A stretch of DNA of 64,000 bases from Aliarcobacter sp. (GTDB taxonomy: Bacteria > Campylobacterota > Campylobacteria > Campylobacterales > Arcobacteraceae), in the NCBI GenBank assembly GCA_028689025.1, contig JAQTXA010000009.1, positions 1 to 64,000 of the forward strand, read 5' to 3'. The translations under genes were made by a program, and so were the position numbers. Under the pieces are notes generated by a model. That model searched no databases. It had not been told where the DNA came from and saw nothing but the letters and a program-made list of their open reading frames with translations. The number at the start of each line of letters is the position of its first letter. Position 1 is the stretch's first letter. Below are positions 1-64,000 of this stretch, in pieces.

Positions 1-77
1 TACAGGAGTATTTAATAAGATTTAATTTGCTTTTGAAATGTTAGTAAAATAGTTAAATAAGTATTGTTTTTATATGT

Positions 78-109
78 ACATACATTTCATTAGCAAAATA
101 CATACATTT
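78..109. repeat. Direct repeat pair, possible operator
   Basis: The ten-base word ACATACATTT occurs at 78-87 and again at 100-109, a period of 22 bp or about two helical turns, so both copies lie on the same DNA face. The stretch 1-131 has no gene I can support. The repeat could be a regulator site for a gene lying to the left of the window. No transcript direction can be shown from here. Confidence 0.35.
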
Positions 110-131
110 TAAAAGCCGTTTTACAACTATA

Positions 132-1502
132 TTAAGATTTAGATTGGAACCAAATCTCACTAAATTTTTTTATAGCATCTTTAATTTCAAACTCTTCAAA
201 TCCGCCAAATCCAAGTGCAATAACTCTTTCCAAATCAAAAAACTCTTTGAAATAAATTTTTACTCCTTTTTGTTTACATAATTCATTTAATTTGTCTAAA
301 TCCATATTTACAAGGGGTTTTATTAAAAGATTTAGTCCACTTCCTTCTCTCAAAATTTCTATTTCATCTTTTAAAAACTCTTTTAAAGTTTCTTTCATTA
401 AATCATGTTTTTTTCTATTTAGGTTTCTTATTTTTCGCAAATGTTTTTCCCAATGACCATCTTTTAGAAATAGTGTTAATGTTTTTTGAATATCTATTGA
501 AACCCCTGAAAATCTAAAGTCAAAAGTTTGATTGTAGATGTTTAATAATGAAGTTGGTAAAACAATATATGATATTCTTAAAGCTGGTGATAAAGTTTTA
601 GAAAAAGTTCCAAGATAGATAATTCTATTGTTATTATTTTCTAAACCTTGAATTGAAGGAATAGGGCGATTATAGTAGCTTAGTTCACTATCGTAATCAT
701 CTTCTATTATAAAAGCATCATTGTTTTTTGCCCAATTTAAAAGTTTTATTCTCTTTGAAATTGGCATTGTAACACCTGTTGGAAACTGATGGGATGGTGT
801 AATATATAAAGCTTTGCAAGCTGTTTTTTCTAAGAGATTTAAATTTAAACCATCAGAATTTATAGAAATATCTTCTATTTTAAAATCAGAAATTTCAAAA
901 ACTTTTCTTGCAACATTATAACAAGGAGATTCTATAGCAATATTATTTGAGAATTTTTTTAAAATTAATGAAACAATAAATAGGCTATCACTAAATCCAC
1001 TAGTAATTATAATTTGTTCACCATTAGATACAACAGCTCTTGAAGATGAAAGGTATTTTGAAATCTCATTTCTAAGCTCTAAATCTCCTTGTTTATCAAA
1101 ATAAGCACCATAATTAATATCACTTTTTATCACTTTATTATATAGCTTTAACCAAGATTGTTTTGGGAAAGAACTTTTTGCTAAATGAGCAGGAAAAAAA
1201 TCTATTTTATAATCAACTTTTAGTTTTTTTTCATCTTTTTGATTATTTAAATTTACTTGAAAATCTTGAATAATATCATCACATACAAAGTAGCCACTAT
1301 TTTTTTTACTTTCAATATAACCTTCTGCGTAGAGTTGATTGTATGCTGCTTGTACAGTTGTTTTACTAAGATTATACTGCGTTGATAGTTTTCTAATTGA
1401 AGGTAATTTTGTTCCAGCTTTTAGTTTTGTTTTTATTTCATCTTTAATTTGTTCATATAGTTGAATATAAAGTGGTGTGCTATTTTGCTCAAATTTATAC
1501 AA
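132..1502 (-). CDS. MocR/PdxR-type GntR-family regulator with aminotransferase domain
   Basis: The 456-residue protein is a transcription regulator of the MocR subfamily: an N-terminal GntR winged helix-turn-helix (about residues 8-75, with an SKTTVQAAYNQL recognition region) joined to a fold-type I aminotransferase-like domain. PLP-site features are visible: TPSHQFPTG near residue 235, EDDYDSE near 267 and the Schiff-base lysine in TFSKTLSPALR (K302). In the family this domain senses PLP or an amino acid rather than acting as an enzyme. It is transcribed divergently from two genes for FMN-binding pyridoxamine-oxidase-fold proteins 95 bp away, so it probably controls them and itself. The effector is unknown; no pdxS/pdxT genes are present here. 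Confidence 0.9.
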   Translation of the reverse strand: MYKFEQNSTPLYIQLYEQIKDEIKTKLKAGTKLPSIRKLSTQYNLSKTTVQAAYNQLYAEGYIESKKNSGYFVCDDIIQDFQVNLNNQKDEKKLKVDYKIDFFPAHLAKSSFPKQSWLKLYNKVIKSDINYGAYFDKQGDLELRNEISKYLSSSRAVVSNGEQIIITSGFSDSLFIVSLILKKFSNNIAIESPCYNVARKVFEISDFKIEDISINSDGLNLNLLEKTACKALYITPSHQFPTGVTMPISKRIKLLNWAKNNDAFIIEDDYDSELSYYNRPIPSIQGLENNNNRIIYLGTFSKTLSPALRISYIVLPTSLLNIYNQTFDFRFSGVSIDIQKTLTLFLKDGHWEKHLRKIRNLNRKKHDLMKETLKEFLKDEIEILREGSGLNLLIKPLVNMDLDKLNELCKQKGVKIYFKEFFDLERVIALGFGGFEEFEIKDAIKKFSEIWFQSKS

Positions 1503-1596
1503 AAGTGTCCTTATTAAATAAATAAAAATTGTATCTTTTCTAAAGTACAGTTATTTGATATTATACGAATGAATTACTTAAAATATAGGAAAAAGA

Positions 1597-1962
1597 ATGA
1601 ATGAAAAAATAGAAAGCATATTAAAGTATGAAGGTATTTTTAGTGTAGTAGCAAAAGGTGAAGATTTCCCACATATTGTAAACACTTGGAATTCTTATGT
1701 GATTTTTAAAAATGGTGAGATTTTTGTTCCAGTTGCAGGAATGAATAAAATGGAAGAGTTACTTAAAAAAGATAACAGAGTTATTGTTGTTATTGGAACA
1801 AAAGAGCTTATGGGACTTCATGGAATGGGAATGGGAATTAAAATAATAGGTTACGCTTCGATTTCAAGTGACACAAAAGAGTATGAAGATTTAAAAGCTA
1901 AATTGGAATGGCCAAGAGCAGTTATGAAAATAGAGATTTTAGAATCATATCAAACTACATAA
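1597..1962 (+). CDS. Pyridoxamine 5'-phosphate oxidase-fold FMN-binding protein
   Basis: This small protein of 121 residues has the split-barrel flavin-binding look of the pyridoxamine 5'-phosphate oxidase-like family: an N-terminal helix, then strands with HIVNTWNSYVIFKNGEIFVPVAG. A methionine/glycine-rich loop (GLHGMGMGIKIIG, about residues 74-86) lies before the last strands. It is preceded by a purine-rich AGGAAAAAGA ribosome site and followed 9 bp later by a second protein of the same fold, so the two form an operon. The divergent MocR regulator points to a link with a pyridoxal- or flavin-dependent pathway, which is inference. The substrate is unknown. Confidence 0.8.
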   Translation: MNEKIESILKYEGIFSVVAKGEDFPHIVNTWNSYVIFKNGEIFVPVAGMNKMEELLKKDNRVIVVIGTKELMGLHGMGMGIKIIGYASISSDTKEYEDLKAKLEWPRAVMKIEILESYQTT

Positions 1963-1971
1963 GGAAAAAAA

Positions 1972-2571
1972 ATGAGAAGAGCTGAATTTGATGTAAAAGA
2001 TGAAAATAGTATAAATGAAGTATTACAAGCTTGTGAATATGGAACTTTAAGTCTGATTAGTGAAGGAAAACCTTATGTTGTTGCTTTGAATTTTGTATTT
2101 TTTGAAAACTCAATTTTTTTTCACGGTGTAAAAGAAGGACGAAAAATTGAAGCTATAAAATCAAATCCTAATGCTTCTTTTTTAGTAGTAAAACCATACT
2201 CTTTTATTCCTTCATATTTTAGTGACACCATGGCTGCTTGTCCTGCAACTCAATTTTTTGCTTCTGTGTTATTTGAAGGAAGAGTTGCTTTTATAGAAGA
2301 TGGAAATATTAAAGCAAAAGTTTTAAATGCTTTAATGAAAAAATTCCAAAGTGAAGATAGTTTTGAAGAAATTGCTTATGAAAAAGCAATGTATACAAAA
2401 ATGTTAGATAAAACAGCTATTTTTGAGTTAAAACCTGAAAATATAAGTTGTAAAATCAAAGTAGGACAAAATTTAAATGAAGAGAAAAAAAACAGGTTGA
2501 TAGAAAAATTAAAAAATAGAGATTCAAAAATAGATGAAGAGACTATAAAACAGATGAACTTACATAGTTAA
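1972..2571 (+). CDS. Pyridoxamine 5'-phosphate oxidase family protein (NimA-like)
   Basis: The 199-residue protein starts MRRAEFDVKDE and contains the pattern typical of NimA-like flavin-binding proteins: CEYGTLSLISEGKPYVVALNFVF near residues 22-44, then FFHGVKEGRKIEAIKSNPNASFLVV (about 49-73). Such proteins bind FMN or haem and are often annotated as nitroimidazole-resistance or general stress proteins. The C-terminal 40 residues are charged and helical. It is the second gene of the operon under the MocR regulator and its stop codon lies within a bidirectional hairpin terminator. The substrate cannot be told from sequence. Confidence 0.8.
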   Translation: MRRAEFDVKDENSINEVLQACEYGTLSLISEGKPYVVALNFVFFENSIFFHGVKEGRKIEAIKSNPNASFLVVKPYSFIPSYFSDTMAACPATQFFASVLFEGRVAFIEDGNIKAKVLNALMKKFQSEDSFEEIAYEKAMYTKMLDKTAIFELKPENISCKIKVGQNLNEEKKNRLIEKLKNRDSKIDEETIKQMNLHS

Positions 2572-2597
2572 AAAAGATTATAAAATCTTTTTTAACT
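2566..2597. terminator. Bidirectional rho-independent terminator
   Basis: A perfect 14-bp stem (AGTTAAAAAAGATT, loop ATAA, AATCTTTTTTAACT) lies between the convergent flavoprotein gene and the RND pump gene. The A- and T-runs in the arms let it work in both directions. It overlaps the final codons and stop of the RND half on the minus strand. Confidence 0.75.
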
Positions 2598-4236
2598 GGT
2601 TTTTGATGATAACTGGCACAAAAAACATAGAAACTACATAAGAGATTAAAGTTCCGCCAATTAGTGCCACTCCAAGACCTCCAAATACTGCATCATTTGC
2701 TATTAATGCACTTGCGAACACCATTGTAAGAACAGTAAGAATAATTGGCTTAGAACGAGTTGCTGTGGCTTTTGCAATAGCTTCATTAATACTCAGTTTT
2801 TTTTCAACTACAAGTTGTTTTGAAAAATCTATAATCAAAGTAGAATTTCTTGAGTTTATTCCAATAAGTCCAATAAATCCTATAAGCGAAGTTGCCGTTA
2901 AATAAAAAGTATCAGTTGTAATCAAATCCATAATTACATGGGCAAAAATAACTCCAATTATTGAGACAAAACTTGATAATACAATTCCCCCAGAAATTGC
3001 AAAACTTTTGTAATACATAACCATTAAAAAGAAAATTAAAACCAAAGCAATTATAAATGCTCCACCTAAATCAATAAATGTATCAATAGTTACTTTTAAT
3101 TCCCCATCAAATACTAAATCAAATTTCTCTTTTGTTTTTTTATCTACAAATGATAGATTTAACATATTTGTTTTTGTTACTTCATAATCTTTTGATAACG
3201 AGTTTAACATCTCATCTCTTGCATTTAAAAGAGGGTAGATTTGACTATCTTTGTTTGTTTCTGCAATTACATTTATCATTAAGTTTAGATTTTTTGATGT
3301 AATTGTTGGCTCTTTTATAATCTCTTTTATTTTTACAAATTCTGAAATACTAACTGTGTTTCCTTGTTTATTTATGATTTTTAGAGTTTGAAGTTTTGCT
3401 TTTAAATCATCTGCTGTTGAGTTTTGTAATAATCTTGAATCATCAAGTCTTAAAAAAATTGGAATTTGATTTTGAGCATTACTTTGATTTATAACAGAAA
3501 CTTTCATTCCCTCAAAGGCTAAAAAAAGTATATTTTTTATTTGTTCTAAATCCACATTACTCATAATTGCTTTTGAATTATCAAGTTCTAGCTCATACAT
3601 CACAAAATCTTTGTCAGCTAAAATATCAATATCAACTAAACTTGTTTGATTTTTAAGTATTTGAGCTATCTTTAAAGCAAAATCTCTTCTACTTTGAAAA
3701 CTCTCTCCACCGTAAATTTCAGTCACGATTGAAGCTAAAACAGGAGGTCCTGCAGGAAGTTCAATAAACTTAATATTTGCATCATATAAAGAAGAACAGT
3801 TCTTTTGAACTTCGTCTCTTAATTGGCTTACTAGATTGTAACTTGTAATATCTCTATCTTCTTGTTTTAAAATATTTACTATCATTTCAGCTTGTGACTC
3901 TTTATCTTTTAGGGCACTTTGTTTCACTAAAGCTGCAAAATCAAGGGGTTGACCTTCACCTAAAAATGCAGAAATATTTGTAATATTTTTATTTTTTTGA
4001 AGATGTTGAGATATACATTGGGTAACTTCTTTTGTTTGATTTATACTTGCCCCATCTTTTAAATCAACATAAATTGAAAAAGTATTTGAATCCTTACTTG
4101 GAAGCATTTTTGCTTTTATAATTTGTGTTGGAAAAGTAGCAAGGCTCAAAATAAACAAAATTAAGGTAATAAAATAAACCATATAAGATTTAAATGGAGT
4201 TTCTAAAATACTATAAATAAATTTTTCTAATCTCAT
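2578..4236 (-). CDS. RND efflux permease, C-terminal half as a separate gene
   Basis: The 552-residue protein matches only the second half of an AcrB/HAE1-type RND pump. It has an initial membrane helix (residues 15-35, equivalent to TM7), a large periplasmic segment with MLPSKDSNTFSIYVDLKDG, and then about five C-terminal membrane helices with the TSLIGFIGLIGINSRNSTLI and RSKPIILTVLTMVFASAL signatures. The N-terminal half is encoded just upstream with an 8-bp gap in another frame. Both genes have their own AGGA ribosome site six bases before ATG, and this gene opens exactly at the natural boundary between the two pump repeats. I therefore read it as a genuinely split pump, although an ancestral frameshift cannot be excluded. 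It is the last gene of the efflux operon. Confidence 0.85.
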   Translation of the reverse strand: MRLEKFIYSILETPFKSYMVYFITLILFILSLATFPTQIIKAKMLPSKDSNTFSIYVDLKDGASINQTKEVTQCISQHLQKNKNITNISAFLGEGQPLDFAALVKQSALKDKESQAEMIVNILKQEDRDITSYNLVSQLRDEVQKNCSSLYDANIKFIELPAGPPVLASIVTEIYGGESFQSRRDFALKIAQILKNQTSLVDIDILADKDFVMYELELDNSKAIMSNVDLEQIKNILFLAFEGMKVSVINQSNAQNQIPIFLRLDDSRLLQNSTADDLKAKLQTLKIINKQGNTVSISEFVKIKEIIKEPTITSKNLNLMINVIAETNKDSQIYPLLNARDEMLNSLSKDYEVTKTNMLNLSFVDKKTKEKFDLVFDGELKVTIDTFIDLGGAFIIALVLIFFLMVMYYKSFAISGGIVLSSFVSIIGVIFAHVIMDLITTDTFYLTATSLIGFIGLIGINSRNSTLIIDFSKQLVVEKKLSINEAIAKATATRSKPIILTVLTMVFASALIANDAVFGGLGVALIGGTLISYVVSMFFVPVIIKNQLKKIL

Positions 4237-4244
4237 CTAATATC

Positions 4245-5804
4245 CTATAAAATTTTTTTAACTAAATAAGGTGTAAAGGCATAAGCCACAAAAAGTGACA
4301 TAGCTAAAGAAATAGGCACAAAAACAGGAAGAGGGTGCATAAATTGCCCCATCATTCCACCTACGAAAAACATAGGAATAAAAGTCATTATAATGGCAAT
4401 TGTTGCAATGTTTGTGGCATTTCCTATCTCATTTGTAGCATTTATTGAAACTATTGAAATATCCATTTCAGGTGATTCCAGTTTATGTCGGTGAATATTT
4501 TCAATTACAATGATTGCAGCATCAACTAACATTCCCAAAGATACAATTAAAGCAAAAAGTGTGATTCTATTTATTGATTCATTAATAACTAATCCAGTAA
4601 AAAGTGTTAAAGATAAAATCATTGGAACCATTAAAGATACAATCATTGCCTCTTTTAATCCAAGTGTAAAAATAAGTAAAATAGCAATGATTACAATAGA
4701 AATCAGTAGATTTGAAACAAGCTCATTTACAGCATTATTCGCAGTATATCCATCATCTCTTGTGATAGTATATTTTATTTTTTTTGCCAATAATTCATCT
4801 TTTATTGAATCCATATATGCAAAAATCTCTTTATTTATTGTAACTGAGTTTCCACCTTTTAGTTTTGAAGCGGTAAGTGTAATTTGATTTGATTCTTCAA
4901 AATCTTCAATAACATCTCGCAAATAAATCAAAGCCTCTTTTTTATTTTGAATATCATAAGACTTCTCAATTTTTGCAATATCTTTTAAATAAATAGGAGT
5001 TTGAAAGTTATAAGAGACAATTAGATTTTCTAAATCTTTTACATTTTCTATGGCTTGTTTTATTCCAAAAACAACTATTGAAGAGTTTTGAGTATTTGTT
5101 GTGATATTTGGAGTTTTATATGAAAGTCCTTGAATTTGTTTCATAACTTGACCCAATGAAAGGTTGTAAGATGATAATTTATTTGCATCAACCATTACAT
5201 TAAATTGCTCTTTTTTTTCACCTTTTAAATCTACTAAAGCAACATCTTTAATCTTATTTATCTCTTTAGTGATTTTATTTATTTCATTGTAAAGCTCGGT
5301 TTGTGAAATCAAATCTTTATCGTTTTCTTTATCACTATAAAATGCAATTGTAGCAATTGGAATATCTGTGTCTATATCCATTGTTTTAATTATTGGTTGC
5401 ATTGCATTTTGTGGCATCAAATCCATATTTCTCATAACTTGATCATAAAGTTTTAGATTTGAAGCCTCTTTATCTTGTCCAATAAAATATTGAACTTGCA
5501 CAATTCCCACTGAATCTTTGGCATAAGAGTAGATGTTTTCAACACCTTTTATCTCTTTTATTTTTTTTTCAAGTGGTTCAATTATTACTTTTTGAATCTC
5601 GCTAGGCTTTGCACCTGGAAGTGCCACGATTACCACACCACCACTTACTTTTATTTGTGGATTTTCTTCTCGTGGCATTATTAAAAGTGAGATATATCCT
5701 AAGGCTAAAATAAAAATACCAAAGATGAATGTTAGTGGATGATTTATAAAAACAAGTGATAATCTTCCAGCTATATTTAAATCTTTATTCAAATTATTAT
5801 TCAT
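4245..5804 (-). CDS. RND efflux permease, N-terminal half as a separate gene
   Basis: This 519-residue protein equals the first half of an RND proton-driven exporter. It has TM1 (about residues 20-40) followed by the LIMPREENPQIKVSGGVVIV start of the porter domain, and PGAKPSEIQKVIIEPLEKKI. The TM2-TM6 block includes SLGMLVDAAIIVIENIHRHK, with the conserved aspartate of the proton-relay helix. It ends at TPYLVKKIL, exactly where full-length pumps continue into the cytoplasmic linker. With the downstream half it would rebuild a pump of about 1,070 residues. It follows the adaptor gene by 8 bp. The substrate is unknown; the porter resembles multidrug more than heavy-metal pumps, though this is weak by eye. 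Confidence 0.85.
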   Translation of the reverse strand: MNNNLNKDLNIAGRLSLVFINHPLTFIFGIFILALGYISLLIMPREENPQIKVSGGVVIVALPGAKPSEIQKVIIEPLEKKIKEIKGVENIYSYAKDSVGIVQVQYFIGQDKEASNLKLYDQVMRNMDLMPQNAMQPIIKTMDIDTDIPIATIAFYSDKENDKDLISQTELYNEINKITKEINKIKDVALVDLKGEKKEQFNVMVDANKLSSYNLSLGQVMKQIQGLSYKTPNITTNTQNSSIVVFGIKQAIENVKDLENLIVSYNFQTPIYLKDIAKIEKSYDIQNKKEALIYLRDVIEDFEESNQITLTASKLKGGNSVTINKEIFAYMDSIKDELLAKKIKYTITRDDGYTANNAVNELVSNLLISIVIIAILLIFTLGLKEAMIVSLMVPMILSLTLFTGLVINESINRITLFALIVSLGMLVDAAIIVIENIHRHKLESPEMDISIVSINATNEIGNATNIATIAIIMTFIPMFFVGGMMGQFMHPLPVFVPISLAMSLFVAYAFTPYLVKKIL

Positions 5805-5812
5805 TTGTTGTC

Positions 5813-6565
5813 CTATTTTATATCCATTGAGATTTTTGAATACATTCCTGGATAGATATTGTAATTTCCTTTATCAAAAGAGATTTTAACCACAAAAGAG
5901 TGAGTCATTCCAGCCATATTTGGAATAATTGCTTCTATTTTTCCTTTTGTTTTAAAATTTTGTGAAGGGATTTCAATATTTACTTCTTGATTTAGTTTTA
6001 CGTCATTTAGATTTGTTTCAGAAATATCGACTTTTATTAAAAGAGATGATAAATCTGTAAGAACAAAAGCTGGAAAACTAGGCATTGCCATTTCACCTGC
6101 TTTTATTGATTTTTTAATAATCAAACCATCATTTGGAGCTTTGATTTTTAAATAATCATACTGAGCATTTATCTCTTTTTGTTTTGTTTTTGTAATAGCT
6201 ATCATATTTTTTGTATTCATTACATTTAACTCAATTTGTTCCAAATCATATTTTGAAACTAAATCTTGCTCTTGTAATCTTTTGTATCTGCTATGATTTA
6301 ATTCTAAATTTTGTAATTGATTTTGTAAAATTTGAAGATTTAATTCTAACTCTTTTTTATTTGAATCAATAGAAGAAGAGTCAATTTCATATAAAATATC
6401 GCCTTTTTTAACAGTTGAACCCTCTGATACATAAACTTCTTTTATAAAACCCATATTTCTGCTTGAGATTATTTTTTCATTGTCAGAAACCACAGTTCCT
6501 GAAAGTTCAAGTTGTGATGCAAATAGATTTACACAAAAAATAGTTGTTAATAGTATTTTTATCAT
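5813..6565 (-). CDS. Efflux periplasmic adaptor (HlyD/AcrA family)
   Basis: The membrane-fusion protein (250 residues) has a Sec signal (MIKILLTTIFCVNLFA) and a lipoyl-like half domain (GTVVSDNEKIISSRNMGFIKEVYVSEGSTVKKGDILYEID). A coiled-coil hairpin (about 70-130) and the second lipoyl half (YDYLKIKAPNDGLIIKKSIKAGEM) follow, then a beta-barrel domain. It is short for the family, lacking most of a membrane-proximal domain. It links the TolC-like channel encoded upstream (4-bp overlap) to the split RND pump downstream. Confidence 0.9.
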   Translation of the reverse strand: MIKILLTTIFCVNLFASQLELSGTVVSDNEKIISSRNMGFIKEVYVSEGSTVKKGDILYEIDSSSIDSNKKELELNLQILQNQLQNLELNHSRYKRLQEQDLVSKYDLEQIELNVMNTKNMIAITKTKQKEINAQYDYLKIKAPNDGLIIKKSIKAGEMAMPSFPAFVLTDLSSLLIKVDISETNLNDVKLNQEVNIEIPSQNFKTKGKIEAIIPNMAGMTHSFVVKISFDKGNYNIYPGMYSKISMDIK

Positions 6566-7914
6566 TGTTTATTTTCCTTATTTATATTTTTTCCTAAAGC
6601 AAGATTTATTTTAGCTAGTGCTAAAGATTTTTCATATCTTGCATCAATTAATAAAGCCTCATTTTTTCTAAAATTTGCTTCTTGAGAAAGTAGGGTTGTC
6701 ATAGAAATTAGATGATTTTGATATAAAAGTTTTGATTGTTCTAAAACATCAGCTGCGAGATTTTTAGCTTCTATTTTCTCTTTTAAAATTTTCTCTTTTG
6801 TTTCAAGATTCAAAGTAGTTTTTTCAAGTTCCAGTTTTATGGCATCTTTTAATTTTTCACTATTTAGTGAAGCTCTTGCGTATTCGATTTTACTTTTTTG
6901 TTTTTCTATATCTCTTGTGTTATCGAATAAAGTAAGATTTATTCCCACAAGTGCCATATAATAATCTTTTTCATCGTCTAAAGTTAATCTATTATCATTA
7001 AATCCATATTCTAAATGGGAATAAATAGTAGGATAATAAGCTGAGTTTGCTATATCAATATTTTTTTTAGTGGCATTGATTTGAATATCTTGCATTTTAA
7101 TCTCATCTCTATTTTCTAAAGCTTGAGTATAAAGTAGATTTTTTTCAGATATTTCAGAATTTATATTTTCAAGAGCTTCAACATCACTAATTGAGTCATC
7201 TGATGATAAAAATCTTAAATATGCCAGTGCTAATTGGAAATTATTGCTAGCTTCAATTAGTTGAGAATTTATATTTAATTCATAAACTTTGGCTTCATTA
7301 ACATCAATTTTTGTTACAAGTCCTTCTTTGTGGAAGGCCTCTGCTGATTTTACTATTTGAGAAATTGCAATTTTTGCTTTTTCTAAAGCACTTACAAACT
7401 CTTTTGCCACAACTGCACTATTGTAAGCTTTTAAAACCTCAATTGTTAACTCTTTTTTATCAAGATTATATTTTATCTCATTTGCTTTTTCTTGAAGTTC
7501 TAAAATATCTTTTTGATTTGAGAGTTTAAATCCTGTAAATAAAGGGACTTCATAAATTAGTTTTGTATTGTAATTGTTTCTAGCATCGGGATAGTTTAAA
7601 TCTCTAGGTTGAACATCCATTCCTTCATTTTGTTGTGCAAATCCGAAATCTCTAAATGTAGCTTCCCTTGAAGATAATTTCGAATTAAAAACATAACCTG
7701 AATGATTAGTTCGGCTTAATTCTTCAGTAATTGAAAGTTTCCCTAAACTTACTGCATCAATAGTTTTTGTATTTAGTTTTGCTAAATCTAAATTTAGTTG
7801 TTGATTTTTTAAATCTTTGTTATTTTCTAAAGTTAAATTCAATATTCTATCAAAATTAACACTTTGGGCATAAGTTGCAGAAACTAACAATAATGATAAA
7901 TAAATCTTATGCAT
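6562..7914 (-). CDS. TolC-family outer-membrane efflux channel
   Basis: The 450-residue outer-membrane factor carries a signal peptide (MHKIYLSLLLVSATYAQS) and two long helical repeats typical of TolC (residues about 25-240 and 245-440), with alternating alanine/leucine heptads and the motif SAYYPTIYSHLEYGFND. It forms the outer-membrane duct for the tripartite exporter. It is the first gene of the minus-strand operon TolC-adaptor-RND(N)-RND(C). The promoter region upstream holds three copies of a ten-base palindrome, a likely operator. Confidence 0.9.
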   Translation of the reverse strand: MHKIYLSLLLVSATYAQSVNFDRILNLTLENNKDLKNQQLNLDLAKLNTKTIDAVSLGKLSITEELSRTNHSGYVFNSKLSSREATFRDFGFAQQNEGMDVQPRDLNYPDARNNYNTKLIYEVPLFTGFKLSNQKDILELQEKANEIKYNLDKKELTIEVLKAYNSAVVAKEFVSALEKAKIAISQIVKSAEAFHKEGLVTKIDVNEAKVYELNINSQLIEASNNFQLALAYLRFLSSDDSISDVEALENINSEISEKNLLYTQALENRDEIKMQDIQINATKKNIDIANSAYYPTIYSHLEYGFNDNRLTLDDEKDYYMALVGINLTLFDNTRDIEKQKSKIEYARASLNSEKLKDAIKLELEKTTLNLETKEKILKEKIEAKNLAADVLEQSKLLYQNHLISMTTLLSQEANFRKNEALLIDARYEKSLALAKINLALGKNINKENKQ

Positions 7915-7980
7915 ATAAATTATCCTATTTGTATTTTAAAAGATAAATTATACACTAAAAAATGGGAATTTAATATAAAA

Positions 7981-8027
7981 AATTATAATTTTTTATTATA
8001 TATGTAATTATAATTTTAATTATAATT
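7981..8027. promoter_or_regulatory. Three copies of a 10-bp palindrome upstream of efflux operon
   Basis: The self-complementary word AATTATAATT occurs at 7981-7990, 8006-8015 and 8018-8027; the last two are 12 bp apart. They lie 67-113 bp upstream of the TolC-like start codon, in the gap after fliP. Such arrays are typical of operators for dimeric repressors. The local A+T richness makes chance a real alternative, and no regulator gene is adjacent. Confidence 0.4.
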
Positions 8028-8032
8028 GTTTA

Positions 8033-8761
8033 TTATTTAAAGGATTGGGCCAGATTTCCTATGATTAACTGCCAACCATCTATTATTATAAAAAAGATGA
8101 TTTTAATAGGTAAGGAAATCATTACAGGTGGTAACATCATCATCCCTAAACTCATTAAAATGGAAGCTACAATAATATCAATTACTAGAAATGGTAAAAA
8201 TATTAAAAATCCTATTTCAAAAGCAGTTCTTAATTCACTTACGATAAATGCAGGCATTAAAAGTGTTAAAGAAACATCATCTATATTTTTTGGATTTGGC
8301 TCTTTTTTAATTCTATAAAAAAGTCCTAAATCAGATTCTCTTGTATTTTTTATCATAAATTCTTTAAATGGTTTTATTCCTCTTTCAAAGGCAACTTCAT
8401 AACCAATTTTTTCATCCATGTAAGGTTTAATACCTTCTTCCCATGACTTTTTACCATAAGGTTCCATAACAAATAAAGTTAATATTAAAGATAAAGAGAC
8501 AATAACTTGAGAAGGTGGAGTTTGTTGTAAACCCATTGCTTGTTTTAAAAGAGAGAAAACAATTATAATTCTTGTAAATGATGTAACCATTAGTATTAGC
8601 GTTGGTGCTAATGCCATTAAAGTTAAAATGATAGCTATATTGATTGTTTTTACAAATTGTGCAGGCTCATTTATCCCTGAAACTGAAAGATTAACTATTG
8701 GCGGTGTATCTGCACCAAAAGCAAAGATAGAAAATAGTAAAAGAGTAATTATAAATTTCAA
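8033..8761 (-). CDS. fliP: Flagellar export apparatus protein FliP
   Basis: FliP forms, with FliQ and FliR, the export gate of the flagellar type III secretion system in the inner membrane. The 242-residue protein has a cleavable signal (MKFIITLLLFSIFAFGA) as FliP proteins do, then the family signatures SFTRIIIVFSLLKQAMGLQQTPPSQVI (about residues 60-86), LLMPAFIVSELRTAFEIGFLIFLPFLVID and MMMLPPVMISLPIKIIFFI near the end. Length and order match the family. It stands alone here rather than in a large flagellar operon, as is common in Campylobacterota. Confidence 0.97.
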   Translation of the reverse strand: MKFIITLLLFSIFAFGADTPPIVNLSVSGINEPAQFVKTINIAIILTLMALAPTLILMVTSFTRIIIVFSLLKQAMGLQQTPPSQVIVSLSLILTLFVMEPYGKKSWEEGIKPYMDEKIGYEVAFERGIKPFKEFMIKNTRESDLGLFYRIKKEPNPKNIDDVSLTLLMPAFIVSELRTAFEIGFLIFLPFLVIDIIVASILMSLGMMMLPPVMISLPIKIIFFIIIDGWQLIIGNLAQSFK

Positions 8762-8827
8762 AAAAAATCCTATTTCAAAAATAAAAAATATGTTATCTAA
8801 AAAATGATTAAAACGATATAATCGAGG

Positions 8828-10612
8828 CTATTTAACATCTTTGTTAGTTATATAACCTAATTCATCTAATTTATCATAAATTTTACTCACAATATCACCA
8901 GCAGCTTCTCCACCATGTCCACCATGTTCTTCAATTACAGTTACAACATATTGAGGATTCTCAAATGGTCCATAAGTAGTAATCCAAGCGTGAGATCTTT
9001 CATAATATTGTAAATCACCTTCTTTCATTCTAACTTTTTCAGATTGAGGGATTGAAACAACTTGTGCTGTTCCTGTTTTTGATGCTATTGTAATTCTAGA
9101 ATTAATATGTCTGCTTGCTGTTCCCTTTGGAGAGTAAGAAACATCATACATACCTTTTCTTATAATATCTAGATATTCAGAAGGAATATCTAGTTTTTTA
9201 GGTTCTTCATAATTTGCTTTATAAAAGTGAGGTTTTGGTAATTTTCCTGTTGCTAAATAACTTGTATATCTAGCAATTTGAAGAGGAGTTACAAGCATAT
9301 TTCCTTGTCCAATTGATGTAATTACAGTTTCACCTACATACCAAGGCTCATTATATTTACTCTCTTTCCACTCTTTATTTGGATTAACTCCTAAAAATTC
9401 ATTTATTTGATCAACACCTGATTGTTGTCCAAATCCTAATTTATCAAGGGTTTGAGATATCTTATTAATACCTATTCGTAAACTTCCTTTATAGAAAAAA
9501 TCATCACAACTCTCTGCAATTGCTTTTCTAAAATTAACACTACCATGACCTGTTGTTTTCCAACATCTAAAATTTCTATTTCCAATAGTTAAAGAACCTG
9601 AACAATTAACTGTAAAATTATCTTTTATTCCATTATCTAAAAAAGAGAGTGCAACACCCATTTTTATAACAGAACCTGGAGGATAAAGACCATTTATGAT
9701 TTTATTAGTAAATGGATGGTTAAAATCATTTCTCATCTCATTCCACTCTTTTACTGAAATTCCACGTGCAAAAATATTATTATCAAATTCAGGGAAAGAT
9801 GCACTAGCTAATAATTCTCCATTATTTGCATTCATAATAATAACAGCACCACTTTTACCAGTAAATACTTCTTGAATATATTTTTGAAGTCTTAAATCTA
9901 AAGTTATTTGAATGTTATTATCAATAGAAGCATCTTTTTCATTTAGAATTTCCATCTCTTTATTTAGAGCATTTACTTTAACATCCTTATAACCCATCTC
10001 ACCTTGTAATTTAGTATTGTAATATTTCTCTAAACCATTTTTACCAATTATTCCATTATATGTTGATAGTTCATTATTTAAAATATCCAGCTTTGAAGCT
10101 TTTCCAACATATCCTATGATATGTGAAGCTAACTCTTTTTGTGGATAAGCTCTTTTTGTTGTAGATTCAACTTTTATATCTTCTTTAGATGATAAAATTG
10201 TATATTTTGGAAAAAATTCTTCATAGGGAATATAGTCTATAATCTTTATAAAATCATGGTTATATGATGAGTCTTCCTTTTTGTACTCTTTTATTAATTT
10301 ATCTCTTTCAAATTGAGGAAAATGTTTTACTATTGAATCCATAATTTGTTCTAGTTTTTCTTTATTTTTATAAGAACTTAAATGAGGTTTTACTAAAACA
10401 GCAAAGCCCATTTCATTAATTGCCAGTTTTTCACCATTTCTATCTTCAATCATCCCACGAATTGGTATTTTATTAACTCTTTTTATATAATTATTTTTTG
10501 ATAACTCTTCATAATAAGTATTTGATTTGATACTTAAAAAATATACTCTTGATAACAAAGTTATCAAAATTCCAAATATTATTAAAAAAATTAGTGTTAA
10601 TCTTAAATTCAA
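8828..10612 (-). CDS. mrdA: Penicillin-binding protein 2, peptidoglycan transpeptidase
   Basis: PBP2 is the class B transpeptidase of the elongasome. The 594-residue protein has one N-terminal membrane anchor (residues 3-25), the dimerisation domain starting at IPIRGMIEDRNGEKLA (49-64), and a transpeptidase domain with the active serine in SVIK (S314-K317), the SCD motif (S368) and a C-terminal KTG box (SKTGTAQ). The C-terminal HGGHGGEAAG loop is typical for PBP2. It overlaps the upstream mreD-like gene by 4 bp, so the two are translated together. Confidence 0.96.
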   Translation of the reverse strand: MNLRLTLIFLIIFGILITLLSRVYFLSIKSNTYYEELSKNNYIKRVNKIPIRGMIEDRNGEKLAINEMGFAVLVKPHLSSYKNKEKLEQIMDSIVKHFPQFERDKLIKEYKKEDSSYNHDFIKIIDYIPYEEFFPKYTILSSKEDIKVESTTKRAYPQKELASHIIGYVGKASKLDILNNELSTYNGIIGKNGLEKYYNTKLQGEMGYKDVKVNALNKEMEILNEKDASIDNNIQITLDLRLQKYIQEVFTGKSGAVIIMNANNGELLASASFPEFDNNIFARGISVKEWNEMRNDFNHPFTNKIINGLYPPGSVIKMGVALSFLDNGIKDNFTVNCSGSLTIGNRNFRCWKTTGHGSVNFRKAIAESCDDFFYKGSLRIGINKISQTLDKLGFGQQSGVDQINEFLGVNPNKEWKESKYNEPWYVGETVITSIGQGNMLVTPLQIARYTSYLATGKLPKPHFYKANYEEPKKLDIPSEYLDIIRKGMYDVSYSPKGTASRHINSRITIASKTGTAQVVSIPQSEKVRMKEGDLQYYERSHAWITTYGPFENPQYVVTVIEEHGGHGGEAAGDIVSKIYDKLDELGYITNKDVK

Positions 10613-11049
10613 AGAAATGCTCCAAAAAATAGTAAATCAACAATGGTATTTACAAACATTGTGAGTAATATAGTAGTATTTAATCCCAAAATAATTGACC
10701 ATAAAATCAGTAAACCAAGATAAAAAAATATGATATAAATATAACTACTTGATAAGTTGTAAGAGGTGTGATTTTCATCTTTTGGTAAAATAAATATATA
10801 AATAAAAAGTGATAAAAGTGTTAAAGTAAAAGGTTTTAGACCAGTGTTTATTTCTATGAATAAAAATGCAATTACCACAAAAGTCAAAGAATATAAATAT
10901 CTTTTTCTAAGACATCTATAAAAAGCTGTAAATAAAATACCAGCAAACATAATTAATAAAAAATGTATAGATGAAATGATATTAACAGTAATTGCGAGTA
11001 TTAGTACAATAAATAAAAAAATTGGATTGTCTAGATTGTTTCTTGTCAT
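10609..11049 (-). CDS. mreD: MreD-like rod-shape membrane protein
   Basis: The 146-residue, very hydrophobic protein has about five membrane helices and no large soluble part. Similarity by eye is low, but the size, topology and position directly upstream of the PBP2 gene (4-bp ATGA overlap) are those of MreD, the membrane partner linking PBP2/RodA to the MreB cytoskeleton. MreB and MreC genes are not in the window. The call is therefore based mainly on context. Confidence 0.7.
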   Translation of the reverse strand: MTRNNLDNPIFLFIVLILAITVNIISSIHFLLIMFAGILFTAFYRCLRKRYLYSLTFVVIAFLFIEINTGLKPFTLTLLSLFIYIFILPKDENHTSYNLSSSYIYIIFFYLGLLILWSIILGLNTTILLTMFVNTIVDLLFFGAFL

Positions 11050-11111
11050 ATAAATTTGATGCTTTAATTTTGATTATTTAAGATTATAGTATAAAAAATC
11101 TTACAGCAATA

Positions 11112-11429
11112 TCAAACTTTATTTGAGCTTTTTTCTTTTAGTTTTTGATCTAAGTTATTTTGATTATTTGATAATTCATAAATAAAAGAAAATATTTCTG
11201 CAACAGCTTTATACATTGAGGCTGGAATCTCTTTATCAATATCAATTTGTGATAAAAGTTCTAATAAATCTTCATCTTTTTTTATTGGAATATCGTTTTC
11301 TTTTGCAATTTTTATAATATTTGAGGCAGTTTCAGCTTTTCCTTTTGCAACAATTTTTGGAGCATTATCTTTATCAATATCATATTTTAGTGCAACAGCT
11401 TTTTGAATGAAATTTTTATTTTCTGGCAT
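11112..11429 (-). CDS. FlhB C-terminal-like protein (FlhX type)
   Basis: This 105-residue soluble protein corresponds to the cytoplasmic C-terminal part of the flagellar export switch FlhB. It has AVALKYDIDKDNAPKIVAKGKAETASNIIKIAKENDIPIKKDEDLLELLSQIDIDKEIP in the pattern of FlhB-CC, which follows the NPTH autocleavage site in full-length FlhB; the NPTH itself is absent. In Helicobacter and Campylobacter such FlhX proteins can stand in for the FlhB C-terminal fragment in substrate switching. It starts one base after the stop of a FliK-like hook-length gene, its functional partner. Confidence 0.85.
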   Translation of the reverse strand: MPENKNFIQKAVALKYDIDKDNAPKIVAKGKAETASNIIKIAKENDIPIKKDEDLLELLSQIDIDKEIPASMYKAVAEIFSFIYELSNNQNNLDQKLKEKSSNKV

Positions 11430-11430
11430 T

Positions 11431-13308
11431 TTATACTCTTATATCTATACTAGATGAATTTAAATTTTGACTGTAACTATTATTTATATATGCTTGTGTT
11501 GGTTTATCTTTTATTTCATTTTCTTCTTTTAAGTCCAAAAGTTTTATATTAACAGGAATTAAATCAACACTATTTAGGGCAATTTTTAGTTGTTGCATAT
11601 TATCTCTTAGTGCTGTTTTAAAATGATCTCTTTGGGCATAAACTGTTAAGTCAAGTTTATTTTTATCATACAAAGCTAACATTAAATCAACTTTCCCAAA
11701 GTCTTTTAAAGTCAGATTTATTTGACAATAAAACTTTTCTTCTTCTGTTTTTTTCATGGAAATATTTCCATCTTCTAACATATCCCAAAGAAATGGAAGA
11801 TAAACACTATTTGAGTTAGAACTGAGTGTTAGAAGTTGCTGATAATCTATTTGAGTTATTAGTTTATCAACTTGTTTACTTAACTCTTGGGATTTTGCAT
11901 CTGTTTTTGAACTCAATTCATCTTGCATTTTTAATAAAACAGATTTCATATCATCTTTAATATTTGTATTTTCATTTTTTTGAAAATTTGGATCTGAAAG
12001 CTCTTTTATTATAGTTTCAATTTTTTCTACAAGTTTCGTAACATGATTTTGTAAATTATGTTCATTTGGATTTAAACTTTCTAAACTTTGTTTTAATTCA
12101 GTCAGAAGTGGATTTAAATTTGATGCAAAACTACTTGTAAATGTAGTTACATTATTTTGAGTAAGTAGGGTAGATAAATTCTCATTTTTTGCAAATAAGT
12201 TATCAGCTTTTAGAAGATTTTCTAAAAGAGGCATAATATTCTTATTTTGTAAACTAGGGTTTTGAGTAATCTCATTTTTAAGTTGGATTAATAACTCTTT
12301 CGTTTGTAAGTTTATATTCTCTTTTGTTTGTAAAGTCGTTTGAGGAGTAAGATTCTCTTTTAATTGTGCTGTTAAATTATCTTTTGTCAAAGGATTAACA
12401 CTCTCTTTATTTTGTAACGTCGTTTGAGGATTAAGATTCTCTTTTAAGGGTGCAGTTAAATTCTCTTTTAACTGAGAAATTGCACTCTCTTTTGTTTGCA
12501 AAGTTGTTTGTGTATTGAGACTATCTTTTACTAAAGGATTTGCATTATCTTTTGTTTGTAAATTCTGAGTATTTGCCCCATTTTCCATTTTTGACTCTAC
12601 AAGTGTTCCTTTATCTACAAAATTTTGTAACTGATTTACTAAAGTTGTTAGATTTTGTGTTTGGGGAGTTGAAAGGGAATTACTAAGATTTTGTAAAGCA
12701 CTTGTCAAAGTTTTTAAATTTGCTAAATTAGTAGGATTGTTGCTACTATTATCGGGGTTTTGCAAAAGTTTAGAAATTAGTTCATTCACTTGTTTTGATT
12801 GGGGCGTATTTAAATCTTTTATTAAATTTTGAATTTGATTTAAAATATTATCAATTTTCATATTTGGATTTGAACTTTGAGCCATTTTTGATTCTAAAAA
12901 TACACCAGAATTTTTTAGCTGTTCTTTTAGTGTATTTGCATCCATATCTTTTATATTTTTTAAAAAGTTTTCTAAAACTGGTTTGAATTTTTCAAGGGTT
13001 GGATTTTTATCACCACTTGTAAGATTTTCAAGCATAGATGAAAGAGAGCTTGAAAAATTTCCCATCTCTTTAAATACTGTAGAATTTTTTAGAATATTTT
13101 CTATAGTTGAATTTGATTTTGTGCCATTTTTTAGATTATCAAATAAATCTTTTAAAACATCACTAACTGAACCACTATTACTTTTAACTAATTGTTCCAA
13201 TGTTTTTGAGTCAGCTTCTTTTAAAGCCTCTTTTAAAACTTTATTATCATTTGGTACTAGTATATTTAATAGGGTATTATTTGTTACTAACATACAAAAG
13301 TATAACAT
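11431..13308 (-). CDS. fliK: FliK-like flagellar hook-length control protein
   Basis: The 625-residue protein is rich in N, Q, T, L and K and low in aromatic residues through residue 470, as expected of a secreted molecular ruler. A compact C-terminal domain (about residues 505-600) matches the Flg_hook/FliK-C pattern with EEKFYCQINLTLKDFGKVDL and LDLTVYAQRDHFKTALRDNM. Residues about 272-355 contain a 28-residue repeat. The first in-frame ATG is taken, but an internal ATG fifteen bases downstream (MLVTNNTLL) is an equal candidate. It is paired with the FlhB-C-like gene, with which FliK works in export switching. Confidence 0.8.
   Translation of the reverse strand: MLYFCMLVTNNTLLNILVPNDNKVLKEALKEADSKTLEQLVKSNSGSVSDVLKDLFDNLKNGTKSNSTIENILKNSTVFKEMGNFSSSLSSMLENLTSGDKNPTLEKFKPVLENFLKNIKDMDANTLKEQLKNSGVFLESKMAQSSNPNMKIDNILNQIQNLIKDLNTPQSKQVNELISKLLQNPDNSSNNPTNLANLKTLTSALQNLSNSLSTPQTQNLTTLVNQLQNFVDKGTLVESKMENGANTQNLQTKDNANPLVKDSLNTQTTLQTKESAISQLKENLTAPLKENLNPQTTLQNKESVNPLTKDNLTAQLKENLTPQTTLQTKENINLQTKELLIQLKNEITQNPSLQNKNIMPLLENLLKADNLFAKNENLSTLLTQNNVTTFTSSFASNLNPLLTELKQSLESLNPNEHNLQNHVTKLVEKIETIIKELSDPNFQKNENTNIKDDMKSVLLKMQDELSSKTDAKSQELSKQVDKLITQIDYQQLLTLSSNSNSVYLPFLWDMLEDGNISMKKTEEEKFYCQINLTLKDFGKVDLMLALYDKNKLDLTVYAQRDHFKTALRDNMQQLKIALNSVDLIPVNIKLLDLKEENEIKDKPTQAYINNSYSQNLNSSSIDIRV
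12330..12560. repeat. 84-bp tandem repeat inside the fliK-like gene
   Basis: A degenerate 84-bp unit recurs with exact period (start points near 12330, 12414 and 12498) and encodes a 28-residue block beginning QTTLQTKE or QTTLQNKE, each carrying one or two LKENL/TKDNL words. The unit is a multiple of three, so copy-number change would alter protein length in frame. Confidence 0.8.
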
Positions 13309-13351
13309 AATCTACATAACTACTACACACTTTTTTGGTTATACTTTTTCT

Positions 13352-13846
13352 ATGAAAAGAAGAAACTTTATAAAATTTACAACAATCACCGCCATTTTAT
13401 TTTCAAATAATATTGCAATTGCTAAAAATATACCAACACAGACTTTGATAATTTTGGATGAAGTTTTAGAAATTGTATTTCCAAAAACTTCTTTGATGCC
13501 AAGTTCTAAAGAGTTTAAAGCACTTGAATATATAGTTAAAAATATTTCTCATAAAACTTTTGATAATGAAGATAAAACTTTGATTTTACAAGGGTCAAAA
13601 GATTTCATTAATGCTTTTCCTGATTTTTTAAATCTAAAGCAAGAAGAGAAAAGAATTCTTATTTTTAATGTTGCTAAAAATAATGAATATGCAAAATCAT
13701 GGATTTCAAAACTCTCATATTATGGAATTGAAGCTATGTTTAGTGACCCAATTTATGGTGGAAATTTTAATCAAATAGCTTGGAATAGTGTCAAACATCC
13801 AATCGGAATTCCAAGACCTTTAAAAACTTATGGACAAAAAATATGA
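13352..13846 (+). CDS. Gluconate 2-dehydrogenase subunit 3-like, Tat-exported
   Basis: I place the start at the ATG at 13352, giving a 164-residue protein that opens MKRRNFIKFTTITAILFSNNIAIA, a twin-arginine (RRNFIK) signal peptide; the longer upstream frame runs antisense through the fliK-like gene and is rejected. The mature part resembles gluconate 2-dehydrogenase subunit 3, the small partner of membrane-associated GMC dehydrogenases: ILDEVLEIVFPKTS, a helical middle, and YYGIEAMFSDPIYGGNFNQIAW. Its stop overlaps the following flavoprotein start by 4 bp. The small subunit most likely carries the flavoprotein through the Tat system, because that protein has no signal of its own. Confidence 0.85.
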   Translation: MKRRNFIKFTTITAILFSNNIAIAKNIPTQTLIILDEVLEIVFPKTSLMPSSKEFKALEYIVKNISHKTFDNEDKTLILQGSKDFINAFPDFLNLKQEEKRILIFNVAKNNEYAKSWISKLSYYGIEAMFSDPIYGGNFNQIAWNSVKHPIGIPRPLKTYGQKI

Positions 13847-15495
13847 TTTATGATGTTTGTGTTATTGGAAGTGGAGCAGGCGCAGGTCCTATTATTTATG
13901 AACTTTCAAAAAAAGGTTTAAAAGTTTGTGTTTTAGAAAAAGGTGATATTTATAATGAAAAGGATTTTTCAAAGGATGAATTAGTCGTACGACGTTCAAT
14001 TTATACACCAAATCTAAAAGATGAATATCACACAATTGAAGAAAAAAGAGAAAATGAGTGGATAAAGTTTCCAACTTATGAGAGTGGTTGGAGTTTTTGG
14101 AATGGTAACCTTTTAGGTGGTTCCTCAAATTTTATGAGTGGATATTTTCATAGACTTAAACCTAAAGATTTTAAATTAGCTTCAACTTATGGAGTTCCTA
14201 AAAATTCAAACATTGTTGATTGGCCAATTTCTTATGCTGAAATGGAAGCTTATTATACAAAAGTTGAAGAACTTATTGGAGTTTCAGGAAAAGTTCAAGA
14301 GTATGAATTTTCTGAGCCAAGAAGTACAAAAGATTTTCCTTATGAAGCATTACAAGAGAATAAAATAGTAAATTTAATAGATAAAGCTTGTAGTGATTTA
14401 AATTATGAAAGTATAAAAACACCAAGGGCGATAATTTCTAAACAAAAAGGGCATAGAAATTCTTGTTATTATTCAAATTATTGTGGTTCATATCCATGTT
14501 CAAGTGGAGCTAAAGGAAGTTCAAGGGCAGCACTTTTAAAAGATGCACTTTTAACTAACAATGTAACAATAATCGCAAATGCAAATGTCATAAAACTAAA
14601 TACAAACAAAAACAAAAGAATAGAGAGTGCAACATATCTTACAAAAGAGGGAACAAAAAAAGAGATAAATGCAAAACTTTTTGTAGTTGCAGCACAAGCT
14701 GTGGAGACTTCAAGACTTTTATTAAATTCAAAAGATGAAAATTTCCCAAATGGGCTTGCAAATAATAGTGGAAATGTAGGAAAAAACTTTCTTTCAAGTA
14801 GTGGAGGAGTTGTAAGCGCTACTTTTGATGAAACAAATATGAATTTAAAAGATTTACAAGAGTCAGGATTATTTGTAAATAGGTCTTTGCTTGATTGGTA
14901 TTATACAAAAGAGTTCAAAGGTGGAGTTATTGATATACTTTTTGAACATGCAAATCCTATACGAAGAGCTTCATTTTTAAGATGGAATAATGAGGAGTTA
15001 GTAATAGGTGAAGAGTTACAAAATAAGATATTTCAAACATTTACAAAAACTAGAACTTTAAATATGGAAATATTTTTAGATTGGACACCAAATGATGACT
15101 CTTTTATAAGTGTTGATGAAAAATATAAAGACAAATATGGAATCCCAGTTGCAAATATAAGAATTGGTAGCCATGAACAAGATATTAAAATTTCAAAATT
15201 TATGGAAGAAAAGGCAATAAAATTATTTGAAAAAATGGGAGGAAAAAATATAGTATCAGATATTTCACCACTTCCATCATCAAATTTATTAGCAGGTGGT
15301 TGCAGATTTGGAAATGATGCAAAAACTTCAGTTTTAAATAAATATTGTCAAGCCCATGAAGTATCTAATCTTTTTGTTACAGATGCCAGTTTTATGCCAA
15401 CTGGTGGAAGTGTACCTTTTACTTGGACAATTTATGCAAATTCATTTAGAGTGGCTGATTATATAAAGGCTAATTGGGAAAATTTGATAATTTAG
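13843..15495 (+). CDS. GMC-family FAD dehydrogenase (large subunit)
   Basis: A 550-residue glucose-methanol-choline oxidoreductase. The FAD-binding dinucleotide motif is at the start (VIGSGAGAGPIIYELSKKG, residues 7-25), followed by GGSSNFMSGYFHRLKP (about 93-108). The C-terminal GMC block VSNLFVTDASFMPTGGSVPFTW has a GSVPFTWT motif where the catalytic His/Asn region is found. A Cys-rich segment NSCYYSNYCGSYPCSSG (about 207-223) is typical of the gluconate dehydrogenase/sorbosone-type subgroup. It oxidises a sugar, sugar acid or alcohol in the periplasm and passes electrons to a quinone or cytochrome; no cytochrome gene is adjacent. The substrate is not deducible. Confidence 0.9.
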   Translation: MIYDVCVIGSGAGAGPIIYELSKKGLKVCVLEKGDIYNEKDFSKDELVVRRSIYTPNLKDEYHTIEEKRENEWIKFPTYESGWSFWNGNLLGGSSNFMSGYFHRLKPKDFKLASTYGVPKNSNIVDWPISYAEMEAYYTKVEELIGVSGKVQEYEFSEPRSTKDFPYEALQENKIVNLIDKACSDLNYESIKTPRAIISKQKGHRNSCYYSNYCGSYPCSSGAKGSSRAALLKDALLTNNVTIIANANVIKLNTNKNKRIESATYLTKEGTKKEINAKLFVVAAQAVETSRLLLNSKDENFPNGLANNSGNVGKNFLSSSGGVVSATFDETNMNLKDLQESGLFVNRSLLDWYYTKEFKGGVIDILFEHANPIRRASFLRWNNEELVIGEELQNKIFQTFTKTRTLNMEIFLDWTPNDDSFISVDEKYKDKYGIPVANIRIGSHEQDIKISKFMEEKAIKLFEKMGGKNIVSDISPLPSSNLLAGGCRFGNDAKTSVLNKYCQAHEVSNLFVTDASFMPTGGSVPFTWTIYANSFRVADYIKANWENLII

Positions 15496-15514
15496 CTCTA
15501 ATTATTGAATAAAT

Positions 15515-15539
15515 AAAATATTACATTTTGTAATGTTTT
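15515..15539 (+). terminator. Hairpin terminator after GMC dehydrogenase operon
   Basis: AAAATATTAC, loop ATTTT, GTAATGTTTT forms a 10-bp stem with one U-G wobble, ending in a T-rich stretch, 20 bp after the dehydrogenase stop. Confidence 0.5.
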
Positions 15540-15598
15540 ATCTTCTATAAAAAAGTTTTGGATATAATAAATCAATAATATATTATTTAAGGTTATTA

Positions 15599-15949
15599 AT
15601 GCAAAACATTCAAATCTGGCATAATCCTAAATGTTCAAAATCAAGAGCAGCAATGGAGCTATTAGAAAATAAAAATATAAATGCAAATGTTGTTAAATAT
15701 TTAGAACAAACTCCCTCAAAAGAGCAAATAAAAGATGTTTTAAAAAAACTCAACATTAAAGCAAAAGAACTTCTTAGATCTGGTGAAGATATATACAAAG
15801 AGTTGAAATTAAAAGAGATAGATGATGAAAATAAACTAATTGATTTTATGGTTGAACATCCAATTTTAATTGAGCGACCAATTATTATAAAAGGGGATAT
15901 TGCTGTGATTGCAAGACCTATTGAAAATCTAGAAGAACTACTTAAATGA
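15599..15949 (+). CDS. arsC: Arsenate reductase (ArsC, glutaredoxin-type)
   Basis: The 116-residue thioredoxin-fold protein reduces arsenate to arsenite with glutathione/glutaredoxin in the classical family. Visible hallmarks are HNPKCSKSR with the catalytic cysteine at C12, an NINANVVKYLEQTPS segment, and RPIIIKGDIAVIARP near the C-terminus carrying the conserved arginines. No arsB or arsR lies beside it, so it may be a housekeeping or orphan copy (YffB/Spx-like relatives share this fold). It overlaps the next gene by 4 bp. Confidence 0.9.
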   Translation: MQNIQIWHNPKCSKSRAAMELLENKNINANVVKYLEQTPSKEQIKDVLKKLNIKAKELLRSGEDIYKELKLKEIDDENKLIDFMVEHPILIERPIIIKGDIAVIARPIENLEELLK

Positions 15950-16311
15950 TTTATGAAGTAAATGAAAAACAACAAAGAATCAAATATATAAGGGTTTTAG
16001 AGAAATTTTTTACAAGAACAATCTCTTTGTTAAAACTTGATAATTTTGATAAAGATTTATTCAAACAAAGAACTAAAAAAAACTATGAAGAGATGATAAA
16101 AACAACAGAAATAGAGTTATATTCTGAATATTATGAGGGAATAAAAGTTTTTATAAATAAAACAATGTTTTATTTAAAAGAGCATTCAAAATCTTTTGAA
16201 GATGAAAGAGCAACTTTATTAAAAGATGCAAATCTTATTCAAAAAGAGAAAAATAGTACTACTTATAAAAAAGATAAACACAAAAACCAAAAATTCAATG
16301 ATGGATATTAA
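15946..16311 (+). CDS. Hypothetical charged helical protein between arsC and recD2
   Basis: I do not recognise this 121-residue protein. It is soluble, lysine-rich and predicted helical, with RIKYIRVLEKFFTRTISLLKLDNF at the N-terminus and a basic, probably disordered tail (TTYKKDKHKNQKFNDGY). It overlaps arsC by 4 bp and the RecD-like helicase by 1 bp, so it is translated in the same operon. That context suggests, but does not prove, a helicase accessory role. Confidence 0.6.
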   Translation: MIYEVNEKQQRIKYIRVLEKFFTRTISLLKLDNFDKDLFKQRTKKNYEEMIKTTEIELYSEYYEGIKVFINKTMFYLKEHSKSFEDERATLLKDANLIQKEKNSTTYKKDKHKNQKFNDGY

Positions 16312-18629
16312 TGAGTCAAGAAGAGTATAAAAGCTTTAAATTATCAGGAGTTATAAAAAAAGTTTTATACAAAAATGAAGAGACAAAATACATAATTGCA
16401 GTCTTAGAAAACAATCAAAAAATTTGTGGTGCATATTTTGATACTGATATTGAAAAAATCGTTGGTGAAGAAGTGATTTTAAAAGGAAATTGGATTACCC
16501 ATAAAAAATATGGTGTTCAATTTGAATTTGATACTTTGCAGCTAAAAGAGGCTGAAATCTTCTTTTTTCTTACAAAAATAGTAAAAGGTGTTGGTAAAAA
16601 GTTTGCCCATGAATTACTTGAAAAGTATGCGGAAGAAGAGTTAATTGATATTTTAAACAATCGACCACAAGAACTTCTTGATTTCAAAGGAATCAAAGAG
16701 AAAAAACTTCAAATGATTGTTACTTCTTGGCAAAAGTTTCAACATTTAAGAGAACTAGGTTCTTTTTTAGCAAAATTTGGAGTAACTTCAAATCTTATTA
16801 CAAAAATATATTCAAGTTTAGGTGAAGTTGAAAACCTAATAGAAAAAATCAAAGAAAATCCATATATCTTAATAAACATAAAAGGAATCGGTTTTAAAAG
16901 AGCCGATGAAATAGCTAAATCTTTAGGAATTGACCCAAAATCAGAGTTTAGAATAATGGCTTGTTTAAATTATACTTTGAGAGAATATTGTGACAACAAT
17001 GGAAATTCTTCAATAGAAAAATTTCATTTATATAAACTTTTAGATGATAGTTTACGATTTTTTAATGAAGAACTTTTATACGAACAAGCTATTTCAAAAA
17101 TGTTAGTTGAAGAAGATCTTTTTGTAACAAGTGAAAATAGATATGCCTTATCAATACTTTATTATGCAGAAAAGCGAATTTTAGAGTTTTTTACAAGAAG
17201 AAAAGATGAAAAAAATAGAAAAATTATTGCTACTTTTGATGAATATTTACTGAAAAAACAAGAAACTTTAGGCTTTGAATTAAGTACTGAGCAAAAAAAA
17301 GCAGTTGAACTAATAAACAATGGAGATAAAACTCTATTTTTAATAGGTTACGCAGGAACTGGAAAATCAACCTCAAGTAGGGCAATCTTAGAGCTTCTTG
17401 AAGAGACAATGTCTTATGATGATATTATGACTATTGCTTTAAGTGGGATTGCTTCTCAGAGAATTTCAGATACAACAGGATACAACTCTTCAACGATTCA
17501 ATCACTTCTTATGAAACATAAAGAAAAGGACTTTTTCCCATATAAAGCCATACTTTTAGATGAAGCTTCAATGGTAAATTCTGTTACTTTTAATCAAATA
17601 GTTTCAAAAATAGATGATGATACTATTTTTATAATTGTGGGTGATGATGGACAATTACCAGCAATTGGTGCTGGAAATGTACTTGCTGATGCTATTAAAT
17701 ATGAATTGGCTCCAATTTGTAAATTAACAAAAATCTATAGACAAAATGAAAATCAAGCAATTGCAGTAATTGCAAATGATATTAGAAAAGGCGAAGTTCC
17801 CGCCTATAAAGAAGAGTATGAAGATTTTAAATTTATTGATGTCTCTATTTCAAACTACTATTCACAAAAAAACTCTATTTCTTCAAATGATTTTGCTGAT
17901 TTAAGAGGTGAAAATAGCGAGTACATATTGAATAATATTTTAAATATTTCAGCTGGTTATATAGAGCAATATTATGACTTTATAAAGAAAAAGAAGATTT
18001 CCCAAGCTTTAATACTTTTTCAAGTAATTACTCCCATGAAAGCTGGAACTTTAGGTGTTGATAATCTAAATATTCAATTACAAAAACTTTTTAATCACAC
18101 AAAAGGAAAAGCTTTTGTCTCGAAGGTTTACGAATATAAACTAACAGATAAAGTAATTCATATAAAAAATGAAAATATGAAAGCTCAAACTATGAGTATG
18201 TATAAAAGTGGTTCAACTGATTTTCTTGAGCGAAGGGTTTATAATGGTCAATTAGGACTTATTATAAAACTTGATTTTGAAGAAGAAAAATGTATTGTTT
18301 TATATCCAAATGATGATATGGTCGTATTTTATGATTTTGAAAATGTTTATTCTTTATTATCTTTGGCTTATTGTTTAACTATTCATAAAACTCAAGGAAT
18401 GGAGTATGAAAATGCTTTAATTCCTATGAGTTTTTCTCATTATATTATGCACAATACAAAACTTCTATACACAGCAATCACAAGAGCAAAAAGAATGTGT
18501 TTTATTGTTGGAGAAGAAGAGGCATTTAAAAGTGCTTGTAAAAAATTAGAAATAACAATTCGTGAATCAGTCATAAATGATTTACTTAGTAAAAAAGAGT
18601 TACAAACTAGAGAAATAATAGTTGTTTAA
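16311..18629 (+). CDS. recD2: RecD2-like ATP-dependent DNA helicase
   Basis: This 772-residue superfamily 1B helicase has the RecD2 layout: an N-terminal OB-like domain (residues 1-85), helix-hairpin-helix repeats (about 85-215, KIVKGVGKKFAHELLEKY and ININIKGIGFKRADEIAKSLG-like segments), then the motor. Motor motifs are GYAGTGKSTSS (Walker A, about 346), ILLDEASMVNS (Walker B), GDDGQLPAIGAGN (motif III), LTKIYRQ (motif IV), and CLTIHKTQGMEYENALIP with LLYTAITRAKRMC near the end. RecD2 acts 5'-3' outside RecBCD, in DNA repair. No recB or recC is adjacent. Confidence 0.92.
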   Translation: MSQEEYKSFKLSGVIKKVLYKNEETKYIIAVLENNQKICGAYFDTDIEKIVGEEVILKGNWITHKKYGVQFEFDTLQLKEAEIFFFLTKIVKGVGKKFAHELLEKYAEEELIDILNNRPQELLDFKGIKEKKLQMIVTSWQKFQHLRELGSFLAKFGVTSNLITKIYSSLGEVENLIEKIKENPYILINIKGIGFKRADEIAKSLGIDPKSEFRIMACLNYTLREYCDNNGNSSIEKFHLYKLLDDSLRFFNEELLYEQAISKMLVEEDLFVTSENRYALSILYYAEKRILEFFTRRKDEKNRKIIATFDEYLLKKQETLGFELSTEQKKAVELINNGDKTLFLIGYAGTGKSTSSRAILELLEETMSYDDIMTIALSGIASQRISDTTGYNSSTIQSLLMKHKEKDFFPYKAILLDEASMVNSVTFNQIVSKIDDDTIFIIVGDDGQLPAIGAGNVLADAIKYELAPICKLTKIYRQNENQAIAVIANDIRKGEVPAYKEEYEDFKFIDVSISNYYSQKNSISSNDFADLRGENSEYILNNILNISAGYIEQYYDFIKKKKISQALILFQVITPMKAGTLGVDNLNIQLQKLFNHTKGKAFVSKVYEYKLTDKVIHIKNENMKAQTMSMYKSGSTDFLERRVYNGQLGLIIKLDFEEEKCIVLYPNDDMVVFYDFENVYSLLSLAYCLTIHKTQGMEYENALIPMSFSHYIMHNTKLLYTAITRAKRMCFIVGEEEAFKSACKKLEITIRESVINDLLSKKELQTREIIVV

Positions 18630-18687
18630 CGAACTTAAAAGCAACTCTTTTGTATCATATAGAAAATTTTTAAGAGGATAATATTTT

Positions 18688-20151
18688 ATGATTACATGGA
18701 TGCAAAGACATAAAAAATGGCTTGTGATTACTATTTGGATTAGTACGATTGCATTTGTCGGCGCTGGCTTTGTTGGTTGGGGTTCTTATGAATATGGAAA
18801 ACAAGGTGGAGTTGTAGCTGTTGTAGGTGATAGAGAAATATCTGTTGATGAGTATAATCAAGAATATTCAAATCTTTATTCACAATATTCTAGAATGTTT
18901 GGAGCTATGTTTAACAAAGAATTGGCAGAACAATTAAAGTTAAAAGATGTAGCTTATAGACAAGTTTTACAAAAGAACTTAGTTTTATCATATGCAGATT
19001 CTTTAGGACTTGATGTTACAAATGAAGATGTTGCAAAAGAATTAGTAAAATATGATGCCTTCTTAAAAGATGGGAAATTTGATAAAGAGACTTATATAAA
19101 AGTTTTAGGTCAAAATAAAATGACTCCGATGATTTTTGAAGATTCGTTAAAAAGAAATATTTTATTACAAAAAGTTCAAGGACTATTTGAAATAAACCCA
19201 AATGCGGTTGAAGTAGAAAGTTTAAGTAAATTACTTTTTATTGAAGATGATATTTCAATTAAAATTTTAAATTCAAGTGATGTTAAAATTGATGTTAAAG
19301 CGGATGAATTAAAAAAATATTGGGAAGAAAATAAAAACTCTTATATGTCAGAAGTTTCTTATGACTTAGAAGTAAAAGAGATTCCTTTAATGTCAGCTAA
19401 TTCAAGCGAAGATGATATTAAAGCTCACTATGAAAAATTTAAAATCGATTATAAATACGAAGATGGAAAAATTAAATCTTTAGAAGATTCACATGAACAA
19501 ATAATTAAAGATTTAGATGAAAAATTCACTAAAACTGAAGCTTTAAAAGTTTATTTAAAAGTTAAAAAAGATGAAGAAAAATTTGAAACAAAAGTAAGTT
19601 ACAAAGAGTCAACATTACCTTATTCAAATGAAAATAATACAAAAGTATTAGAAACAAAAGAGGGTGAAGTAATTAAACCATTTTTTGAAAATAATAAATA
19701 TTTGATTGTAAAATTAAATAAGAAAAATGTATCTCAACCTTTGGCATTTGAGCAAGCAGTTTCTTTAGTTACAAAAGATTATGAAAATGTTTTAAAATCT
19801 AAAAAGCTTGATGAATTAGCAAATACACAGTTAAAAGATTTTAAAGGTACTGAGATTTCAGCTATTAGTAGAGAATCAGTAAATAAAATCTCAGGATTAG
19901 ACCAAAAAGAAGCATCTAAATTCTTAAACGAGTTGTTCTCTTCTGTTTCAAAAGAGGGAATAGTTAAATTAGATAGTAAAGTTGTACTATATAGAATAAA
20001 TAACTCAAAATTTGGTGAATACAATAAAGCAAAAGATGATTCAGTTAAAAAAACTATAATACAATTACAAGAGGAAGAGTTAATGACAAATTTAATGAAA
20101 AAATTAGAAAATACTTTTGATATAAAATCTTCAGTTCAAGAAAAGGAGTAA
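18688..20151 (+). CDS. PpiD-like membrane-anchored periplasmic chaperone (SurA-N domain)
   Basis: A 487-residue protein with one N-terminal inner-membrane anchor (KKWLVITIWISTIAFVGAGFVGWG, about residues 10-33) and a large periplasmic part. The part after the anchor (GVVAVVGDREISVDEYNQEY, about 41-60) is the typical start of a SurA-N/PpiD chaperone domain. A weak PPIC-like parvulin segment may occupy the middle, but the catalytic features are not evident. It helps folding or release of secreted outer-membrane proteins in the known family. It lies 3 bp upstream of ftsA with a good AAGGAG site between. Confidence 0.85.
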   Translation: MITWMQRHKKWLVITIWISTIAFVGAGFVGWGSYEYGKQGGVVAVVGDREISVDEYNQEYSNLYSQYSRMFGAMFNKELAEQLKLKDVAYRQVLQKNLVLSYADSLGLDVTNEDVAKELVKYDAFLKDGKFDKETYIKVLGQNKMTPMIFEDSLKRNILLQKVQGLFEINPNAVEVESLSKLLFIEDDISIKILNSSDVKIDVKADELKKYWEENKNSYMSEVSYDLEVKEIPLMSANSSEDDIKAHYEKFKIDYKYEDGKIKSLEDSHEQIIKDLDEKFTKTEALKVYLKVKKDEEKFETKVSYKESTLPYSNENNTKVLETKEGEVIKPFFENNKYLIVKLNKKNVSQPLAFEQAVSLVTKDYENVLKSKKLDELANTQLKDFKGTEISAISRESVNKISGLDQKEASKFLNELFSSVSKEGIVKLDSKVVLYRINNSKFGEYNKAKDDSVKKTIIQLQEEELMTNLMKKLENTFDIKSSVQEKE

Positions 20152-20154
20152 TAA

Positions 20155-21543
20155 TTGAATAATACTTTTTTAGCAATCGATATAGGCTCATCTACTATTA
20201 CAGCAGTTATCGCAAAACATGATTTAGAAAATAATATAAATATATTGGGTACTGGTATTCAAAAAAGTGCTGGAATTAATAAAGGTCTTATAATAAATAT
20301 TGAAGAAGCATCAAAATCTATAAAAGATGCAGTTTCTGTTGCAAAAAGAACAACAACTGAACTTATTGATACAACAGTTGTATCTGTATCTGGTAGTTAT
20401 TCAAAAAGTATTAGAAGTTCAGGTTCAGTAAATGTTCCAAATGGTCTTATTACTGAAACAGAAATAAACCAAGTAATGCAAATGGCTTTATATAATGCGA
20501 CAATAGTTCCAGAATATGAAGTTGTTCATGTTGTGCCAATATTCTTTAAAGTTGATGATTCAGTTGAAGTTGATAATCCTTTAAATATGAATGGGAGCAG
20601 ACTTGAAGTTTCTGTTTATATTGTAACTGCAAAAAGAACTGCTTTAACAAATATTAAATCGGCACTTAAAACATCGGGTATTGAGATTGTAAAATTTGTT
20701 TTAGATTCTTATGCTTCTGCACTTGCTGTTTTAGATGATCAACAAAAAAAATTTGGTGCTGTTGTTATAAATTTAGGTTCAACAACTACTGAGTTTGTTT
20801 ACTTTAAAGGTAATTCTATTATTTTTAATGGTTTTATTCCTGTTGGCTCAAACCATATTACAAATGACTTATCTGTAATGTTACACACACCTCCAACGGC
20901 AGCAGAGAAAATAAAAATTGAGTATGGTTCACTATTAAGAAACTACTCTCCTAACAATGAATTAGGCGTTACAAAAGTTAAGATTCCAAGAATTGGTGAT
21001 GAAGAAAGTATCTCAGAAGTTGCCCTTGATTATATTCAAACAATTATTCACGCACGTGTTGAAGAAGTTTTAATTTTAGTAAAAAATAAACTTAAAAAAA
21101 GTGGTCATTTAGATAACACAGGTTCTGGAATTGTAATCACAGGAGGAATGAGTTCTCTTGATGGTATCAAAAAACTTGCTGAAAAAATTTATGAGGGAAT
21201 TCCAATTAGTGTTTCAAATCCTAAAAACATTAAAAATGGTTTTATGAGTTTCGATGAAGCTAATATGGCTACAATAGTTGGATTACTATTTTACTCTTTA
21301 GGTTCAAATAAAAGTTATCAATTAGATTCAAGCAAAAAACTTCTTAAACCATTAAAAAAAGATAGAATAATGGAACCAAAAATTTCAGTTGTTGAAAATG
21401 TTTCTGAAAAACCAACATCACAACAACAATATGTAAAAGAAGAGATTCAAATCAAAAATAACTCTACAATTTTAACACCTTTAATTAGAGATAAGAAAAA
21501 GGGCGTTTCAAAATTCTGGAATAAAGTATCGGAGTGGTTTTAA
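20155..21543 (+). CDS. ftsA: Cell division protein FtsA
   Basis: FtsA is the actin-like ATPase that tethers FtsZ to the membrane. The 462-residue protein starts with TTG at 20155 behind AAAGGAG and has the actin-family phosphate loop FLAIDIGSSTITAVIA (residues 4-19). It also has the 1C/SHS2 subdomain, VVINLGSTTTEFVYFKGN (phosphate 2) and IVITGGMSSLDGI (adenosine motif). The C-terminus ends in an amphipathic helix, KFWNKVSEWF, the membrane-targeting sequence. The stop overlaps ftsZ by one base. Confidence 0.97.
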   Translation: MNNTFLAIDIGSSTITAVIAKHDLENNINILGTGIQKSAGINKGLIINIEEASKSIKDAVSVAKRTTTELIDTTVVSVSGSYSKSIRSSGSVNVPNGLITETEINQVMQMALYNATIVPEYEVVHVVPIFFKVDDSVEVDNPLNMNGSRLEVSVYIVTAKRTALTNIKSALKTSGIEIVKFVLDSYASALAVLDDQQKKFGAVVINLGSTTTEFVYFKGNSIIFNGFIPVGSNHITNDLSVMLHTPPTAAEKIKIEYGSLLRNYSPNNELGVTKVKIPRIGDEESISEVALDYIQTIIHARVEEVLILVKNKLKKSGHLDNTGSGIVITGGMSSLDGIKKLAEKIYEGIPISVSNPKNIKNGFMSFDEANMATIVGLLFYSLGSNKSYQLDSSKKLLKPLKKDRIMEPKISVVENVSEKPTSQQQYVKEEIQIKNNSTILTPLIRDKKKGVSKFWNKVSEWF

Positions 21544-22685
21544 TGGAAAATTTATTTAGAGTTGACGATATAAAAGTGGATATGCCAAGCAGAGTTCTAT
21601 CTGATAATGTAGCAAAAATTGCTGTTATTGGAGTAGGTGGTGGTGGTTGTAATATGATTAACCACATGATTAACGAGGGTTCTCATAAGATTGATTTAAT
21701 TGCTGCCAATACAGATTTACAAGTTTTACATATCTCAAAAGCTCCAAAAAAAATACAATTAGGACTTAAACTTACAAAAGGTTTAGGTGCTGGTATGAAG
21801 CCAGAAGTAGGACGAGATTCTGCAGTTGAAAGTTATGAAGAGATTAAAGCTACTTTAAAAGGTGCTGATATTATTTTTATTGCTGCTGGTCTTGGTGGTG
21901 GAACTGGAACTGGAGCTGCTGCTATTATTGCAAAAGCTGCAAAAGAGATTGGGGCATTAACTGTTTCTGTTGTTACAAAACCATTTACTTGGGAAGGTAA
22001 AAAAAGAGCAGGTTTAGCAAATCTTGGACTTGAAGAACTTAAAAAAGTAAGTGATTCAATCATTATCGTGCCAAATGATAGATTATTAGAAATTATTGAT
22101 GAAAATGTAGGGATGAAAGATGCCTTCAAAATTATTGATAATATTTTATACCAAGCTGTTAATGGTATGAGTGAAGTAATTTTAAATCCAGGTAATTCTG
22201 ATATTAATACAGACTTTGCAGACGTTAAAACTATTATGCAACACAAAGGTATGGCATTAATGGGAATAGGGCGAGCAAAGGGTGAAAACGCTGCGCAAAG
22301 AGCTTTAGAAGATGCTATTGATTCTCCTTTACTTGACAAGGTTTCATTAAATGGAGCAAAAGGTATTTTAATTCACTTTAATATCCATCCTCAAGTTTCA
22401 TTATTTGCTATTAATGATGTAATGGGAACTATTAATGACAGAATGGATTCTAATGCTGAGATTATTTTTGGTACAACTTCTGATAGTACACTAGAAAAAG
22501 ATGAAGTAAAAATCACTATTGTAGCTACTGGATTTGAATCAAAAAATGAAGAACATGAAGAGATGATAGAAGGTAGTGAAGAGACTAATAATGAAAACAA
22601 TGCTATTTTAGCTGATAGCAATGAAAATTATTATGACACTCCACCTTTTATGAGAGATTATTTAATTCAATACCAATTGAATTAA
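21543..22685 (+). CDS. ftsZ: Cell division protein FtsZ
   Basis: The tubulin-like GTPase that builds the division ring. I choose the ATG at 21543 (MENLFRVDDIKVDMPS), which shares one base with the ftsA stop. Signatures: VGGGGCNMINHM (residues 31-42), the tubulin T4 loop GLGGGTGTGAA, VVTKPFTWEGKKR, and the T7 loop NTDFADVKTIM. A variable acidic linker follows, ending in the conserved tail TPPFMRDYLIQYQLN that binds FtsA. About 380 residues is normal. Confidence 0.98.
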   Translation: MENLFRVDDIKVDMPSRVLSDNVAKIAVIGVGGGGCNMINHMINEGSHKIDLIAANTDLQVLHISKAPKKIQLGLKLTKGLGAGMKPEVGRDSAVESYEEIKATLKGADIIFIAAGLGGGTGTGAAAIIAKAAKEIGALTVSVVTKPFTWEGKKRAGLANLGLEELKKVSDSIIIVPNDRLLEIIDENVGMKDAFKIIDNILYQAVNGMSEVILNPGNSDINTDFADVKTIMQHKGMALMGIGRAKGENAAQRALEDAIDSPLLDKVSLNGAKGILIHFNIHPQVSLFAINDVMGTINDRMDSNAEIIFGTTSDSTLEKDEVKITIVATGFESKNEEHEEMIEGSEETNNENNAILADSNENYYDTPPFMRDYLIQYQLN

Positions 22686-22702
22686 TAAACTCTTTTACAA
22701 AT

Positions 22703-22739
22703 AAAAAAGGCTTTAAACTTACGTTTAAAGCCTTTTTTT
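22703..22739 (+). terminator. Rho-independent terminator after ftsZ
   Basis: GGCTTTAAAC, loop TTAC, GTTTAAAGCC forms a perfect 10-bp stem, flanked by A6 on the left and T7 on the right. It ends the ftsA-ftsZ transcript and could also serve the convergent yeeE-like gene. Confidence 0.9.
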
Positions 22740-22746
22740 ATGCCTA

Positions 22747-23838
22747 TTAAATTTGGAAATCTATAGGTTTATTTTTCTTTTCATCTTCCCATTCAAAGAT
22801 AAAACACATTGGTAATTTATCATATTTATTTAAAATCTTTGCAGTAATTACACCTGATATAAAAATAGAGGTAATCGCAAGTGCTGAAGAAAATGCTAAA
22901 GTTGAAAGACCAGATAAACCTTGCCCAACAGTACAACCAATAGCTAATATTCCACCAGTTCCCATTAAAGCTCCACCAATCATATTGTATTTTACTTTAT
23001 TAAATGTTTGAGTTGATGTACATCCAAAGCTGTATTTTCTATTTGCAAAAGACATAAGAAAAGTTCCAATTAAAACACCACAAACTGTTGTAATTCCAAA
23101 AGAGACTTCATTTACTTCATAATAGGTAAAGAGTTCTAGTGTTTTAGCTGTTGGATAAACAAAAGTTATACTAGATAGTGCAATTTCTCGCTCCATACTA
23201 TCTTGCCCAATAAAACCAGTTACAAACCAAGCAACACTAACTAATAATCCTATTAAAACTCCATCTAATAAAGAAAAAATTCTTTTTACTTTTTTTATTA
23301 AATATAATAAAATTGCAACCAAAATTGCTAAAACCACATAAATATTCATTTGAACATTTTGGATTTTTGATGAAATTTCTACTAAAAAAGTGTTATTAAT
23401 AAATGGATTTAAAATTCCAAATAATAAACCTTTTGTTGTAGCATAAGCAAAAATTGCAATAAATATTAAAGTAATCAAAGCATTTGTATCACCTTGACCA
23501 TATTTAACCAAACTTCTACTACTACAACCATCTGCTATCATCATTCCAGTTCCAAAAAGTAATCCACCAAAAATTATTGCAAAATAGTTTATATTACTTT
23601 TAAAATAAGACGATTTTGTTAAATCTATTTCAAAATGTGTTGCTATTATTGTTGTGCAGATTATGGCAACAATCATTGCCATAATAACAGATGCACCTCT
23701 TTTTGTAGATTTTGTAAGAATATAATCTTTTATTGAACCACTAAAACAGAATTGATTTTTTTGAGCTATTACCCCAAAAGTAATTCCTATTATTAAACCT
23801 AAGATATTTACTATCTCATAAGTTTCTAAATCAAACAT
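22747..23838 (-). CDS. YeeE/YedE-family (TsuA-like) thiosulfate or sulfur-compound transporter
   Basis: The 363-residue membrane protein has about ten helices in two repeats, each with a conserved cysteine motif: GTGMMIADGCSSRSLVKYGQGD (about residues 97-118) and GTGGILAIGCTVGQGLSGL (about 293-311), plus SFGCTSTQTFN between them. In the family (bacterial TsuA) such cysteines line a path for thiosulfate import. No TusA or rhodanese gene is attached directly; the gene downstream of the regulator-less cluster is hemF. The substrate is inferred only from family membership. Confidence 0.9.
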   Translation of the reverse strand: MFDLETYEIVNILGLIIGITFGVIAQKNQFCFSGSIKDYILTKSTKRGASVIMAMIVAIICTTIIATHFEIDLTKSSYFKSNINYFAIIFGGLLFGTGMMIADGCSSRSLVKYGQGDTNALITLIFIAIFAYATTKGLLFGILNPFINNTFLVEISSKIQNVQMNIYVVLAILVAILLYLIKKVKRIFSLLDGVLIGLLVSVAWFVTGFIGQDSMEREIALSSITFVYPTAKTLELFTYYEVNEVSFGITTVCGVLIGTFLMSFANRKYSFGCTSTQTFNKVKYNMIGGALMGTGGILAIGCTVGQGLSGLSTLAFSSALAITSIFISGVITAKILNKYDKLPMCFIFEWEDEKKNKPIDFQI

Positions 23839-23840
23839 TT

Positions 23841-24104
23841 CTAAATATCATCCTCATCTTCTCTCATGTCTTCTAAATCTTGAAGAATTTTAACTGCATC
23901 TTCTTCAGTTAGAATTTTTTTCTCAATATGTGATATTACTTGATCATAATATTTTTTTACATCAAGCATATAATCTAATTCAACTTTTAAATCTTCACTA
24001 TCTTTTTGTTTATCTAGAAACTTTTTTATTGTCGCAATCTCTTCATCAACTTGGATTAAAACTTCTGATTTTAATAACTTTTCTAACTGTTCTACTACAT
24101 TCAT
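23841..24104 (-). CDS. Hypothetical acidic coiled-coil protein
   Basis: The 87-residue acidic, leucine-rich protein is predicted to be almost entirely helical (KSEVLIQVDEEIATIKKFLDKQ, then DYMLDVKKYYDQVISHIEKK). I do not recognise a family. It sits between hemF (12 bp upstream) and the YeeE-like transporter (2 bp downstream) in one minus-strand operon, so it is a real gene. Its role is unknown. Confidence 0.65.
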   Translation of the reverse strand: MNVVEQLEKLLKSEVLIQVDEEIATIKKFLDKQKDSEDLKVELDYMLDVKKYYDQVISHIEKKILTEEDAVKILQDLEDMREDEDDI

Positions 24105-24116
24105 AATTATTTCCCT

Positions 24117-25151
24117 TTATTTTGTGTGATTGTTAACTGTATTTGGAATAACTGTTCCGCTTGCTTGATATTTTAGTGCATCAGCATTACTTTTATAGTG
24201 ATTTCTTACAACTTGTGCCAATTTCTCTTTTATTTGGGTATTTATTACTCCATTATTCTCAATATTATTAATAATATTTTCCAATAACTCATTTTGTGGA
24301 GTCTGCATTAATTCACACCAAGATTGTAATAAAGTTTTATTTACAAATTTGGGAAGTGAACCCATAATTCCCACATCATTTTGATTGTGGATTAAAAGTC
24401 CTGAAGTTGTTCCCCTATCAAGGGTTAAAACTTGAAAAAGGTACAAGGTGTGATAATCTAACTGTTTTTTAATATCTTGCACACTAAAAGTTTTTCTTGT
24501 CTCAAAAGCGTTTGAAATAATATCAATATATGTATCAATAACAGCTTTTCCAAAATCAAGTGCAAAATCAAAATCTTTTTGTTTATCTGCAGTTTTATAG
24601 TTTTCTAAATAGAAGTGAGAAACACCTCTATGTCTATTTAAAGCTGGAATAAAAAAGTATTTTTCCCCTTGTTTTGTTCCTTCTTCATAGTTTTCTTTTG
24701 AAATTTCTTTTAAACACTCATCAAATATTTTTTTATCTTCACTATTTTCAAGACTTGGATTTAAATCAGCCATAATTCGCCAATAAGAGTTTCCATCTCT
24801 TAGGCTTGTTAGACTAATATGTATATGAATTGAGGGAACATTTGGATTTTTTGGATGAATAATAGTTGAAATTGCCGTTGCACTTTGCAAATTTTTATTT
24901 GGATTATTATCATAGTGAACTTGAGAAACATTTACACTTGCAGTATTAAACAAAACTTCATCCCTAGCTTCAAATCTATCTCCACCACCACAAAGTCCAT
25001 CTTCTCTTAACCAAGTCACATCTTCAAACTTTTTATTTTCTCCAAATTTAGAACTTAAAATATCGAGTTTGTCAACAAATCTTTTTTGTAAAGTTTTTAC
25101 TAAATTATATGCTTCTATTGCCTCTGTTGATTTTGCCATAATCATACTCAT
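24117..25151 (-). CDS. hemF: Oxygen-dependent coproporphyrinogen III oxidase
   Basis: HemF converts coproporphyrinogen III to protoporphyrinogen IX in haem synthesis using O2. The 344-residue protein carries WLREDGLCGGGDRF, SVNVSQVHYDNNPN, TIIHPKNPNVPSIHIHISL, YWRIMADLNPSLEN and NRHRGVSHFYLENY in family order. An oxygen-requiring form fits a microaerophile living in more oxygen than Campylobacter. The start codon overlaps the upstream deoxyribosyltransferase stop by 4 bp. MSMI before MAKSTEA makes a second ATG at residue 5 possible. Confidence 0.95.
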   Translation of the reverse strand: MSMIMAKSTEAIEAYNLVKTLQKRFVDKLDILSSKFGENKKFEDVTWLREDGLCGGGDRFEARDEVLFNTASVNVSQVHYDNNPNKNLQSATAISTIIHPKNPNVPSIHIHISLTSLRDGNSYWRIMADLNPSLENSEDKKIFDECLKEISKENYEEGTKQGEKYFFIPALNRHRGVSHFYLENYKTADKQKDFDFALDFGKAVIDTYIDIISNAFETRKTFSVQDIKKQLDYHTLYLFQVLTLDRGTTSGLLIHNQNDVGIMGSLPKFVNKTLLQSWCELMQTPQNELLENIINNIENNGVINTQIKEKLAQVVRNHYKSNADALKYQASGTVIPNTVNNHTK

Positions 25152-25645
25152 TTACAAATCTCCTTTAAACAATCTTCAAAATCCCCAAATATAATATTTT
25201 CTACACTACAAGCTATCATTAGATTTATTGAATAATCAAAATCTTCAATAACTCTATTATCTAAATCCACTTTTGTATTATCTATGATTTTTATTTCATC
25301 TTTTGAAAAGGTGTCTATATAATTGAGTTCATTTTTCATATAACCATAAACTTTTTTGCCCAAAGCTGTAGCAAATCCACACTCCCAAATAGTTCCACTA
25401 TCGGCTTCTTTTCCTCTAAAAGAGTTAAGATTTGCAATTACAATATCACATTGATTTATTAAATTTACATTTGCTTTATAAATATCTTGTGCAATTTTTC
25501 TTTTTTCTTGGTTAAAATCAACCACATTATCAAGGGGATACAAACCCTTAAATCCATACTTTTTACAAAGCTCCACATACTTTTTGCCAATTTCTATAGA
25601 ATTGGGTTCAAAAACATCAAATCCTGCTATATATATCTTTTTCAT
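25148..25645 (-). CDS. Nucleoside 2-deoxyribosyltransferase family protein
   Basis: A 165-residue Rossmann-like enzyme with the family pattern KKIYIAGFDVFEPNS at the start, DIYKANVNLINQCDIVIANLNSFRG in the middle (the DIVIANL strand) and the catalytic-glutamate region ADSGTIWECGFATALGKKVYGY. It exchanges bases between deoxynucleosides or removes them, in purine/pyrimidine salvage. It is the first gene of the operon continuing into hemF. Confidence 0.88.
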   Translation of the reverse strand: MKKIYIAGFDVFEPNSIEIGKKYVELCKKYGFKGLYPLDNVVDFNQEKRKIAQDIYKANVNLINQCDIVIANLNSFRGKEADSGTIWECGFATALGKKVYGYMKNELNYIDTFSKDEIKIIDNTKVDLDNRVIEDFDYSINLMIACSVENIIFGDFEDCLKEICK

Positions 25646-25720
25646 GGGCTAATTATATATAAATTTACTTATGAATAAGAAAGAAAATCATACAATGGTA
25701 CAAAATACAAGGAGCAAAGT

Positions 25721-26170
25721 ATGAAAGATATTTTAAATTACATCAAAATAAATGAGCTTATCTCAACATCAGGTCAGCCAAAAGCGGAACAATTTGAGCT
25801 TATCAAAAATGAAGGTTTTGAAGTAGTAATAAATCTAGCTTTATACAATGCTTCAAATGCAATTGAAAATGAAAATAAAGTGGTTACCGAGTTAGGAATG
25901 AGTTATTTTCATATTCCTGTAAATTTTGAAAACCCAAAACTTAGTGATTTAAAACTATTTTTAAACACTTTACAAGCTCTTGGAGCAAATAAAGTTTGGG
26001 TTCATTGTGCTAAAAACTATAGAGTTAGTGCGTTTATGTATGTTTATCACAAATATATTTTAAGAACTCCCTTTGAGTATATTGATTTATCAATATTTGA
26101 TATTTGGTCACCAAGTTTGCAATGGCAAGAGCTAATGAAAGTTGATATAGAAGAGTTATACAAAGTATAA
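25721..26170 (+). CDS. Tyrosine-phosphatase-fold protein (DUF442-like)
   Basis: This protein of 149 residues resembles small cysteine phosphatases found beside bacterial beta-lactamase-like hydrolases: LISTSGQPKAEQFELIKNEGFEVVINLAL at the N-terminus and the P-loop VHCAKNYRVSAFMYVYHKY (C96, R101). The spacing is C-x4-R rather than the C-x5-R of classical protein tyrosine phosphatases, which fits this branch. The substrate is unknown. It faces away from the nucleoside transferase gene with a 75-bp gap that must hold both promoters. Confidence 0.8.
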   Translation: MKDILNYIKINELISTSGQPKAEQFELIKNEGFEVVINLALYNASNAIENENKVVTELGMSYFHIPVNFENPKLSDLKLFLNTLQALGANKVWVHCAKNYRVSAFMYVYHKYILRTPFEYIDLSIFDIWSPSLQWQELMKVDIEELYKV

Positions 26171-26249
26171 AATATCTAATAAATCATAGTCTTATGATAG
26201 TTTTGATACCATACGAACCTTAATTTAACAAAAAAAGATTGGAAAAAGT

Positions 26250-27356
26250 TTGAAGATAGAGACAAAAGTAGAAAAATTCAATGAACATTTATACCTAGAA
26301 AGTGGAAGACTTTTAGAGGGATTTGAAATAATTTATGAAACTTATGGTGAATTAAATGAAGATAAATCAAATGTAATTGTAATTTGTCATGCACTTTCAG
26401 GAAGTCATCACGCAGCTGGACGATATGCAAGTGAAGCAAAAGCCGGTTGGTGGGATAAATTCATAGGTGATGGAAAAGCTATTGATACTACAAAATATTT
26501 TGTTATCTGCTCAAACAATATAGGTTCGTCTTATGGTTCTACAAATCCTATGAGTATAGACCCTTCAACTAAAAAAGAGTACAGATTAAAATTTCCAGTT
26601 TTAACAATTTCTGATATTGTAAAAGCTCAAATGAAACTTTATAAAAGATTAGGAATTTCAAAAGCAAAAGCTGTAATTGGTGGAAGTATGGGTGGAATGC
26701 AAGCTCTTTGTTATGCAATAGAACAACCAACTTTTGCCGATGAAATCATAGCACTAGCAACAACTGCATACACAAGACCTTGGGCAATAGCTTTTAATAA
26801 AATTGGAATTGAAGCAATAAGACACGACCCAACTTTCAACAATGGAAACTATAAAAAAGATGACCCAAAAGCTTTAGGAGTTGTTGGACTTTCACTTGGA
26901 AGAATGGCAGGTCTTATATGTTATTTAAGTCCAAACCTATTTAATAGTAAATTTGGAAGAGATTATTCTGAAACAGATGGTTTATACGAACTTTTTGGAG
27001 AATTTGAAGTTGAAAAATATTTAAAATACAACGCATACAGTTTTCCAAAAGTTTTTGATCCACTTTCTTATTTGTACATTTGTAAAACAATGAATATTTT
27101 TGATGCAGGAAGAAACAAAGACAAACTTGAAGACTCTTTTGATAAAGTTCAAGCAAATCTGCATTTAATCGCTTTTAGTGATGATATGTTGTTTTTCCCT
27201 CAAGAAATGGAAGAAATCCGAGATATTATGATTAAACTTGGTAAAAAAGATAAGGTTACTTATAAGTTGGTAGAGAGTCAATCAGGACATGATTCATTTT
27301 TGGTTGAAGTTGAAAAGTTTGAAAATCACGTGAGAGAAATTTTAAAGGACAAATAA
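26250..27356 (+). CDS. metX: Homoserine O-acetyltransferase
   Basis: MetX acetylates L-homoserine for methionine synthesis. The protein has 368 residues, starts with TTG behind a GGAAAAAG site, and is an alpha/beta hydrolase: VICHALSGSHHAAGR, GWWDKFIGDGKAID, NIGSSYGSTNP, the nucleophile elbow VIGGSMGGMQAL, acid loop SDDMLFFP and the catalytic histidine in SQSGHDSFLVE. It is followed one base later by xseB, so they share an mRNA. Confidence 0.95.
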   Translation: MKIETKVEKFNEHLYLESGRLLEGFEIIYETYGELNEDKSNVIVICHALSGSHHAAGRYASEAKAGWWDKFIGDGKAIDTTKYFVICSNNIGSSYGSTNPMSIDPSTKKEYRLKFPVLTISDIVKAQMKLYKRLGISKAKAVIGGSMGGMQALCYAIEQPTFADEIIALATTAYTRPWAIAFNKIGIEAIRHDPTFNNGNYKKDDPKALGVVGLSLGRMAGLICYLSPNLFNSKFGRDYSETDGLYELFGEFEVEKYLKYNAYSFPKVFDPLSYLYICKTMNIFDAGRNKDKLEDSFDKVQANLHLIAFSDDMLFFPQEMEEIRDIMIKLGKKDKVTYKLVESQSGHDSFLVEVEKFENHVREILKDK

Positions 27357-27560
27357 ATGGCAGATACAAAAGAGATAGAACAAGTAAATTTTGAAGAAAA
27401 AATCATAAAAGCAAAAGAGCTTTTAGAAAAACTATCAAACCCAGAAATTACACTAAGTGATTCAATAAAAGTATATAAAACAGGTGTAAAAGAGTTAGAA
27501 GATGCTCAAAAACTTCTAGATGAAGCAAAACTAATTTTCTCAACTGCAAATAAAGAATAA
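27357..27560 (+). CDS. xseB: Exodeoxyribonuclease VII small subunit
   Basis: XseB is the small helical subunit of the single-strand nuclease ExoVII. The 67-residue protein has the family pattern NFEEKIIKAKELLEKLSNPEITLSDSIKVYKTGVKELEDAQKLLDEA. It begins immediately after the metX stop. The large subunit gene is not in the window. Confidence 0.88.
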   Translation: MADTKEIEQVNFEEKIIKAKELLEKLSNPEITLSDSIKVYKTGVKELEDAQKLLDEAKLIFSTANKE

Positions 27561-27635
27561 ATATAACAAATTGAGATATTTTTTTAACTACTAAAAAATA
27601 TTTGATAAACTTCTTCAACAAACAAGGAGAAGTTT

Positions 27636-28295
27636 ATGAAATCTATCAAACAACTAGAAAACATAGATAAACCAAGAGAAAAACTTATCAAAAAAGGTGC
27701 AAGTGCACTAAAAGATTATGAACTTTTAGCCGTTCTTTTAGGAAGTGGAGTTCAAGGTAAAGACGTAATAAAACTATCCCAAGAAATCATAAAACTTTTT
27801 GAAGAGGATTTTGAGAATCTAAGCTTAGAAAAATTATCCTCAATACATGGTTTAGGACTTACAAAAGCTTCGCAGATTCTTAGTTCCATAGAATTATCAC
27901 GCAGATACTTAATCAAACAAAACAAAAAAATAAGCTGCTCAAATGATGTATATAATGAACTAAAAGAGTATCAAAATAAACAACAAGAGTATTTTCTAGC
28001 TTTATATCTTGATGGTGCAAATCATCTAATCCAAACAAAAATAATAACTATAGGAATCCTAAATCAAAGCCTAGTTCACCCAAGAGAAGTATTTTCTTAT
28101 GCAATCGAAAAAAGATGTGCCAGTATAATAGTAGCCCACAATCACCCAAGTGGAATACTACAAGCTAGCAGTGAAGATATAAATGTAACAAAAAGATTAA
28201 AAGAGAGTGGAAAAATACTAGGAATCGAACTGCTTGACCATTTGATAATCACAAATGATGGATATTTGAGTTTGAAAGAAGAGGGTGTTTTGTGA
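27636..28295 (+). CDS. radC: RadC-family protein with JAMM domain
   Basis: The protein (219 residues) has an N-terminal UPF0758/HhH segment (KLIKKGASALKDYELLAVLLGSG, residues 18-40; LSSIHGLGLTKASQIL, about 74-89). Its C-terminal JAMM metalloprotease-like domain shows the metal-binding pattern AHNHPSGILQASSEDINVT. RadC is named for DNA repair, but its enzyme activity is still uncertain. An AAGGAG site precedes the ATG. Confidence 0.93.
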   Translation: MKSIKQLENIDKPREKLIKKGASALKDYELLAVLLGSGVQGKDVIKLSQEIIKLFEEDFENLSLEKLSSIHGLGLTKASQILSSIELSRRYLIKQNKKISCSNDVYNELKEYQNKQQEYFLALYLDGANHLIQTKIITIGILNQSLVHPREVFSYAIEKRCASIIVAHNHPSGILQASSEDINVTKRLKESGKILGIELLDHLIITNDGYLSLKEEGVL

Positions 28296-28406
28296 TTTTC
28301 CTCTCTTATTGCACATTAGTTTAAAAAACTTTTTTTGTTTTAGCCACTTAATTAAAAACTTTAAGTAAAATAATAATCTAAAATAAATAAGAAAAGCTAT
28401 GAGTAT

Positions 28407-30521
28407 ATGACAAATAAAGAACTAAAAGAGTTAGAAGATAATTTATGGGCATCGGCCAACAGATTAAGAGCAACGGGTGGAATCAAATCAGCTGATTATG
28501 CTGTTCCTGTTTTGGGAATAATATTTTTAAAATTTGCTGATAATAAATATAGTTTATATGAAGATGAAATTTTAAAAGAGTATCTTAAAAACAAAGGTTC
28601 AAGAGCTGAACAAAGTATTCAAAAAATTGCTATTAAAAAATGTGGTTTTTATCTTGATGAGAAATCAAGATATGATTATTTACTGAATCTTCCAACATCA
28701 CAAAGTCTTGCAAAAGTTATAAAAGAAGCAATGGAAGATATAGAAAAATATCAAGATGAAAAATTTCAAGACATTTTGCCAAAAGATGCATACTTTGATA
28801 TAGAAAAAAATGGCTCAGATATTCTTCCTGAACTTTTCAAATCATTTTCAAGTATTCCTGCAAATGCAAGTGGGGATATATTTGGAAAAATTTATGAATA
28901 CTTTTTAGGTAATTTTGCATTAACAGAAGGTCAAAAAGGTGGAGAGTTTTTTACTCCAACTTCTGTTGTACGATTTATTGTTGAGTCTATAGAACCTTAT
29001 AGTGGAAGAATTTTTGACCCAGCTTGTGGAAGTGGTGGGATGTTTGTTCAATCTGCAAATTTTTTACAAGAGACAAAACACGAAAAAAATGATATTTATG
29101 TTTGTGGTCAAGAAAATGAAGCTTCAACTGTAAAACTAGCAAAAATGAATTTACTTGTTAATAACCTCAAAGGTGAAATAAAAAAAGTAAACTCATATGA
29201 AGAAAATCCTTACGATAGTTTTGAAAAGTTTGATTTTGTTATGGCAAATCCACCTTTTAATGTAAAAGGTGTAAAAGAGGCAACAGTAAAAAATGATCTT
29301 AGATTTACAGCATATGGACTTCCTAAAAACAAGGGAAAAAAAGATGATAAAATCACCGATGCAAACTATCTTTGGATTTCTCTTTTTGCTACATCTTTAA
29401 ATGAAACTGGTCGTGCTGGATTTGTTATGCCAAATTCTGCAAGTGATGCAAGAAATAGTGAATATGAGATAAGAAAAAAAATAGTTGATAGTGGAATAGT
29501 TGATGTTATGGTTACAATTCCTTCTAATATGTTTTTTACAGTTACACTTCCTGCAACATTATGGTTTTTTGATAAATCAAAAGTGAAAACTCCTAGAAAA
29601 GATAAAATCCTTTTTATAGATGCAAGAAATGTATACAAACAAATAGATAGAGCTCACCGAGAGTGGAGTGAAGAAAATGTACAAAATCTAGCAACAATAA
29701 CTAGACTTTATCATGGAGAAACAAATAGATATTTAGAACTTATATCAAAATATATTTCTAATTTCAAAGAGTCTATAAATGGGATTGATGAATTATTTGA
29801 AAGTTATAAAATCTCTTATGATACTTTGGTAAACTCTTTACAAACTTATGAAAAAGCAAGCGTATCAAAAAGAGATAAAAAACAAAAAGAGCTATTAACT
29901 GAGTCAAAACTTTTGGAAAAATTAGCATCTTTAAAACAAATAGAGAGCTTAAAATTACCAGTTTTAAATGAAATAGAAAGTTTTGATACAACTATCTTAG
30001 AAAATGAAACACAAAAAAACTTTACAACAAAAGCTAGTGAAATATTAGAAAAATATGATGAATACATTCAAGAGTTTAATGATGATTTTCATAAGCTAAT
30101 AGATATTTACAAACAAAGTGATAAAACTCTAAAACTAAAAGCCGATTCTATTTGGTCAAAACAAAACTTACCAAAAGCAGATAAAAACCTTGAAGAGAGT
30201 TTCAACACTCTAAAAGATAAAATCCAAGATATAAAATATTGGAAAGAAAATTTAACTTGGTTACAAGATAAATTTCCAAATGCCACATATCAAGATATAG
30301 AAGGACTTTGCAAAGTTGCTTCAAAAGATGAATATGTAGATGAACATGATTATTCTTTAAATGCTGGAAGATATGTTGGAGTTGCCCTTGAAGATGATAG
30401 TTTGAGTCAAAAAGAGTTTCAAAAATTGATGAAAGAAAAACATAATGAATTAAGAAAACTAAATCTTGAAGCTAGTGAACTTGAAAAGTTAATTGAGCAA
30501 AATTTTCAAGAGGTGTTTTAA
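28407..30521 (+). CDS. hsdM: Type I restriction-modification N6-adenine methyltransferase HsdM
   Basis: HsdM is the methylation subunit of a type I R-M enzyme. The 704-residue protein starts with an HsdM-N domain (LEDNLWASANRLRATGGIKSADYAVPVLGIIFLKFADNKY) and then has the Rossmann methyltransferase: SAM motif FDPACGSGGMFVQ (about 209), catalytic NPPF in VMANPPFNVKG (about 293). A long coiled-coil C-terminal extension (residues 430-704) makes it larger than EcoKI HsdM (529 residues) and typical of the type I-C/D-like large HsdM forms. hsdS follows at once (TAA-GTG). Confidence 0.93.
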   Translation: MTNKELKELEDNLWASANRLRATGGIKSADYAVPVLGIIFLKFADNKYSLYEDEILKEYLKNKGSRAEQSIQKIAIKKCGFYLDEKSRYDYLLNLPTSQSLAKVIKEAMEDIEKYQDEKFQDILPKDAYFDIEKNGSDILPELFKSFSSIPANASGDIFGKIYEYFLGNFALTEGQKGGEFFTPTSVVRFIVESIEPYSGRIFDPACGSGGMFVQSANFLQETKHEKNDIYVCGQENEASTVKLAKMNLLVNNLKGEIKKVNSYEENPYDSFEKFDFVMANPPFNVKGVKEATVKNDLRFTAYGLPKNKGKKDDKITDANYLWISLFATSLNETGRAGFVMPNSASDARNSEYEIRKKIVDSGIVDVMVTIPSNMFFTVTLPATLWFFDKSKVKTPRKDKILFIDARNVYKQIDRAHREWSEENVQNLATITRLYHGETNRYLELISKYISNFKESINGIDELFESYKISYDTLVNSLQTYEKASVSKRDKKQKELLTESKLLEKLASLKQIESLKLPVLNEIESFDTTILENETQKNFTTKASEILEKYDEYIQEFNDDFHKLIDIYKQSDKTLKLKADSIWSKQNLPKADKNLEESFNTLKDKIQDIKYWKENLTWLQDKFPNATYQDIEGLCKVASKDEYVDEHDYSLNAGRYVGVALEDDSLSQKEFQKLMKEKHNELRKLNLEASELEKLIEQNFQEVF

Positions 30522-31034
30522 GTGTCTTTAAAAGAAGTAAAATTAGGAGAATTAGTTTCTTTAAGACAAGGTTTTGCACTTAATATTAAAAGTCAACATT
30601 ATATATCAGATGAAACAGGTTTACCATTATTAAAAATATCTGATTTATTTAATAATACTGAAACATTATTTGTAAAAAAAGAAGTACCTAAACAATTTTT
30701 AGTGTTTGAAGATGAAATAATTTACAGTAGAACAGGGCAAGTTGGATATGCATTTATGGGGAAAAGAGGTGTTGTTTATAACAATTGTTTTAAAGTAATT
30801 CCAAATGAAGAAAAAATTAATAAAATTTTCTTGTATAAACTTTTAAATACTGAAATTATACGAAATTATGCACAAACTTTAGCTACAGGAACTGCACAAT
30901 TAGATTTAAATCATGATGCTTTTAAAAGTATTAAAATCAAACTTCCATCTTTAAATAACCAACAAAAAATAGTTAATCTAATTTCAAACTACGATAATCT
31001 AATTGAAAACAATAACAAACGACAAACTACTTGA
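30522..31034 (+). pseudogene. hsdS: HsdS specificity subunit, N-terminal part (frameshifted)
   Basis: The 170-residue frame starting at GTG 30522 carries the first target-recognition domain (KLGELVSLRQGFALNIKSQHY ... ATGTAQLDLNHDAFKSIKIKLPSL) and the beginning of the first conserved coiled-coil (QQKIVNLISNYDNLIENNNKRQ). It stops at a TGA (31032-31034), where a normal HsdS continues with LLENMAEELYKEWF. That continuation is present in the next frame, so the gene is broken by an apparent one-base insertion at the AAA 31024-31026. A half HsdS can sometimes dimerise and work, so loss of function is not certain. Confidence 0.85.
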
Positions 31035-31692
31035 AAATATGGCTGAAGAGCTTTATAAAGAGTGGTTTGTAAGACTTCGTTTTCCTAATTATCAAAATAC
31101 AAAAACAGTTGATGGAATTCTTGAGGGGTGGGAAGAAAGTATACTAGAAAAAGAATGTACTATTATTATGGGACAAAGTCCTAAATCAGCTTTTTATAAT
31201 GAAGAAAAAGAAGGATTACCTTTTCATCAAGGTGTTAGTAATTATGGGTTTAGATTTCCTGTAAATGAATTTTGGTCTACGGATGGAAATAGAATTGCAA
31301 AAAAAGGTGAAATTTTATTTAGTGTAAGAGCACCAGTTGGTAGACTAAATATTGCAAATGAAGAAATAATAATTGGAAGAGGTTTATCTTCAATAAATCA
31401 TAAAAACGATTTAAATAGTTATTTGTTTTATCATTTAAAAAATACTTTTTATAAAGATAATATTATTGGAAGTGGTTCTATTTTTGAATCGGTGACAAGA
31501 AAAGATGTAGAAAATATAAAAATACTTAAATCAAATAATGTAATCAATCAATTTAATTTATTGGCAAAAAATATAGACTTAGAAGTAGAAAAATTAATAT
31601 TAAAAAACCAAAACCTAAAAGAAACAAGAGATTTGCTTTTACCAAGAGTTATAAGTGGTAAACTAGATATTAAAGATTTACATATAGTTTAG
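31003..31692 (+). pseudogene. hsdS: HsdS specificity subunit, C-terminal part (frameshifted)
   Basis: The 229-residue frame holds the rest of the central conserved region (DKLLENMAEELYKEWFVRLRFPNY), the second target-recognition domain (ILEKECTIIMGQSPKSAFYN ... GSGSIFESVTRKDVENIKIL) and the C-terminal conserved helix (KNQNLKETRDLLLPRVISGKLDI). The only start inside it is a weak TTG at 31003 with no ribosome site, so it looks like the remainder of one gene rather than a separate one. Confidence 0.85.
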
Positions 31693-31704
31693 TAAGGAAA
31701 AATT

Positions 31705-32703
31705 ATGGAAGAAAATTTAACTACAACTAACTTTGAAGAGATAATTCATTTAATAAATACTTCAAAACAAAAAGCCTATGAGCAAGTAAATACTATACTC
31801 ATAGAGCTTTATTGGAATATTGGTCAATACATCTCAACAAAAACCATAAAAGAAAATTGGGGAAAAAGTGTAGTTAAAGAGTTAGCTGATTATATACAAA
31901 TTCAAGAACCAACAATCAATGGATTTAGTGATAAAAATCTTTGGAGAATGAAACAATTTTATGAAACTTATCATAAAAATAAAAAACTCTCACCACTGGT
32001 GAGAGAATTAACATGGACAAATAATTTACTAATACTATCAGCTTCAAAAAGTGATGAAGAGAGAGAATTTTATATCAATATTTCTATAAAAGAGAGATAT
32101 TCAAAAAGAGAACTAGAAAGACAAATAAAAAGTGGAGTATTTGAAAGAACAATACTAGCAAATAAAAAACTCTCACCAAGTCTGACACTTTTACCCCAAG
32201 AGACAACAAATGTATTTAAAGATATTTATTCATTGGAATTTTTAGGCTTAAATAGTTTACATAGTGAGAAAAATCTACAAACTTCTTTATTATCAAATTT
32301 AAAAAATTTTATTTTAGAAATTGGAAAAGATTTTTGTTTTTTAGGCCAAGAATATAAAGTTCAAGTTGGGAATAAAGATTTTAGTATTGATTTATTGTTT
32401 TATCATAGAGAATTACAATGTTTAGTAGCATTTGAGTTAAAAATAGATGAATTTGAACCATCATACTTAGGTCAACTAGAATTTTATCTTGAAGCACTTG
32501 ATAGAGATGTAAAAAAAGAACATGAAAATCCAAGTATTGGTGTTTTACTTTGTAGAAAGAAAAATGATGAAGTGGTAAAATATGCACTAAGTCGAAGTTT
32601 AAGTCCTACAGTAATTTCAGAGTATGAAACAAAACTTATCCCAAAAGAGTTATTAAGAAAAAAATTAAATGAATTTTATGAGAGATTAGAGATAAAAGAA
32701 TAA
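31705..32703 (+). CDS. YhcG-type PD-(D/E)XK nuclease (DUF1016) embedded in R-M locus
   Basis: The 332-residue protein has an N-terminal helical DUF1016/YhcG-N domain (KQKAYEQVNTILIELYWNIGQYIS, WGKSVVKELADYIQ) and a C-terminal nuclease domain with FSIDLLFYHRELQCLVAFELKIDEFEPSYLGQLEFYLEAL (D, E and K of the PD-(D/E)XK core). Members of this family are common near type I R-M and defence loci; the function is not settled (nuclease by fold). It lies between hsdS and hsdR, 12 bp and 10 bp apart, so it is part of the operon. Confidence 0.88.
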   Translation: MEENLTTTNFEEIIHLINTSKQKAYEQVNTILIELYWNIGQYISTKTIKENWGKSVVKELADYIQIQEPTINGFSDKNLWRMKQFYETYHKNKKLSPLVRELTWTNNLLILSASKSDEEREFYINISIKERYSKRELERQIKSGVFERTILANKKLSPSLTLLPQETTNVFKDIYSLEFLGLNSLHSEKNLQTSLLSNLKNFILEIGKDFCFLGQEYKVQVGNKDFSIDLLFYHRELQCLVAFELKIDEFEPSYLGQLEFYLEALDRDVKKEHENPSIGVLLCRKKNDEVVKYALSRSLSPTVISEYETKLIPKELLRKKLNEFYERLEIKE

Positions 32704-32713
32704 AGGAGAAGTT

Positions 32714-35700
32714 ATGGCGTATTTAAATGAGTGTCATATCGAAGAGGCTGATATTAAGTTTTTCTTAGAAAAATTAAATTATGATAAGCACATAAATGCT
32801 TGGAAAGATGAACTTATTGGAAGAGATTCTTTAAAAGAAGTTGTCTTAAAATCCAATTTAAAAAAAGCACTCGAAAAGTTAAATCCCACACTTCCCCAAA
32901 GCTCAATAACTTATGCCATAGAGGAACTTACAAAATCAAGGGTTAGCCTTAGTGAACTTGAAGCAAATGAAGAAGTTTATAACTACATAAAAAATGGTAT
33001 GCCAATTACTTTTAAAAATAGTGCTGGAAAAGATGAATCAAGCTATGTGAAAATCATAGGATTTGATGAAGAAGATAAACTTCATAATGAGTTTTTAGTA
33101 GTATCTCAACTAACTATTGAGTACTTAAGTTCAACTGGCAAAAGAAGACCTGATTTAATACTTTATATAAATGGTTTACCCCTTGTAATGCTTGAGCTTA
33201 AAAATGCTTCTGTCAAAATAAAAACAGGTTATGATGATAATTTACAAACCTATAGAAGAGATATTCCTCAACTGTTTTATTATAATCTTTGTGTTGGTAT
33301 ATCAAATGGAATACAAACACGACTTGGTAGTTTTAATGCTCCTTGGGAACATTTTTTTGCTTGGGTAAAATTAGAAGATAATATTTCAAATAAGGATCAA
33401 GATGGACTTCTGCTTTTAGAGCAAAAAAGTAAAAAAGAGGATTCACGACTCTCTTTACAAAGATTATGTGAGGGATTATTTACAAAAGAGAATTTTGTAG
33501 ATTATCTTGAAAATTTTGTTTTATATCATAAAAAAAAGATAAAAGTAATAGCTAAAAATCACCAGTTTTTAGGTGTAAATAGAGCAATAGAAAATTTTGA
33601 GAAAAAAGACAATGATGGAAAACTAGGAGTTTTCTGGCATACACAAGGAAGTGGAAAATCATACTCAATGATATATTTCTCAAAAAAGATAAGAAGAAAG
33701 ATTACAGGAAACTGGTCGTTTTTAATAATAACTGATAGAAATGATTTAGATGACCAAATATTTAAAAACTTTTGTGATACTAAAACTATAACTTTAGGTG
33801 CAGGCGAAAAAACTGATAATAATCAATATAGAGCAAAAGGAAATGGAAGTAGAAATCAACTTCAAGAAGCTCTAACTTTAAATAAAAGTTATTACTTCTC
33901 AACTATTTTTAATTTTGGAATAGAAAAAGGTAAAACTTATACACAAAAAAGCCCTAGAAATGACTGGATAGTAATAGTAGATGAAGCACATAGAAGCCAA
34001 TATAAAGGATTAGGTGAAAATCTAAAAATTGCACTACCAAATGCACAATATATTGCATTTACTGGAACACCAATTTTAAAAAATGGATTGACTGAAAATT
34101 GGTTTGGAAATTATGTTTCTGAATATAACTTTGCACAAAGTATAGAAGATGGAGCTACTGTTCCATTGTTTTATAGAAAAAGTGTACCAAGTGTAGTTTT
34201 AGAAAATGATGATTTAAGTGATGAAGCTTTAGAAATATTAAATGAATATAACATAAATGAAGAGCAAATACAGAAACTAAACACAGAGTACAGTTCACTT
34301 TTTGAAGTTGTAAAAAGAGATGATAGACTTGATGAAATAGCAAAACATATTGTAAAACATTTTCCTGATAGACTTGATGTAAGAGATGAAAATGGTAATC
34401 GAAAACCAATGAAAGCAATGGTTATTTCAATAGATAAATTTACAGCAGTAAGAATGTATGACAAAGTTCAATTAGCTTTAAAAGAAGAAAAAAAAGAGCT
34501 AACACGAGCAAAATTTAGGGCAACAGAAGAAGAAAAGATACATATTCAAAGAAAACTTGATTTTATAGATGAAACTAAAATGGCTGTTGTAATAAGTCAA
34601 GAGGGAAGTGATAAAGAAGAGGCTGAAAGATTTGCAAAAGAGGGATTAGATATAAAACTTCATAGGGAAGCAATAAATAAATTAGATGATAATGGTGCAG
34701 ATATAGAAGACTATTTTAAAGACCCAAATAATAGTTATAGAATAGTATTTGTTACAGCCATGTGGATGACTGGATTTGATGCTCCAAGTGTTTCAACTCT
34801 TTATCTTGATAAGCCTATGAAAAATCATACTTTGATGCAAACAATTGCAAGAGCAAATAGAGTTTATGAAGCTAAAAAGAATGGAATGATAATTGATTAT
34901 TTTGGAGTATTTAGAAATCTAAAAAAAGCACTTAGCGATTATGCTGAGGGTTCAACAGGAAGTGGTAATCCTATTGATATGCCTGTGCGTGAATTTGATG
35001 AACTTTTAAAATTACTTGATGAAGCTATAGAAAAATCAAAAGAGTTTTTAAATGCCATTGAAATAGATATAAATAAAATACATGATATTGGAGAAAAAGG
35101 TTTTTCTGAAATAAAACTATTTAAAGAGTTTGCAAATATTATTTTAAAAAGTGATGAGATAAGAAAAGGGTTTAATCTTTTTGTAAATACTATTTCAAGC
35201 CTTTATGATTCTGCAAAGCCTGAAGTTTATGATTATCCAGACTATAAAAAAGATAGAGATTTATTACTTTATTTAAAAGAGATAGTAAATAGAAAACTTG
35301 ATAGGGATGATGAGATACAAAAAGCAAGAAAAGATATTGATGAGCTTTTAAATAGAAGTGTATTTGGAAATAAAGATTTAGAAAAATCAAAAGTAACAAT
35401 TACAGATTACAAACAAATAAATCTTGGAAAACTTGATTTTGAGAAATTAAGAGAAGAGTTTCCTAAAAAAGCTTATAAAAATAGTGAATTTACAGATTTA
35501 AAAGAGTTTATGGAACTAAAACTTAAACAAATGATGGCTCAAAATAAAACAAGAGGAAAATTTTTAGATGATTTCCAAAAGATTATTGATGAGTATAATA
35601 ATGGAAGTGTAGATGTAGAAGAGTCTTTTGAAAAACTCATAGAAGAGTACCAAAAACTAGATGTTGAACAAGAAAGATATATAAAAGAAGGCTTTGATAA

Positions 35701-36073
35701 TGAAGAGCAACTTGAAATATATGATTTGTTAAAAAAAGAGAATCTTACAATTGAAGAAGAAAAAAAAGTCAAAAAAGCAGCAAAAAGTTTACTAAAAACA
35801 TTTAGTGACAAAAAAAGAGAATTATTTATTTATAATTGGTATAAAGATAGACAAAAAAAAGAAGAAGTTGAATCAACAATAAATGAAGTTTTGGATAAAG
35901 AATTACCCGAAAGTTACGACACTGTAATATTTGTAAATAAAAAGCAAGAAGTATTTAATCATATTTATCATTTAGCAGAAATTGGAGATGATAGTTATTT
36001 AAGAATAAATAAAACAGATTATTTAAGTGATAATTTAATGGTGGCAGAATCTAAATCTATATACAATCAGTAG
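32714..36073 (+). CDS. hsdR: Type I restriction endonuclease subunit HsdR
   Basis: HsdR translocates DNA and cuts it when the HsdS-HsdM core meets unmodified sites. The 1,119-residue protein has an N-terminal PD-(D/E)XK nuclease (RRPDLILYINGLPLVMLELKNAS, about residues 141-164), Walker A HTQGSGKSYSMIYF, VIVDEAHRSQYKG, AFTGTPIL, helicase motif region VTAMWMTGFDAPSVSTLYLDKPM and QTIARANRVY. A long helical C-terminal part interacts with HsdM. It appears intact although hsdS is broken, so the restriction half could be idle or could depend on a split HsdS. Confidence 0.95.
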   Translation: MAYLNECHIEEADIKFFLEKLNYDKHINAWKDELIGRDSLKEVVLKSNLKKALEKLNPTLPQSSITYAIEELTKSRVSLSELEANEEVYNYIKNGMPITFKNSAGKDESSYVKIIGFDEEDKLHNEFLVVSQLTIEYLSSTGKRRPDLILYINGLPLVMLELKNASVKIKTGYDDNLQTYRRDIPQLFYYNLCVGISNGIQTRLGSFNAPWEHFFAWVKLEDNISNKDQDGLLLLEQKSKKEDSRLSLQRLCEGLFTKENFVDYLENFVLYHKKKIKVIAKNHQFLGVNRAIENFEKKDNDGKLGVFWHTQGSGKSYSMIYFSKKIRRKITGNWSFLIITDRNDLDDQIFKNFCDTKTITLGAGEKTDNNQYRAKGNGSRNQLQEALTLNKSYYFSTIFNFGIEKGKTYTQKSPRNDWIVIVDEAHRSQYKGLGENLKIALPNAQYIAFTGTPILKNGLTENWFGNYVSEYNFAQSIEDGATVPLFYRKSVPSVVLENDDLSDEALEILNEYNINEEQIQKLNTEYSSLFEVVKRDDRLDEIAKHIVKHFPDRLDVRDENGNRKPMKAMVISIDKFTAVRMYDKVQLALKEEKKELTRAKFRATEEEKIHIQRKLDFIDETKMAVVISQEGSDKEEAERFAKEGLDIKLHREAINKLDDNGADIEDYFKDPNNSYRIVFVTAMWMTGFDAPSVSTLYLDKPMKNHTLMQTIARANRVYEAKKNGMIIDYFGVFRNLKKALSDYAEGSTGSGNPIDMPVREFDELLKLLDEAIEKSKEFLNAIEIDINKIHDIGEKGFSEIKLFKEFANIILKSDEIRKGFNLFVNTISSLYDSAKPEVYDYPDYKKDRDLLLYLKEIVNRKLDRDDEIQKARKDIDELLNRSVFGNKDLEKSKVTITDYKQINLGKLDFEKLREEFPKKAYKNSEFTDLKEFMELKLKQMMAQNKTRGKFLDDFQKIIDEYNNGSVDVEESFEKLIEEYQKLDVEQERYIKEGFDNEEQLEIYDLLKKENLTIEEEKKVKKAAKSLLKTFSDKKRELFIYNWYKDRQKKEEVESTINEVLDKELPESYDTVIFVNKKQEVFNHIYHLAEIGDDSYLRINKTDYLSDNLMVAESKSIYNQ

Positions 36074-36167
36074 TATTGACTCCAGTCAAAGAATTTTAAT
36101 TTTAATTTGCTATTATTATAAAACAATATAAAAATAATAATCTAATGTAATATAGTAAGGAATAAAA

Positions 36168-36851
36168 ATGAACGAAGAATTTAATGAATATTTCAACAGA
36201 CAAATAAAACTTTGGGGTCAAGAAACACAAGATTCTCTACAAAATAAAAAAGTAGCAATCATTGGAAGTGGTGGGCTTGGTTGTACTTTAGGAATTGCTT
36301 TGGGAGCTTCTGGAATAGGGGAGTTTACTTTTGTGGATTTTGATACGGTTGGAGTTCATAATATCCATAGACAAATAGGTTTCAAAGTTGGTGATGATGG
36401 AAAATACAAAGCAGAAGTTTTAAAAGAGCTTATGGAATCAAGATGTCCTTATGTAAAAGTAAATGCTTTTACGCAAAGTTTTGATGAGTTTGCAAAAAAA
36501 GATTTAACTTTTGATTTAATAATAGATGCAACTGATAATCTTCCAACACGAGCTGCAATAAATGAATATTGTATGAAACACAATCAACCTTGGATTTATG
36601 GGAGCGTTGAAGAGTTTCATGGGCAAGTTTGTTTTTTTGAAAAAGCCTCTTATGAAGCAGTTTTTCAAATAAATGATAGAAAACCAAATGGAATTGCTTG
36701 TCCAATTGTTATGCATATTGGTTCACTTCAAGCAAATCTTGCACTTAGATATTTAGCTGGACTTAGCGTTAAAAAAGATGTTTTATATTATCTATCGTTT
36801 GATAATGAAGGTGTAATTAGCACTAAAAAATTCAATCTTCCAACGGCATAG
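36168..36851 (+). CDS. ThiF/MoeB/HesA-family adenylyltransferase-like protein
   Basis: A 227-residue E1-like enzyme with the start NEEFNEYFNRQIKLWGQETQDSLQNKKVAIIGSGGLGC (nucleotide-binding glycine motif about 31-39), FVDFDTVGVHNIHRQIGF (the D-x-V-x-x-x-N-x-x-R-Q motif) and DLIIDATDNLPTRAAINEYC. The family activates the C-terminus of ubiquitin-like sulfur carriers (ThiS, MoaD). It lacks the usual paired CxxC zinc sites, so it is a short variant. Which carrier it serves is not shown. A LysE-like gene follows 9 bp downstream. Confidence 0.88.
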   Translation: MNEEFNEYFNRQIKLWGQETQDSLQNKKVAIIGSGGLGCTLGIALGASGIGEFTFVDFDTVGVHNIHRQIGFKVGDDGKYKAEVLKELMESRCPYVKVNAFTQSFDEFAKKDLTFDLIIDATDNLPTRAAINEYCMKHNQPWIYGSVEEFHGQVCFFEKASYEAVFQINDRKPNGIACPIVMHIGSLQANLALRYLAGLSVKKDVLYYLSFDNEGVISTKKFNLPTA

Positions 36852-36860
36852 AAACTTTAA

Positions 36861-37487
36861 ATGTTATCTTTTGAAACTATAATAACTTTTTTCTCAGCTT
36901 CACTTTTATTGGCTCTGGTTCCAGGGCCTGATAATATTTTTGTTTTAACACAATCAATATTTCAAGGAAAAAAATCAGGTTTTATGATAGTTTTTGGATT
37001 ATGCACTGGACTTATTTTTCACACAATGGCAGTGAGTTTAGGTGTTGCTGTTATTTTTCAAACTTCTGTGATAGCTTTTACGGTTCTAAAAATCATAGGA
37101 GCTGTTTATTTACTCTATTTAGCTTGGCAGATTTTTAATGCTTCAAGTGAAAAAATTGATACAAAAAACAATAAATTGATTGATTATAAAAAACTATATT
37201 TTCGTGGAATAATTATGAACATAACAAATCCAAAAGTATCAATATTTTTCTTAGCTTTTTTACCACAATTTACAAATCCAACTTTGGGTTTTGTTCCTTT
37301 TCAAATGATATTTTTAGGAGCACTTTTTATCCTTGCAACTATTTTAGTATTTTGCTCAATCGCACTTCTATCAGGCAGTTTAGCTAATGTTTTTAATAAA
37401 TCTGCAAACTCTCAAAAGATACTAAATAAGCTAGCTAGCTTGGTTTTTGTATCTTTAGCTTTAAAACTAGCTATGACAAAGCAATAG
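36861..37487 (+). CDS. LysE/RhtB-family amino-acid exporter
   Basis: The 208-residue integral membrane protein has about six helices and the family motif ALVPGPDNIFVLTQSIFQGKKSGFMIVFGLCTGL (about residues 17-50), followed by a positive loop and IIMNITNPKVSIFFLAFLPQF (about 117-137). Such proteins export amino acids or related metabolites across the inner membrane. The substrate cannot be named. The last gene of its unit, it ends 72 bp before carB. Confidence 0.88.
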   Translation: MLSFETIITFFSASLLLALVPGPDNIFVLTQSIFQGKKSGFMIVFGLCTGLIFHTMAVSLGVAVIFQTSVIAFTVLKIIGAVYLLYLAWQIFNASSEKIDTKNNKLIDYKKLYFRGIIMNITNPKVSIFFLAFLPQFTNPTLGFVPFQMIFLGALFILATILVFCSIALLSGSLANVFNKSANSQKILNKLASLVFVSLALKLAMTKQ

Positions 37488-37559
37488 CCATATAACCCAA
37501 TTTTAAGCCCTTTTTAGATACACTATCCAAATTTTATAAAATAAATATGGGGAATTTTT

Positions 37560-40500
37560 ATGCCAAAAAGAGAAGATATAAAATCTATTTTACTTATCGG
37601 TTCTGGACCAATTGTAATTGGTCAAGCATGTGAGTTTGATTACTCAGGTACTCAAGCTACAAAAACGCTTAAAGAGCTAGGGTATAGAGTTGTTTTAATA
37701 AATTCAAATCCAGCGACGATTATGACTGATCCTGAATTTGCTGATAAAACTTATATCGAACCAATTACAGAAGCTGTAGTTGCTAAGATTATTGAAAAAG
37801 AAAAAATTGATGCTATTTTACCTACTATGGGTGGACAAACTGCACTAAATGTTGCAACTTCAATGTACGACAAAGGTATGTTAGAAGGAGTTCATTTTTT
37901 AGGAGCTCATCCAGATGCAATTAAAAAAGGTGAAGATAGACATCTTTTTAATGAAGCTATGATAAAAATTGGTATGGATTTACCAAGAAGTGCAAACGCA
38001 TATAGCGTTGAAGAAGCTATGAGAGTAGCAAAAGAGATAGGTTTTCCAGTAATCTCTAGAGCATCATTTACACTTGCAGGTGGTGGAAGCGGTGTTGCTT
38101 ATAATATGGAAGAGTTTAAAAAACTTGCTGAAATAGGAATAGAAGCCTCTCCAATTAATGAAATTGAAATTATGGAATCTATGCTTGGATGGAAAGAATA
38201 CGAAATGGAAGTTATCAGAGATAAAAATGATAACTGCATTATCGTATGTTCTATTGAAAACTTAGACCCAATGGGTGTTCATACGGGAGATTCTGTAACT
38301 ATTGCACCAGCACTAACACTTACAGATAAAGAGTACCAAGATATGAGAAATGCATCTTTTGCAATTCTTAGAGAAATTGGTGTTGATACTGGTGGTTCAA
38401 ATGTTCAATTCTCAATCTGTCCTAATACTGGAAGAATGATTGTAATCGAAATGAATCCAAGGGTTTCAAGATCATCAGCACTTGCATCAAAAGCAACTGG
38501 TTACCCAATTGCAAAAGTAGCAACTTTACTAGCTGTTGGATTTACACTTGATGAAATTCAAAATGATATTACAGGTACAACTGCATCATTTGAACCAGTA
38601 ATTGATTATATCGTTACTAAAGTTCCAAGATTTACTTTTGAAAAATTCCCAAAAGCAGATTCAACACTAACAACTTCTATGAAATCAGTTGGTGAAGTAA
38701 TGGCAATTGGAAGAACTTTTAATGAATCTATCCAAAAAGCTCTTTGTTCACTAGAAACAGGACTTGTAGGATTCGATAGAATCGCTGGAGATTTAGATTT
38801 CATTAAAAAAGAGATTAGAAGACCAAATGATAAAAGACTTTTATACCTAATGGAAGGGATGAGACAAGGTCTTACAAATCAAGATATTTTTGAATTATCA
38901 AAAATTGACCCTTGGTTCTTATCAAAATTTAGAGAAATTCATGATTTAGAAGTTTCAATAAATGAATCAATTTTAACAGATGAAACATTTATGAGAAAAA
39001 TCAAAACAAATGGATTTAGCGATAAAATGATTGCAAATCTAATTGGTAAAACTGAAGAAGATATTTATCAAGCTAGAAAAACTTTAGATGTAGATTTTGA
39101 ATACAACGAAGTTGATACTTGTTCTGCTGAGTTTAAAGCTTTAACACCATATTTATATTCAACTACAAATATTACAAAACTACCAAAAGTTGCAAAAGTT
39201 GAATCAAACGAGAAAAAAGTAATGATTATTGGTGGTGGACCAAATAGAATCGGTCAAGGGATTGAGTTTGATTATTGTTGTGTACACGCATCATTTGCTT
39301 TAAATGAAATGGGTGTAAAAACAATTATGTATAACTGCAACCCTGAAACTGTATCAACAGATTATGATACTTCAGATGTTTTATACTTTGAACCAATTGA
39401 TTTTGAACACGTAAGAAGCGTAGTTGAAAAAGAGAATCCAGATGGTGTAATTGTACACTTTGGTGGACAAACTCCACTTAAACTTGCAAATGCTTTAACA
39501 AAAGCAGGGGCAAAAATTATAGGAACTACTGCTGAAGTTATTGATTTAGCAGAAGATAGAAAAAAATTCTCAGCATTTGTTGAAAATATTGGATTATTAC
39601 AACCTGAAAATGGAACAGCTGTTGAAGTAACAGAAGCTATTGAAATTGCTGAAAAAATTGGTTATCCAGTACTTGTAAGACCTTCATTTGTACTTGGTGG
39701 AAGAGGAATGAGAATTGTTTATTCAAGTGATGAGTTAAAACAATATATGGATGAAGCAGTTTCAGTTTCAAATGATGCACCAGTTTTAATTGATAAATTC
39801 CTAGATAGAGCAATCGAACTTGATGTTGATTGTATTTGTGATGGAAAAGAAGTTTATATTGGTGGAATTATGCAACATATTGAAGAAGCAGGGATTCACT
39901 CAGGGGATTCAGCTTGTTCATTACCTCCAATCTCAATTAGTGATGATTTAATTAAACAATTAGAAACAAAAACTAAAGAGATGGCTTTAGGTCTTGGTGT
40001 TGTTGGACTTATGAATACTCAATATGCAATTCACAAAGGTGAAATTTATCTAATTGAAGTAAATCCAAGAGCTAGTAGAACTGTTCCATTTGTATCAAAA
40101 GCTACTGGTATGCCACTTGCAAAAGTTGCAACAAGAGTTATGTGGGGTGAAACTTTAAGAGCTGCATTAGCTGTTTATGATAAAGATATTGTAACAGAGG
40201 GTAATGGTGTATTAAAACCAAAATTAAAAGGTCATGTTGCTGTTAAAGAAGCTGTATTCCCATTTAATAAACTTTCAGGAGCTGATTTATTATTAAGTCC
40301 TGAAATGAAGTCAACTGGTGAAGTTATGGGTATTTCTGATAGCTTTGGAATGGCTTTTGCTAAATCACAAACTGCTGCAAAAAATGACCTTCCAAAAGGT
40401 GGAAAAGTATTTATTTCATTATGTGATTTAGATAAAGAGTTTGCTCCAAGTATTGCAAAAGGTTTAACTGAAAATGGCTTTACAATCGTAGCAACTGGTG

Positions 40501-40802
40501 GAACTTATACTATTATAAATGAAGCTGGTGTTGCGTGTGAAAAAGTATTAAAAGTTAGCGAGGGAAGACCAAATATCACAGATTTACTTACAAATGGTGA
40601 TATTGCAATGGCAATTAATACAAGTGAAGCAAAAGAGTCATCAAAAGATGATGGAAAAGATATTAGAAGATCAGTTCTTAGAATGAATGTTCCATATTTT
40701 ACAACAGTAGCAGCTGCAAATGCAGCAGTTGAAGCAATCAAAGTTTTAAAAACAAATGATGTTTCAACTCCTAAATCAATCCAAGAATTCTTAAACGATT
40801 AA
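37560..40802 (+). CDS. carB: Carbamoyl-phosphate synthase large subunit
   Basis: CarB makes carbamoyl phosphate for arginine and pyrimidine synthesis. The 1,080-residue protein has the usual duplicated ATP-grasp layout: [28 protein letters not shown] at the start, [24 protein letters not shown] (first half, about 302-325), [20 protein letters not shown] (second half, about 559), [20 protein letters not shown], and an MGS-like allosteric domain from about residue 940. Length is normal. The small subunit is elsewhere. A YrdC-like gene follows six bases later. Confidence 0.98.
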
Positions 40803-40808
40803 GAACTA

Positions 40809-41252
40809 ATGGATTCTTCTTTAGTTTATCTAGTTCAAACAGATACAACAGTAGGTTTCTCATCATTAAATGATGAGAAACTCTCTTTCATCAAACAAAG
40901 ACCAACATCAAAAAAAATACTTCATACAGTTGATTCTTTTAAGACTTTAACTCAACATACAAGAGTTCCAAAAAGTTTTAGGAAAAGAGTAAGAAATAGT
41001 AAAAGAACAACTTTTATTTATCCAAATACAAAGTCATTTAGGGTTGTGCCTAAAGATTCTGATTTTTATGATTTTATTCATAAATTCAATATTTTGTATT
41101 CAACATCAGCAAATAAAACAGGTGAAAATTTTGATAAAGATTTTGCAACAATTGGAGCTGATATTTTGGTTGAAGATAAAAAAGGTTTTTATGAGACAAA
41201 AGCTTCAACAATAATAAAACTTTCGAAAAAAACATCAAAGATAGTACGATAA
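40809..41252 (+). CDS. Short Sua5/YrdC/YciO-like protein
   Basis: The 147-residue protein has a YrdC-like core: VYLVQTDTTVGFSSLNDEKLSFIKQRPTSKK at the start (threonylcarbamoyl-AMP synthase normally has PTDTVYGL and KxR) and FNILYSTSANKTGE, the conserved SAN motif. It is about 40 residues shorter than typical TsaC. A tRNA t6A role is plausible but a non-catalytic RNA-binding paralog is equally possible. It forms an operon with carB. Confidence 0.7.
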   Translation: MDSSLVYLVQTDTTVGFSSLNDEKLSFIKQRPTSKKILHTVDSFKTLTQHTRVPKSFRKRVRNSKRTTFIYPNTKSFRVVPKDSDFYDFIHKFNILYSTSANKTGENFDKDFATIGADILVEDKKGFYETKASTIIKLSKKTSKIVR

Positions 41253-41288
41253 TAGTGAGTTTTAAGCAAAAACAAACTCAAACTAAAA

Positions 41289-41294
41289 TATAAT
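41289..41294 (+). promoter_or_regulatory. -10 box for tRNA-Glu
   Basis: TATAAT sits 18 bp before the mature tRNA 5' end, preceded by an A/T-rich stretch without a strong -35 box, in the style of Campylobacterota housekeeping promoters. It lies outside the element, so the host promoter still drives the reconstituted tRNA. Confidence 0.6.
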
Positions 41295-41312
41295 CCTACT
41301 CCTTAAAAAAAT

Positions 41313-41388
41313 GACCCTGTCGTCTAGTGGCCAAGGACGTCTGGATTTCCTCCAGAACACGCAAGTTCGAATCTTGCTGGGGTCGCCA
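41313..41388 (+). tRNA. tRNA-Glu (UUC)
   Basis: A complete 76-nt cloverleaf with encoded CCA. Acceptor GACCCTG pairs with TGGGGTC (with G-T at the base), the anticodon stem is TCTGG/CCAGA around loop ATTTCCT with anticodon TTC, and the T-arm is GCAAG-TTCGAAT-CTTGC. The D-arm begins TCGTCTAGTGG as in other tRNA-Glu genes. Its 3' 46 bases are repeated at the far end of the integrated element, so this gene is a hybrid: 5' part from the host and 3' part brought in by the element. Confidence 0.96.
41343..41388 (+). repeat. attL (tRNA 3' end copy)
   Basis: Left attachment repeat from the anticodon stem to the CCA end of tRNA-Glu. It matches 44 of 46 bases with 49829-49874. The two differences are 41364 (A, T at the other end) and 41374 (T, A at the other end), which pair with each other in the T-stem. 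Confidence 0.95.
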
Positions 41389-41395
41389 TCGATTT

Positions 41396-41417
41396 AAAGG
41401 GCTTTCTAAAGCTTTTT
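41396..41417 (+). terminator. Hairpin terminator supplied by the element after tRNA-Glu
   Basis: AAAGGGCTTT and AAAGCTTTTT pair across a CT loop (two G-U wobbles on the plus strand) and run into T-rich sequence. It starts 8 bp after the tRNA CCA, inside the element, and replaces whatever terminator the host gene once had. Confidence 0.5.
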
Positions 41418-41439
41418 AAGTTTTATTTTTTAAACTATC

Positions 41440-41463
41440 TTCCCACCTATTTCCCACCTGAAA
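41440..41463. repeat. Terminal direct repeat, left copy (tandem TTCCCACCT)
   Basis: A 24-bp sequence built of two copies of TTCCCACCT one base apart, followed by GAAA. An identical 24-bp copy lies at 49685-49708 near the right end. The left copy is 52 bp inside attL, the right one 121 bp inside attR, as expected for integrase or excisionase arm-type sites. Confidence 0.7.
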
Positions 41464-41691
41464 TTAAAAAAACATACTTATTAATAAAATATAAATTTTT
41501 TATATTAATAATAATTTTTAAGTTACTAAATTTAAACCTCACTGCATATAGAATTATTTAATGTAATTCAATAAATTTTACTACACATAGAAGCCAATTT
41601 TTAGGCACTTTTTCTACTTTTTCAATTGTTGATTAAACTTTTAAAACTTTATATACTTGATTAGTTTTTAAATTAGAGGATAAGAGCAATA

Positions 41692-41958
41692 ATGTATAAC
41701 AATGAAAAAGAGTTAACTAAGATTTTTATTATTGAAAAAATCAATGAAAAATTTAAGAAATATAAATATGCTATTGCTTTTCGACCTCAAATTGCTACGG
41801 TAGTAATTTCTACAAGATATGCGAATCTTATACATTTAAGAGAAACGAATCAATTGCCTTGGAGAGATTTTGGTGGATTACATCTTTATACTAAAAGTGA
41901 TATTGCTGATTATATATTAAAAAATATTGGCAAAAAAAACTTTAAGATTTTAAAATAA
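41692..41958 (+). CDS. Small helix-turn-helix/excisionase-like protein
   Basis: The 88-residue basic protein has a C-terminal segment (TRYANLIHLRETNQLPWRDFGGLHLYTKSDIADYIL, about residues 44-79) of the AlpA/HTH_17 type: a helix-turn-helix, then a glycine turn and an aromatic wing leading to a DIxxYI helix. It could be the excisionase (recombination directionality factor), since it is the first gene next to attL. The ribosome site AGAGGA lies 14 bp upstream of the ATG. It resembles in plan, not in sequence, the HTH protein at 44957. Confidence 0.6.
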   Translation: MYNNEKELTKIFIIEKINEKFKKYKYAIAFRPQIATVVISTRYANLIHLRETNQLPWRDFGGLHLYTKSDIADYILKNIGKKNFKILK

Positions 41959-42119
41959 TGGAAGGAGCTACCGAAGTAACTCTTTTTAGTTAGTTTGGCG
42001 ACTAATTAGGGCAATTATAACAAATATCTAAATAAATATCAAGCTTTTAATCCAATTTTCTTTTCAAAAAAAAATCAACTTAAGTGTTGAGGATAAAGTA
42101 TTGTCTAAAAAACTACATA

Positions 42120-42665
42120 AAGCGGTAGAGTATAAGGACTGCACAGTAAGGTGAAACCCTGCGATAAAATTAAATACTTATACAAGGTGAGAATGAACTC
42201 ACCGAAAACAATCACAGCCAAATAAGAGACCAAATCAGCAAGGTGTGAGGAAGTGTATGTGGTACGATTCACCTTGGAGATGCCCGTTCATCTGCGAAAG
42301 CAGTAGCAAGGACACTCCTATAGATTTACCAGTTAATATATAAAACAGAGGTTTTTAAATTAGTAGTAATACTAATACTGGATTTATTAAAGATATAGGT
42401 TACTAGATAAGGGGAACCGTCTAGTGTAATTGTGTTGTAGATTAAGAGCTGAACAATAATCTACTTAAGTCGTAAGCGAAAGTCCTGCAAAAGCCGTGTC
42501 ATTTGTAACTTTTAGACTAACTTGTCCTGTACTATTTTGTTAAATCCAAAGTAGTACAAGGGCAAGTTGTCTCCGCTCTTGAGCCATTCCCTACCATATC
42601 ATTTGAACTTAGCCAAAGGCGAACGGCAAGATTAACTTAAAAGAGCGGGGACAACTGAGACAAAA
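42120..42665 (+). ncRNA. Large densely structured non-coding RNA candidate
   Basis: The 765-bp gap has no credible ORF but carries at least nine perfect or near-perfect helices in order: GGTGAG/CTCACC (42186-42203), CAAGGTG/CACCTTG (42239-42276), CTGC-GAAA-GCAG with a GNRA tetraloop (42292-42303), CCTATA/TATAGG (42317-42399) enclosing TAGTA/TACTA (42361-42374), ACTAGA/TCTAGT (42402-42425), GTAGATTA/TAATCTAC (42437-42464), CTTGTCC-TGTACTA with TAGTACAAGGGCAAG (42521-42566), and a 16-bp outer stem (42565-42580 with 42641-42656). G+C is higher than in its flanks. The mismatches in the two longest stems are G-U wobbles only if the plus strand is the RNA. I cannot assign a family; ORF-less group II intron remnants and large ornate RNAs (GOLLD/ROOL type) are alternatives. 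Confidence 0.65.
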
Positions 42666-42723
42666 AAGGTGGAAGAAAAATCTAAATATCTTTCTAAATA
42701 ATTGAGAAATAATTTGTAAAATT

Positions 42724-43080
42724 TTATTTTTCAATTCCATATCTTTTATACCAATCAGTAGAGCAAAACTCAACTAGCATATTTTCATCATTATCTAAAG
42801 AGTATAAATATTCATCATTTGGATATTTTTCTCTTAGGATTCTTATAGTTTTATTTACAAAATTAAAATGCTCTTTTATTTCCTTTGGTGTTGGGTCATA
42901 AATACTTAAATTGTTTAATATACCTTTTGTTTTGTCGATAGCTCTTTGTTCTTCTGTTACAAAGTCTAAAAATGTATTAGTTCTTTCCTTTCCGTGTCTA
43001 ACTTTTTTACTCTCCATAAACTCTAAATACTCTTTATAATTAAAAACCTCTTTAGGTTGAGAATTTGGAATAGCTGTCAT
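42724..43080 (-). CDS. Unknown element protein, paralog B of 43934-44287
   Basis: The soluble, charged protein of 118 residues contains SQPKEVFNYKEYLEFMESKK, YDPTPKEIKEHFNFVNKTIR and ends FCSTDWYKRYGIEK. The same segments occur in the first gene of this operon; the pair are roughly 85% identical by eye, diverging in the middle (residues 46-60). I know no family for it. It is the last gene of a four-gene minus-strand unit, 11 bp after the 113-residue protein, with an AAGGAG site. Confidence 0.75.
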   Translation of the reverse strand: MTAIPNSQPKEVFNYKEYLEFMESKKVRHGKERTNTFLDFVTEEQRAIDKTKGILNNLSIYDPTPKEIKEHFNFVNKTIRILREKYPNDEYLYSLDNDENMLVEFCSTDWYKRYGIEK

Positions 43081-43091
43081 TTTATCTCCTT

Positions 43092-43433
43092 TTAAATCAT
43101 TATTTCTTTGAAGAATTTAAAAGGGTCTATTCCTCTTTCATCTAGCATTTCCATATCTGTTATACCCTCAGCTCTCATTTTATTTGCAAAGTTACTTTCT
43201 AATATTTCCAGTTCCATTTGACCTTGCAATTTCATTGCTGATTGAAGCCCTGATAAATCTGTTAGTGTTTTGATTATTGGAAATTCTCTTAGCCATCTTT
43301 CTAATATTTCCAGATTGTAAGGAGTCGTTATTGAACCACTGTTTCCCAATTCGTTCTCTATCTTTTGATACAGTTCTTGTGTCAAATTTGCTTCCAAATA
43401 ATCCCAGTTCACTTCTGCTTGTATTCTTTCCAT
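43092..43433 (-). CDS. Unknown element protein, helical
   Basis: I do not recognise this acidic, mostly helical protein of 113 residues. It starts MERIQAEVNWDYLEANLTQE and has ELEILESNFANKMRAEGITDMEMLDERGIDPFKFFKEIM at the end. No signal peptide or membrane segment is present, so it is cytoplasmic. It lies between the lipoprotein gene and the second paralog in one operon. Confidence 0.65.
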   Translation of the reverse strand: MERIQAEVNWDYLEANLTQELYQKIENELGNSGSITTPYNLEILERWLREFPIIKTLTDLSGLQSAMKLQGQMELEILESNFANKMRAEGITDMEMLDERGIDPFKFFKEIMI

Positions 43434-43524
43434 TTTTTGCCTTTATTTTAAAATTATATTTGAGTAATATATTTTTTATACTAATTTATAGAATAAAACT
43501 TAATTTTAATAATATTTTATATTT

Positions 43525-43911
43525 TTAATTAATAAAAGGTGAATCTATTATATTTGAATGTGGGCATTGTTTAACAAAATTATCAATAGCTTTCATTTTT
43601 CTTTCCATTCCAAAATCATTTTTGTATGGGCTTAAAATTTTATCAAGTGCATTTTTTGATGGAATGCAATTTGGATTTGTATCTAAAATTGAATTAGTTA
43701 TGCAATATCTATATTCACAACTAAATTTTTGTTCTTCTGTTAGAGTTCTAATATCTATATATCCACTTTTTTTAGTAACTGGGGCTGTATTATTATATGT
43801 TGATACTTTCATAGCATCAGGAACTGGTGGAAGTTGTACACAACCTGTAAATAAAATTGTACTACCTAAAATACCAACAGTAGTTATTAAACTTTTAACT
43901 ATTTTTTTCAT
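43525..43911 (-). CDS. Unknown lipoprotein in the element
   Basis: The protein (128 residues) has a lipoprotein signal peptide ending in LFTGC (lipidated cysteine at residue 24), then a short mature domain with four further cysteines (FSCEYRYCITNSILDTNPNCIPS and KQCPHSN), probably two disulfides. It is likely anchored to the outer or inner membrane in the periplasm. I know no family. A surface or exclusion role like VirB7/Eex proteins is conceivable, but its gene is in the opposite operon to trbJ-K-L. Confidence 0.75.
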   Translation of the reverse strand: MKKIVKSLITTVGILGSTILFTGCVQLPPVPDAMKVSTYNNTAPVTKKSGYIDIRTLTEEQKFSCEYRYCITNSILDTNPNCIPSKNALDKILSPYKNDFGMERKMKAIDNFVKQCPHSNIIDSPFIN

Positions 43912-43933
43912 CTTTTTTTCCTATATTAATTTT

Positions 43934-44287
43934 TTATTTTTCAATTCCATATCTTTTATACCAATCTGTAGAGCAAAACTCAACTAGCATATTTTCATTA
44001 TTATCTAAAGAATATAAATATTCATCATTTGGATATTTTTCTCTTAACACTCTTATAGTTTTATTTACAAAATTAAAATGCTCTTTTATTTCTTTTGGTG
44101 TTGGGTCATAAGAGCTAATATCTTCAATACCTTTTTCATTGTCTGCTCTTTGTTGTTCTTCTGTTACAAAGTCTAAAAGTGTATTAGTTCTTTCTTTTGC
44201 GTGTCTAACTTTTTTACTCTCCATAAACTCTAAATACTCTTTATAATTAAAAACCTCTTTAGGTTGAGAATTTGATTTATTTGGCAT
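43934..44287 (-). CDS. Unknown element protein, paralog A of 42724-43080
   Basis: This 117-residue soluble protein is the first gene of the minus-strand operon and a near duplicate of its last gene; both share SQPKEVFNYKEYLEFMESKK and the C-terminus FCSTDWYKRYGIEK. DNA identity is also high across the whole gene. The intervening genes (lipoprotein and 113-residue protein) are single copy. The arrangement looks like a duplication that left one copy at each end of the unit. Confidence 0.75.
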   Translation of the reverse strand: MPNKSNSQPKEVFNYKEYLEFMESKKVRHAKERTNTLLDFVTEEQQRADNEKGIEDISSYDPTPKEIKEHFNFVNKTIRVLREKYPNDEYLYSLDNNENMLVEFCSTDWYKRYGIEK

Positions 44288-44956
44288 TTAATTCCTTTGA
44301 TTCAATATTACGATAGATATTAATTATAATAATATATTTAATTATATCCTGTTTTGCCTTTTTATTTTCAATCTTTTGTAAAAAATTCTATGTCTATGCA
44401 AATATAAATTGTTATATTCACTAATAAGTGAGTAAATTTGATACATGTAAAATAAATTTTCTAAAAATTATAATTTTATAGGATATTAATTTTTTTTAAT
44501 TTTGGTTTTGATTTTCTTTCATAAAAATTCTAAATCAAATGAAAATTCTTTTTCTAATTTTTAAATTTACAAAATATAAATCTCTTTAGAATTTCTACAA
44601 TAAAAAATAAAAAATGTGATTTTGAATATTTAAAAAAGTAAGAGAATGCAGGATAGGGAAACAGTACACAAAATGCCGTCATTTTGTTTTTGTTTCCCGA
44701 CAAGTTCTGCGAAGCTCTTATTTAATTTATTTCAAAAATTAGAAATTTTATGAAATTATTTTTATAAAAAAACTAAAATTAATTTCACCAAAATAAAAAA
44801 TATCTTTTCATTCTAATTAAATTTATATTTTTGAGACATTTCTTATAAAGCCTATTTCATCGAACTTTTAGAAGCATTAAAAAATTTGACATCGATAAAA
44901 AATATATGTTTTAATGAGGATATTAAAAATTATTAAGAAAAAAGGAGCATAGAAAA
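44288..44956. other. 669-bp non-coding spacer between divergent element operons
   Basis: Very A/T-rich, with no ORF worth calling. It must contain the promoters of the four-gene minus operon and of the HTH-trbJKL plus operon. The only G+C-richer island is 44640-44720, which holds a nested inverted repeat described separately. Confidence 0.7.
44656..44698. repeat. Nested inverted repeat in the element spacer, possible oriT or RNA hairpin
   Basis: GGGAAACA (44656) pairs with TGTTTCCC (44691-44698), and inside it ACAAAATG pairs with CATTTTGT around a CCGT loop, with a small GTAC/TTT internal bulge. No T-run follows, so it is not a simple terminator. It lies in an otherwise featureless A/T-rich spacer midway in the element. 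An origin of transfer or a regulatory RNA structure are both possible. Confidence 0.5.
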
Positions 44957-45202
44957 ATGAGTATAGATAAAGAAGAAGCTTTACAAAAAATTATCAAAGA
45001 AATTGATGATTTAGGTTATAAAAAACAAATTAACTTAAAAACTTCAGATGTTTCAAGAATTTTAGGAGTTTCAAACTCTACAATAGAAAAATGGAGAAAA
45101 GAAGGAATAGGTATTGATTACAACCAAGTAGGTGGAAGAATATTTTATTCAAAGCATTCAATGGCTGAGTGGTTATTAAGAACAAGAGTTAAAACAGCTT
45201 AA
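44957..45202 (+). CDS. AlpA/HTH_17-type small DNA-binding protein
   Basis: The protein (81 residues) has a clear helix-turn-helix: LKTSDVSRILGVSNSTIEKWRKEGIG (about residues 26-51) followed by the wing VGGRIFYSKHSMAEWLL. This plan matches AlpA/excisionase-like or MerR-like small regulators. An AAAGGAG site is 12 bp upstream. It is the first gene of the trbJ-trbK-trbL unit (15-bp gap to trbJ), so it probably controls that operon; excisionase is the other option. Confidence 0.75.
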   Translation: MSIDKEEALQKIIKEIDDLGYKKQINLKTSDVSRILGVSNSTIEKWRKEGIGIDYNQVGGRIFYSKHSMAEWLLRTRVKTA

Positions 45203-45217
45203 AAAATAGGATATAAA

Positions 45218-45946
45218 ATGAAAAGAATAATTTTAAGTAGTTTATTAACCATTGGGTTATTAAACGCAAGTGGTATTCCAGTTGTTGATGCAGTTGCAAA
45301 TGCTCAAGCAATGGCACAAAATATAAAAACAGTTGCTGAATATGCAGAACAGGCTAAAAGATGGGTAGATACAGCAAACCACTATCAAAGTCAATTAAAA
45401 GCTTACAACGACCAGTTAGTAAGTCAAACAGGGATAAGAGATAGTGTTTCTTTTATTCAAGATATTAATGATTTTAATAAATTCTCAAAATCGTATAGTA
45501 AGGATTTTTTGAGTTTAGATAATTCAATGAATTCTAACAGTCCAATAGGAATAAAATCAAAAGAACTATTTGCTAAATATAACCTATATAACGATTGTGA
45601 AGTTAATCATTTGACAAGTAAAGAGCAAGAAGTTTGCAAAGGAAAAATGGAAAGAAAAGTAAGAGATATAGCTGCTTATCAAGAGTATTCAAATAACCTT
45701 GATGGTATTTCAAATAATATAGATGGACTAACAAAAAAATTAGCTACCTCAAAAGATATTAAAGAATCACAAGATATTAATAATGCTATCCAGTTACAAA
45801 TTGCACAACTTGAAATAACAAAAACTCAAGTAGATCTTATGAATCAGCAAAGCAGAACTTTAGATGATGTTGAGAGAAGACAAAAAGAGCAATTATTAAA
45901 ACAAAATCAGGGTAAAAGTGCTGATTTTAGAAAATTACAAAATTAA
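45218..45946 (+). CDS. trbJ: TrbJ/VirB5-like conjugal transfer protein
   Basis: VirB5/TrbJ proteins sit at the pilus tip of P-type conjugation systems. The 242-residue protein has a Sec signal (MKRIILSSLLTIGLLNASG), then the typical helical start IPVVDAVANAQAMAQNIKTVAEYAEQAKRWVDTANHYQSQLKAYNDQL and a long helical C-terminal part; RP4 TrbJ is of about the same size. The order TrbJ-lipoprotein-TrbL matches RP4 trbJ-trbK-trbL and pKM101 traC-eex-traD. The last residues GKSADFRKLQN share nine residues with the next gene product. No other T4SS structural gene is in the element. Confidence 0.85.
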   Translation: MKRIILSSLLTIGLLNASGIPVVDAVANAQAMAQNIKTVAEYAEQAKRWVDTANHYQSQLKAYNDQLVSQTGIRDSVSFIQDINDFNKFSKSYSKDFLSLDNSMNSNSPIGIKSKELFAKYNLYNDCEVNHLTSKEQEVCKGKMERKVRDIAAYQEYSNNLDGISNNIDGLTKKLATSKDIKESQDINNAIQLQIAQLEITKTQVDLMNQQSRTLDDVERRQKEQLLKQNQGKSADFRKLQN

Positions 45947-45952
45947 GGATTT

Positions 45953-46150
45953 ATGATGAAAAAATTTATATTCATTGGATTAATAAGCTTATTTTCTATA
46001 ACAGTTCTTACAGGTTGTATGAGTGATGATGAAAAAAAAGCAAAAGATATTGCTGTTAAAAAGATTATAGAAGAGGATGAAAAAGCCAAAAAAGAAAAAG
46101 AAAATAAAGGCAAAAGTGCCGATTTTAGAAAATTACTAGAAAAGGAATAA
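45953..46150 (+). CDS. trbK: TrbK/Eex-like small lipoprotein
   Basis: The 65-residue lipoprotein has a signal peptide with lipobox VLTGC (cysteine 22) and a very short, charged mature part (about 44 residues) that ends GKSADFRKLLEKE. Position between trbJ and trbL is where RP4 TrbK and IncN Eex, the entry-exclusion lipoproteins, are encoded. The C-terminal GKSADFRKL is identical to that of TrbJ just upstream (DNA 46109-46135 versus 45911-45937, two silent differences). The role as an exclusion protein is inferred from position and type only. ATG codons at 45953 and 45956 are both possible. Confidence 0.75.
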   Translation: MMKKFIFIGLISLFSITVLTGCMSDDEKKAKDIAVKKIIEEDEKAKKEKENKGKSADFRKLLEKE

Positions 46151-46151
46151 A

Positions 46152-47075
46152 ATGTATTTTTTTCAAGTTCTAGGAGTAAAAATAGATGAAATATTTGCTT
46201 ATTTGGAAACAGGTGTAAACTCTACTATGATGGAACAACTAAGCGTTTTAATAGCTATTTCGATTACTTTATTTGTTATGTACAAGGGTTTTCAAACCCT
46301 ATTAGGCAAAAGTAAAGACCCAATAAGAGAACTTATTTGGGATTTATTTATGAAAGTAATAGCTATTACTTTTGCTCTAAATGTTGATGGTTGGCTAACT
46401 TTGGTAACAGAAGCAATGAATGGACTTCATACCTGGGCGGGTGGAGGAGTATCTTTATTTTCTGAATTAGATGCTTTATTTGAAGCTACAGTTAAACTTG
46501 AAAATGCTTTGAATGATAAAGGGAATATGGTATCTGCATTTTTTTATGGATTAATAGTATATGTAGGTTTTCTGATAGGTTCTCTACCTGCTTTATTTTT
46601 AGTTATCACAACAACTTTTACTTTAAAAGTATTGATTTTAATAGCTCCTTTTATGTTTTTTGCTTTGATGTATGGATGGACAAAAAATATGTTTACACAA
46701 TGGCTTAGTTTACTTATTGCTAATACTTTGACTGTATTAGTTGTTTCTTTGATTTTAAAATCAACCGTAGATATGTTTATAAAATATCAACTGTTTTTAG
46801 TTGGAAAAATTGCAACTATAGACCCTTTTTTAACATCTATTCAAGTTTTAATTTATGGTTTATTGTTAGCATTATTTATAAATATTGCTAAAGCTTTAGC
46901 TGAAAAAGTTGCGAGTGTTTCAATGGAAAATGTAATGTCTAGTGCTTTTGGAAAATCTCTTACAACTGCTGGAGGTTTAGCAGCTGTTCCAGTTGCAAGT
47001 ACTTATATGGCTGGAAGAGGAGCATATAAGTTAGGTAAATATCTTAAAAATAGAAAATCTCAAGCAAATGAATAA
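46152..47075 (+). CDS. trbL: TrbL/VirB6-like inner-membrane conjugation protein
   Basis: VirB6/TrbL is the polytopic inner-membrane part of T4SS through which substrate passes. The 307-residue protein has about six membrane helices (residues 30-50, 65-85, 135-160, 165-190, 195-215, 230-260) with the family features FQTLLGKSKDPIRELIWDLFMKVIAITFALNVDGW and APFMFFALMYGWTKNMFTQWLSLLIANTLT. It is shorter than RP4 TrbL (about 530 residues) and ends in a short charged tail with no extra toxin-like domain. It starts two bases after the lipoprotein gene. Confidence 0.85.
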   Translation: MYFFQVLGVKIDEIFAYLETGVNSTMMEQLSVLIAISITLFVMYKGFQTLLGKSKDPIRELIWDLFMKVIAITFALNVDGWLTLVTEAMNGLHTWAGGGVSLFSELDALFEATVKLENALNDKGNMVSAFFYGLIVYVGFLIGSLPALFLVITTTFTLKVLILIAPFMFFALMYGWTKNMFTQWLSLLIANTLTVLVVSLILKSTVDMFIKYQLFLVGKIATIDPFLTSIQVLIYGLLLALFINIAKALAEKVASVSMENVMSSAFGKSLTTAGGLAAVPVASTYMAGRGAYKLGKYLKNRKSQANE

Positions 47076-47253
47076 ATACAATAAATTTTTTATGAGCTGG
47101 AAATTTGGATTTTTATTTTTTATAGTAACTTTTCTTGTTTTTTTAGGCGGTAATGATAAATATTTTGTATTTATCATTATCCTTTTTTCTTTTTGGTTCT
47201 ATTTAAAACTAATGATTTTCTTTTGTAATATTTTCAAAAAACTACCTTTTTAA
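47068..47253 (+). CDS. Small two-helix membrane protein
   Basis: The 61-residue hydrophobic protein has two membrane helices (about residues 12-27 and 32-55) with charged ends MNKYNKF and KKLPF. It overlaps the trbL end by 8 bp, so it is translated in the same operon. I know no family; size and topology would allow a VirB3-like or immunity-type role, but there is no sequence support. Its last codons and stop form the first copy of the repeat described next. Confidence 0.55.
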   Translation: MNKYNKFFMSWKFGFLFFIVTFLVFLGGNDKYFVFIIILFSFWFYLKLMIFFCNIFKKLPF

Positions 47254-47462
47254 TACTTTATCACTACCTTTTTAGTGAAAATAAAATGATGGCTATTTCT
47301 TCTTATATAAAATACAAGATAAATTATTATGTAATTTTATGGCATATAAATATTGTTTTTATTAATTATTATATTATATAAGTAGCTATTGATAGCTATT
47401 ATAAAACTACTTTTTTAATAAAACAATAATTATTTATTTGTTTATAAAACTACCTTTTTAGT
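47241..47462 (+). repeat. Four iteron-like copies of ACTACCTTTTTAGT
   Basis: Near-identical 14-mers lie at 47241-47254, 47263-47276, 47406-47419 and 47449-47462, all in the same orientation (variants: C to T at position 6, AAT for AGT at the end). The ends form an imperfect palindrome (ACTA...TAGT), as in binding sites for a dimeric regulator or replication initiator. The 512-bp gap 47254-47765 has no gene; these repeats and the hairpins further right are its contents. Confidence 0.6.
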
Positions 47463-47589
47463 AAATATTGATAATAAATTTACGACAAATTAGCACATAA
47501 TCTTATATAATTTAAAATGAATGAATACATTTTTTGACACAATAAATTTAAAATACTACAATTACGATATGTTTTAGATACAAACTTAC

Positions 47590-47657
47590 TCTTTCAGGAG
47601 TGATGACCTGATAGATGAATTAGAAAAGGTAGAGCTTTTTAGCTTTACCTTTTTTTT
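47590..47657 (+). ncRNA. Candidate small RNA with rho-independent terminator
   Basis: A TCAGG/CCTGA hairpin (47594-47611) is followed by AAAAGGTAGAGCT, loop TTTT, AGCTTTACCTTTT and a further T4 (47624-47657), a strong terminator with one G-U pair on the plus strand. No ORF feeds this terminator: the nearest upstream gene ends 370 bp earlier. A short transcript of about 70-100 nt ending here is therefore likely. Confidence 0.5.
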
Positions 47658-47736
47658 GCTGGGTAGATTGGCAGTATTGCTTTGAGTTCATTTAGTTATG
47701 TTGTATTAAAAAATGGAATGTTAGATTAAAATATGT

Positions 47737-47742
47737 TATAAT
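47737..47742 (+). promoter_or_regulatory. -10 box of the toxin-antitoxin unit
   Basis: TATAAT at 47737-47742 lies 23 bp upstream of the antitoxin ATG and is flanked by ATGT and ACAT half-sites that form a palindrome over the -10 box, a probable autoregulatory operator. Confidence 0.55.
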
Positions 47743-47765
47743 ACATCATCAAAAAAGGATGTAAT

Positions 47766-47951
47766 ATGACAAAAGCAATTTTTGAAAACATAAGAGTTGA
47801 TAAAAAAGATGAAAAATTTTTAAAAAAAGCTCTAAGTGATAATAATCTTAAAAAAGTTAGAAAATCAAGAGAGTTGAGACAGCAAAGATTAGATGTACAA
47901 AAAGAGATAGGATTATCTGAAAGAACACTTGCATTATTAAATAGATTATAA
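47766..47951 (+). CDS. Short antitoxin-like protein upstream of GNAT toxin
   Basis: The 61-residue, strongly basic protein (KKVRKSRELRQQRLDVQKEIGLSERTLALLNRL at the C-terminus) is followed 11 bp later by a GNAT acetyltransferase gene. Small DNA-binding antitoxins precede GNAT toxins (TacA-TacT, AtaR-AtaT), usually ribbon-helix-helix proteins of 80-95 residues. This one is shorter and reads as helical, so the antitoxin role is by context. A promoter with a palindromic operator lies just upstream, and a GATG-linked AAAGG ribosome site precedes the ATG. Confidence 0.6.
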   Translation: MTKAIFENIRVDKKDEKFLKKALSDNNLKKVRKSRELRQQRLDVQKEIGLSERTLALLNRL

Positions 47952-47962
47952 GATTTGTTAGT

Positions 47963-48538
47963 TTGACAAATAAAACTTATTATCACTCATTAGAACTTAT
48001 CTCTTTAAATACTCTTTTAGAATTAAAAAATGAACATACGATACAAACTCTTTTGGGTACTTTTTCTTGTATAAAAAATAAGGATTTAGAAAATTTTTTA
48101 CATAAAAATTCTATAGATTTGGAAAAAAGAAAAATATCAAGAACTTATTTATATTTTAATCAAGATTTAGAAATTATTGCGTATTTTACTTTATCCTTAA
48201 AAGTTTTAAATACAAATGGTATTTCAAAAACATTAATCCAAAAATTAGATGGAGTAAAAAAAGATAGAGAAAATATTCCATGTTATTTGATTGGACAACT
48301 AGGTAAAAGTAGTAAGTGTAATTATAAAATAGGTCAATATTTATTAGATAGAGCTATTCAAGAAATTGAGAAAGTAAATATTATTTTAGGTGGAAGATTT
48401 ATAATTTTAGATTCAGTAAATGAAAAAAAAGTTATAGATTTTTATACAAAAAAACCAAATAATTTTAAGCCTATAAAAGAGTATGATAAAGAAGATAGTA
48501 ATGTTACAATGTTTTACCCTCTTTATTTTAGTAATTAA
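47963..48538 (+). CDS. GNAT-family acetyltransferase, likely tRNA-acetylating toxin
   Basis: The protein (191 residues, TTG start) has the GNAT acetyl-CoA site: LIGQLGKSSKCNYKIGQYLLDRAIQEI (about residues 111-137, a variant of R/Q-x-x-G-x-G/A), then FIILDSVNEKKVIDFYTKKPNNFKPI near the C-terminus. This is the pattern of the AtaT/TacT toxin class, which acetylate aminoacyl-tRNA and arrest growth. Location behind a small basic protein in a mobile element supports a type II toxin-antitoxin pair that stabilises the element. The target tRNA is unknown. Confidence 0.8.
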   Translation: MTNKTYYHSLELISLNTLLELKNEHTIQTLLGTFSCIKNKDLENFLHKNSIDLEKRKISRTYLYFNQDLEIIAYFTLSLKVLNTNGISKTLIQKLDGVKKDRENIPCYLIGQLGKSSKCNYKIGQYLLDRAIQEIEKVNIILGGRFIILDSVNEKKVIDFYTKKPNNFKPIKEYDKEDSNVTMFYPLYFSN

Positions 48539-48566
48539 TTATCAAATTAATTACTATATTTTAATT

Positions 48567-49691
48567 TTAAAAAGGTAGTTGCTCAACAAAAACTTTTCCA
48601 CTATCAGGGGCAAGTTTTGCGTACCTTAAAGTCATTTTTATATCTTTATGATTCATTAGCTTTTGAATAGTAAATATTGGAGTTCCGATAATTGCTAAAT
48701 GACTTGCAAAAGTGTGTCTTAATGAATGAAATACAACTTTGTTCTTTCTATCTGTAAAGTCTATACCATCATTAAAAAGCTCATCTAATACTTTTCTTAA
48801 TCTTCTTTGTGGATTTGAAATAAATAGCTTATCATTCATCTTTAGATCAACTACTCTTTTTTCTAAAAGAGCTTTTAAATCAACTGTTAAAAAAGCTTTA
48901 TATGTACTATTATTTTTAAAATCTTTTAAAGTAAGTAAATTATGTGTAAAGTCAATATCTTTTTTCTGTATATTTAAAAGAGTTTCTAATCTTCCACCTG
49001 TTTTTAATGCAAGATTAAAAAGTAAAAAAAGAGTTTCATCATTTTTTGAATTTTCAAATAATATTTTTATTTCATTTTGCGTTAAAAATCTTTCTCTTGC
49101 ATTATCTATATCTAACAATTTAATATATTTTGAGAAATCATTTTTTATATAGTCATTCTTAAAAGCATATTTTATAAGAGCCTTTAAAAAGTTAAGTATG
49201 TTATTGATTGATTTATCAGCTAATAATTCTTTTTTTGAAATGGATTTTGTATTTCTTAATAAAGTAGTAAATTTTTGTATCTCATCTTTTGTTATACTTT
49301 CAAAATCAAGATTTTTAAAAAAAGGTAACAAGTGGTTATTAAAATGTGATTTATCTGTAATTTTAGATTTTCCATTTTCTCTTAAATTAAAATATTCATC
49401 AGCAATAGTTTGAATAGATAAAATATTCTTTTTCTTTTTTTGAGCAATTGAGGGTGGTTCTTCACCTGTTCTTTGTTTTGTAATAATTTCATTTCTTAAT
49501 TGATTGCAATAAGCTTCTCTATATCCTTCTGAATATTTACCAACTTTAATTTCTTTATCTTTATTATTTTCATCTTTATATCTAATATAAAAAGTTTTAT
49601 CAATTTTATCATTAGTTGTAGTTTCTCTATAAAATATTCCACTAAATTTTGTATTTATTCTTTTTGAGTATGTTTTCTCTAAAATTCCCAC
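48567..49691 (-). CDS. int: Tyrosine site-specific recombinase (integrase)
   Basis: The 374-residue integrase has an N-terminal arm-binding/SAM-like region (residues 30-60 and 85-180) and a catalytic domain with R234 (TGGRLETL), H322-x-x-R325 (HSLRHTF), H348 (LMNHKDIK) and the nucleophile Y357 (TLRYAKLAP). It starts at GTG 49691, whose upstream sequence contains the right copy of the terminal TTCCCACCT repeat, and it reads away from attR toward the element centre. It catalyses insertion into the tRNA-Glu 3' end. Its gene is intact. Confidence 0.96.
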   Translation of the reverse strand: MGILEKTYSKRINTKFSGIFYRETTTNDKIDKTFYIRYKDENNKDKEIKVGKYSEGYREAYCNQLRNEIITKQRTGEEPPSIAQKKKKNILSIQTIADEYFNLRENGKSKITDKSHFNNHLLPFFKNLDFESITKDEIQKFTTLLRNTKSISKKELLADKSINNILNFLKALIKYAFKNDYIKNDFSKYIKLLDIDNARERFLTQNEIKILFENSKNDETLFLLFNLALKTGGRLETLLNIQKKDIDFTHNLLTLKDFKNNSTYKAFLTVDLKALLEKRVVDLKMNDKLFISNPQRRLRKVLDELFNDGIDFTDRKNKVVFHSLRHTFASHLAIIGTPIFTIQKLMNHKDIKMTLRYAKLAPDSGKVFVEQLPF

Positions 49692-49708
49692 CTATTTCCC
49701 ACCTGAAA
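49685..49708. repeat. Terminal direct repeat, right copy
   Basis: Identical in all 24 bases to 41440-41463. It overlaps the integrase start codon and the region just upstream, so binding here would also touch integrase expression. Confidence 0.7.
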
Positions 49709-49828
49709 GTTTGTATATAAGATTTTATAGGGTTTATTTGAATTTGTCAATAGCTTACAAGTGTCTTTAAAATGGTACTTTATAGTATATAGAAAAATTT
49801 AAGGTTTATAGGAAATAGTTATTTTTTA

Positions 49829-49874
49829 GGATTTCCTCCAGAACACGCATGTTCGAATCATGCTGGGGTCGCCA
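49829..49874 (+). repeat. attR (displaced 3' half of host tRNA-Glu)
   Basis: Matches 41343-41388 in 44 of 46 positions, from the anticodon stem through CCA. Without a 5' half or promoter it is not a functional tRNA. Its T-stem reads GCATG/CATGC, against GCAAG/CTTGC in the working gene. Confidence 0.95.
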
Positions 49875-49887
49875 ATAGCTCTAAAAT

Positions 49888-50211
49888 TTATATGAGTTTA
49901 TTATAATCAACGAAGATATTTAGTTCTTTCTCTTTTGTATTATTCTCATTATTCTTAAAAATAACAATCCATTTAGAATTAGAATTGTTTTTTTCAACTG
50001 AGATAATAGAAGCATTAAGCCAGCTAGTTTCTATTTCATGACTTGCAATTTTCCCAAGAAGCTCTTCTGATGCCAAATGTTTTATTTCTAATTGCTCTAT
50101 TTTAGTATTACTGCTTTTATAATCAGTTATCTCTTTTTTTTTAAAATCTGATAAAGAATAAAAAACTACAATTGATACAATGGGAATAAGTTTTAATAGT
50201 TTATTTTTCAT
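49888..50211 (-). CDS. Hypothetical membrane-anchored protein
   Basis: I do not recognise this 107-residue protein. It has one N-terminal helix (LLKLIPIVSIVVFYSL, residues 5-20) that is an uncleaved anchor or signal, and a small periplasmic domain containing ELLGKIASHEIETSWLNASI and SKWIVIFKNNENNTKEK. It begins just outside attR and so belongs to the host flank. No close operon partner is apparent. Confidence 0.6.
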   Translation of the reverse strand: MKNKLLKLIPIVSIVVFYSLSDFKKKEITDYKSSNTKIEQLEIKHLASEELLGKIASHEIETSWLNASIISVEKNNSNSKWIVIFKNNENNTKEKELNIFVDYNKLI

Positions 50212-50288
50212 ATTCTGCTTTATTAATTTACTTTTTAGAATTGTATCCTATTTTTTAAAAAAATATTAAATTTTTTTAAAGTTATCTC

Positions 50289-50696
50289 CTATATTTCTAT
50301 TATATAACCATATCCTGATTTGTTTTTTATAATGCTCTTATATGTTTTATTTCTTATCTTATTTACGAAATTTCTCATTGTAAAAATACTCATATCTTTT
50401 GTTTTCCAAATACTATTTTTTGCTATTTCATAAGTTACAATACTATTTTTATTCTCAATCAATAATTTTAAAAATTTTGTCTCAATTTTGGTTAAATCAA
50501 TGGTTGATATATATCCATTATTATCTTGTTTTAATAATTTAGAAGTAGCGACTACCCAACTAAAACCTTCTTCTAATTGAATATTTATAGATACAATAAA
50601 AGGTACTTCATTATGCAACATATTTTCTACAAACTTTGGACTTAAACTTTCAAACTCTTTTGGTGTGAAATATTGTGTTTTTATTAATTTATTCAT
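50289..50696 (-). CDS. Stand-alone OmpR-type winged-helix DNA-binding protein
   Basis: The C-terminal 75 residues of this 135-residue protein form a Trans_reg_C-like winged helix (TKIETKFLKLLIENKNSIVTYEIAKNSIW, then RNFVNKIRNKTYKSIIKNKSGYGYII), as in OmpR/PhoB response regulators. No phosphoacceptor receiver domain precedes it; the first 60 residues (KEFESLSPKFVENMLHNEVPFI ... FSWVVATSKLLK) are something else. It may be a ToxR-like or orphan regulator. No partner kinase is adjacent. Confidence 0.65.
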   Translation of the reverse strand: MNKLIKTQYFTPKEFESLSPKFVENMLHNEVPFIVSINIQLEEGFSWVVATSKLLKQDNNGYISTIDLTKIETKFLKLLIENKNSIVTYEIAKNSIWKTKDMSIFTMRNFVNKIRNKTYKSIIKNKSGYGYIIEI

Positions 50697-50818
50697 TTTA
50701 TAATTCTCTTTTTTATTATTTTAAGTATATAAGGAATTATAATTAATAATTTTTTTGGAGAGAATGACCTAAGTCAAGATTTAATTTTTTTGGTAGTTTT
50801 TATAAATAGTCTTTATGA

Positions 50819-51208
50819 CTATTTATTATTTTTTTCTAGTATAACCATCTCAAAAGATGTTTTTTGAACAACTAATGCTTTTGTATCAGGAACAACAGAT
50901 AGAGTATTAATACTTTTAATTTTTGTCTTATAAATATGAATATCATTCTCTAAAATCTCAATTTTTTGATTAAGCTGTAGAATAATATCAACACCTGCTA
51001 AATTAACACCTTTATCTCTTGTGAGTGTTAATACATATTTTATATGATCAATATCTTTTTGAGAATAGAGTCTTATTTTTCCATTTGTTCTTGAGGGCTT
51101 AATTAAGCCCTCTCTTTCATATTGTCTTAGTGTTTGAGGATGAATATTTAAAATCTCTGCAACTGCTGAGATTAGATAAACGGGTTCTATATAGCTATTT
51201 GTTTCCAT
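50819..51208 (-). CDS. hspR: Heat-shock repressor HspR (MerR family)
   Basis: HspR represses chaperone genes by binding HAIR elements. The 129-residue protein has the MerR-type N-terminal HTH (PVYLISAVAEILNIHPQTLRQYEREGLIKPSRTNGKIRLYSQKDIDHIKYVLTLTRDKGVNLAGVDIILQL), followed by a coiled coil and a hydrophobic end. It follows cbpA by 12 bp, the same order as in Helicobacter and Campylobacter, and the operon promoter carries a HAIR-like site. Confidence 0.93.
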   Translation of the reverse strand: METNSYIEPVYLISAVAEILNIHPQTLRQYEREGLIKPSRTNGKIRLYSQKDIDHIKYVLTLTRDKGVNLAGVDIILQLNQKIEILENDIHIYKTKIKSINTLSVVPDTKALVVQKTSFEMVILEKNNK

Positions 51209-51220
51209 AATTAAAACTCA

Positions 51221-52081
51221 TTAATTTGAAGGAAGTTTTTCTTCTAAAATCTTCACTAAATCTTCATCTAAATCTTCAATTTTAGGTAAAACTATATTTG
51301 CTTTTAAATACAAATCTCCTCTAACTCCAGCTTTTCTATTTAAAACACCAAGCTCTTTTACTCTAAATCTTTGATTTTGTTTTGTATTTTGAGGAACTTT
51401 TAATGTAATGTCTTTGTGGATAGTTTTTATTTCAATTTTACCACCAAATAAGGCAGTTTTTAAAGGTAAATCAAAAGATTTGATTAAAGTATCACCATTT
51501 CTTTCATAATCAGGACTTGTAGCAACATTAATTTTTAAAATTAAATCACCTCTTTGTCCTTGATATGCTTTTCCTTTTCCTTTTGCTCTTATTTTTTGTC
51601 CATCTTCAATTCCTTCTGGAATTTTTACATCAAAAGAGTCATTATTTAAATTAATAAATTGTTTTCCACCAAGAATTGCCACATCAAAAGGAATAGTTAT
51701 TTGTGCATTAGTATCTAAGTCAGGTTCACTAAACCCTCCAAATCCACCTTGTGAGAAGCCAGATCTTCCAAATCCACCTCCACCACCAAACATTTGTCTT
51801 AAAATTTCATCTAAATCAACATTTGAGCCTTGACCTCGTGCAAAGTCATGGAAATTTTGTCCACCAAACATTGAGTCACCATGTTGATCATATTGTTGTT
51901 TTTTTTCTGGATTACTTAAAACTTCGTATGCTGCGTTGATTTCTTTGAATTTGTCTTCAGCTTGAGGGTCTTTATTAACATCAGGATGATACTTTCTAGC
52001 TAATTTTCTGTAGGCTTTTTTTATCTCATCTGCTGATGCATTTTCATTTATTTCTAGTGTTTCATATAAACTTTTTGCCAT
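51221..52081 (-). CDS. cbpA: Curved DNA-binding protein CbpA (DnaJ-class cochaperone)
   Basis: The 286-residue DnaJ-like protein has a J domain with the HPD motif (LARKYHPDVNKDPQ, residues about 28-41), a glycine/phenylalanine-rich stretch (about residues 75-120, GGGGGFGRSGFSQGGFGGF) and two C-terminal peptide-binding domains. There is no zinc finger, as in CbpA. It works with DnaK in folding. It is the first gene of the operon with hspR and is read from the promoter at 52129-52158. Confidence 0.93.
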   Translation of the reverse strand: MAKSLYETLEINENASADEIKKAYRKLARKYHPDVNKDPQAEDKFKEINAAYEVLSNPEKKQQYDQHGDSMFGGQNFHDFARGQGSNVDLDEILRQMFGGGGGFGRSGFSQGGFGGFSEPDLDTNAQITIPFDVAILGGKQFINLNNDSFDVKIPEGIEDGQKIRAKGKGKAYQGQRGDLILKINVATSPDYERNGDTLIKSFDLPLKTALFGGKIEIKTIHKDITLKVPQNTKQNQRFRVKELGVLNRKAGVRGDLYLKANIVLPKIEDLDEDLVKILEEKLPSN

Positions 52082-52128
52082 TTTTCAATCCTATTATTTG
52101 AATAAAATATTTTAATATTTAAAAACTT

Positions 52129-52163
52129 ATTATATCCAAAAGGTTGAGTCAATGTCAATCAAG
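52129..52163 (-). promoter_or_regulatory. cbpA-hspR promoter with HAIR-like HspR operator
   Basis: On the minus strand TTGACA (52153-52158) and TATAAT (52129-52134) are separated by 18 bp. Overlapping the -35 box is a HAIR-like inverted repeat (plus strand TTGAGT, N7, AATCAA, 52144-52162) against the consensus TTGAGT-N7-ACTCAA, with one mismatch in the inner 12 bases. It lies 48-81 bp upstream of the cbpA ATG and overlaps the end of the histidine kinase gene. Confidence 0.75.
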
Positions 52164-53646
52164 TATTGTTTTTTAATAATATTTTGAAAAGTGCACCAAC
52201 ACACTCTTTATCTTCAAAAATAAACTCTTTGTTACAAACAGTTATTTTACCTTTCATACTTGATTGAATTATTTTATGGGTCATATATAATCCTAAACCA
52301 GTACCCTGATATTTATGTTTTGTTGTAAAATATGGTTCAAAAATTTTATCTATAATCTCATTATCAATTCCACCTGCATTATCAACTATTTCAATAAGTG
52401 CAGAATCTTCAATTTGTTTAGTAGAAATTTTTATAACTCTTAATTCATTCTTTTTTCTTTTTAAACTAATAGCATCACTTGCATTATGTAAAATATTTAT
52501 TAATGCTTGACTAAACTCATTTGCAAAGTTATATAGATAAATATCATTGTCTAAATTTAAATCAATAGTTATATGATTTTCTTTTAAAACACTCTCTATT
52601 AATGAAAGATTATTATTAATATTTTGACTTAAATTAAATAATGATCTCTCTTTATCTTCTTTTAGGAAATCTTTAAAAACATCAATAGTATTTGATAGAT
52701 GTTCAGTAGTTTCTGAAATTGATTTTAGTGCATCATCTAACATTTCATCAGTTAATATATTCATCTCTTTTTTTAATCTTGAACCAGAGGCTGTAATAGA
52801 GATTATATTTAATGGTTGTCTCCATTGGTGAGCGATATTTCCTATCATTTCACCCATTGCAGCTAGTTTTGTTTGTTCTGCTAGAAGATTCTCTTTTCTT
52901 TTTATATCAGAAATATCAATTATTGTTAATATTTTATAATCTTGTGATTTTATAGTTGTATTTTTCACATTTACAAGAGCTTTAAAAGATGTTTTATCTT
53001 CTCTAGTGATAGTTACTTCAAATGGTTTTGTATGTACTTTTTTAAGGATATTTTTGTCTAAATCTAAATCATGAATATCTTTTTTTAAAAAGAATTCTTT
53101 TGATTTATGATTACATAATTCAAGAGCAACTTGATTACAATCTACAATTTTGTCATCTTTAAAAACAATAATAGCTTCCATTGTTGTATCAAATAAAAGT
53201 TTTAATTCTTCATTTTTTTCTTCAACTTCTTCTTTCACTTCTTTTAATTTATAATTAATCTCAGATAAAATAGTTGTATCATAAATATAAATTATTGCTA
53301 ACTCTTTTTCTACGTCATAAGGTGTTATTGTAATACTTTGTTGCATCTCATTAAAAACTCTATCTGCAACCTTTGATAGTTCAATTGGTATTAAAAATTT
53401 ATTAAATTGAGGAGTGTAAAATGTTGAAGAGTTTAGTTTTAAAGCAGTTATTATTTTTCTAATTAATTTTTTATCATCAATTTGAGGGTAAAAATCTTTT
53501 ATATTTTTACCAATAATCTCTTTTGAATTAATACCTGTTCTAATTTCAAGCCAACGATTCCAAAATTTTACTTCTAGATTTCTATTTATTAGAATAATTC
53601 CATTGTCAACTGTATTACAGATTACATCAAATTTATTTGCATTCAC
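52159..53646 (-). CDS. PAS-domain sensor histidine kinase
   Basis: The 495-residue kinase has no membrane segment and two PAS-like domains (about residues 8-120 and 150-245), then a HisKA phosphoacceptor helix with H273 in GNIAHQWRQPLN and a HATPase domain with EIVDNAGGIDNEI, FEPYFTTKHKYQGTGLGLYMTHKII (N and G boxes). The stop lies inside the downstream cbpA promoter. It shares a minus-strand operon with a CheC-like and a CheY-like gene upstream (gaps of 2 bp and overlap of 1 bp), forming a cytoplasmic signalling module. Confidence 0.93.
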   Translation of the reverse strand: MNANKFDVICNTVDNGIILINRNLEVKFWNRWLEIRTGINSKEIIGKNIKDFYPQIDDKKLIRKIITALKLNSSTFYTPQFNKFLIPIELSKVADRVFNEMQQSITITPYDVEKELAIIYIYDTTILSEINYKLKEVKEEVEEKNEELKLLFDTTMEAIIVFKDDKIVDCNQVALELCNHKSKEFFLKKDIHDLDLDKNILKKVHTKPFEVTITREDKTSFKALVNVKNTTIKSQDYKILTIIDISDIKRKENLLAEQTKLAAMGEMIGNIAHQWRQPLNIISITASGSRLKKEMNILTDEMLDDALKSISETTEHLSNTIDVFKDFLKEDKERSLFNLSQNINNNLSLIESVLKENHITIDLNLDNDIYLYNFANEFSQALINILHNASDAISLKRKKNELRVIKISTKQIEDSALIEIVDNAGGIDNEIIDKIFEPYFTTKHKYQGTGLGLYMTHKIIQSSMKGKITVCNKEFIFEDKECVGALFKILLKNNT

Positions 53647-53648
53647 AA

Positions 53649-54263
53649 TTAAAGCTCATCTAATATTTTATTTAGTTTCTCTTTTATGTACAAAATAGAA
53701 TTATCAGTTGTTAAAATAAATAGTTCAGCATTTATATTTAAATCTTCAAATCTTAGCTGAGTTGATATGATAATTACTTTTTCATATTTTGAAATAAATA
53801 GATTATTTAGTTGATTCATAGATGTTATTGTTTTAATTGTAGGTGCTGAAAAAGATACATTTGTATCAATATCTTCAGCTAATTTACTTATTGTTGATGA
53901 AGATAAAATATTTGTAATTTCCAAAATAACATCTGCTATTTCTTCATCATTTACTTCATGGTCTTCAAGACCAAACTTATAGGCTATGTTTTTCGCTGAT
54001 TGTTTATCTATTACAAACATATTTTCACCACAAAGAGTTCCATTTATTTGTTGAAAAGATACTAAATGTTCAACATCTAGATTTAACTCGTTAGATAAAT
54101 ATGATTTTAATTCATCAGCATTTATAATTTGAATTTTAGGAATAGATAATTGTGCAAAGGCATCAAGAATCTCTGTAATTGCAGCAGTTGCACTTCCATA
54201 AGCTACATTCATTAACTCTTGTAAACAATCTCTTTCATCTTCTGTTAAAGTTATAGATTTCAT
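53649..54263 (-). CDS. cheC: CheC-type CheY-P phosphatase
   Basis: The 204-residue protein matches the CheC/CheX/FliY fold. Both phosphatase signature motifs E-x-x-N are present: ELMN at residues 16-19 (QELMNVAYGSATAAI) and EITN at 115-118 (DVILEITNILSSS). In CheC each motif with its helix dephosphorylates CheY. It overlaps by one base with the CheY-like gene upstream, so the pair would be a balanced switch for the kinase downstream. Confidence 0.85.
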   Translation of the reverse strand: MKSITLTEDERDCLQELMNVAYGSATAAITEILDAFAQLSIPKIQIINADELKSYLSNELNLDVEHLVSFQQINGTLCGENMFVIDKQSAKNIAYKFGLEDHEVNDEEIADVILEITNILSSSTISKLAEDIDTNVSFSAPTIKTITSMNQLNNLFISKYEKVIIISTQLRFEDLNINAELFILTTDNSILYIKEKLNKILDEL

Positions 54264-54634
54264 TATTTAGCCAATTCGTTGATTTTATTAAGTATTTGTT
54301 CCATTTTTGCTAAATCAATAGGTTTTTTTATGAAGTTAAAAGCACCTAACTGTGAAGCTTTGTCTATGGATAATTTTTGAATATCAGCTGAAATAATTAT
54401 AACTTTAGCATCTTTGTCAAATTCTTTAATTTTGCTAAGGGCTTCAAACCCATCCATAATAGGCATTGTTAAGTCTAGAAAAACAATATTTGGTAAAACT
54501 TGTTTATATAAATCTAAAGCCTCTTGTCCATTTTGAGCTTCATAGATTTCAACACTTTCTTTAAGTATATCAGTCAAAACTTTTATAACCATTTTTCTCG
54601 CCATTTTAGAATCATCTGTAACTAAAACTTTCAT
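54263..54634 (-). CDS. CheY-like single-domain response regulator
   Basis: The 123-residue receiver domain has VLVTDDSKMARKM with the acidic pair D7-D8, the phosphoacceptor D54 in VFLDLTMPIMDG, and the conserved lysine in FIKKPIDLAKM. It has no output domain. It leads the CheY-CheC-kinase operon, and the regulated partner could be the flagellar motor or an unlinked protein; that is not shown by sequence. Confidence 0.93.
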   Translation of the reverse strand: MKVLVTDDSKMARKMVIKVLTDILKESVEIYEAQNGQEALDLYKQVLPNIVFLDLTMPIMDGFEALSKIKEFDKDAKVIIISADIQKLSIDKASQLGAFNFIKKPIDLAKMEQILNKINELAK

Positions 54635-54748
54635 AATTATCCCTAATATTCAATTGAAGCATGATTTTATCTAAAATTTTATAATAATAACTTTTTTTTA
54701 ATAGGGAATATACTAATATTAGCCTTTAATGAAAGGAAATTATTATTT

Positions 54749-55075
54749 ATGTTTTCTAAAGATGAATGGACTCAACTAGAGTTTTTGAAAAATAAGAGAG
54801 AATTGGAAAAAGATGGTGTTAAAGTTGTTCTAATTGATACAATTCTAAAACCTATTGAATATGTTGAAACAATGATTTATAATCCTCCTTTAATGGAACA
54901 ATTTCCTCTGAATTCTGTTTTTGTATTTTATTGTGATACGGGAAAAACTACTAAAGAGAGATTAGAATATTATAAAAAGAAATTTCCAAAATATAGATGT
55001 ATTAGTTTAAAAGGTGGGCGTGGTTATTTCAGACCAAATCTTCAGCTTTTTGATAAATTGGATAAAAATGAATAA
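54749..55075 (+). CDS. Rhodanese-like domain protein
   Basis: The 108-residue protein has a rhodanese fold pattern: VKVVLIDTILKPIEYVETMIYNPPLMEQF, then the active-site-like loop FVFYCDTGKTTKERLEYYKKKFPKYRCISLKGGRGYF with a cysteine at position 67 or so. The loop is a little degenerate (YCDTGKT versus YCxxGxR). Its last codon overlaps the ATG of the following FAD protein by 8 bp, so they are co-translated. Sulfur transfer linked to tRNA thiolation is an attractive but unproven role. Confidence 0.65.
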   Translation: MFSKDEWTQLEFLKNKRELEKDGVKVVLIDTILKPIEYVETMIYNPPLMEQFPLNSVFVFYCDTGKTTKERLEYYKKKFPKYRCISLKGGRGYFRPNLQLFDKLDKNE

Positions 55076-56225
55076 ACAAGAGTTTGATTATGTAATTATT
55101 GGAGCTGGAATTGCTGGGTGTTCTTTGGCACATTTTTTATCAAAGTATTCAAAATCAGTTTTATTAATAGATAAAAATGAAGATGTAGCTTTTGGTGCAA
55201 GCGGAGCAGCTGGAGCATTTTTATCTCCACTTTTGGGAAAACCAAATAAATTTAAAGATTTAATAACTAAAGCTTTGAATTTTTCAATAGCTTATTATAA
55301 AGAGAATTTTCCTAGTGAAATAATAAATTGCGGAACTTGCAGAATTCCAAAAAATGCTGAAGATGAAGAGAAATTTCAAAGTTATATTCCGTATATGGAT
55401 TTTGATTATGAAAAGTTTGAAGATGGTTATCTATTTAAAATAGGAAGTGTTGTAAAATCTTATGAGATTTGTAAAAAACTCTCAAGTAATACAGAAAAAC
55501 TTTTTAATTATGAAATAAACAAAATAGAAAAAGTTGATGATATTTGGGTTTTAAATAGTGAAATAAAAGCTAAAAATCTTTTTTTAACAACTGGTGCTGA
55601 TATTTTACTTATAAAAGAAAAATATATGGATATTAGAGCTGTTTGGGGTCAAAAGATTGATATAAGTACAACTACTTCTGTAGATATAAATTATCATAAA
55701 GAGTGTTCATTATCAGTTTCATCGAAGGATGGAACAGTATCTATTGGTGCAACTCATAATAGATTTGATGATGAAAAAATAGAGAGTAGTTATGATTTAA
55801 GATTAAAAAATATAAACAAATTAGAACATAATGAATATACAAATAAAATAATACAAAATGATATATCTATACTTTTAAATAAAGCAAATGATATAAAAAC
55901 ATTAAATGATGTAAAAGTTTTAGATGTAAAAATAGGAGCTAGAGCCTCAAGTGTTGATTATTTTCCAATGGTTGGAAAGTTGGTAGATTCACAAAAAAGT
56001 TTTGAAAAATATCCCCACCTGAAAAATGGTTTTCAAATAAAAAATGAAAATCTAGAGATGATAAATAATCTTTATATTTTAAATGGAGTAGGTGGACGAG
56101 GTTTTGTTTTATCTCCATATTTGGCTTATGTTTTAGTTGAAAATATTTTTAATAATCAAGAGTTAGAAGAAGAGATAACAAATTATAGACTATTTAAACG
56201 ATGGGCTAAAAAACAGAAAAATTAG
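55068..56225 (+). CDS. MnmC2-like FAD-dependent oxidoreductase
   Basis: I choose the ATG at 55068 (MNKQEFDYVIIGAGIAGCSLAH), not the longer frame that runs through the rhodanese gene. The 385-residue enzyme has the dinucleotide motif at residues 7-18, GASGAAGAFLSPLLGKPNKF (similar to the MnmC FAD domain aSGNxxGxxxP), and the C-terminal IGARASSVDYFPMVGKLVD and GVGGRGFVLSPYLAYVL. In bifunctional MnmC this domain demodifies cmnm5U34 in tRNA; here the methyltransferase half is absent. MnmC2 versus another D-amino acid oxidase-like enzyme cannot be settled by eye. Confidence 0.75.
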   Translation: MNKQEFDYVIIGAGIAGCSLAHFLSKYSKSVLLIDKNEDVAFGASGAAGAFLSPLLGKPNKFKDLITKALNFSIAYYKENFPSEIINCGTCRIPKNAEDEEKFQSYIPYMDFDYEKFEDGYLFKIGSVVKSYEICKKLSSNTEKLFNYEINKIEKVDDIWVLNSEIKAKNLFLTTGADILLIKEKYMDIRAVWGQKIDISTTTSVDINYHKECSLSVSSKDGTVSIGATHNRFDDEKIESSYDLRLKNINKLEHNEYTNKIIQNDISILLNKANDIKTLNDVKVLDVKIGARASSVDYFPMVGKLVDSQKSFEKYPHLKNGFQIKNENLEMINNLYILNGVGGRGFVLSPYLAYVLVENIFNNQELEEEITNYRLFKRWAKKQKN

Positions 56226-56232
56226 GAAAAAA

Positions 56233-56817
56233 ATGATAAAAAATAGTTTTAAAATAGTTATATTAGGAATTATTGGATTTGCACTTTTAATATATTTAAC
56301 TGCTCCAAAAAATCCAAACGGTGTTGAAGTGAATCAAAATAGTAAAAATGTACTAAATATAGATTATATTCCAAGATATTTTGAAGTTGCAGGAAAAAGT
56401 TCTTATGTACAATTTGAAACTATTTTTCAAAAAGGTGTAGAAAAATATATTATTGTTTTAAATCACGATAGTTTGGCTTTATTTAAAGATTTATATAAAT
56501 ATACAAATAAAAATATTGTTTTAGTAGCAAATATTTCAAATACTCCTTGGTTAATAAAACAGCTTGCTGTAAATGGAAAATTAGATGAGATGTATAAAAG
56601 CTCAACAATTCCTTTAATAAATGATTCTAAAGGTGGTTTTATTAATTGTTTAGGATTAAATGATAATACACAAAATAAATATTTTATTTATAAAATAAAC
56701 ATAGATGGAACTATCGTAAAAGTTAATGATGGATTAGTTGAATTAAATATATTAGAAAAGGGAATTTCCCAAGAAAATTCTAAAAATAGTTTAGAACAAA
56801 TAGTGAAATCATTTTAA
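56233..56817 (+). CDS. Hypothetical membrane-anchored periplasmic protein
   Basis: The protein (194 residues) has an N-terminal anchor (KIVILGIIGFALLIYLTA, residues 7-24) and a periplasmic alpha/beta part (YFEVAGKSSYVQFETIF, KYIIVLNHDSLALFKDLYKYTNKNIVLVANISNTPWLIKQLAVNGKLDEMY) reminiscent of a thioredoxin-like fold without an obvious CxxC. I do not know the family. It is 8 bp upstream of the L,D-transpeptidase gene in one operon, which hints at a cell-envelope role. Confidence 0.6.
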   Translation: MIKNSFKIVILGIIGFALLIYLTAPKNPNGVEVNQNSKNVLNIDYIPRYFEVAGKSSYVQFETIFQKGVEKYIIVLNHDSLALFKDLYKYTNKNIVLVANISNTPWLIKQLAVNGKLDEMYKSSTIPLINDSKGGFINCLGLNDNTQNKYFIYKINIDGTIVKVNDGLVELNILEKGISQENSKNSLEQIVKSF

Positions 56818-56824
56818 TTATTAG

Positions 56825-57553
56825 ATGAAAAAAGCTATTTTTTTAATTCTGTTTTCTCAATTATTGCTCAATTGTACAGATATAAAAACACATTCAAATG
56901 GGAAAAATTTAGAATTTTTTAATAATAAAGATAAAAATAAAAATTCAAAAGCTGAAAATGAAATAGCACTAGGAATGAAATTTTTAGACGAATTAAAGAT
57001 TTTCGATTTTCTTAAAAATGGCGATAATAAAAGAGCCACAGACAATATTCTAAAAAATGACCCAACTCGTAATATTACTATGTATGATGAGTTGATAATT
57101 GAAGTGGATTCTTCTAAAAATTCTATGGTTTTAAAGGGAAAACTCAATAAAAAAATAAAAAATATTCAAACATATATTGTTTCAACGGGGAAAAAAGAGA
57201 TTAAAAAACCTACAGGTGAGGGGAATGTCACTTCTATAACTTTAAATCCTTTTTGGTATCCAACACAAGATACGATAGAAGCTTTTAAAAAAAGAGGAAT
57301 TAATTTACCCTCAGTTGTTCCTCCTGGAGATAAATTTAATTATATGGGTACTGCAAAAATCAATCTTAGTCATATAGTTGATGGAAAAAATACTTTTAGA
57401 ATACATGGAACACTAAGTGAAAGTACCATAGGAACAAATGAATCAAGTGGTTGTATAAGAATGAGAAATATTGAAGTAAACCAATTAGCTTCGTTGTTGA
57501 AAAAGTTTAGTGACACAAAAGGTGTAAATAATATAAAAGTATTTTTAAAATAA
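56825..57553 (+). CDS. L,D-transpeptidase (YkuD-fold) lipoprotein
   Basis: The 242-residue protein has a signal peptide with lipobox LLLNC (C17) and a YkuD catalytic domain: TLNPFWYPTQDTI near the start of the domain, then H194 in RIHGTLSES and the catalytic cysteine C210 in SSGCIRM, the HGT...SxGCIRM signature. Such enzymes form 3-3 peptidoglycan crosslinks or attach proteins to peptidoglycan. In Campylobacterota some relatives trim peptidoglycan for helical shape. The exact activity cannot be decided here. Confidence 0.9.
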   Translation: MKKAIFLILFSQLLLNCTDIKTHSNGKNLEFFNNKDKNKNSKAENEIALGMKFLDELKIFDFLKNGDNKRATDNILKNDPTRNITMYDELIIEVDSSKNSMVLKGKLNKKIKNIQTYIVSTGKKEIKKPTGEGNVTSITLNPFWYPTQDTIEAFKKRGINLPSVVPPGDKFNYMGTAKINLSHIVDGKNTFRIHGTLSESTIGTNESSGCIRMRNIEVNQLASLLKKFSDTKGVNNIKVFLK

Positions 57554-57628
57554 TTATTCTCATTTACTATAAAATCTCACAAAAAAAATATTTTTGTTTA
57601 TTTAATTTTTAATTTCAATTATAAGTAG

Positions 57629-57634
57629 TATAAT
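57629..57634 (+). promoter_or_regulatory. -10 box upstream of acyltransferase
   Basis: TATAAT 69 bp upstream of the ATG at 57703, in a 150-bp gap, the best promoter match there; a GGGAGG ribosome site lies just before the start codon. Confidence 0.45.
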
Positions 57635-57702
57635 TTTGCCCAAGAATTTATTGTAAATTAGAGAATTAATTTGCAATAAAACTAAAAATCTGGGAGGTGC
57701 AT

Positions 57703-58845
57703 ATGCCTATAACTTTAACTGACGATATTTATAGAACAAATCTTATTGTTATTGCTATTTTAATAGCAGTAGTTCTTTTTACTTTTAAAAAGTCAAAACA
57801 TACTGACTTGTTTCCAATTTCTGTTACTCAAGAGCTTAAGGGCTTAGGGATTTTGACAGTTGTTTTTGCACATTTTGCTTATATGTTGGTAACAAATGCA
57901 GATTTTCTTTTTCCTCTTTCTATAATTGCAGGAGTTGGTGTTGATTTATTCCTTTTTATGTCTGGATATGGTTTAACTGTTGGAATGTTGAAAAGACCTC
58001 TTCCTTTAATGGAATTTTATAAACGAAGAGCAATTAAAATATTTATTCCATTTTGGGTTGTAACAATTATTATATTTGCAGCTAATGGATTATTTTTAGG
58101 TATTACATATCCTGTTCCTTATGTGATTCAATCACTACTTGGATGGTTTCCAACTGCACGAGGTTTTGATGATGTTAACTCACCATTTTGGTATATCACT
58201 TGGATGATGATGTTTTATGCACTTTTCCCAATAGTATTTAGTGTAAAAAGACCATGGTTAAGTGCAATAATCTTAGCAGTAGTTGCTACATTAATTGGTG
58301 TATATAATCCTTTAGATATGGGAGATAATTGGCTTCATAGATTACATACGGTTGCATTTTCTTTAGGAATTGTTTTTGCGTGGTTGTTATTTGAAACAAA
58401 AGATAAAGAGAATAAGTTAGTTACATATTTCAAAAAATTTAAAAGTCAAACTAAAGATTCTTATTTAGTAATAGCTTTAATGCTTGTAGTTGTAGTTTAT
58501 ATGTCTTTACATACCACATCAGGTCATTGGCCTAAATTAACTGCGTTTTTAGGACAAGGATATTTTGTTGATCAATTAACTTCTATTATAATTATGTTTG
58601 CATTTATTGTTATTTTTATACTTAAGAAATTTGACAATAAATTTTTATCAATTTATGGGCTTTATTCATTTGAAGTATATTTAATTCACTGGCCATTAAT
58701 AGGAAGATATGATATTTTCTTTGATATATTACCTGCATGGGCAGCTGTTGTTGCGTGGATTATTACGTTTATTGTTGTAAGTTGGTTATTACAAAAAATC
58801 ATAACACCACTTGGTGCATGGGTTGATAGCCGTTTAGCAAAATAG
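57703..58845 (+). CDS. Acyltransferase family 3 membrane protein
   Basis: I choose ATG 57703 rather than the GTG two codons earlier because GGGAGG ends five bases before it. The 380-residue protein has about ten to eleven membrane helices with the acyltransferase-3 hallmarks: LKGLGILTVVFAHFAYM with the essential histidine, FMSGYGLTVGMLKRPLPLMEFYKRRAIKIFIPFWVV, and PFWYITWMMMFYALFP. These enzymes O-acylate sugars of lipopolysaccharide, peptidoglycan or exopolysaccharides. Its neighbours (L,D-transpeptidase, dlt genes) suggest an envelope decoration cluster. Confidence 0.9.
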   Translation: MPITLTDDIYRTNLIVIAILIAVVLFTFKKSKHTDLFPISVTQELKGLGILTVVFAHFAYMLVTNADFLFPLSIIAGVGVDLFLFMSGYGLTVGMLKRPLPLMEFYKRRAIKIFIPFWVVTIIIFAANGLFLGITYPVPYVIQSLLGWFPTARGFDDVNSPFWYITWMMMFYALFPIVFSVKRPWLSAIILAVVATLIGVYNPLDMGDNWLHRLHTVAFSLGIVFAWLLFETKDKENKLVTYFKKFKSQTKDSYLVIALMLVVVVYMSLHTTSGHWPKLTAFLGQGYFVDQLTSIIIMFAFIVIFILKKFDNKFLSIYGLYSFEVYLIHWPLIGRYDIFFDILPAWAAVVAWIITFIVVSWLLQKIITPLGAWVDSRLAK

Positions 58846-58861
58846 TAAACTCTTCTGTAAA

Positions 58862-58890
58862 TTTTAAGTGTGGATTATCCACGCTTAAAA
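58862..58890 (+). terminator. Hairpin terminator after the acyltransferase
   Basis: TTTTAAGTGTGG and CCACGCTTAAAA form a 12-bp stem with one G-U wobble around ATTAT. The downstream T-content is moderate. Confidence 0.55.
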
Positions 58891-59053
58891 AGCTTCTTTA
58901 TTCACTTTTATGAATTAATTTCTTCTTTTTAATTAAGCCAGATTTTGTTGATATTTCTAAAAAGCGCTAATAATAAAAATTTTAAAAGTATATATTAGAT
59001 ATAAATAGATTGTTTATCTTGAATGAAGATATAATAAAAATAAAGGAGAATTT

Positions 59054-61585
59054 ATGAAAGAAATTCTAAAAAAAAGAAAAAACTTTGGAAAAATACTTTC
59101 AAATCATTTTGTTAAATTCTCACTTATTCCTATCCTTGTAGTTGAAGTTGCTTTAATTATTTTATATTTCTCAATAAATACATATATCTCAACAAATAAT
59201 GCAGCTTTATTATTAAAAGAAGCCCAATCTCACTCTAAAGCTATATTAGAAAATGAAGCAACAATTATAAGTAATAAATTAATAGAAATTTCAAGAACTG
59301 CATCGATTTTGCAATATACCCATGAAAATATTATGTCTAATCCTAATCAATTTGAATTATCAAATTTTGATGCAAAATTTGATGTTGCTTCTAATGGTGT
59401 ATTTTATAAAACAAATCAAAGTGGTGCTAGTCTTTATTATTCATCAAAAACAAAAATTACAGATATTGAAAGAAAAAAAGCTACTTTTACAGAAGCTATG
59501 GATATATCATTAAAAAGTGTTGTTGATAACAATCCTATTATAAATGCTGCATATTTTAATAGTTGGGACAATATGAATAGACTTTATCCCTTTATTGATA
59601 AAGTTTATGAGCAATATGGTGAACATATTCAAATGGAAGATTATAATTTTTATTACTTAGCAGATTTAAAACATAATCCAGAAAAAAAACCTGTTTGGAC
59701 AAGTGCATATTTAGACCCAGCTGGAAATGGTTGGATGTTATCATGTGTCGTTCCAATTTATAACAAAGACTTTCTAGAAGGAGTTACTGGACTTGATATT
59801 ACAATTGATAATTTTGTAAAAAATATTTTAGATAGGACTTTACCTTATGATGCAAACTTATTTATGGTTGATAAAGATGGTATGATTATTGCTATGCCTG
59901 AAAAAATTGAGTCTTTACTTGGGTTAAAAGAGTTAAAAAAACATCTATATACTGACTCCATTTTAAAAACTATAACTAAACCAGAAGAGTATAATATTCT
60001 TACAAACCATAGCCCTTTTGCATCTCATTTCAAAAATTTAATTGAAAATAAAAAATCTGATTCAACATTAAAAATTGAAGATAAAGAGTATTTAACACTA
60101 CAACAAAATATAGATGAAACAAATTGGAAATTAATGATTTTAATTGATAAAAAGAGTATTTTTTCATCTATTGAATACTTGAAAAATTTATCAGATAAAA
60201 TTGGTTATGCAGCAATTGTATTTTTAATATTTTTTTATATGATTTTCTTTTATTTTTTATTAAAAAGAATAAATATATTTTCTGATTCTATTACAAAACC
60301 TATTATTGATTTATCAAATCAAACATCACAAATATCAGAAAAAAATACAAATATAGAAGTTCTTGATACTAATATTTCAGAAATACATCAACTAAGTTCT
60401 AATTTTGTTTCAATGGTAAATGAACTAAATGAAAGAACAAAAAAACTTTATGATGCTAAGATTTTTGCAGAAGAAGCCAATCGAACAAAGGATGATTTCC
60501 TAGCAAATATGAGCCATGAACTAAAAACTCCTTTAAATTCTATAAATATAATTAGTGGAATAATGGTAAAAAACAAATCAGGAAATCTTACTGATAAAGA
60601 AGTTGAAAATTTAGAAATAGTAAATAAATGTGGAAAAGATTTATTAGATTTAATAAATGATATTCTTGATTTGTCAAAATTAGATGCAAAACAAAGTCAT
60701 GTTCAATATACAAAAATAAATCTAAAAGAGTACATGCATTCAATCTATGAAATGTTTTATTCTCAAACAAAAATGAAAAATCTCGAATTGATTTTTAAAA
60801 TAGATGATAATGCAGATTTTATTAATAGTGACCAAATAAAAGTTAAACAAATAATAAAGAATCTTTTAAGTAATGCACTAAAATTCACAGCACAAGGGAA
60901 AATCTATTTTCTTGTTGAAGATTATAAAAACCATATTAAAATAATAGTTAAAGATGAAGGAATAGGAATTCCCCAAAATAAATTAGAATATATTTTTGAT
61001 AGATTTAAACAATTAGATGGAAGTAGCACAAGAAAATATGGAGGAACAGGATTAGGTCTTGCAATTTGTAAAGAACTTATTGTCCTTCTAAATGGAGAGA
61101 TAAATGTTTCAAGTCAACTTGCTATCGGTTCAACTTTTGAAGTTTTAATTCCTAAGAATAATGATTCTATATTAGAGGAAAATAAACTAAATTCACAAAA
61201 TAAAATTGAAAAGATAAATACTGAAAAAATAAACTCGAATAGTGATATATTTTTAGATGCAAAAGATCAAATAATAAATAAAGAATCAATTTATGTTTTA
61301 AATAATGATCCAATATATTTTTTTAATCTAATAACAGAATTAAATAAAAGATATGATGTAAAACAAATATCAAAAATTGTGCAACTATTTTTAATTGAAG
61401 AAGATAATCCAAAGATTATTATTGACATATCAAAATTAGAAGATAATGATAAAGAAAAAATTGCAGAATTATCTACAAATAATTTAATTATTTTATGTGA
61501 AAATGATATTGAAGAGAGTTTAAAAAACAAAGCTTCAAAGGTGTATAAAAAAACTTTAAGTCATGATGTTTTATCAAGATTATAA
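59054..61585 (+). CDS. Cache-type membrane histidine kinase with degenerate receiver-like tail
   Basis: The 843-residue kinase has TM1 (about residues 19-43), a large periplasmic dCache-like sensor (about 45-375, with VWTSAYLDPAGNGWMLSCVVPIYN and GVTGLDITIDNFV), TM2 (about 385-402), and a HAMP-like linker. The HisKA site is H488 in LANMSHELKTPLN, and the HATPase domain carries NLLSNALKFT, VKDEGIGIPQNKL, FDRFKQLDGSSTRKYGGTGLGLAICKELI. The last 110 residues look like a receiver domain that lost its usual acidic pocket, so it is probably a non-phosphorylated remnant. It stands directly upstream of the dlt-type operon. Confidence 0.93.
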   Translation: MKEILKKRKNFGKILSNHFVKFSLIPILVVEVALIILYFSINTYISTNNAALLLKEAQSHSKAILENEATIISNKLIEISRTASILQYTHENIMSNPNQFELSNFDAKFDVASNGVFYKTNQSGASLYYSSKTKITDIERKKATFTEAMDISLKSVVDNNPIINAAYFNSWDNMNRLYPFIDKVYEQYGEHIQMEDYNFYYLADLKHNPEKKPVWTSAYLDPAGNGWMLSCVVPIYNKDFLEGVTGLDITIDNFVKNILDRTLPYDANLFMVDKDGMIIAMPEKIESLLGLKELKKHLYTDSILKTITKPEEYNILTNHSPFASHFKNLIENKKSDSTLKIEDKEYLTLQQNIDETNWKLMILIDKKSIFSSIEYLKNLSDKIGYAAIVFLIFFYMIFFYFLLKRINIFSDSITKPIIDLSNQTSQISEKNTNIEVLDTNISEIHQLSSNFVSMVNELNERTKKLYDAKIFAEEANRTKDDFLANMSHELKTPLNSINIISGIMVKNKSGNLTDKEVENLEIVNKCGKDLLDLINDILDLSKLDAKQSHVQYTKINLKEYMHSIYEMFYSQTKMKNLELIFKIDDNADFINSDQIKVKQIIKNLLSNALKFTAQGKIYFLVEDYKNHIKIIVKDEGIGIPQNKLEYIFDRFKQLDGSSTRKYGGTGLGLAICKELIVLLNGEINVSSQLAIGSTFEVLIPKNNDSILEENKLNSQNKIEKINTEKINSNSDIFLDAKDQIINKESIYVLNNDPIYFFNLITELNKRYDVKQISKIVQLFLIEEDNPKIIIDISKLEDNDKEKIAELSTNNLIILCENDIEESLKNKASKVYKKTLSHDVLSRL

Positions 61586-61945
61586 TTACAAATAAGGTAA
61601 AGAATTAACTTATTTATGCAAAAGACTTAGGAAGAATAAAGTGGCGATTTATAAATAAATATTTAACCTTAAAATATACTAAAAAATAAAAATAAAAAAC
61701 AAATTTATTCAAAGTGTTACATTTCGAAATAATATTTAAATTTTAAAAATTACTAGGATAACTTGTATTGACAGAATGGCCTTTCCTATGGCACTATTCT
61801 CAACTTTATCTGCTAGAATTTTCTAAAATATAGAGTAGATAATTATAACTAGAAAAGAATATCAGAAAGATGGTAAACTGTCGAATTATTATTCAATTTA
61901 GAAATTATAGATGATTATGAAATATATTAAAAAATAGGGGAAATA
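61586..61945. other. 360-bp non-coding gap before the dlt operon
   Basis: No ORF, no strong hairpin and no repeat seen. It should hold the promoter of the dltC-dltD-dltX-dltB genes. GGGGA lies 9 bp before the dltC ATG. A gene for DltA (the D-alanine-activating ligase) is not in this gap. Confidence 0.6.
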
Positions 61946-62179
61946 ATGAGTTTAATAGAAAGAATAAAACCTTTAGTAGAAGAAATTGCATTTAAAACAG
62001 TAAACATTGATGAGCCATTATATACTTCAAATTTGATTGATAGTATGGGAACTGTTGATCTTGCAATGATGTTAGAAGAAGAGTTTGATATTAAAATTGA
62101 TACAAGAGATATTATTGAAAGTAATTTTGACAGTGTAAATAAATTGACTGACTATATAAAAAGTAGGTTAGGTGAATAG
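61946..62179 (+). CDS. dltC: D-alanyl carrier protein-like ACP (DltC)
   Basis: The 77-residue acyl-carrier protein has the phosphopantetheine site in IDSMGTVDLAMMLEEEFDIKI with S33. In Gram-positive bacteria DltC carries D-alanine from DltA to the DltB/DltD membrane machinery. Its call as DltC rather than another ACP rests on the next three genes. It overlaps dltD by 8 bp. Confidence 0.85.
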   Translation: MSLIERIKPLVEEIAFKTVNIDEPLYTSNLIDSMGTVDLAMMLEEEFDIKIDTRDIIESNFDSVNKLTDYIKSRLGE

Positions 62180-63314
62180 ATTTTTTGTACACATATTTTC
62201 TTTTACAATTGCATTATTTGCAGTAGTATCAGTTATTTATTTTGGCAAAAATATTATTCTTAATTATTATGCAAAACCTTTACAAGATTCATTACAAAGA
62301 ACTATTAGTTTACAGAATGATTTAGAAAGTGGAAAAATTATTTTATTTGGTTCTTCTGAATTAGTTTTATACCCAAATCAAAAATTTTTACCCCAAAATT
62401 ATTTTAATAATGTTTTAAATCTACCTTTGAGAGCTCAAGGAAAAGAAGGACAGCAAACTTTTGTAATAATGGCTCAATTAGCAGCATGTGATAATGATAT
62501 TGTAAGAGAAAATGCAAGAGTTGTAGTTCTTTTATCTCCTAGTTGGTTTACTGGGTCTAATGACAATGGTCTTACTATGCCAAAATTTTTGGAATATATG
62601 TATTCAGGAATGATGAATAAACTCTATTTTCAAAGTGAAGCAGATAATAAATATAAAATCTTAGTCAGTGATTATGTTAAGAAAAATATAACCCTTATAA
62701 AAGAACCAAATTTTATATATAAATATTCATTGGATACTTTAGAAGACGAATATTTAGATAATGAAATTAAAAAAAATATAATTCAAGCCTTTGATAATAA
62801 AGATATAAATCCACAAATGGTAACTTATACTAATCCAATGCTTGATTATAATGCTTTAAAAAATGAAGCAAAAAAAGTCGAAATGCCTTCTTCAAATAAT
62901 GGTTATGGAATTAATAATGAATATTATGCAAAATATATTGAACCTTCAATACAAAAAGAGAATTTCCCTTTTTCAATAGTTGTACCTCAAAAATTAAATG
63001 AGAATCAAGAGTATCAAGACTTTTTAGTGCTACTTGACTTCTTAAAAAGTTATAAGATTAAACCACTTTTTGTAATGCAGGATTTACATCCTTATGTTTT
63101 TGTAAATAATAGAGAAACTGCAAATAAACTTGTATTAAATATAAAATCAAAAGTTTTGGAACATGGGTTTGAATATTTAGATATGTGGTCATATAAAAAA
63201 GAAGATTATCAAATGGGCAGTATGACAGATATTGTTCATATAGGTGAGTTAGGTTGGGTAAAAGTTAACCAAAAGATTATTGAATATTTCATGAAAAAAG
63301 AGGAAAAGAAATGA
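62172..63314 (+). CDS. dltD: DltD-like D-alanyl transfer protein
   Basis: The 380-residue protein (GTG start) has an N-terminal membrane anchor (residues 5-25) and an SGNH-like extracytoplasmic domain with IILFGSSELVLYPNQKFLP, whose GSSEL carries the catalytic serine of DltD. VVLLSPSWFTGSNDNGLT and LLDFLKSYKIKPLFVMQDLHPYVF follow, and the end DMWSYKKEDYQMGSMTDIVHIGELGWVKV holds the D-x-x-H pair. It is of normal DltD size. It lies between DltC and the small DltX in the operon (ATGA overlaps). Confidence 0.9.
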   Translation: MNRFFVHIFSFTIALFAVVSVIYFGKNIILNYYAKPLQDSLQRTISLQNDLESGKIILFGSSELVLYPNQKFLPQNYFNNVLNLPLRAQGKEGQQTFVIMAQLAACDNDIVRENARVVVLLSPSWFTGSNDNGLTMPKFLEYMYSGMMNKLYFQSEADNKYKILVSDYVKKNITLIKEPNFIYKYSLDTLEDEYLDNEIKKNIIQAFDNKDINPQMVTYTNPMLDYNALKNEAKKVEMPSSNNGYGINNEYYAKYIEPSIQKENFPFSIVVPQKLNENQEYQDFLVLLDFLKSYKIKPLFVMQDLHPYVFVNNRETANKLVLNIKSKVLEHGFEYLDMWSYKKEDYQMGSMTDIVHIGELGWVKVNQKIIEYFMKKEEKK

Positions 63315-63451
63315 AATATTTTTTTAAAACTTTTTTAATATATTTATTGTTAATTATTGGATTTTCATTTATCCTTATAGATAAAAGTATTGAAGATTTA
63401 AGTGGACAAGACGTTGAGTCAACTGTTGAATTTGTTTATGAGGCATTTTAA
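63311..63451 (+). CDS. dltX: DltX-like small membrane protein
   Basis: The 46-residue ORF (ATG 63311 to TAA 63449-63451) has one membrane helix (about residues 4-23) and ends STVEFVYEAF. DltX proteins of Gram-positives are 45-55 residues with one helix and end in a conserved F-I/V-Y-x-x-F tail, as here (FVYEAF). It overlaps dltD by 4 bp and dltB by one base, so its translation is coupled with both. Confidence 0.85.
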   Translation: MKYFFKTFLIYLLLIIGFSFILIDKSIEDLSGQDVESTVEFVYEAF

Positions 63452-64000
63452 TGGAAAATATTTTACCTTTTTCTGGAATTAATTTTTTTATTATATTTTT
63501 TGGATTTCTTCTATTCTTATATATATTTAAAAATATTTTAATTAAGTTTGTCTCTTATTCAACAGTTTTATTTATAGCAGTGGTATTATATATTTCTCTT
63601 TTTATACCTCATGCGGATAAAGTTCTAGTTTTTCTTATATATGTTTATGGAGTATATTGGATATATGTATCAAATAAATATCAAGAAACACTATTCCCTA
63701 TGATAATAATTGCCTTACCTATGATATTACATAAGTTTGATATAGACCCATTATTTAAAGTTATTGGTATTTCATATATTACATTTAGAACAATTCAAGC
63801 AATTGTAGATAGCCATAATTATGGAAAATTATCTTTTATGGAGTTTACTTCATTTTTATTATTTCCAACAACACTATTAGCAGGACCAATTGATAGATCA
63901 TATAGATTTCAAGAAGATTTAAAAAAAGGTTATGAGAATTTAACTTTTACTAATATTGGAAAAGGTTGGGATATTTTATTAGTTGGAATTTTATTTAAAT
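63451..64000 (+). CDS. dltB: DltB-like MBOAT D-alanyl transferase (partial)
   Basis: The 183 residues visible (cut at the window end) start MENILPFSGINFFIIFFG and include about six membrane helices, then IGISYITFRTIQAIVDSHN and LLFPTTLLAGPIDRSYRFQEDL, which are MBOAT-family signatures (the GISYFTFR and AGPI motifs of DltB/AlgI). DltB moves D-alanine from DltC across the membrane to DltD or DltX. The catalytic histidine lies beyond the window. Confidence 0.9.
   Translation, partial: MENILPFSGINFFIIFFGFLLFLYIFKNILIKFVSYSTVLFIAVVLYISLFIPHADKVLVFLIYVYGVYWIYVSNKYQETLFPMIIIALPMILHKFDIDPLFKVIGISYITFRTIQAIVDSHNYGKLSFMEFTSFLLFPTTLLAGPIDRSYRFQEDLKKGYENLTFTNIGKGWDILLVGILFK

Follow-up and report, generated by a model that had tools for sequence, protein, structure and literature searches.

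A tripartite RND efflux pump of Campylobacterota with its permease encoded by two half-length genes, most simply explained by one ancient fission

The analyzed window, a 64,000-nt stretch of the Aliarcobacter sp. contig JAQTXA010000009.1, carries on its minus strand an operon with the gene order OMF, adaptor, N half, C half, in which the permease pair occupies the downstream position. The features of the locus are as follows:

6562..7914, minus strand: TolC-family outer membrane factor (OMF), 450 aa; PF02321 OEP in two stretches, 135.2 bits
5813..6565, minus strand: periplasmic adaptor (membrane fusion protein), 250 aa; TIGR01730 RND_mfp, 128.6 bits against a cut-off of 94.9; HlyD_D23
4245..5804, minus strand: N half of the RND permease, TM1-6 and the first porter/docking half, 519 aa from an ATG; ORF, ACR_tran, AlphaFold2/Foldseek, D428
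4237..4247, minus strand: junction, consisting of the N-half TAG stop (4245-4247) overlapping the Shine-Dalgarno motif (SD, AGGA), the 8-base gap (4237-4244), and the C-half ATG; sequence
2578..4236, minus strand: C half of the RND permease, TM7-12 and the second porter/docking half, 552 aa from an ATG; ORF, ACR_tran, AlphaFold2/Foldseek, R463/R494/D515

In most bacteria, a multidrug-type pump is one long protein. The permease of the window is encoded by two intact, adjacent ORFs in different frames, the first ending after TM6 and the second beginning at TM7 with a start of its own, as an earlier note on this DNA had recognized. The N half covers positions 4-487 of the Pfam profile ACR_tran (PF00873, 1021 positions; E 9.9e-74), and the C half covers positions 518-1016 (E 5.4e-37). 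Since these stretches are complementary, the break sits at the TM6/TM7 boundary, in agreement with the note's placing of it at the internal duplication of RND pumps. Both homologous halves of the permease family, each with six TM segments and a large periplasmic loop, are present according to Pfam, AlphaFold2, and Foldseek; the family trait that is absent is the single chain of ~1,000 residues, in place of which there are 519 + 552 aa, the permease being split in all 68 tallied loci. AlphaFold2 models of each half alone had a mean pLDDT of 85.8 (N) and 85.3 (C). The best Foldseek matches were CmeB/AcrB for the C half and AcrD/AdeJ/AcrB for the N half, with TM-scores by query length, among the 50 matches listed, of 0.71-0.79 and 0.62-0.70, respectively; the rmsd of the N-half matches was 6-10 Å, so the N model should not be relied on for the orientation of its domains. 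Five RND genes elsewhere in the same genome are full-length, and the split is therefore particular to this pump.

The tetramer AGGA lies six bases 5' of the ATG of each half, and that of the C half overlaps the N-half stop codon; both motifs and the 8-bp gap had been read correctly in the earlier note. A total of 68 complete split loci, among them that of the window, were compared. In this set, the start of the C half falls between -14 and +12 bases relative to the N-half stop, with a 4-base overlap in 25 loci, a 1-base overlap in 10, a gap of 8 in 12, and a gap of 9 in 9 (C-half starts were picked by closeness to the window's start, with ATG preferred, and single gap values are approximate). 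An SD-like tetramer precedes the C-half start in 67/68 loci, the control frequencies (loci L009-L084) being 9.5% for random windows and 11.1% for pre-ATG windows, and the relative frame of the two genes (0, 1, or 2) differs by lineage. As all 68 loci show this side-by-side placement with a short gap, the arrangement is not due to chance. The variable gap and frame together with the SD-like motif give the junction the layout of two genes coupled at the level of translation rather than that of a frameshift, and translational coupling of the halves at the junction would be expected.

The split is widely conserved. With the C half as query, 88/104 genomes of the same family contain a match; every match of full coverage falls in an open frame of 546-616 aa, none exceeds 616 aa, and the shorter ones are partial or at contig ends. 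With half-length frames and no full-length form among the matches in these Arcobacteraceae, the pair represents a real, conserved two-gene pump. In the phylum-wide sample, the C half matches 98/298 genomes, of which 90 carry split genes with open frames of 551-676 aa, seven, all from family f5, have only a fused gene of 1,156-1,181 aa, and one (G172) has a remote match of 27%. The split is thus clearly not confined to this strain, the case that the earlier note had named as refuting its reading. The N half matches 96/296 genomes, 89 with split frames of 514-604 aa and seven fused only, in a sample differing by two genomes from that used for the C half. A TAG stop flagged inside the N half of one genome (G015) was not found within residues 5-514 of the match. 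Among the families of the phylum sample without matches are f2 (apart from one remote match) and f3, both small-genome families that possibly correspond to Campylobacter and Helicobacter; if so, this absence could explain why the split has gone unseen in the best-studied species.

Eight genomes (G046, G111, G147, G313, G326, G330, G352, and G371) contain two or more split pairs. Two equal-scoring copies lie 7.2 kb apart in G330, and a divergent pair of G046 (L051) has a C half of 38% identity and Thr beside the TM4 aspartate. A search of a plasmid collection gave 43 matching records, four of which were considered by annotation: two from Campylobacterota are split, and those from Pseudanabaena and Flammeovirga are full-length. 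Independent splits may exist in other groups. The split pairs are LN246_RS15260/RS15265 on a plasmid of Sulfurovum mangrovi and SULKU_RS15365/RS15360 on the Sulfuricurvum kujiense plasmid pSULKU01, and each half carries the RefSeq label "efflux RND transporter permease subunit." Immediately upstream of the S. kujiense pair (L166), a TetR-type regulator takes the place of the OMF and adaptor genes, and TetR, Crp/Fnr, and MarR regulators flank the pair. The plasmid location of L166 suggests that the split pump can move between replicons.

The operon with a periplasmic adaptor and an OMF, typical of the permease family and identified in the window by Pfam and NCBIfam, recurs in the order OMF-MFP-N-C in 20 of the 31 split loci that span 7,500 bases or more, two of the 20 having one more gene in front. 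In the remaining loci, the OMF or adaptor is not recognizable nearby, or the adaptor is located elsewhere. Just downstream of the pump operon of the window (132-2571), a MocR/PdxR-type regulator is divergent from two small proteins of the pyridoxamine-oxidase fold, one of which is weakly similar to the NimABCDEF nitroimidazole reductases (54.4 bits, cut-off 260).

Purifying selection acts on both halves: in comparisons with six relatives (six pairs each), dN/dS was 0.04-0.13 (N half) and 0.03-0.20 (C half). The pairwise distances of N and C halves correlate with r = 0.983 over the 68 split loci, compared with 0.970 within fused pumps and a permuted mean of 0.02. The TM4 aspartate of the N half (D428) is invariant in 68/68 split and 85/85 fused pumps, and the TM10 arginine R463, R494, and D515 of the C half are invariant in all 68 split loci. 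We take D428 to correspond to D407 of AcrB, the second TM4 acidic residue to D408, and the TM10 lysine to K940. By homology to AcrB, the proton relay would be divided between two chains. The second acidic residue and the lysine of the AcrB type are not found: the residue after D428 is Ala in 60/68 split pumps (A429 in the window), Asp in seven, and Thr in one, and Arg occupies the TM10 position in 68/68; in fused relatives, the residue beside the TM4 aspartate is D in 76/85. Since the TM10 Arg also occurs in MexK and TriC, these non-AcrB residues are a subgroup trait and do not exclude the pump from the family, although the Ala beside the TM4 aspartate may entail differences in detail between this proton relay and that of AcrB.

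For the ancestry of the split, one genome per species (84,980 species) was scanned with an alignment of five full-length relatives. The best 80 of the 592 loci obtained are all full-length and come from many phyla; as the query was itself full-length, this count gives no frequency of splits outside the phylum. All split pairs form one clade both in a quick tree of 67 rows (SH-aLRT 100) and in a mixture-model tree of 35 rows with bootstrap (100/100). The sister of this clade consists of full-length pumps of Campylobacterota (97; 99/99 in the two trees), the rest of the pump family, all full-length, lies outside both, and no full-length pump falls within the split clade in either tree; the root rests on distant, long-branch outgroups, which weaken the rooting. 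Between the positions of the window's N-half end and C-half start, four full-length relatives have 16-24 residues, His-rich in several of them. His-rich tails also terminate N halves of other families (e.g., L067, L071, and L073, the last with six consecutive His). These tails are probably remnants of the cytoplasmic TM6-TM7 loop, with metal binding a possibility, and together with the loop of the full-length relatives they indicate that the break most likely occurred inside this loop; the tail was most likely lost later in the window's lineage. Given the position of the split clade among full-length pumps and the persistence of loop remnants, the half-size state is derived. The simplest account would be one ancient fission with no re-fusion in the sample. 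One genome, G303, holds both a full-length (L066) and a split (L067) member, so the histories of duplication and fission overlap.

In our assessment, it is highly probable that the locus encodes a tripartite RND efflux pump of the ordinary, proton-driven kind, with an inner-membrane permease that one ancient fission has left as two stably produced polypeptides. The proposed event would have cut a full-length (~1,100-1,180 aa) Campylobacterota RND permease gene in the cytoplasmic TM6-TM7 loop, with the halves now separated by a stop codon together with a newly arisen start and its ribosome-binding site, and translational coupling would keep the output of N and C matched. The two halves would pair in the membrane into one 12-TM protomer, a heterodimer with the essential TM4 aspartate on the N chain and the TM10 arginine on the C chain. 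Three such pairs would assemble into a six-chain trimer that docks with the adaptor and the TolC-like channel of the same operon and performs proton-driven efflux.

Other explanations fit the data far less well. If a single strain had undergone a recent frameshift, or its sequence contained an error, the locus would be a pseudogene of a full-length pump, like the bepE RND pseudogene of Brucella ovis described in the available part of PMC12306736. This explanation is rejected by the conservation across genomes (90/98 split in the phylum, half-length frames in the 88 matching family genomes) and by the dN/dS range of 0.03-0.20, and the second gene moreover has its own start and SD, in frames that vary by lineage; the probability of this scenario is practically nil. 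The break at the boundary of the internal duplication would also suit a relic of an undifferentiated half-size RND protein predating that duplication, and the earlier note had remarked that the split recalls such an ancestral state. This idea did not survive the trees, which nest the split clade inside full-length pumps with a full-length sister in the same phylum, and it also conflicts with the loop remnants on the N tails and with the fact that each half matches only its own half of the full-length profile. An ancestral-type half-size protein is accordingly rejected as extremely improbable.

A single fused protein might still be produced by programmed frameshifting at the junction or by readthrough of its stop codon, and the short gaps and a few loci in one frame with a stop between the genes (e.g., L016, L021, and L029) make this conceivable. 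Relative frames of 0, 1, and 2 and gaps from -14 to +12 disfavor it, as do the SD-like motif ahead of the second start in 67/68 loci and visual inspection of the printed junctions, which revealed no constant site of slippage or readthrough; we judge it very improbable. Two polypeptides could in principle assemble independently, and the halves could have drifted to separate jobs, for instance each as its own half-size homo-oligomer. This is unlikely, given that N and C occur together and adjacent in the loci read (68 in the tally), that their distances co-vary (r = 0.983), and that the proton-relay residues are shared out between the chains, each set invariant. A more far-reaching version of the two-chain pump, in which the fission itself is functional and creates an obligate 3N+3C hetero-hexamer with half-protomers exchanged or mixed between paralogous pairs, is offered tentatively and seems rather doubtful. 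If it were true, swapping halves between pairs would be a natural route to mixed-composition pumps in the several genomes with two or more pairs.

The usual view of drug-export RND permeases is that full-length chains make up a homotrimer or heterotrimer. The split described here goes back to one ancient event and has since been retained by selection throughout a bacterial order, and such an order-wide natural split suggests that the pseudo-symmetric halves need no covalent link. The direction of the change is fixed, from full-length to split, once. The two-gene permease provides a ready system in which each half can be labeled, mutated, or swapped separately to probe the rotary mechanism. It also carries a warning for annotation, namely that such pairs should not be merged or dropped as frameshifts.

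Our literature search, whose reach excluded most subscription papers, turned up no account of a tripartite RND permease in split form, and the available parts of PMC10872679, PMC8300790, PMC10092412, and PMC2147049 make no mention of one. Among the closest sequence relatives of the split pumps are the full-length "TPREENPQ" RND permeases of Campylobacterota (f5, the second copy of G303, and UBA6016), and further full-length relatives occur in Pseudomonadota, Bacteroidota, Nitrospirota, Cyanobacteriota, and other phyla (L065, L066, L068-L070, and L085-L164). Like the split pumps, these proteins have the TM4 Asp, the TM10 Arg, a TM11 Arg, and D515, and mostly adjoin an OMF and/or adaptor gene; unlike them, they are single polypeptides, mostly of ~1,020-1,180 aa (outliers of 1,327 and 1,354 aa, plus a 930-aa contig-end fragment). 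The fused f5 relatives L065, L068, L069, and L070 have an extra charged N-terminal stretch of ~50-80 aa before TM1, probably a coiled coil, that is absent in split pumps. By sequence, the best solved-structure matches of the C half are MexK (PDB 20yy, 9xwg; 7.9e-22) and TriC (4.8e-17; 6vej, which we take to be this protein), both with an Arg aligned with R463 and, in contrast to the split pump, both full-length single chains. AcrB, AcrD, AdeJ, and CmeB (RND/HAE-1) share the fold of the half models by Foldseek and are likewise single chains, with the second TM4 acidic residue of the AcrB type replaced in the window and in most split pumps by the alanine described above. An AcrB protomer is a duplicated single chain, according to the accessible text of an RND review (PMC8277102).

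Within the RND superfamily, the established split precedent is SecD/SecF, and both halves of the present pump are already annotated generically in RefSeq. Neither half has a Pfam match to the SecD/SecF family, and the N half matches the NCBIfam SecDF model only weakly (25.3 bits against a cut-off of 723). In SecD/SecF, two half-size polypeptides of six TM segments constitute one functional unit (available parts of PMC4139356 and PMC8277102). This system, an aid to protein translocation, is found both fused and separate, and the available part of PMC4139356 proposes that separate genes came first and were fused later, the opposite direction to that of the split pump.

Follow-up and report, generated by a model that had tools for sequence, protein, structure and literature searches.

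A probable free-standing gene for a large structured noncoding RNA on integrative and conjugative elements of Campylobacterota

What is encoded in a G+C-rich and strongly folded gap between two open reading frames of a mobile island? This question is raised by a locus in the window analysed here, which comprises 64,000 nucleotides of contig JAQTXA010000009.1 of an Aliarcobacter sp. On its left the gap (41959-42723) is bordered by an 88-codon ORF (41692-41958) and on its right by a minus-strand ORF, which ends at 42724; the gap itself holds no ORF of annotated size. The longest plus-strand ORFs within the element comprise 24-49 codons in 14 homologs, and none of them is common in full. An earlier note on this DNA, made from the letters alone, had placed a densely folded noncoding RNA of roughly 550 nt at 42120-42665 and had pointed to its raised G+C content. 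The composition was confirmed: the G+C content of this stretch is 0.383, while the island as a whole has 0.252 and the window 0.268, and none of the 395 island windows of equal size is as rich. On the plus strand the folding energy is -156.4 kcal/mol (z -5.1 against shuffles), and the minus strand is also more stable than its shuffles (z -4.0). With the missing ORF, this fold and the covarying homologs described below, the folded noncoding RNA itself was confirmed as well. The explanation which in our view fits best overall, and which is very probably correct, is that a large structured noncoding RNA has its own free-standing gene here, carried on integrative and conjugative elements of Campylobacterota. 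For the RNA-gene part of this explanation, taken by itself, we have little doubt.

The limits first proposed turned out to be too narrow. The conserved body of the RNA spans 42055-42672 on the plus strand, as defined by the homologs L001-L014, alignment A3 and pair counts, and the unit begins further upstream. In order, the conserved unit would comprise a promoter, then either a 5' hairpin or a small ORF, next a hairpin whose loop reads UUUGGCGAC, followed by the body, with GAGACAAAAAAGGUGG as a sharp 3' end. A candidate promoter TTGATT-N17-TATACT is located at 41629-41657 (plus strand); its score of 9/12 is alone not above shuffle expectation. At the same position TTTACA-N17-TATACT is found in most of ten aligned relatives and TTGACA..TATAAT in the distant homolog G514. 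The order upstream of the body in the ten aligned copies is a promoter-like block, a long hairpin (missing in G091), a GGAG(G) box and a hairpin with the loop motif GUUUGGCGAC. In the window copy, the long hairpin is replaced by an 88-aa ORF (41692-41958, plus strand) between promoter and body, which is helix-turn-helix/AlpA-like by eye and gives no match in Pfam. Other copies have at this place either another AlpA-like ORF or a hairpin region that is non-coding, and in three copies a different AlpA-like ORF lies downstream of the long hairpin. Hairpin 2 (41986-42005, plus strand) exposes the loop UUGGCG, an instance of the GUUUGGCGAC motif, which is kept in the type I copies (the class of the window RNA), in the distant homolog G209 and in a second RNA class. 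The stems around it are unrelated in sequence between the classes and the distant copies, yet able to pair. Hairpin 3 (UCAACUUAAGUGUUGA, 42075-42090, plus strand) is common to the second class, too. As a side observation, the sequence GAGRAUAAAGUAWUGUC in the common leader (42089-42105 and equivalent positions) resembles a ribosome-binding site with a start codon; the reading frames behind it are 3-16 codons long and not conserved.

Within the body, where all features are on the plus strand, helix 2 (42130-42136 / 42177-42183) and helix 3 (42186-42191 / 42198-42203) are both 100% paired, each with three pairs changed on both sides. They are followed by the most conserved core, AGACC..GUGAG..CRAUUC..GGAGAUGCCCG (42224-42286; alignment A5, model R2), with its helix 42239-42245 / 42270-42276. 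The GNRA hairpin noticed earlier, CUGC-GAAA-GCAG, is present at 42292-42303 with 2/4 pairs changed on both sides, but the tetraloop is not conserved, and most relatives carry an A/T loop on the same covarying stem instead. A long-range helix (42306-42310 / 42521-42525) closes a central multibranch domain and is 100% paired with one-sided changes only. For this domain, pair counts on A3 give the helix 42311-42315 / 42432-42436, helices nested within 42311-42436 (42317-42333 / 42377-42399 and 42359-42376) and a hairpin at 42437-42464 (42437-42444 / 42457-42464). A further hairpin (42401-42426) carries the motif UAAGGGnnRCC, and both motif and fold are alike in G209, G291 and G514. Downstream, a 12-bp hairpin (42528-42558) shows 7/12 pairs changed on both sides. 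The terminal stem (42565-42580 / 42641-42656) encloses a variable loop (whole domain 42565-42656), for which three alternative types exist in relatives. This is the 16-bp stem that had been described as closing the RNA; it exists, but it closes the 3' terminal domain only.

Conservation ends with an unpaired 3' tail GAGACAAAAAAGGUGG (42657-42672), which reads GAGAUAAAAAAGAUGG, GAGAGACAAAAGGCGG or GAGAUAAAGAAGAUGG in distant homologs, and just beyond the tail the flanking DNA differs in most copies. As there is no terminator-like site at the 3' end, this end of the RNA is inferred only from the stop of conservation. Pairing of the tail with the ACC or the UAAGGG-hairpin strands was considered and dropped, as the four tail variants covary with neither. 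A scaffold that stops sharply at GGUGG, with variable sequence beyond, could be imagined as a guide-type RNA, whose target-matching part would lie 3' of the conserved tail and which would work with a nuclease or recombinase in trans. Variable sequence past a gene end is expected anyway, though, and with neighbourhoods lacking a common nuclease and no match to HEARO we regard a guide function as extremely unlikely.

A nucleotide search of 104 Arcobacteraceae genomes detected intact copies in 14 of them (window included), distributed over four genus groups and 79-96% identical to the window copy over the matched part; one further copy, G001b, is truncated. On alignment A3, a structure of 113 pairs was compared with shuffles. 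Its cells are paired to 96.8%, those of the shuffles to 91.0%; changes on both sides affect 31 pairs, against 17.5 in shuffles; double-change cells number 102 rather than 33.5, and the covariation score is 0.244, with 0.128 for the shuffles. None of 500 shuffles reaches any of these values for pairing, double changes or score, and sliding the partners by 1-3 columns lowers pairing to 33-44% (at most 43.6%). Since the 113-pair structure was derived from 12 of the sequences also contained in A3, the core helix, compared across three families, is the more independent test. Here (42239-42245 / 42270-42276 on alignment A5), 77/77 cells are paired with 13 double-change cells versus 3.0 in shuffles, whereas slid versions are 26-55% paired. 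The sample comprises 14-18 sequences, many of them closely related, and therefore some helices rest on one-sided changes. An alignment of homologs devoid of covariation would, according to the earlier note, have spoken against the RNA; covariation is clear both on A3 and in the core helix.

Helices predicted on both strands contain 52 G-U cells in the plus-strand reading compared to 16 A-C cells, which favours a plus-strand RNA over folded DNA and bears out the strand deduced earlier from wobble pairs. This asymmetry has to be set against a DNA-level element, namely a transfer or replication origin (oriT/sso-like) at which single-stranded DNA of a conjugative element would fold. An origin would suit the recurrence of the locus in elements with T4SS genes, the position of the G514 copy between VirB-like and relaxase/Rep genes and the well-folded minus strand. 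It agrees less with the strand-asymmetric G-U tolerance, with the conserved promoter-like block upstream, with the persistence of the RNA in islands where no transfer genes are seen nearby and with a related second class that stands alone in a tRNA cluster, so that we judge an origin to be very unlikely.

The plus-strand RNA was also found outside the Arcobacteraceae. A covariance model (R1) built from a core of 186 positions finds three more copies in two other families of the order (E 6e-8 to 5e-6), and a fourth, G514, was matched at E 4.5e-5; these distant homologs are G209, G514, G291 and G360, from two families outside the Arcobacteraceae. A second model (R2), built from the 63-nt core, scores G209 and G291 at E near 1e-15, both sequences being part of its training set. 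Three distant RNAs folded singly yield z-values of -6.0, -5.9 and -5.6, and they form the same hairpin, in which two bases are looped out, two pairs are G-C and the loop is short. The order of the unit is kept in the distant homologs and the sequence is different, as exemplified by G514: TTGACA..TATAAT, long 5' stem, core, UAAUGGCUACC hairpin, long hairpin, terminal stem and the tail GAGAUAAAGAAGAUGG. Beyond genomes of Campylobacterota, the search covered viral and plasmid collections and one exact-pattern scan of genome contigs. The latter returned four copy-bearing contigs named Arcobacter, Arcobacter cryaerophilus and Aliarcobacter, while blastn against plasmid and phage collections and pattern scans of IMG/VR gave no match.

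Comparison with known RNA families was done by cmscan with all 4227 models of Rfam 15. At gathering thresholds, tRNA was the only family reported for the whole window, and at E<=10 the region 41900-42900 gave only chance-level matches to unrelated families. In three distant homologs, at E<=5, nothing within the RNA was at or near the gathering score of any family, and three copies of the second class matched no RNA family besides tRNA at or above the gathering score. Profiles of GOLLD, ROOL and OLE are included in Rfam (PMC12286853); none of these three covariance models is matched by the body or by these distant homologs, and the same applies to the group II intron models (domain 1-4, domain 5-6) and the group I intron model. 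For HEARO / IscB-type RNA there is neither a model match nor a gene family common to the neighbourhoods. A significant match to a known class, named in advance as the result that would overturn the idea of a new one, was obtained at neither gathering nor permissive thresholds. Compared via Rfam 15, which includes the 224 candidates of Weinberg et al. (2017) only as far as they were taken into it, the RNA appears to be previously undescribed, and the guess of a new class is supported by this result together with the covariation in homologs.

The large size, the multibranched body and the invariant core are features that a degenerate self-splicing intron or another ribozyme would share. We consider this quite unlikely, since Rfam searches up to E 10 bring up neither group I nor group II introns nor a ribozyme family, the flanks vary on both sides with no conserved exon junction, and none of the neighbouring genes was recognised as a reverse transcriptase or homing endonuclease. 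GAGACC and AAGAUAUAG bring group I intron elements to mind, but this likeness was likewise dropped, as no model matched and AAGAUAUAG is missing in G291.

Bacterial RNA classes of such size and complexity are rarely found anew. GOLLD, ROOL and OLE form homo-oligomeric RNA assemblies, their structures were solved only recently and their functions are still open. The window RNA has the large, complex, covarying fold of a large ornate RNA and is carried by mobile elements. In setting and size, the resemblance to GOLLD and ROOL suggested earlier is supported, but membership of either family is not, given the missing Rfam match. Like GOLLD, it is a large ornate RNA of mobile elements, often near tRNAs, and conservation is unequal between its 3' and 5' parts (PMC12286853). 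Unlike GOLLD, its carriers in Campylobacterota are integrase islands, ICEs and a conjugative plasmid, and the searches made of phage records and IMG/VR gave no match. With ROOL it shares a large complex fold, a mobile-element setting and no known obligatory protein partner (PMC12286853), whereas its own motifs are the GUUUGGCGAC loop, the UAAGGGnnRCC hairpin and the GAGAYAAARAAGRYGG tail. OLE is an ornate RNA of about 600 nt as well, but it belongs to a membrane-associated RNP of Gram-positive extremophiles/anaerobes (PMC9723947, PMC10898510). Further parallels are drawn by description and not by sequence: the lncRNA of the Lactobacillus salivarius megaplasmid is a long ncRNA of a large mobile replicon from other bacteria (PMC5643018), and a Vibrio phage and its satellite, likewise mobile elements, make long ncRNAs in abundance, namely the ncRNA of phage ICP1 and the IIR transcript of PLE, both of unknown function (PMC7567579).

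The window copy is situated in an 8.5-kb integrase island bounded by 46-bp repeats of tRNA-Glu. The left attachment site attL (41343-41388, plus strand) is the 3' end of tRNA-Glu(TTC) at 41313-41388, and attR (49829-49874, plus strand) is a second copy of this tRNA end; the 46-nt direct repeats are 96% identical. Beside the right repeat, a tyrosine integrase is encoded on the minus strand (48567-49691; Pfam PF00589, 3.9e-23). The island retains T4SS (VirB5-like) and TrbL/VirB6 genes and is perhaps a decayed conjugative element. Two near-identical ORFs, 42724-43080 and 43934-44287 (118 and 117 aa), have DNA identity of 93-95% over 185 and 140 nt and enclose two others, one of 113 aa and one lipoprotein-like; judging from the sequences, the near-identical pair is a recent internal duplication. 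The RNA is read inward from attL and lies between attL and the cargo. A mobile element beside a tRNA, as the earlier note had it, was thereby borne out, except that the tRNA serves as attachment site and does not form a tRNA array in the window copy.

The tRNA-Glu precedes the RNA in four copies (G000, G017, G005 and G001b), and a tyrosine integrase is encoded at most 12 kb away in 13 of 18 copies, with distances taken from coordinates. The copy in G514 adjoins genes for TrbL, a MobA-type relaxase and a Rep3 initiator, and one copy is carried by a conjugative plasmid. In Aliarcobacter and relatives the carriers are small integrase islands as well as conjugative elements, and restriction-modification or abortive-infection genes are present on many of them. 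Cargo nearby includes type I R-M methyltransferases (G017, G091), an Eco57I-type methyltransferase (G080), AbiE (G001), a TPR-S protein (G096) and, at the truncated copy G001b, a type IV restriction enzyme. In the neighbourhoods compared, no protein family accompanies all copies of the RNA. The main rival explanation, a cis-acting leader or antisense RNA that controls a convergent regulator or cargo genes of the element, has to be judged by these neighbours. The next gene is convergent and HTH-like in several ICE-like copies, one of them with a weak CI-repressor match; over all copies, though, it varies in orientation and identity (type I R-M, AbiE, methyltransferase, unknowns), and conservation ends at the tail, before any gene. 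Such control in cis or by antisense is therefore unlikely in our estimation.

For a free-standing gene, transcription would proceed inward from the promoter next to the attachment site and yield a transcript of about 0.6-1 kb with a compact multibranched body and an unpaired 3' tail. With less confidence, the product may be a trans-acting stable RNA or RNP scaffold, which would help the element to persist, to control its copy number or to become established in a new host; ornate RNAs of phages and plasmids have been suspected of a role of this kind. The leader held in common could act as the handle, and specificity could come from the bodies and terminal loops, which can be swapped. The lack of a universal partner protein fits a trans-acting or RNA-only function. 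We favour a trans-acting stable RNA because the unit is self-contained without a fixed gene neighbour and because the ncRNA of the L. salivarius megaplasmid affects copy number, which was lowered upon its deletion (PMC5643018). A trans-acting maintenance role is put forward here as a tentative suggestion.

The second RNA class (type II) was traced via short matches in other genomes. By DNA search it occurs at nine loci, and in eight of them the match extends over at least about 490 bases of the 691-base query. The genomes concerned are G083, G085, G092, G015, G011, G006, G067, G068 and G050 (sequences L015, L016, L017 and L075-L083). Where readable, its leader is common with that of the window RNA, comprising the long hairpin, the GUUUGGCGAC hairpin and a CAACUUAA..GUUGAG hairpin; its body differs. 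In G011 and G006, type II stands alone between tRNA-Leu and tRNA-Gly, and in the relative G029 only a few bases separate these tRNAs. The G083 copy has type I R-M and AbiE-like genes around it, by resemblance of their translations. Both classes might belong to a superfamily of modular mobile-element RNAs, an undescribed RNA machine with a common 5' leader and at least two unrelated-looking bodies beside an att site; this is conceivable, although we would lean against it at present. The leader of such a superfamily would consist of promoter, long hairpin, GUUUGGCGAC hairpin and CAACUUAA hairpin. A common leader with at least two alternative bodies makes comparative dissection possible, and the alignments and covariance models offer a direct route to more members and to probing plans.

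Some minor observations concern the exchange of DNA around these RNAs. Type II in G011 and G006 adjoins TTACTACA repeats, which may be integrase arm sites. G055, G080 and G096 (contexts L031, L036 and L039), from different genera, share DNA of more than 90% identity over 1.7-3.5 kb upstream of the RNA, and their cargo downstream of the RNA differs. Between G055 and G080 a breakpoint is located within the RNA at about position 401, and recombination seems to have swapped the 3' part of the RNA between them. The distant homologs G291 (L058, 5048-11547) and G360 (L059, 4869-11361) lie in the same small island with different right flanks, composed of an integrase, small ORFs, the RNA and two unknown genes. 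Relatives of these two genes seem to recur beside the second RNA class in G083 (L072).
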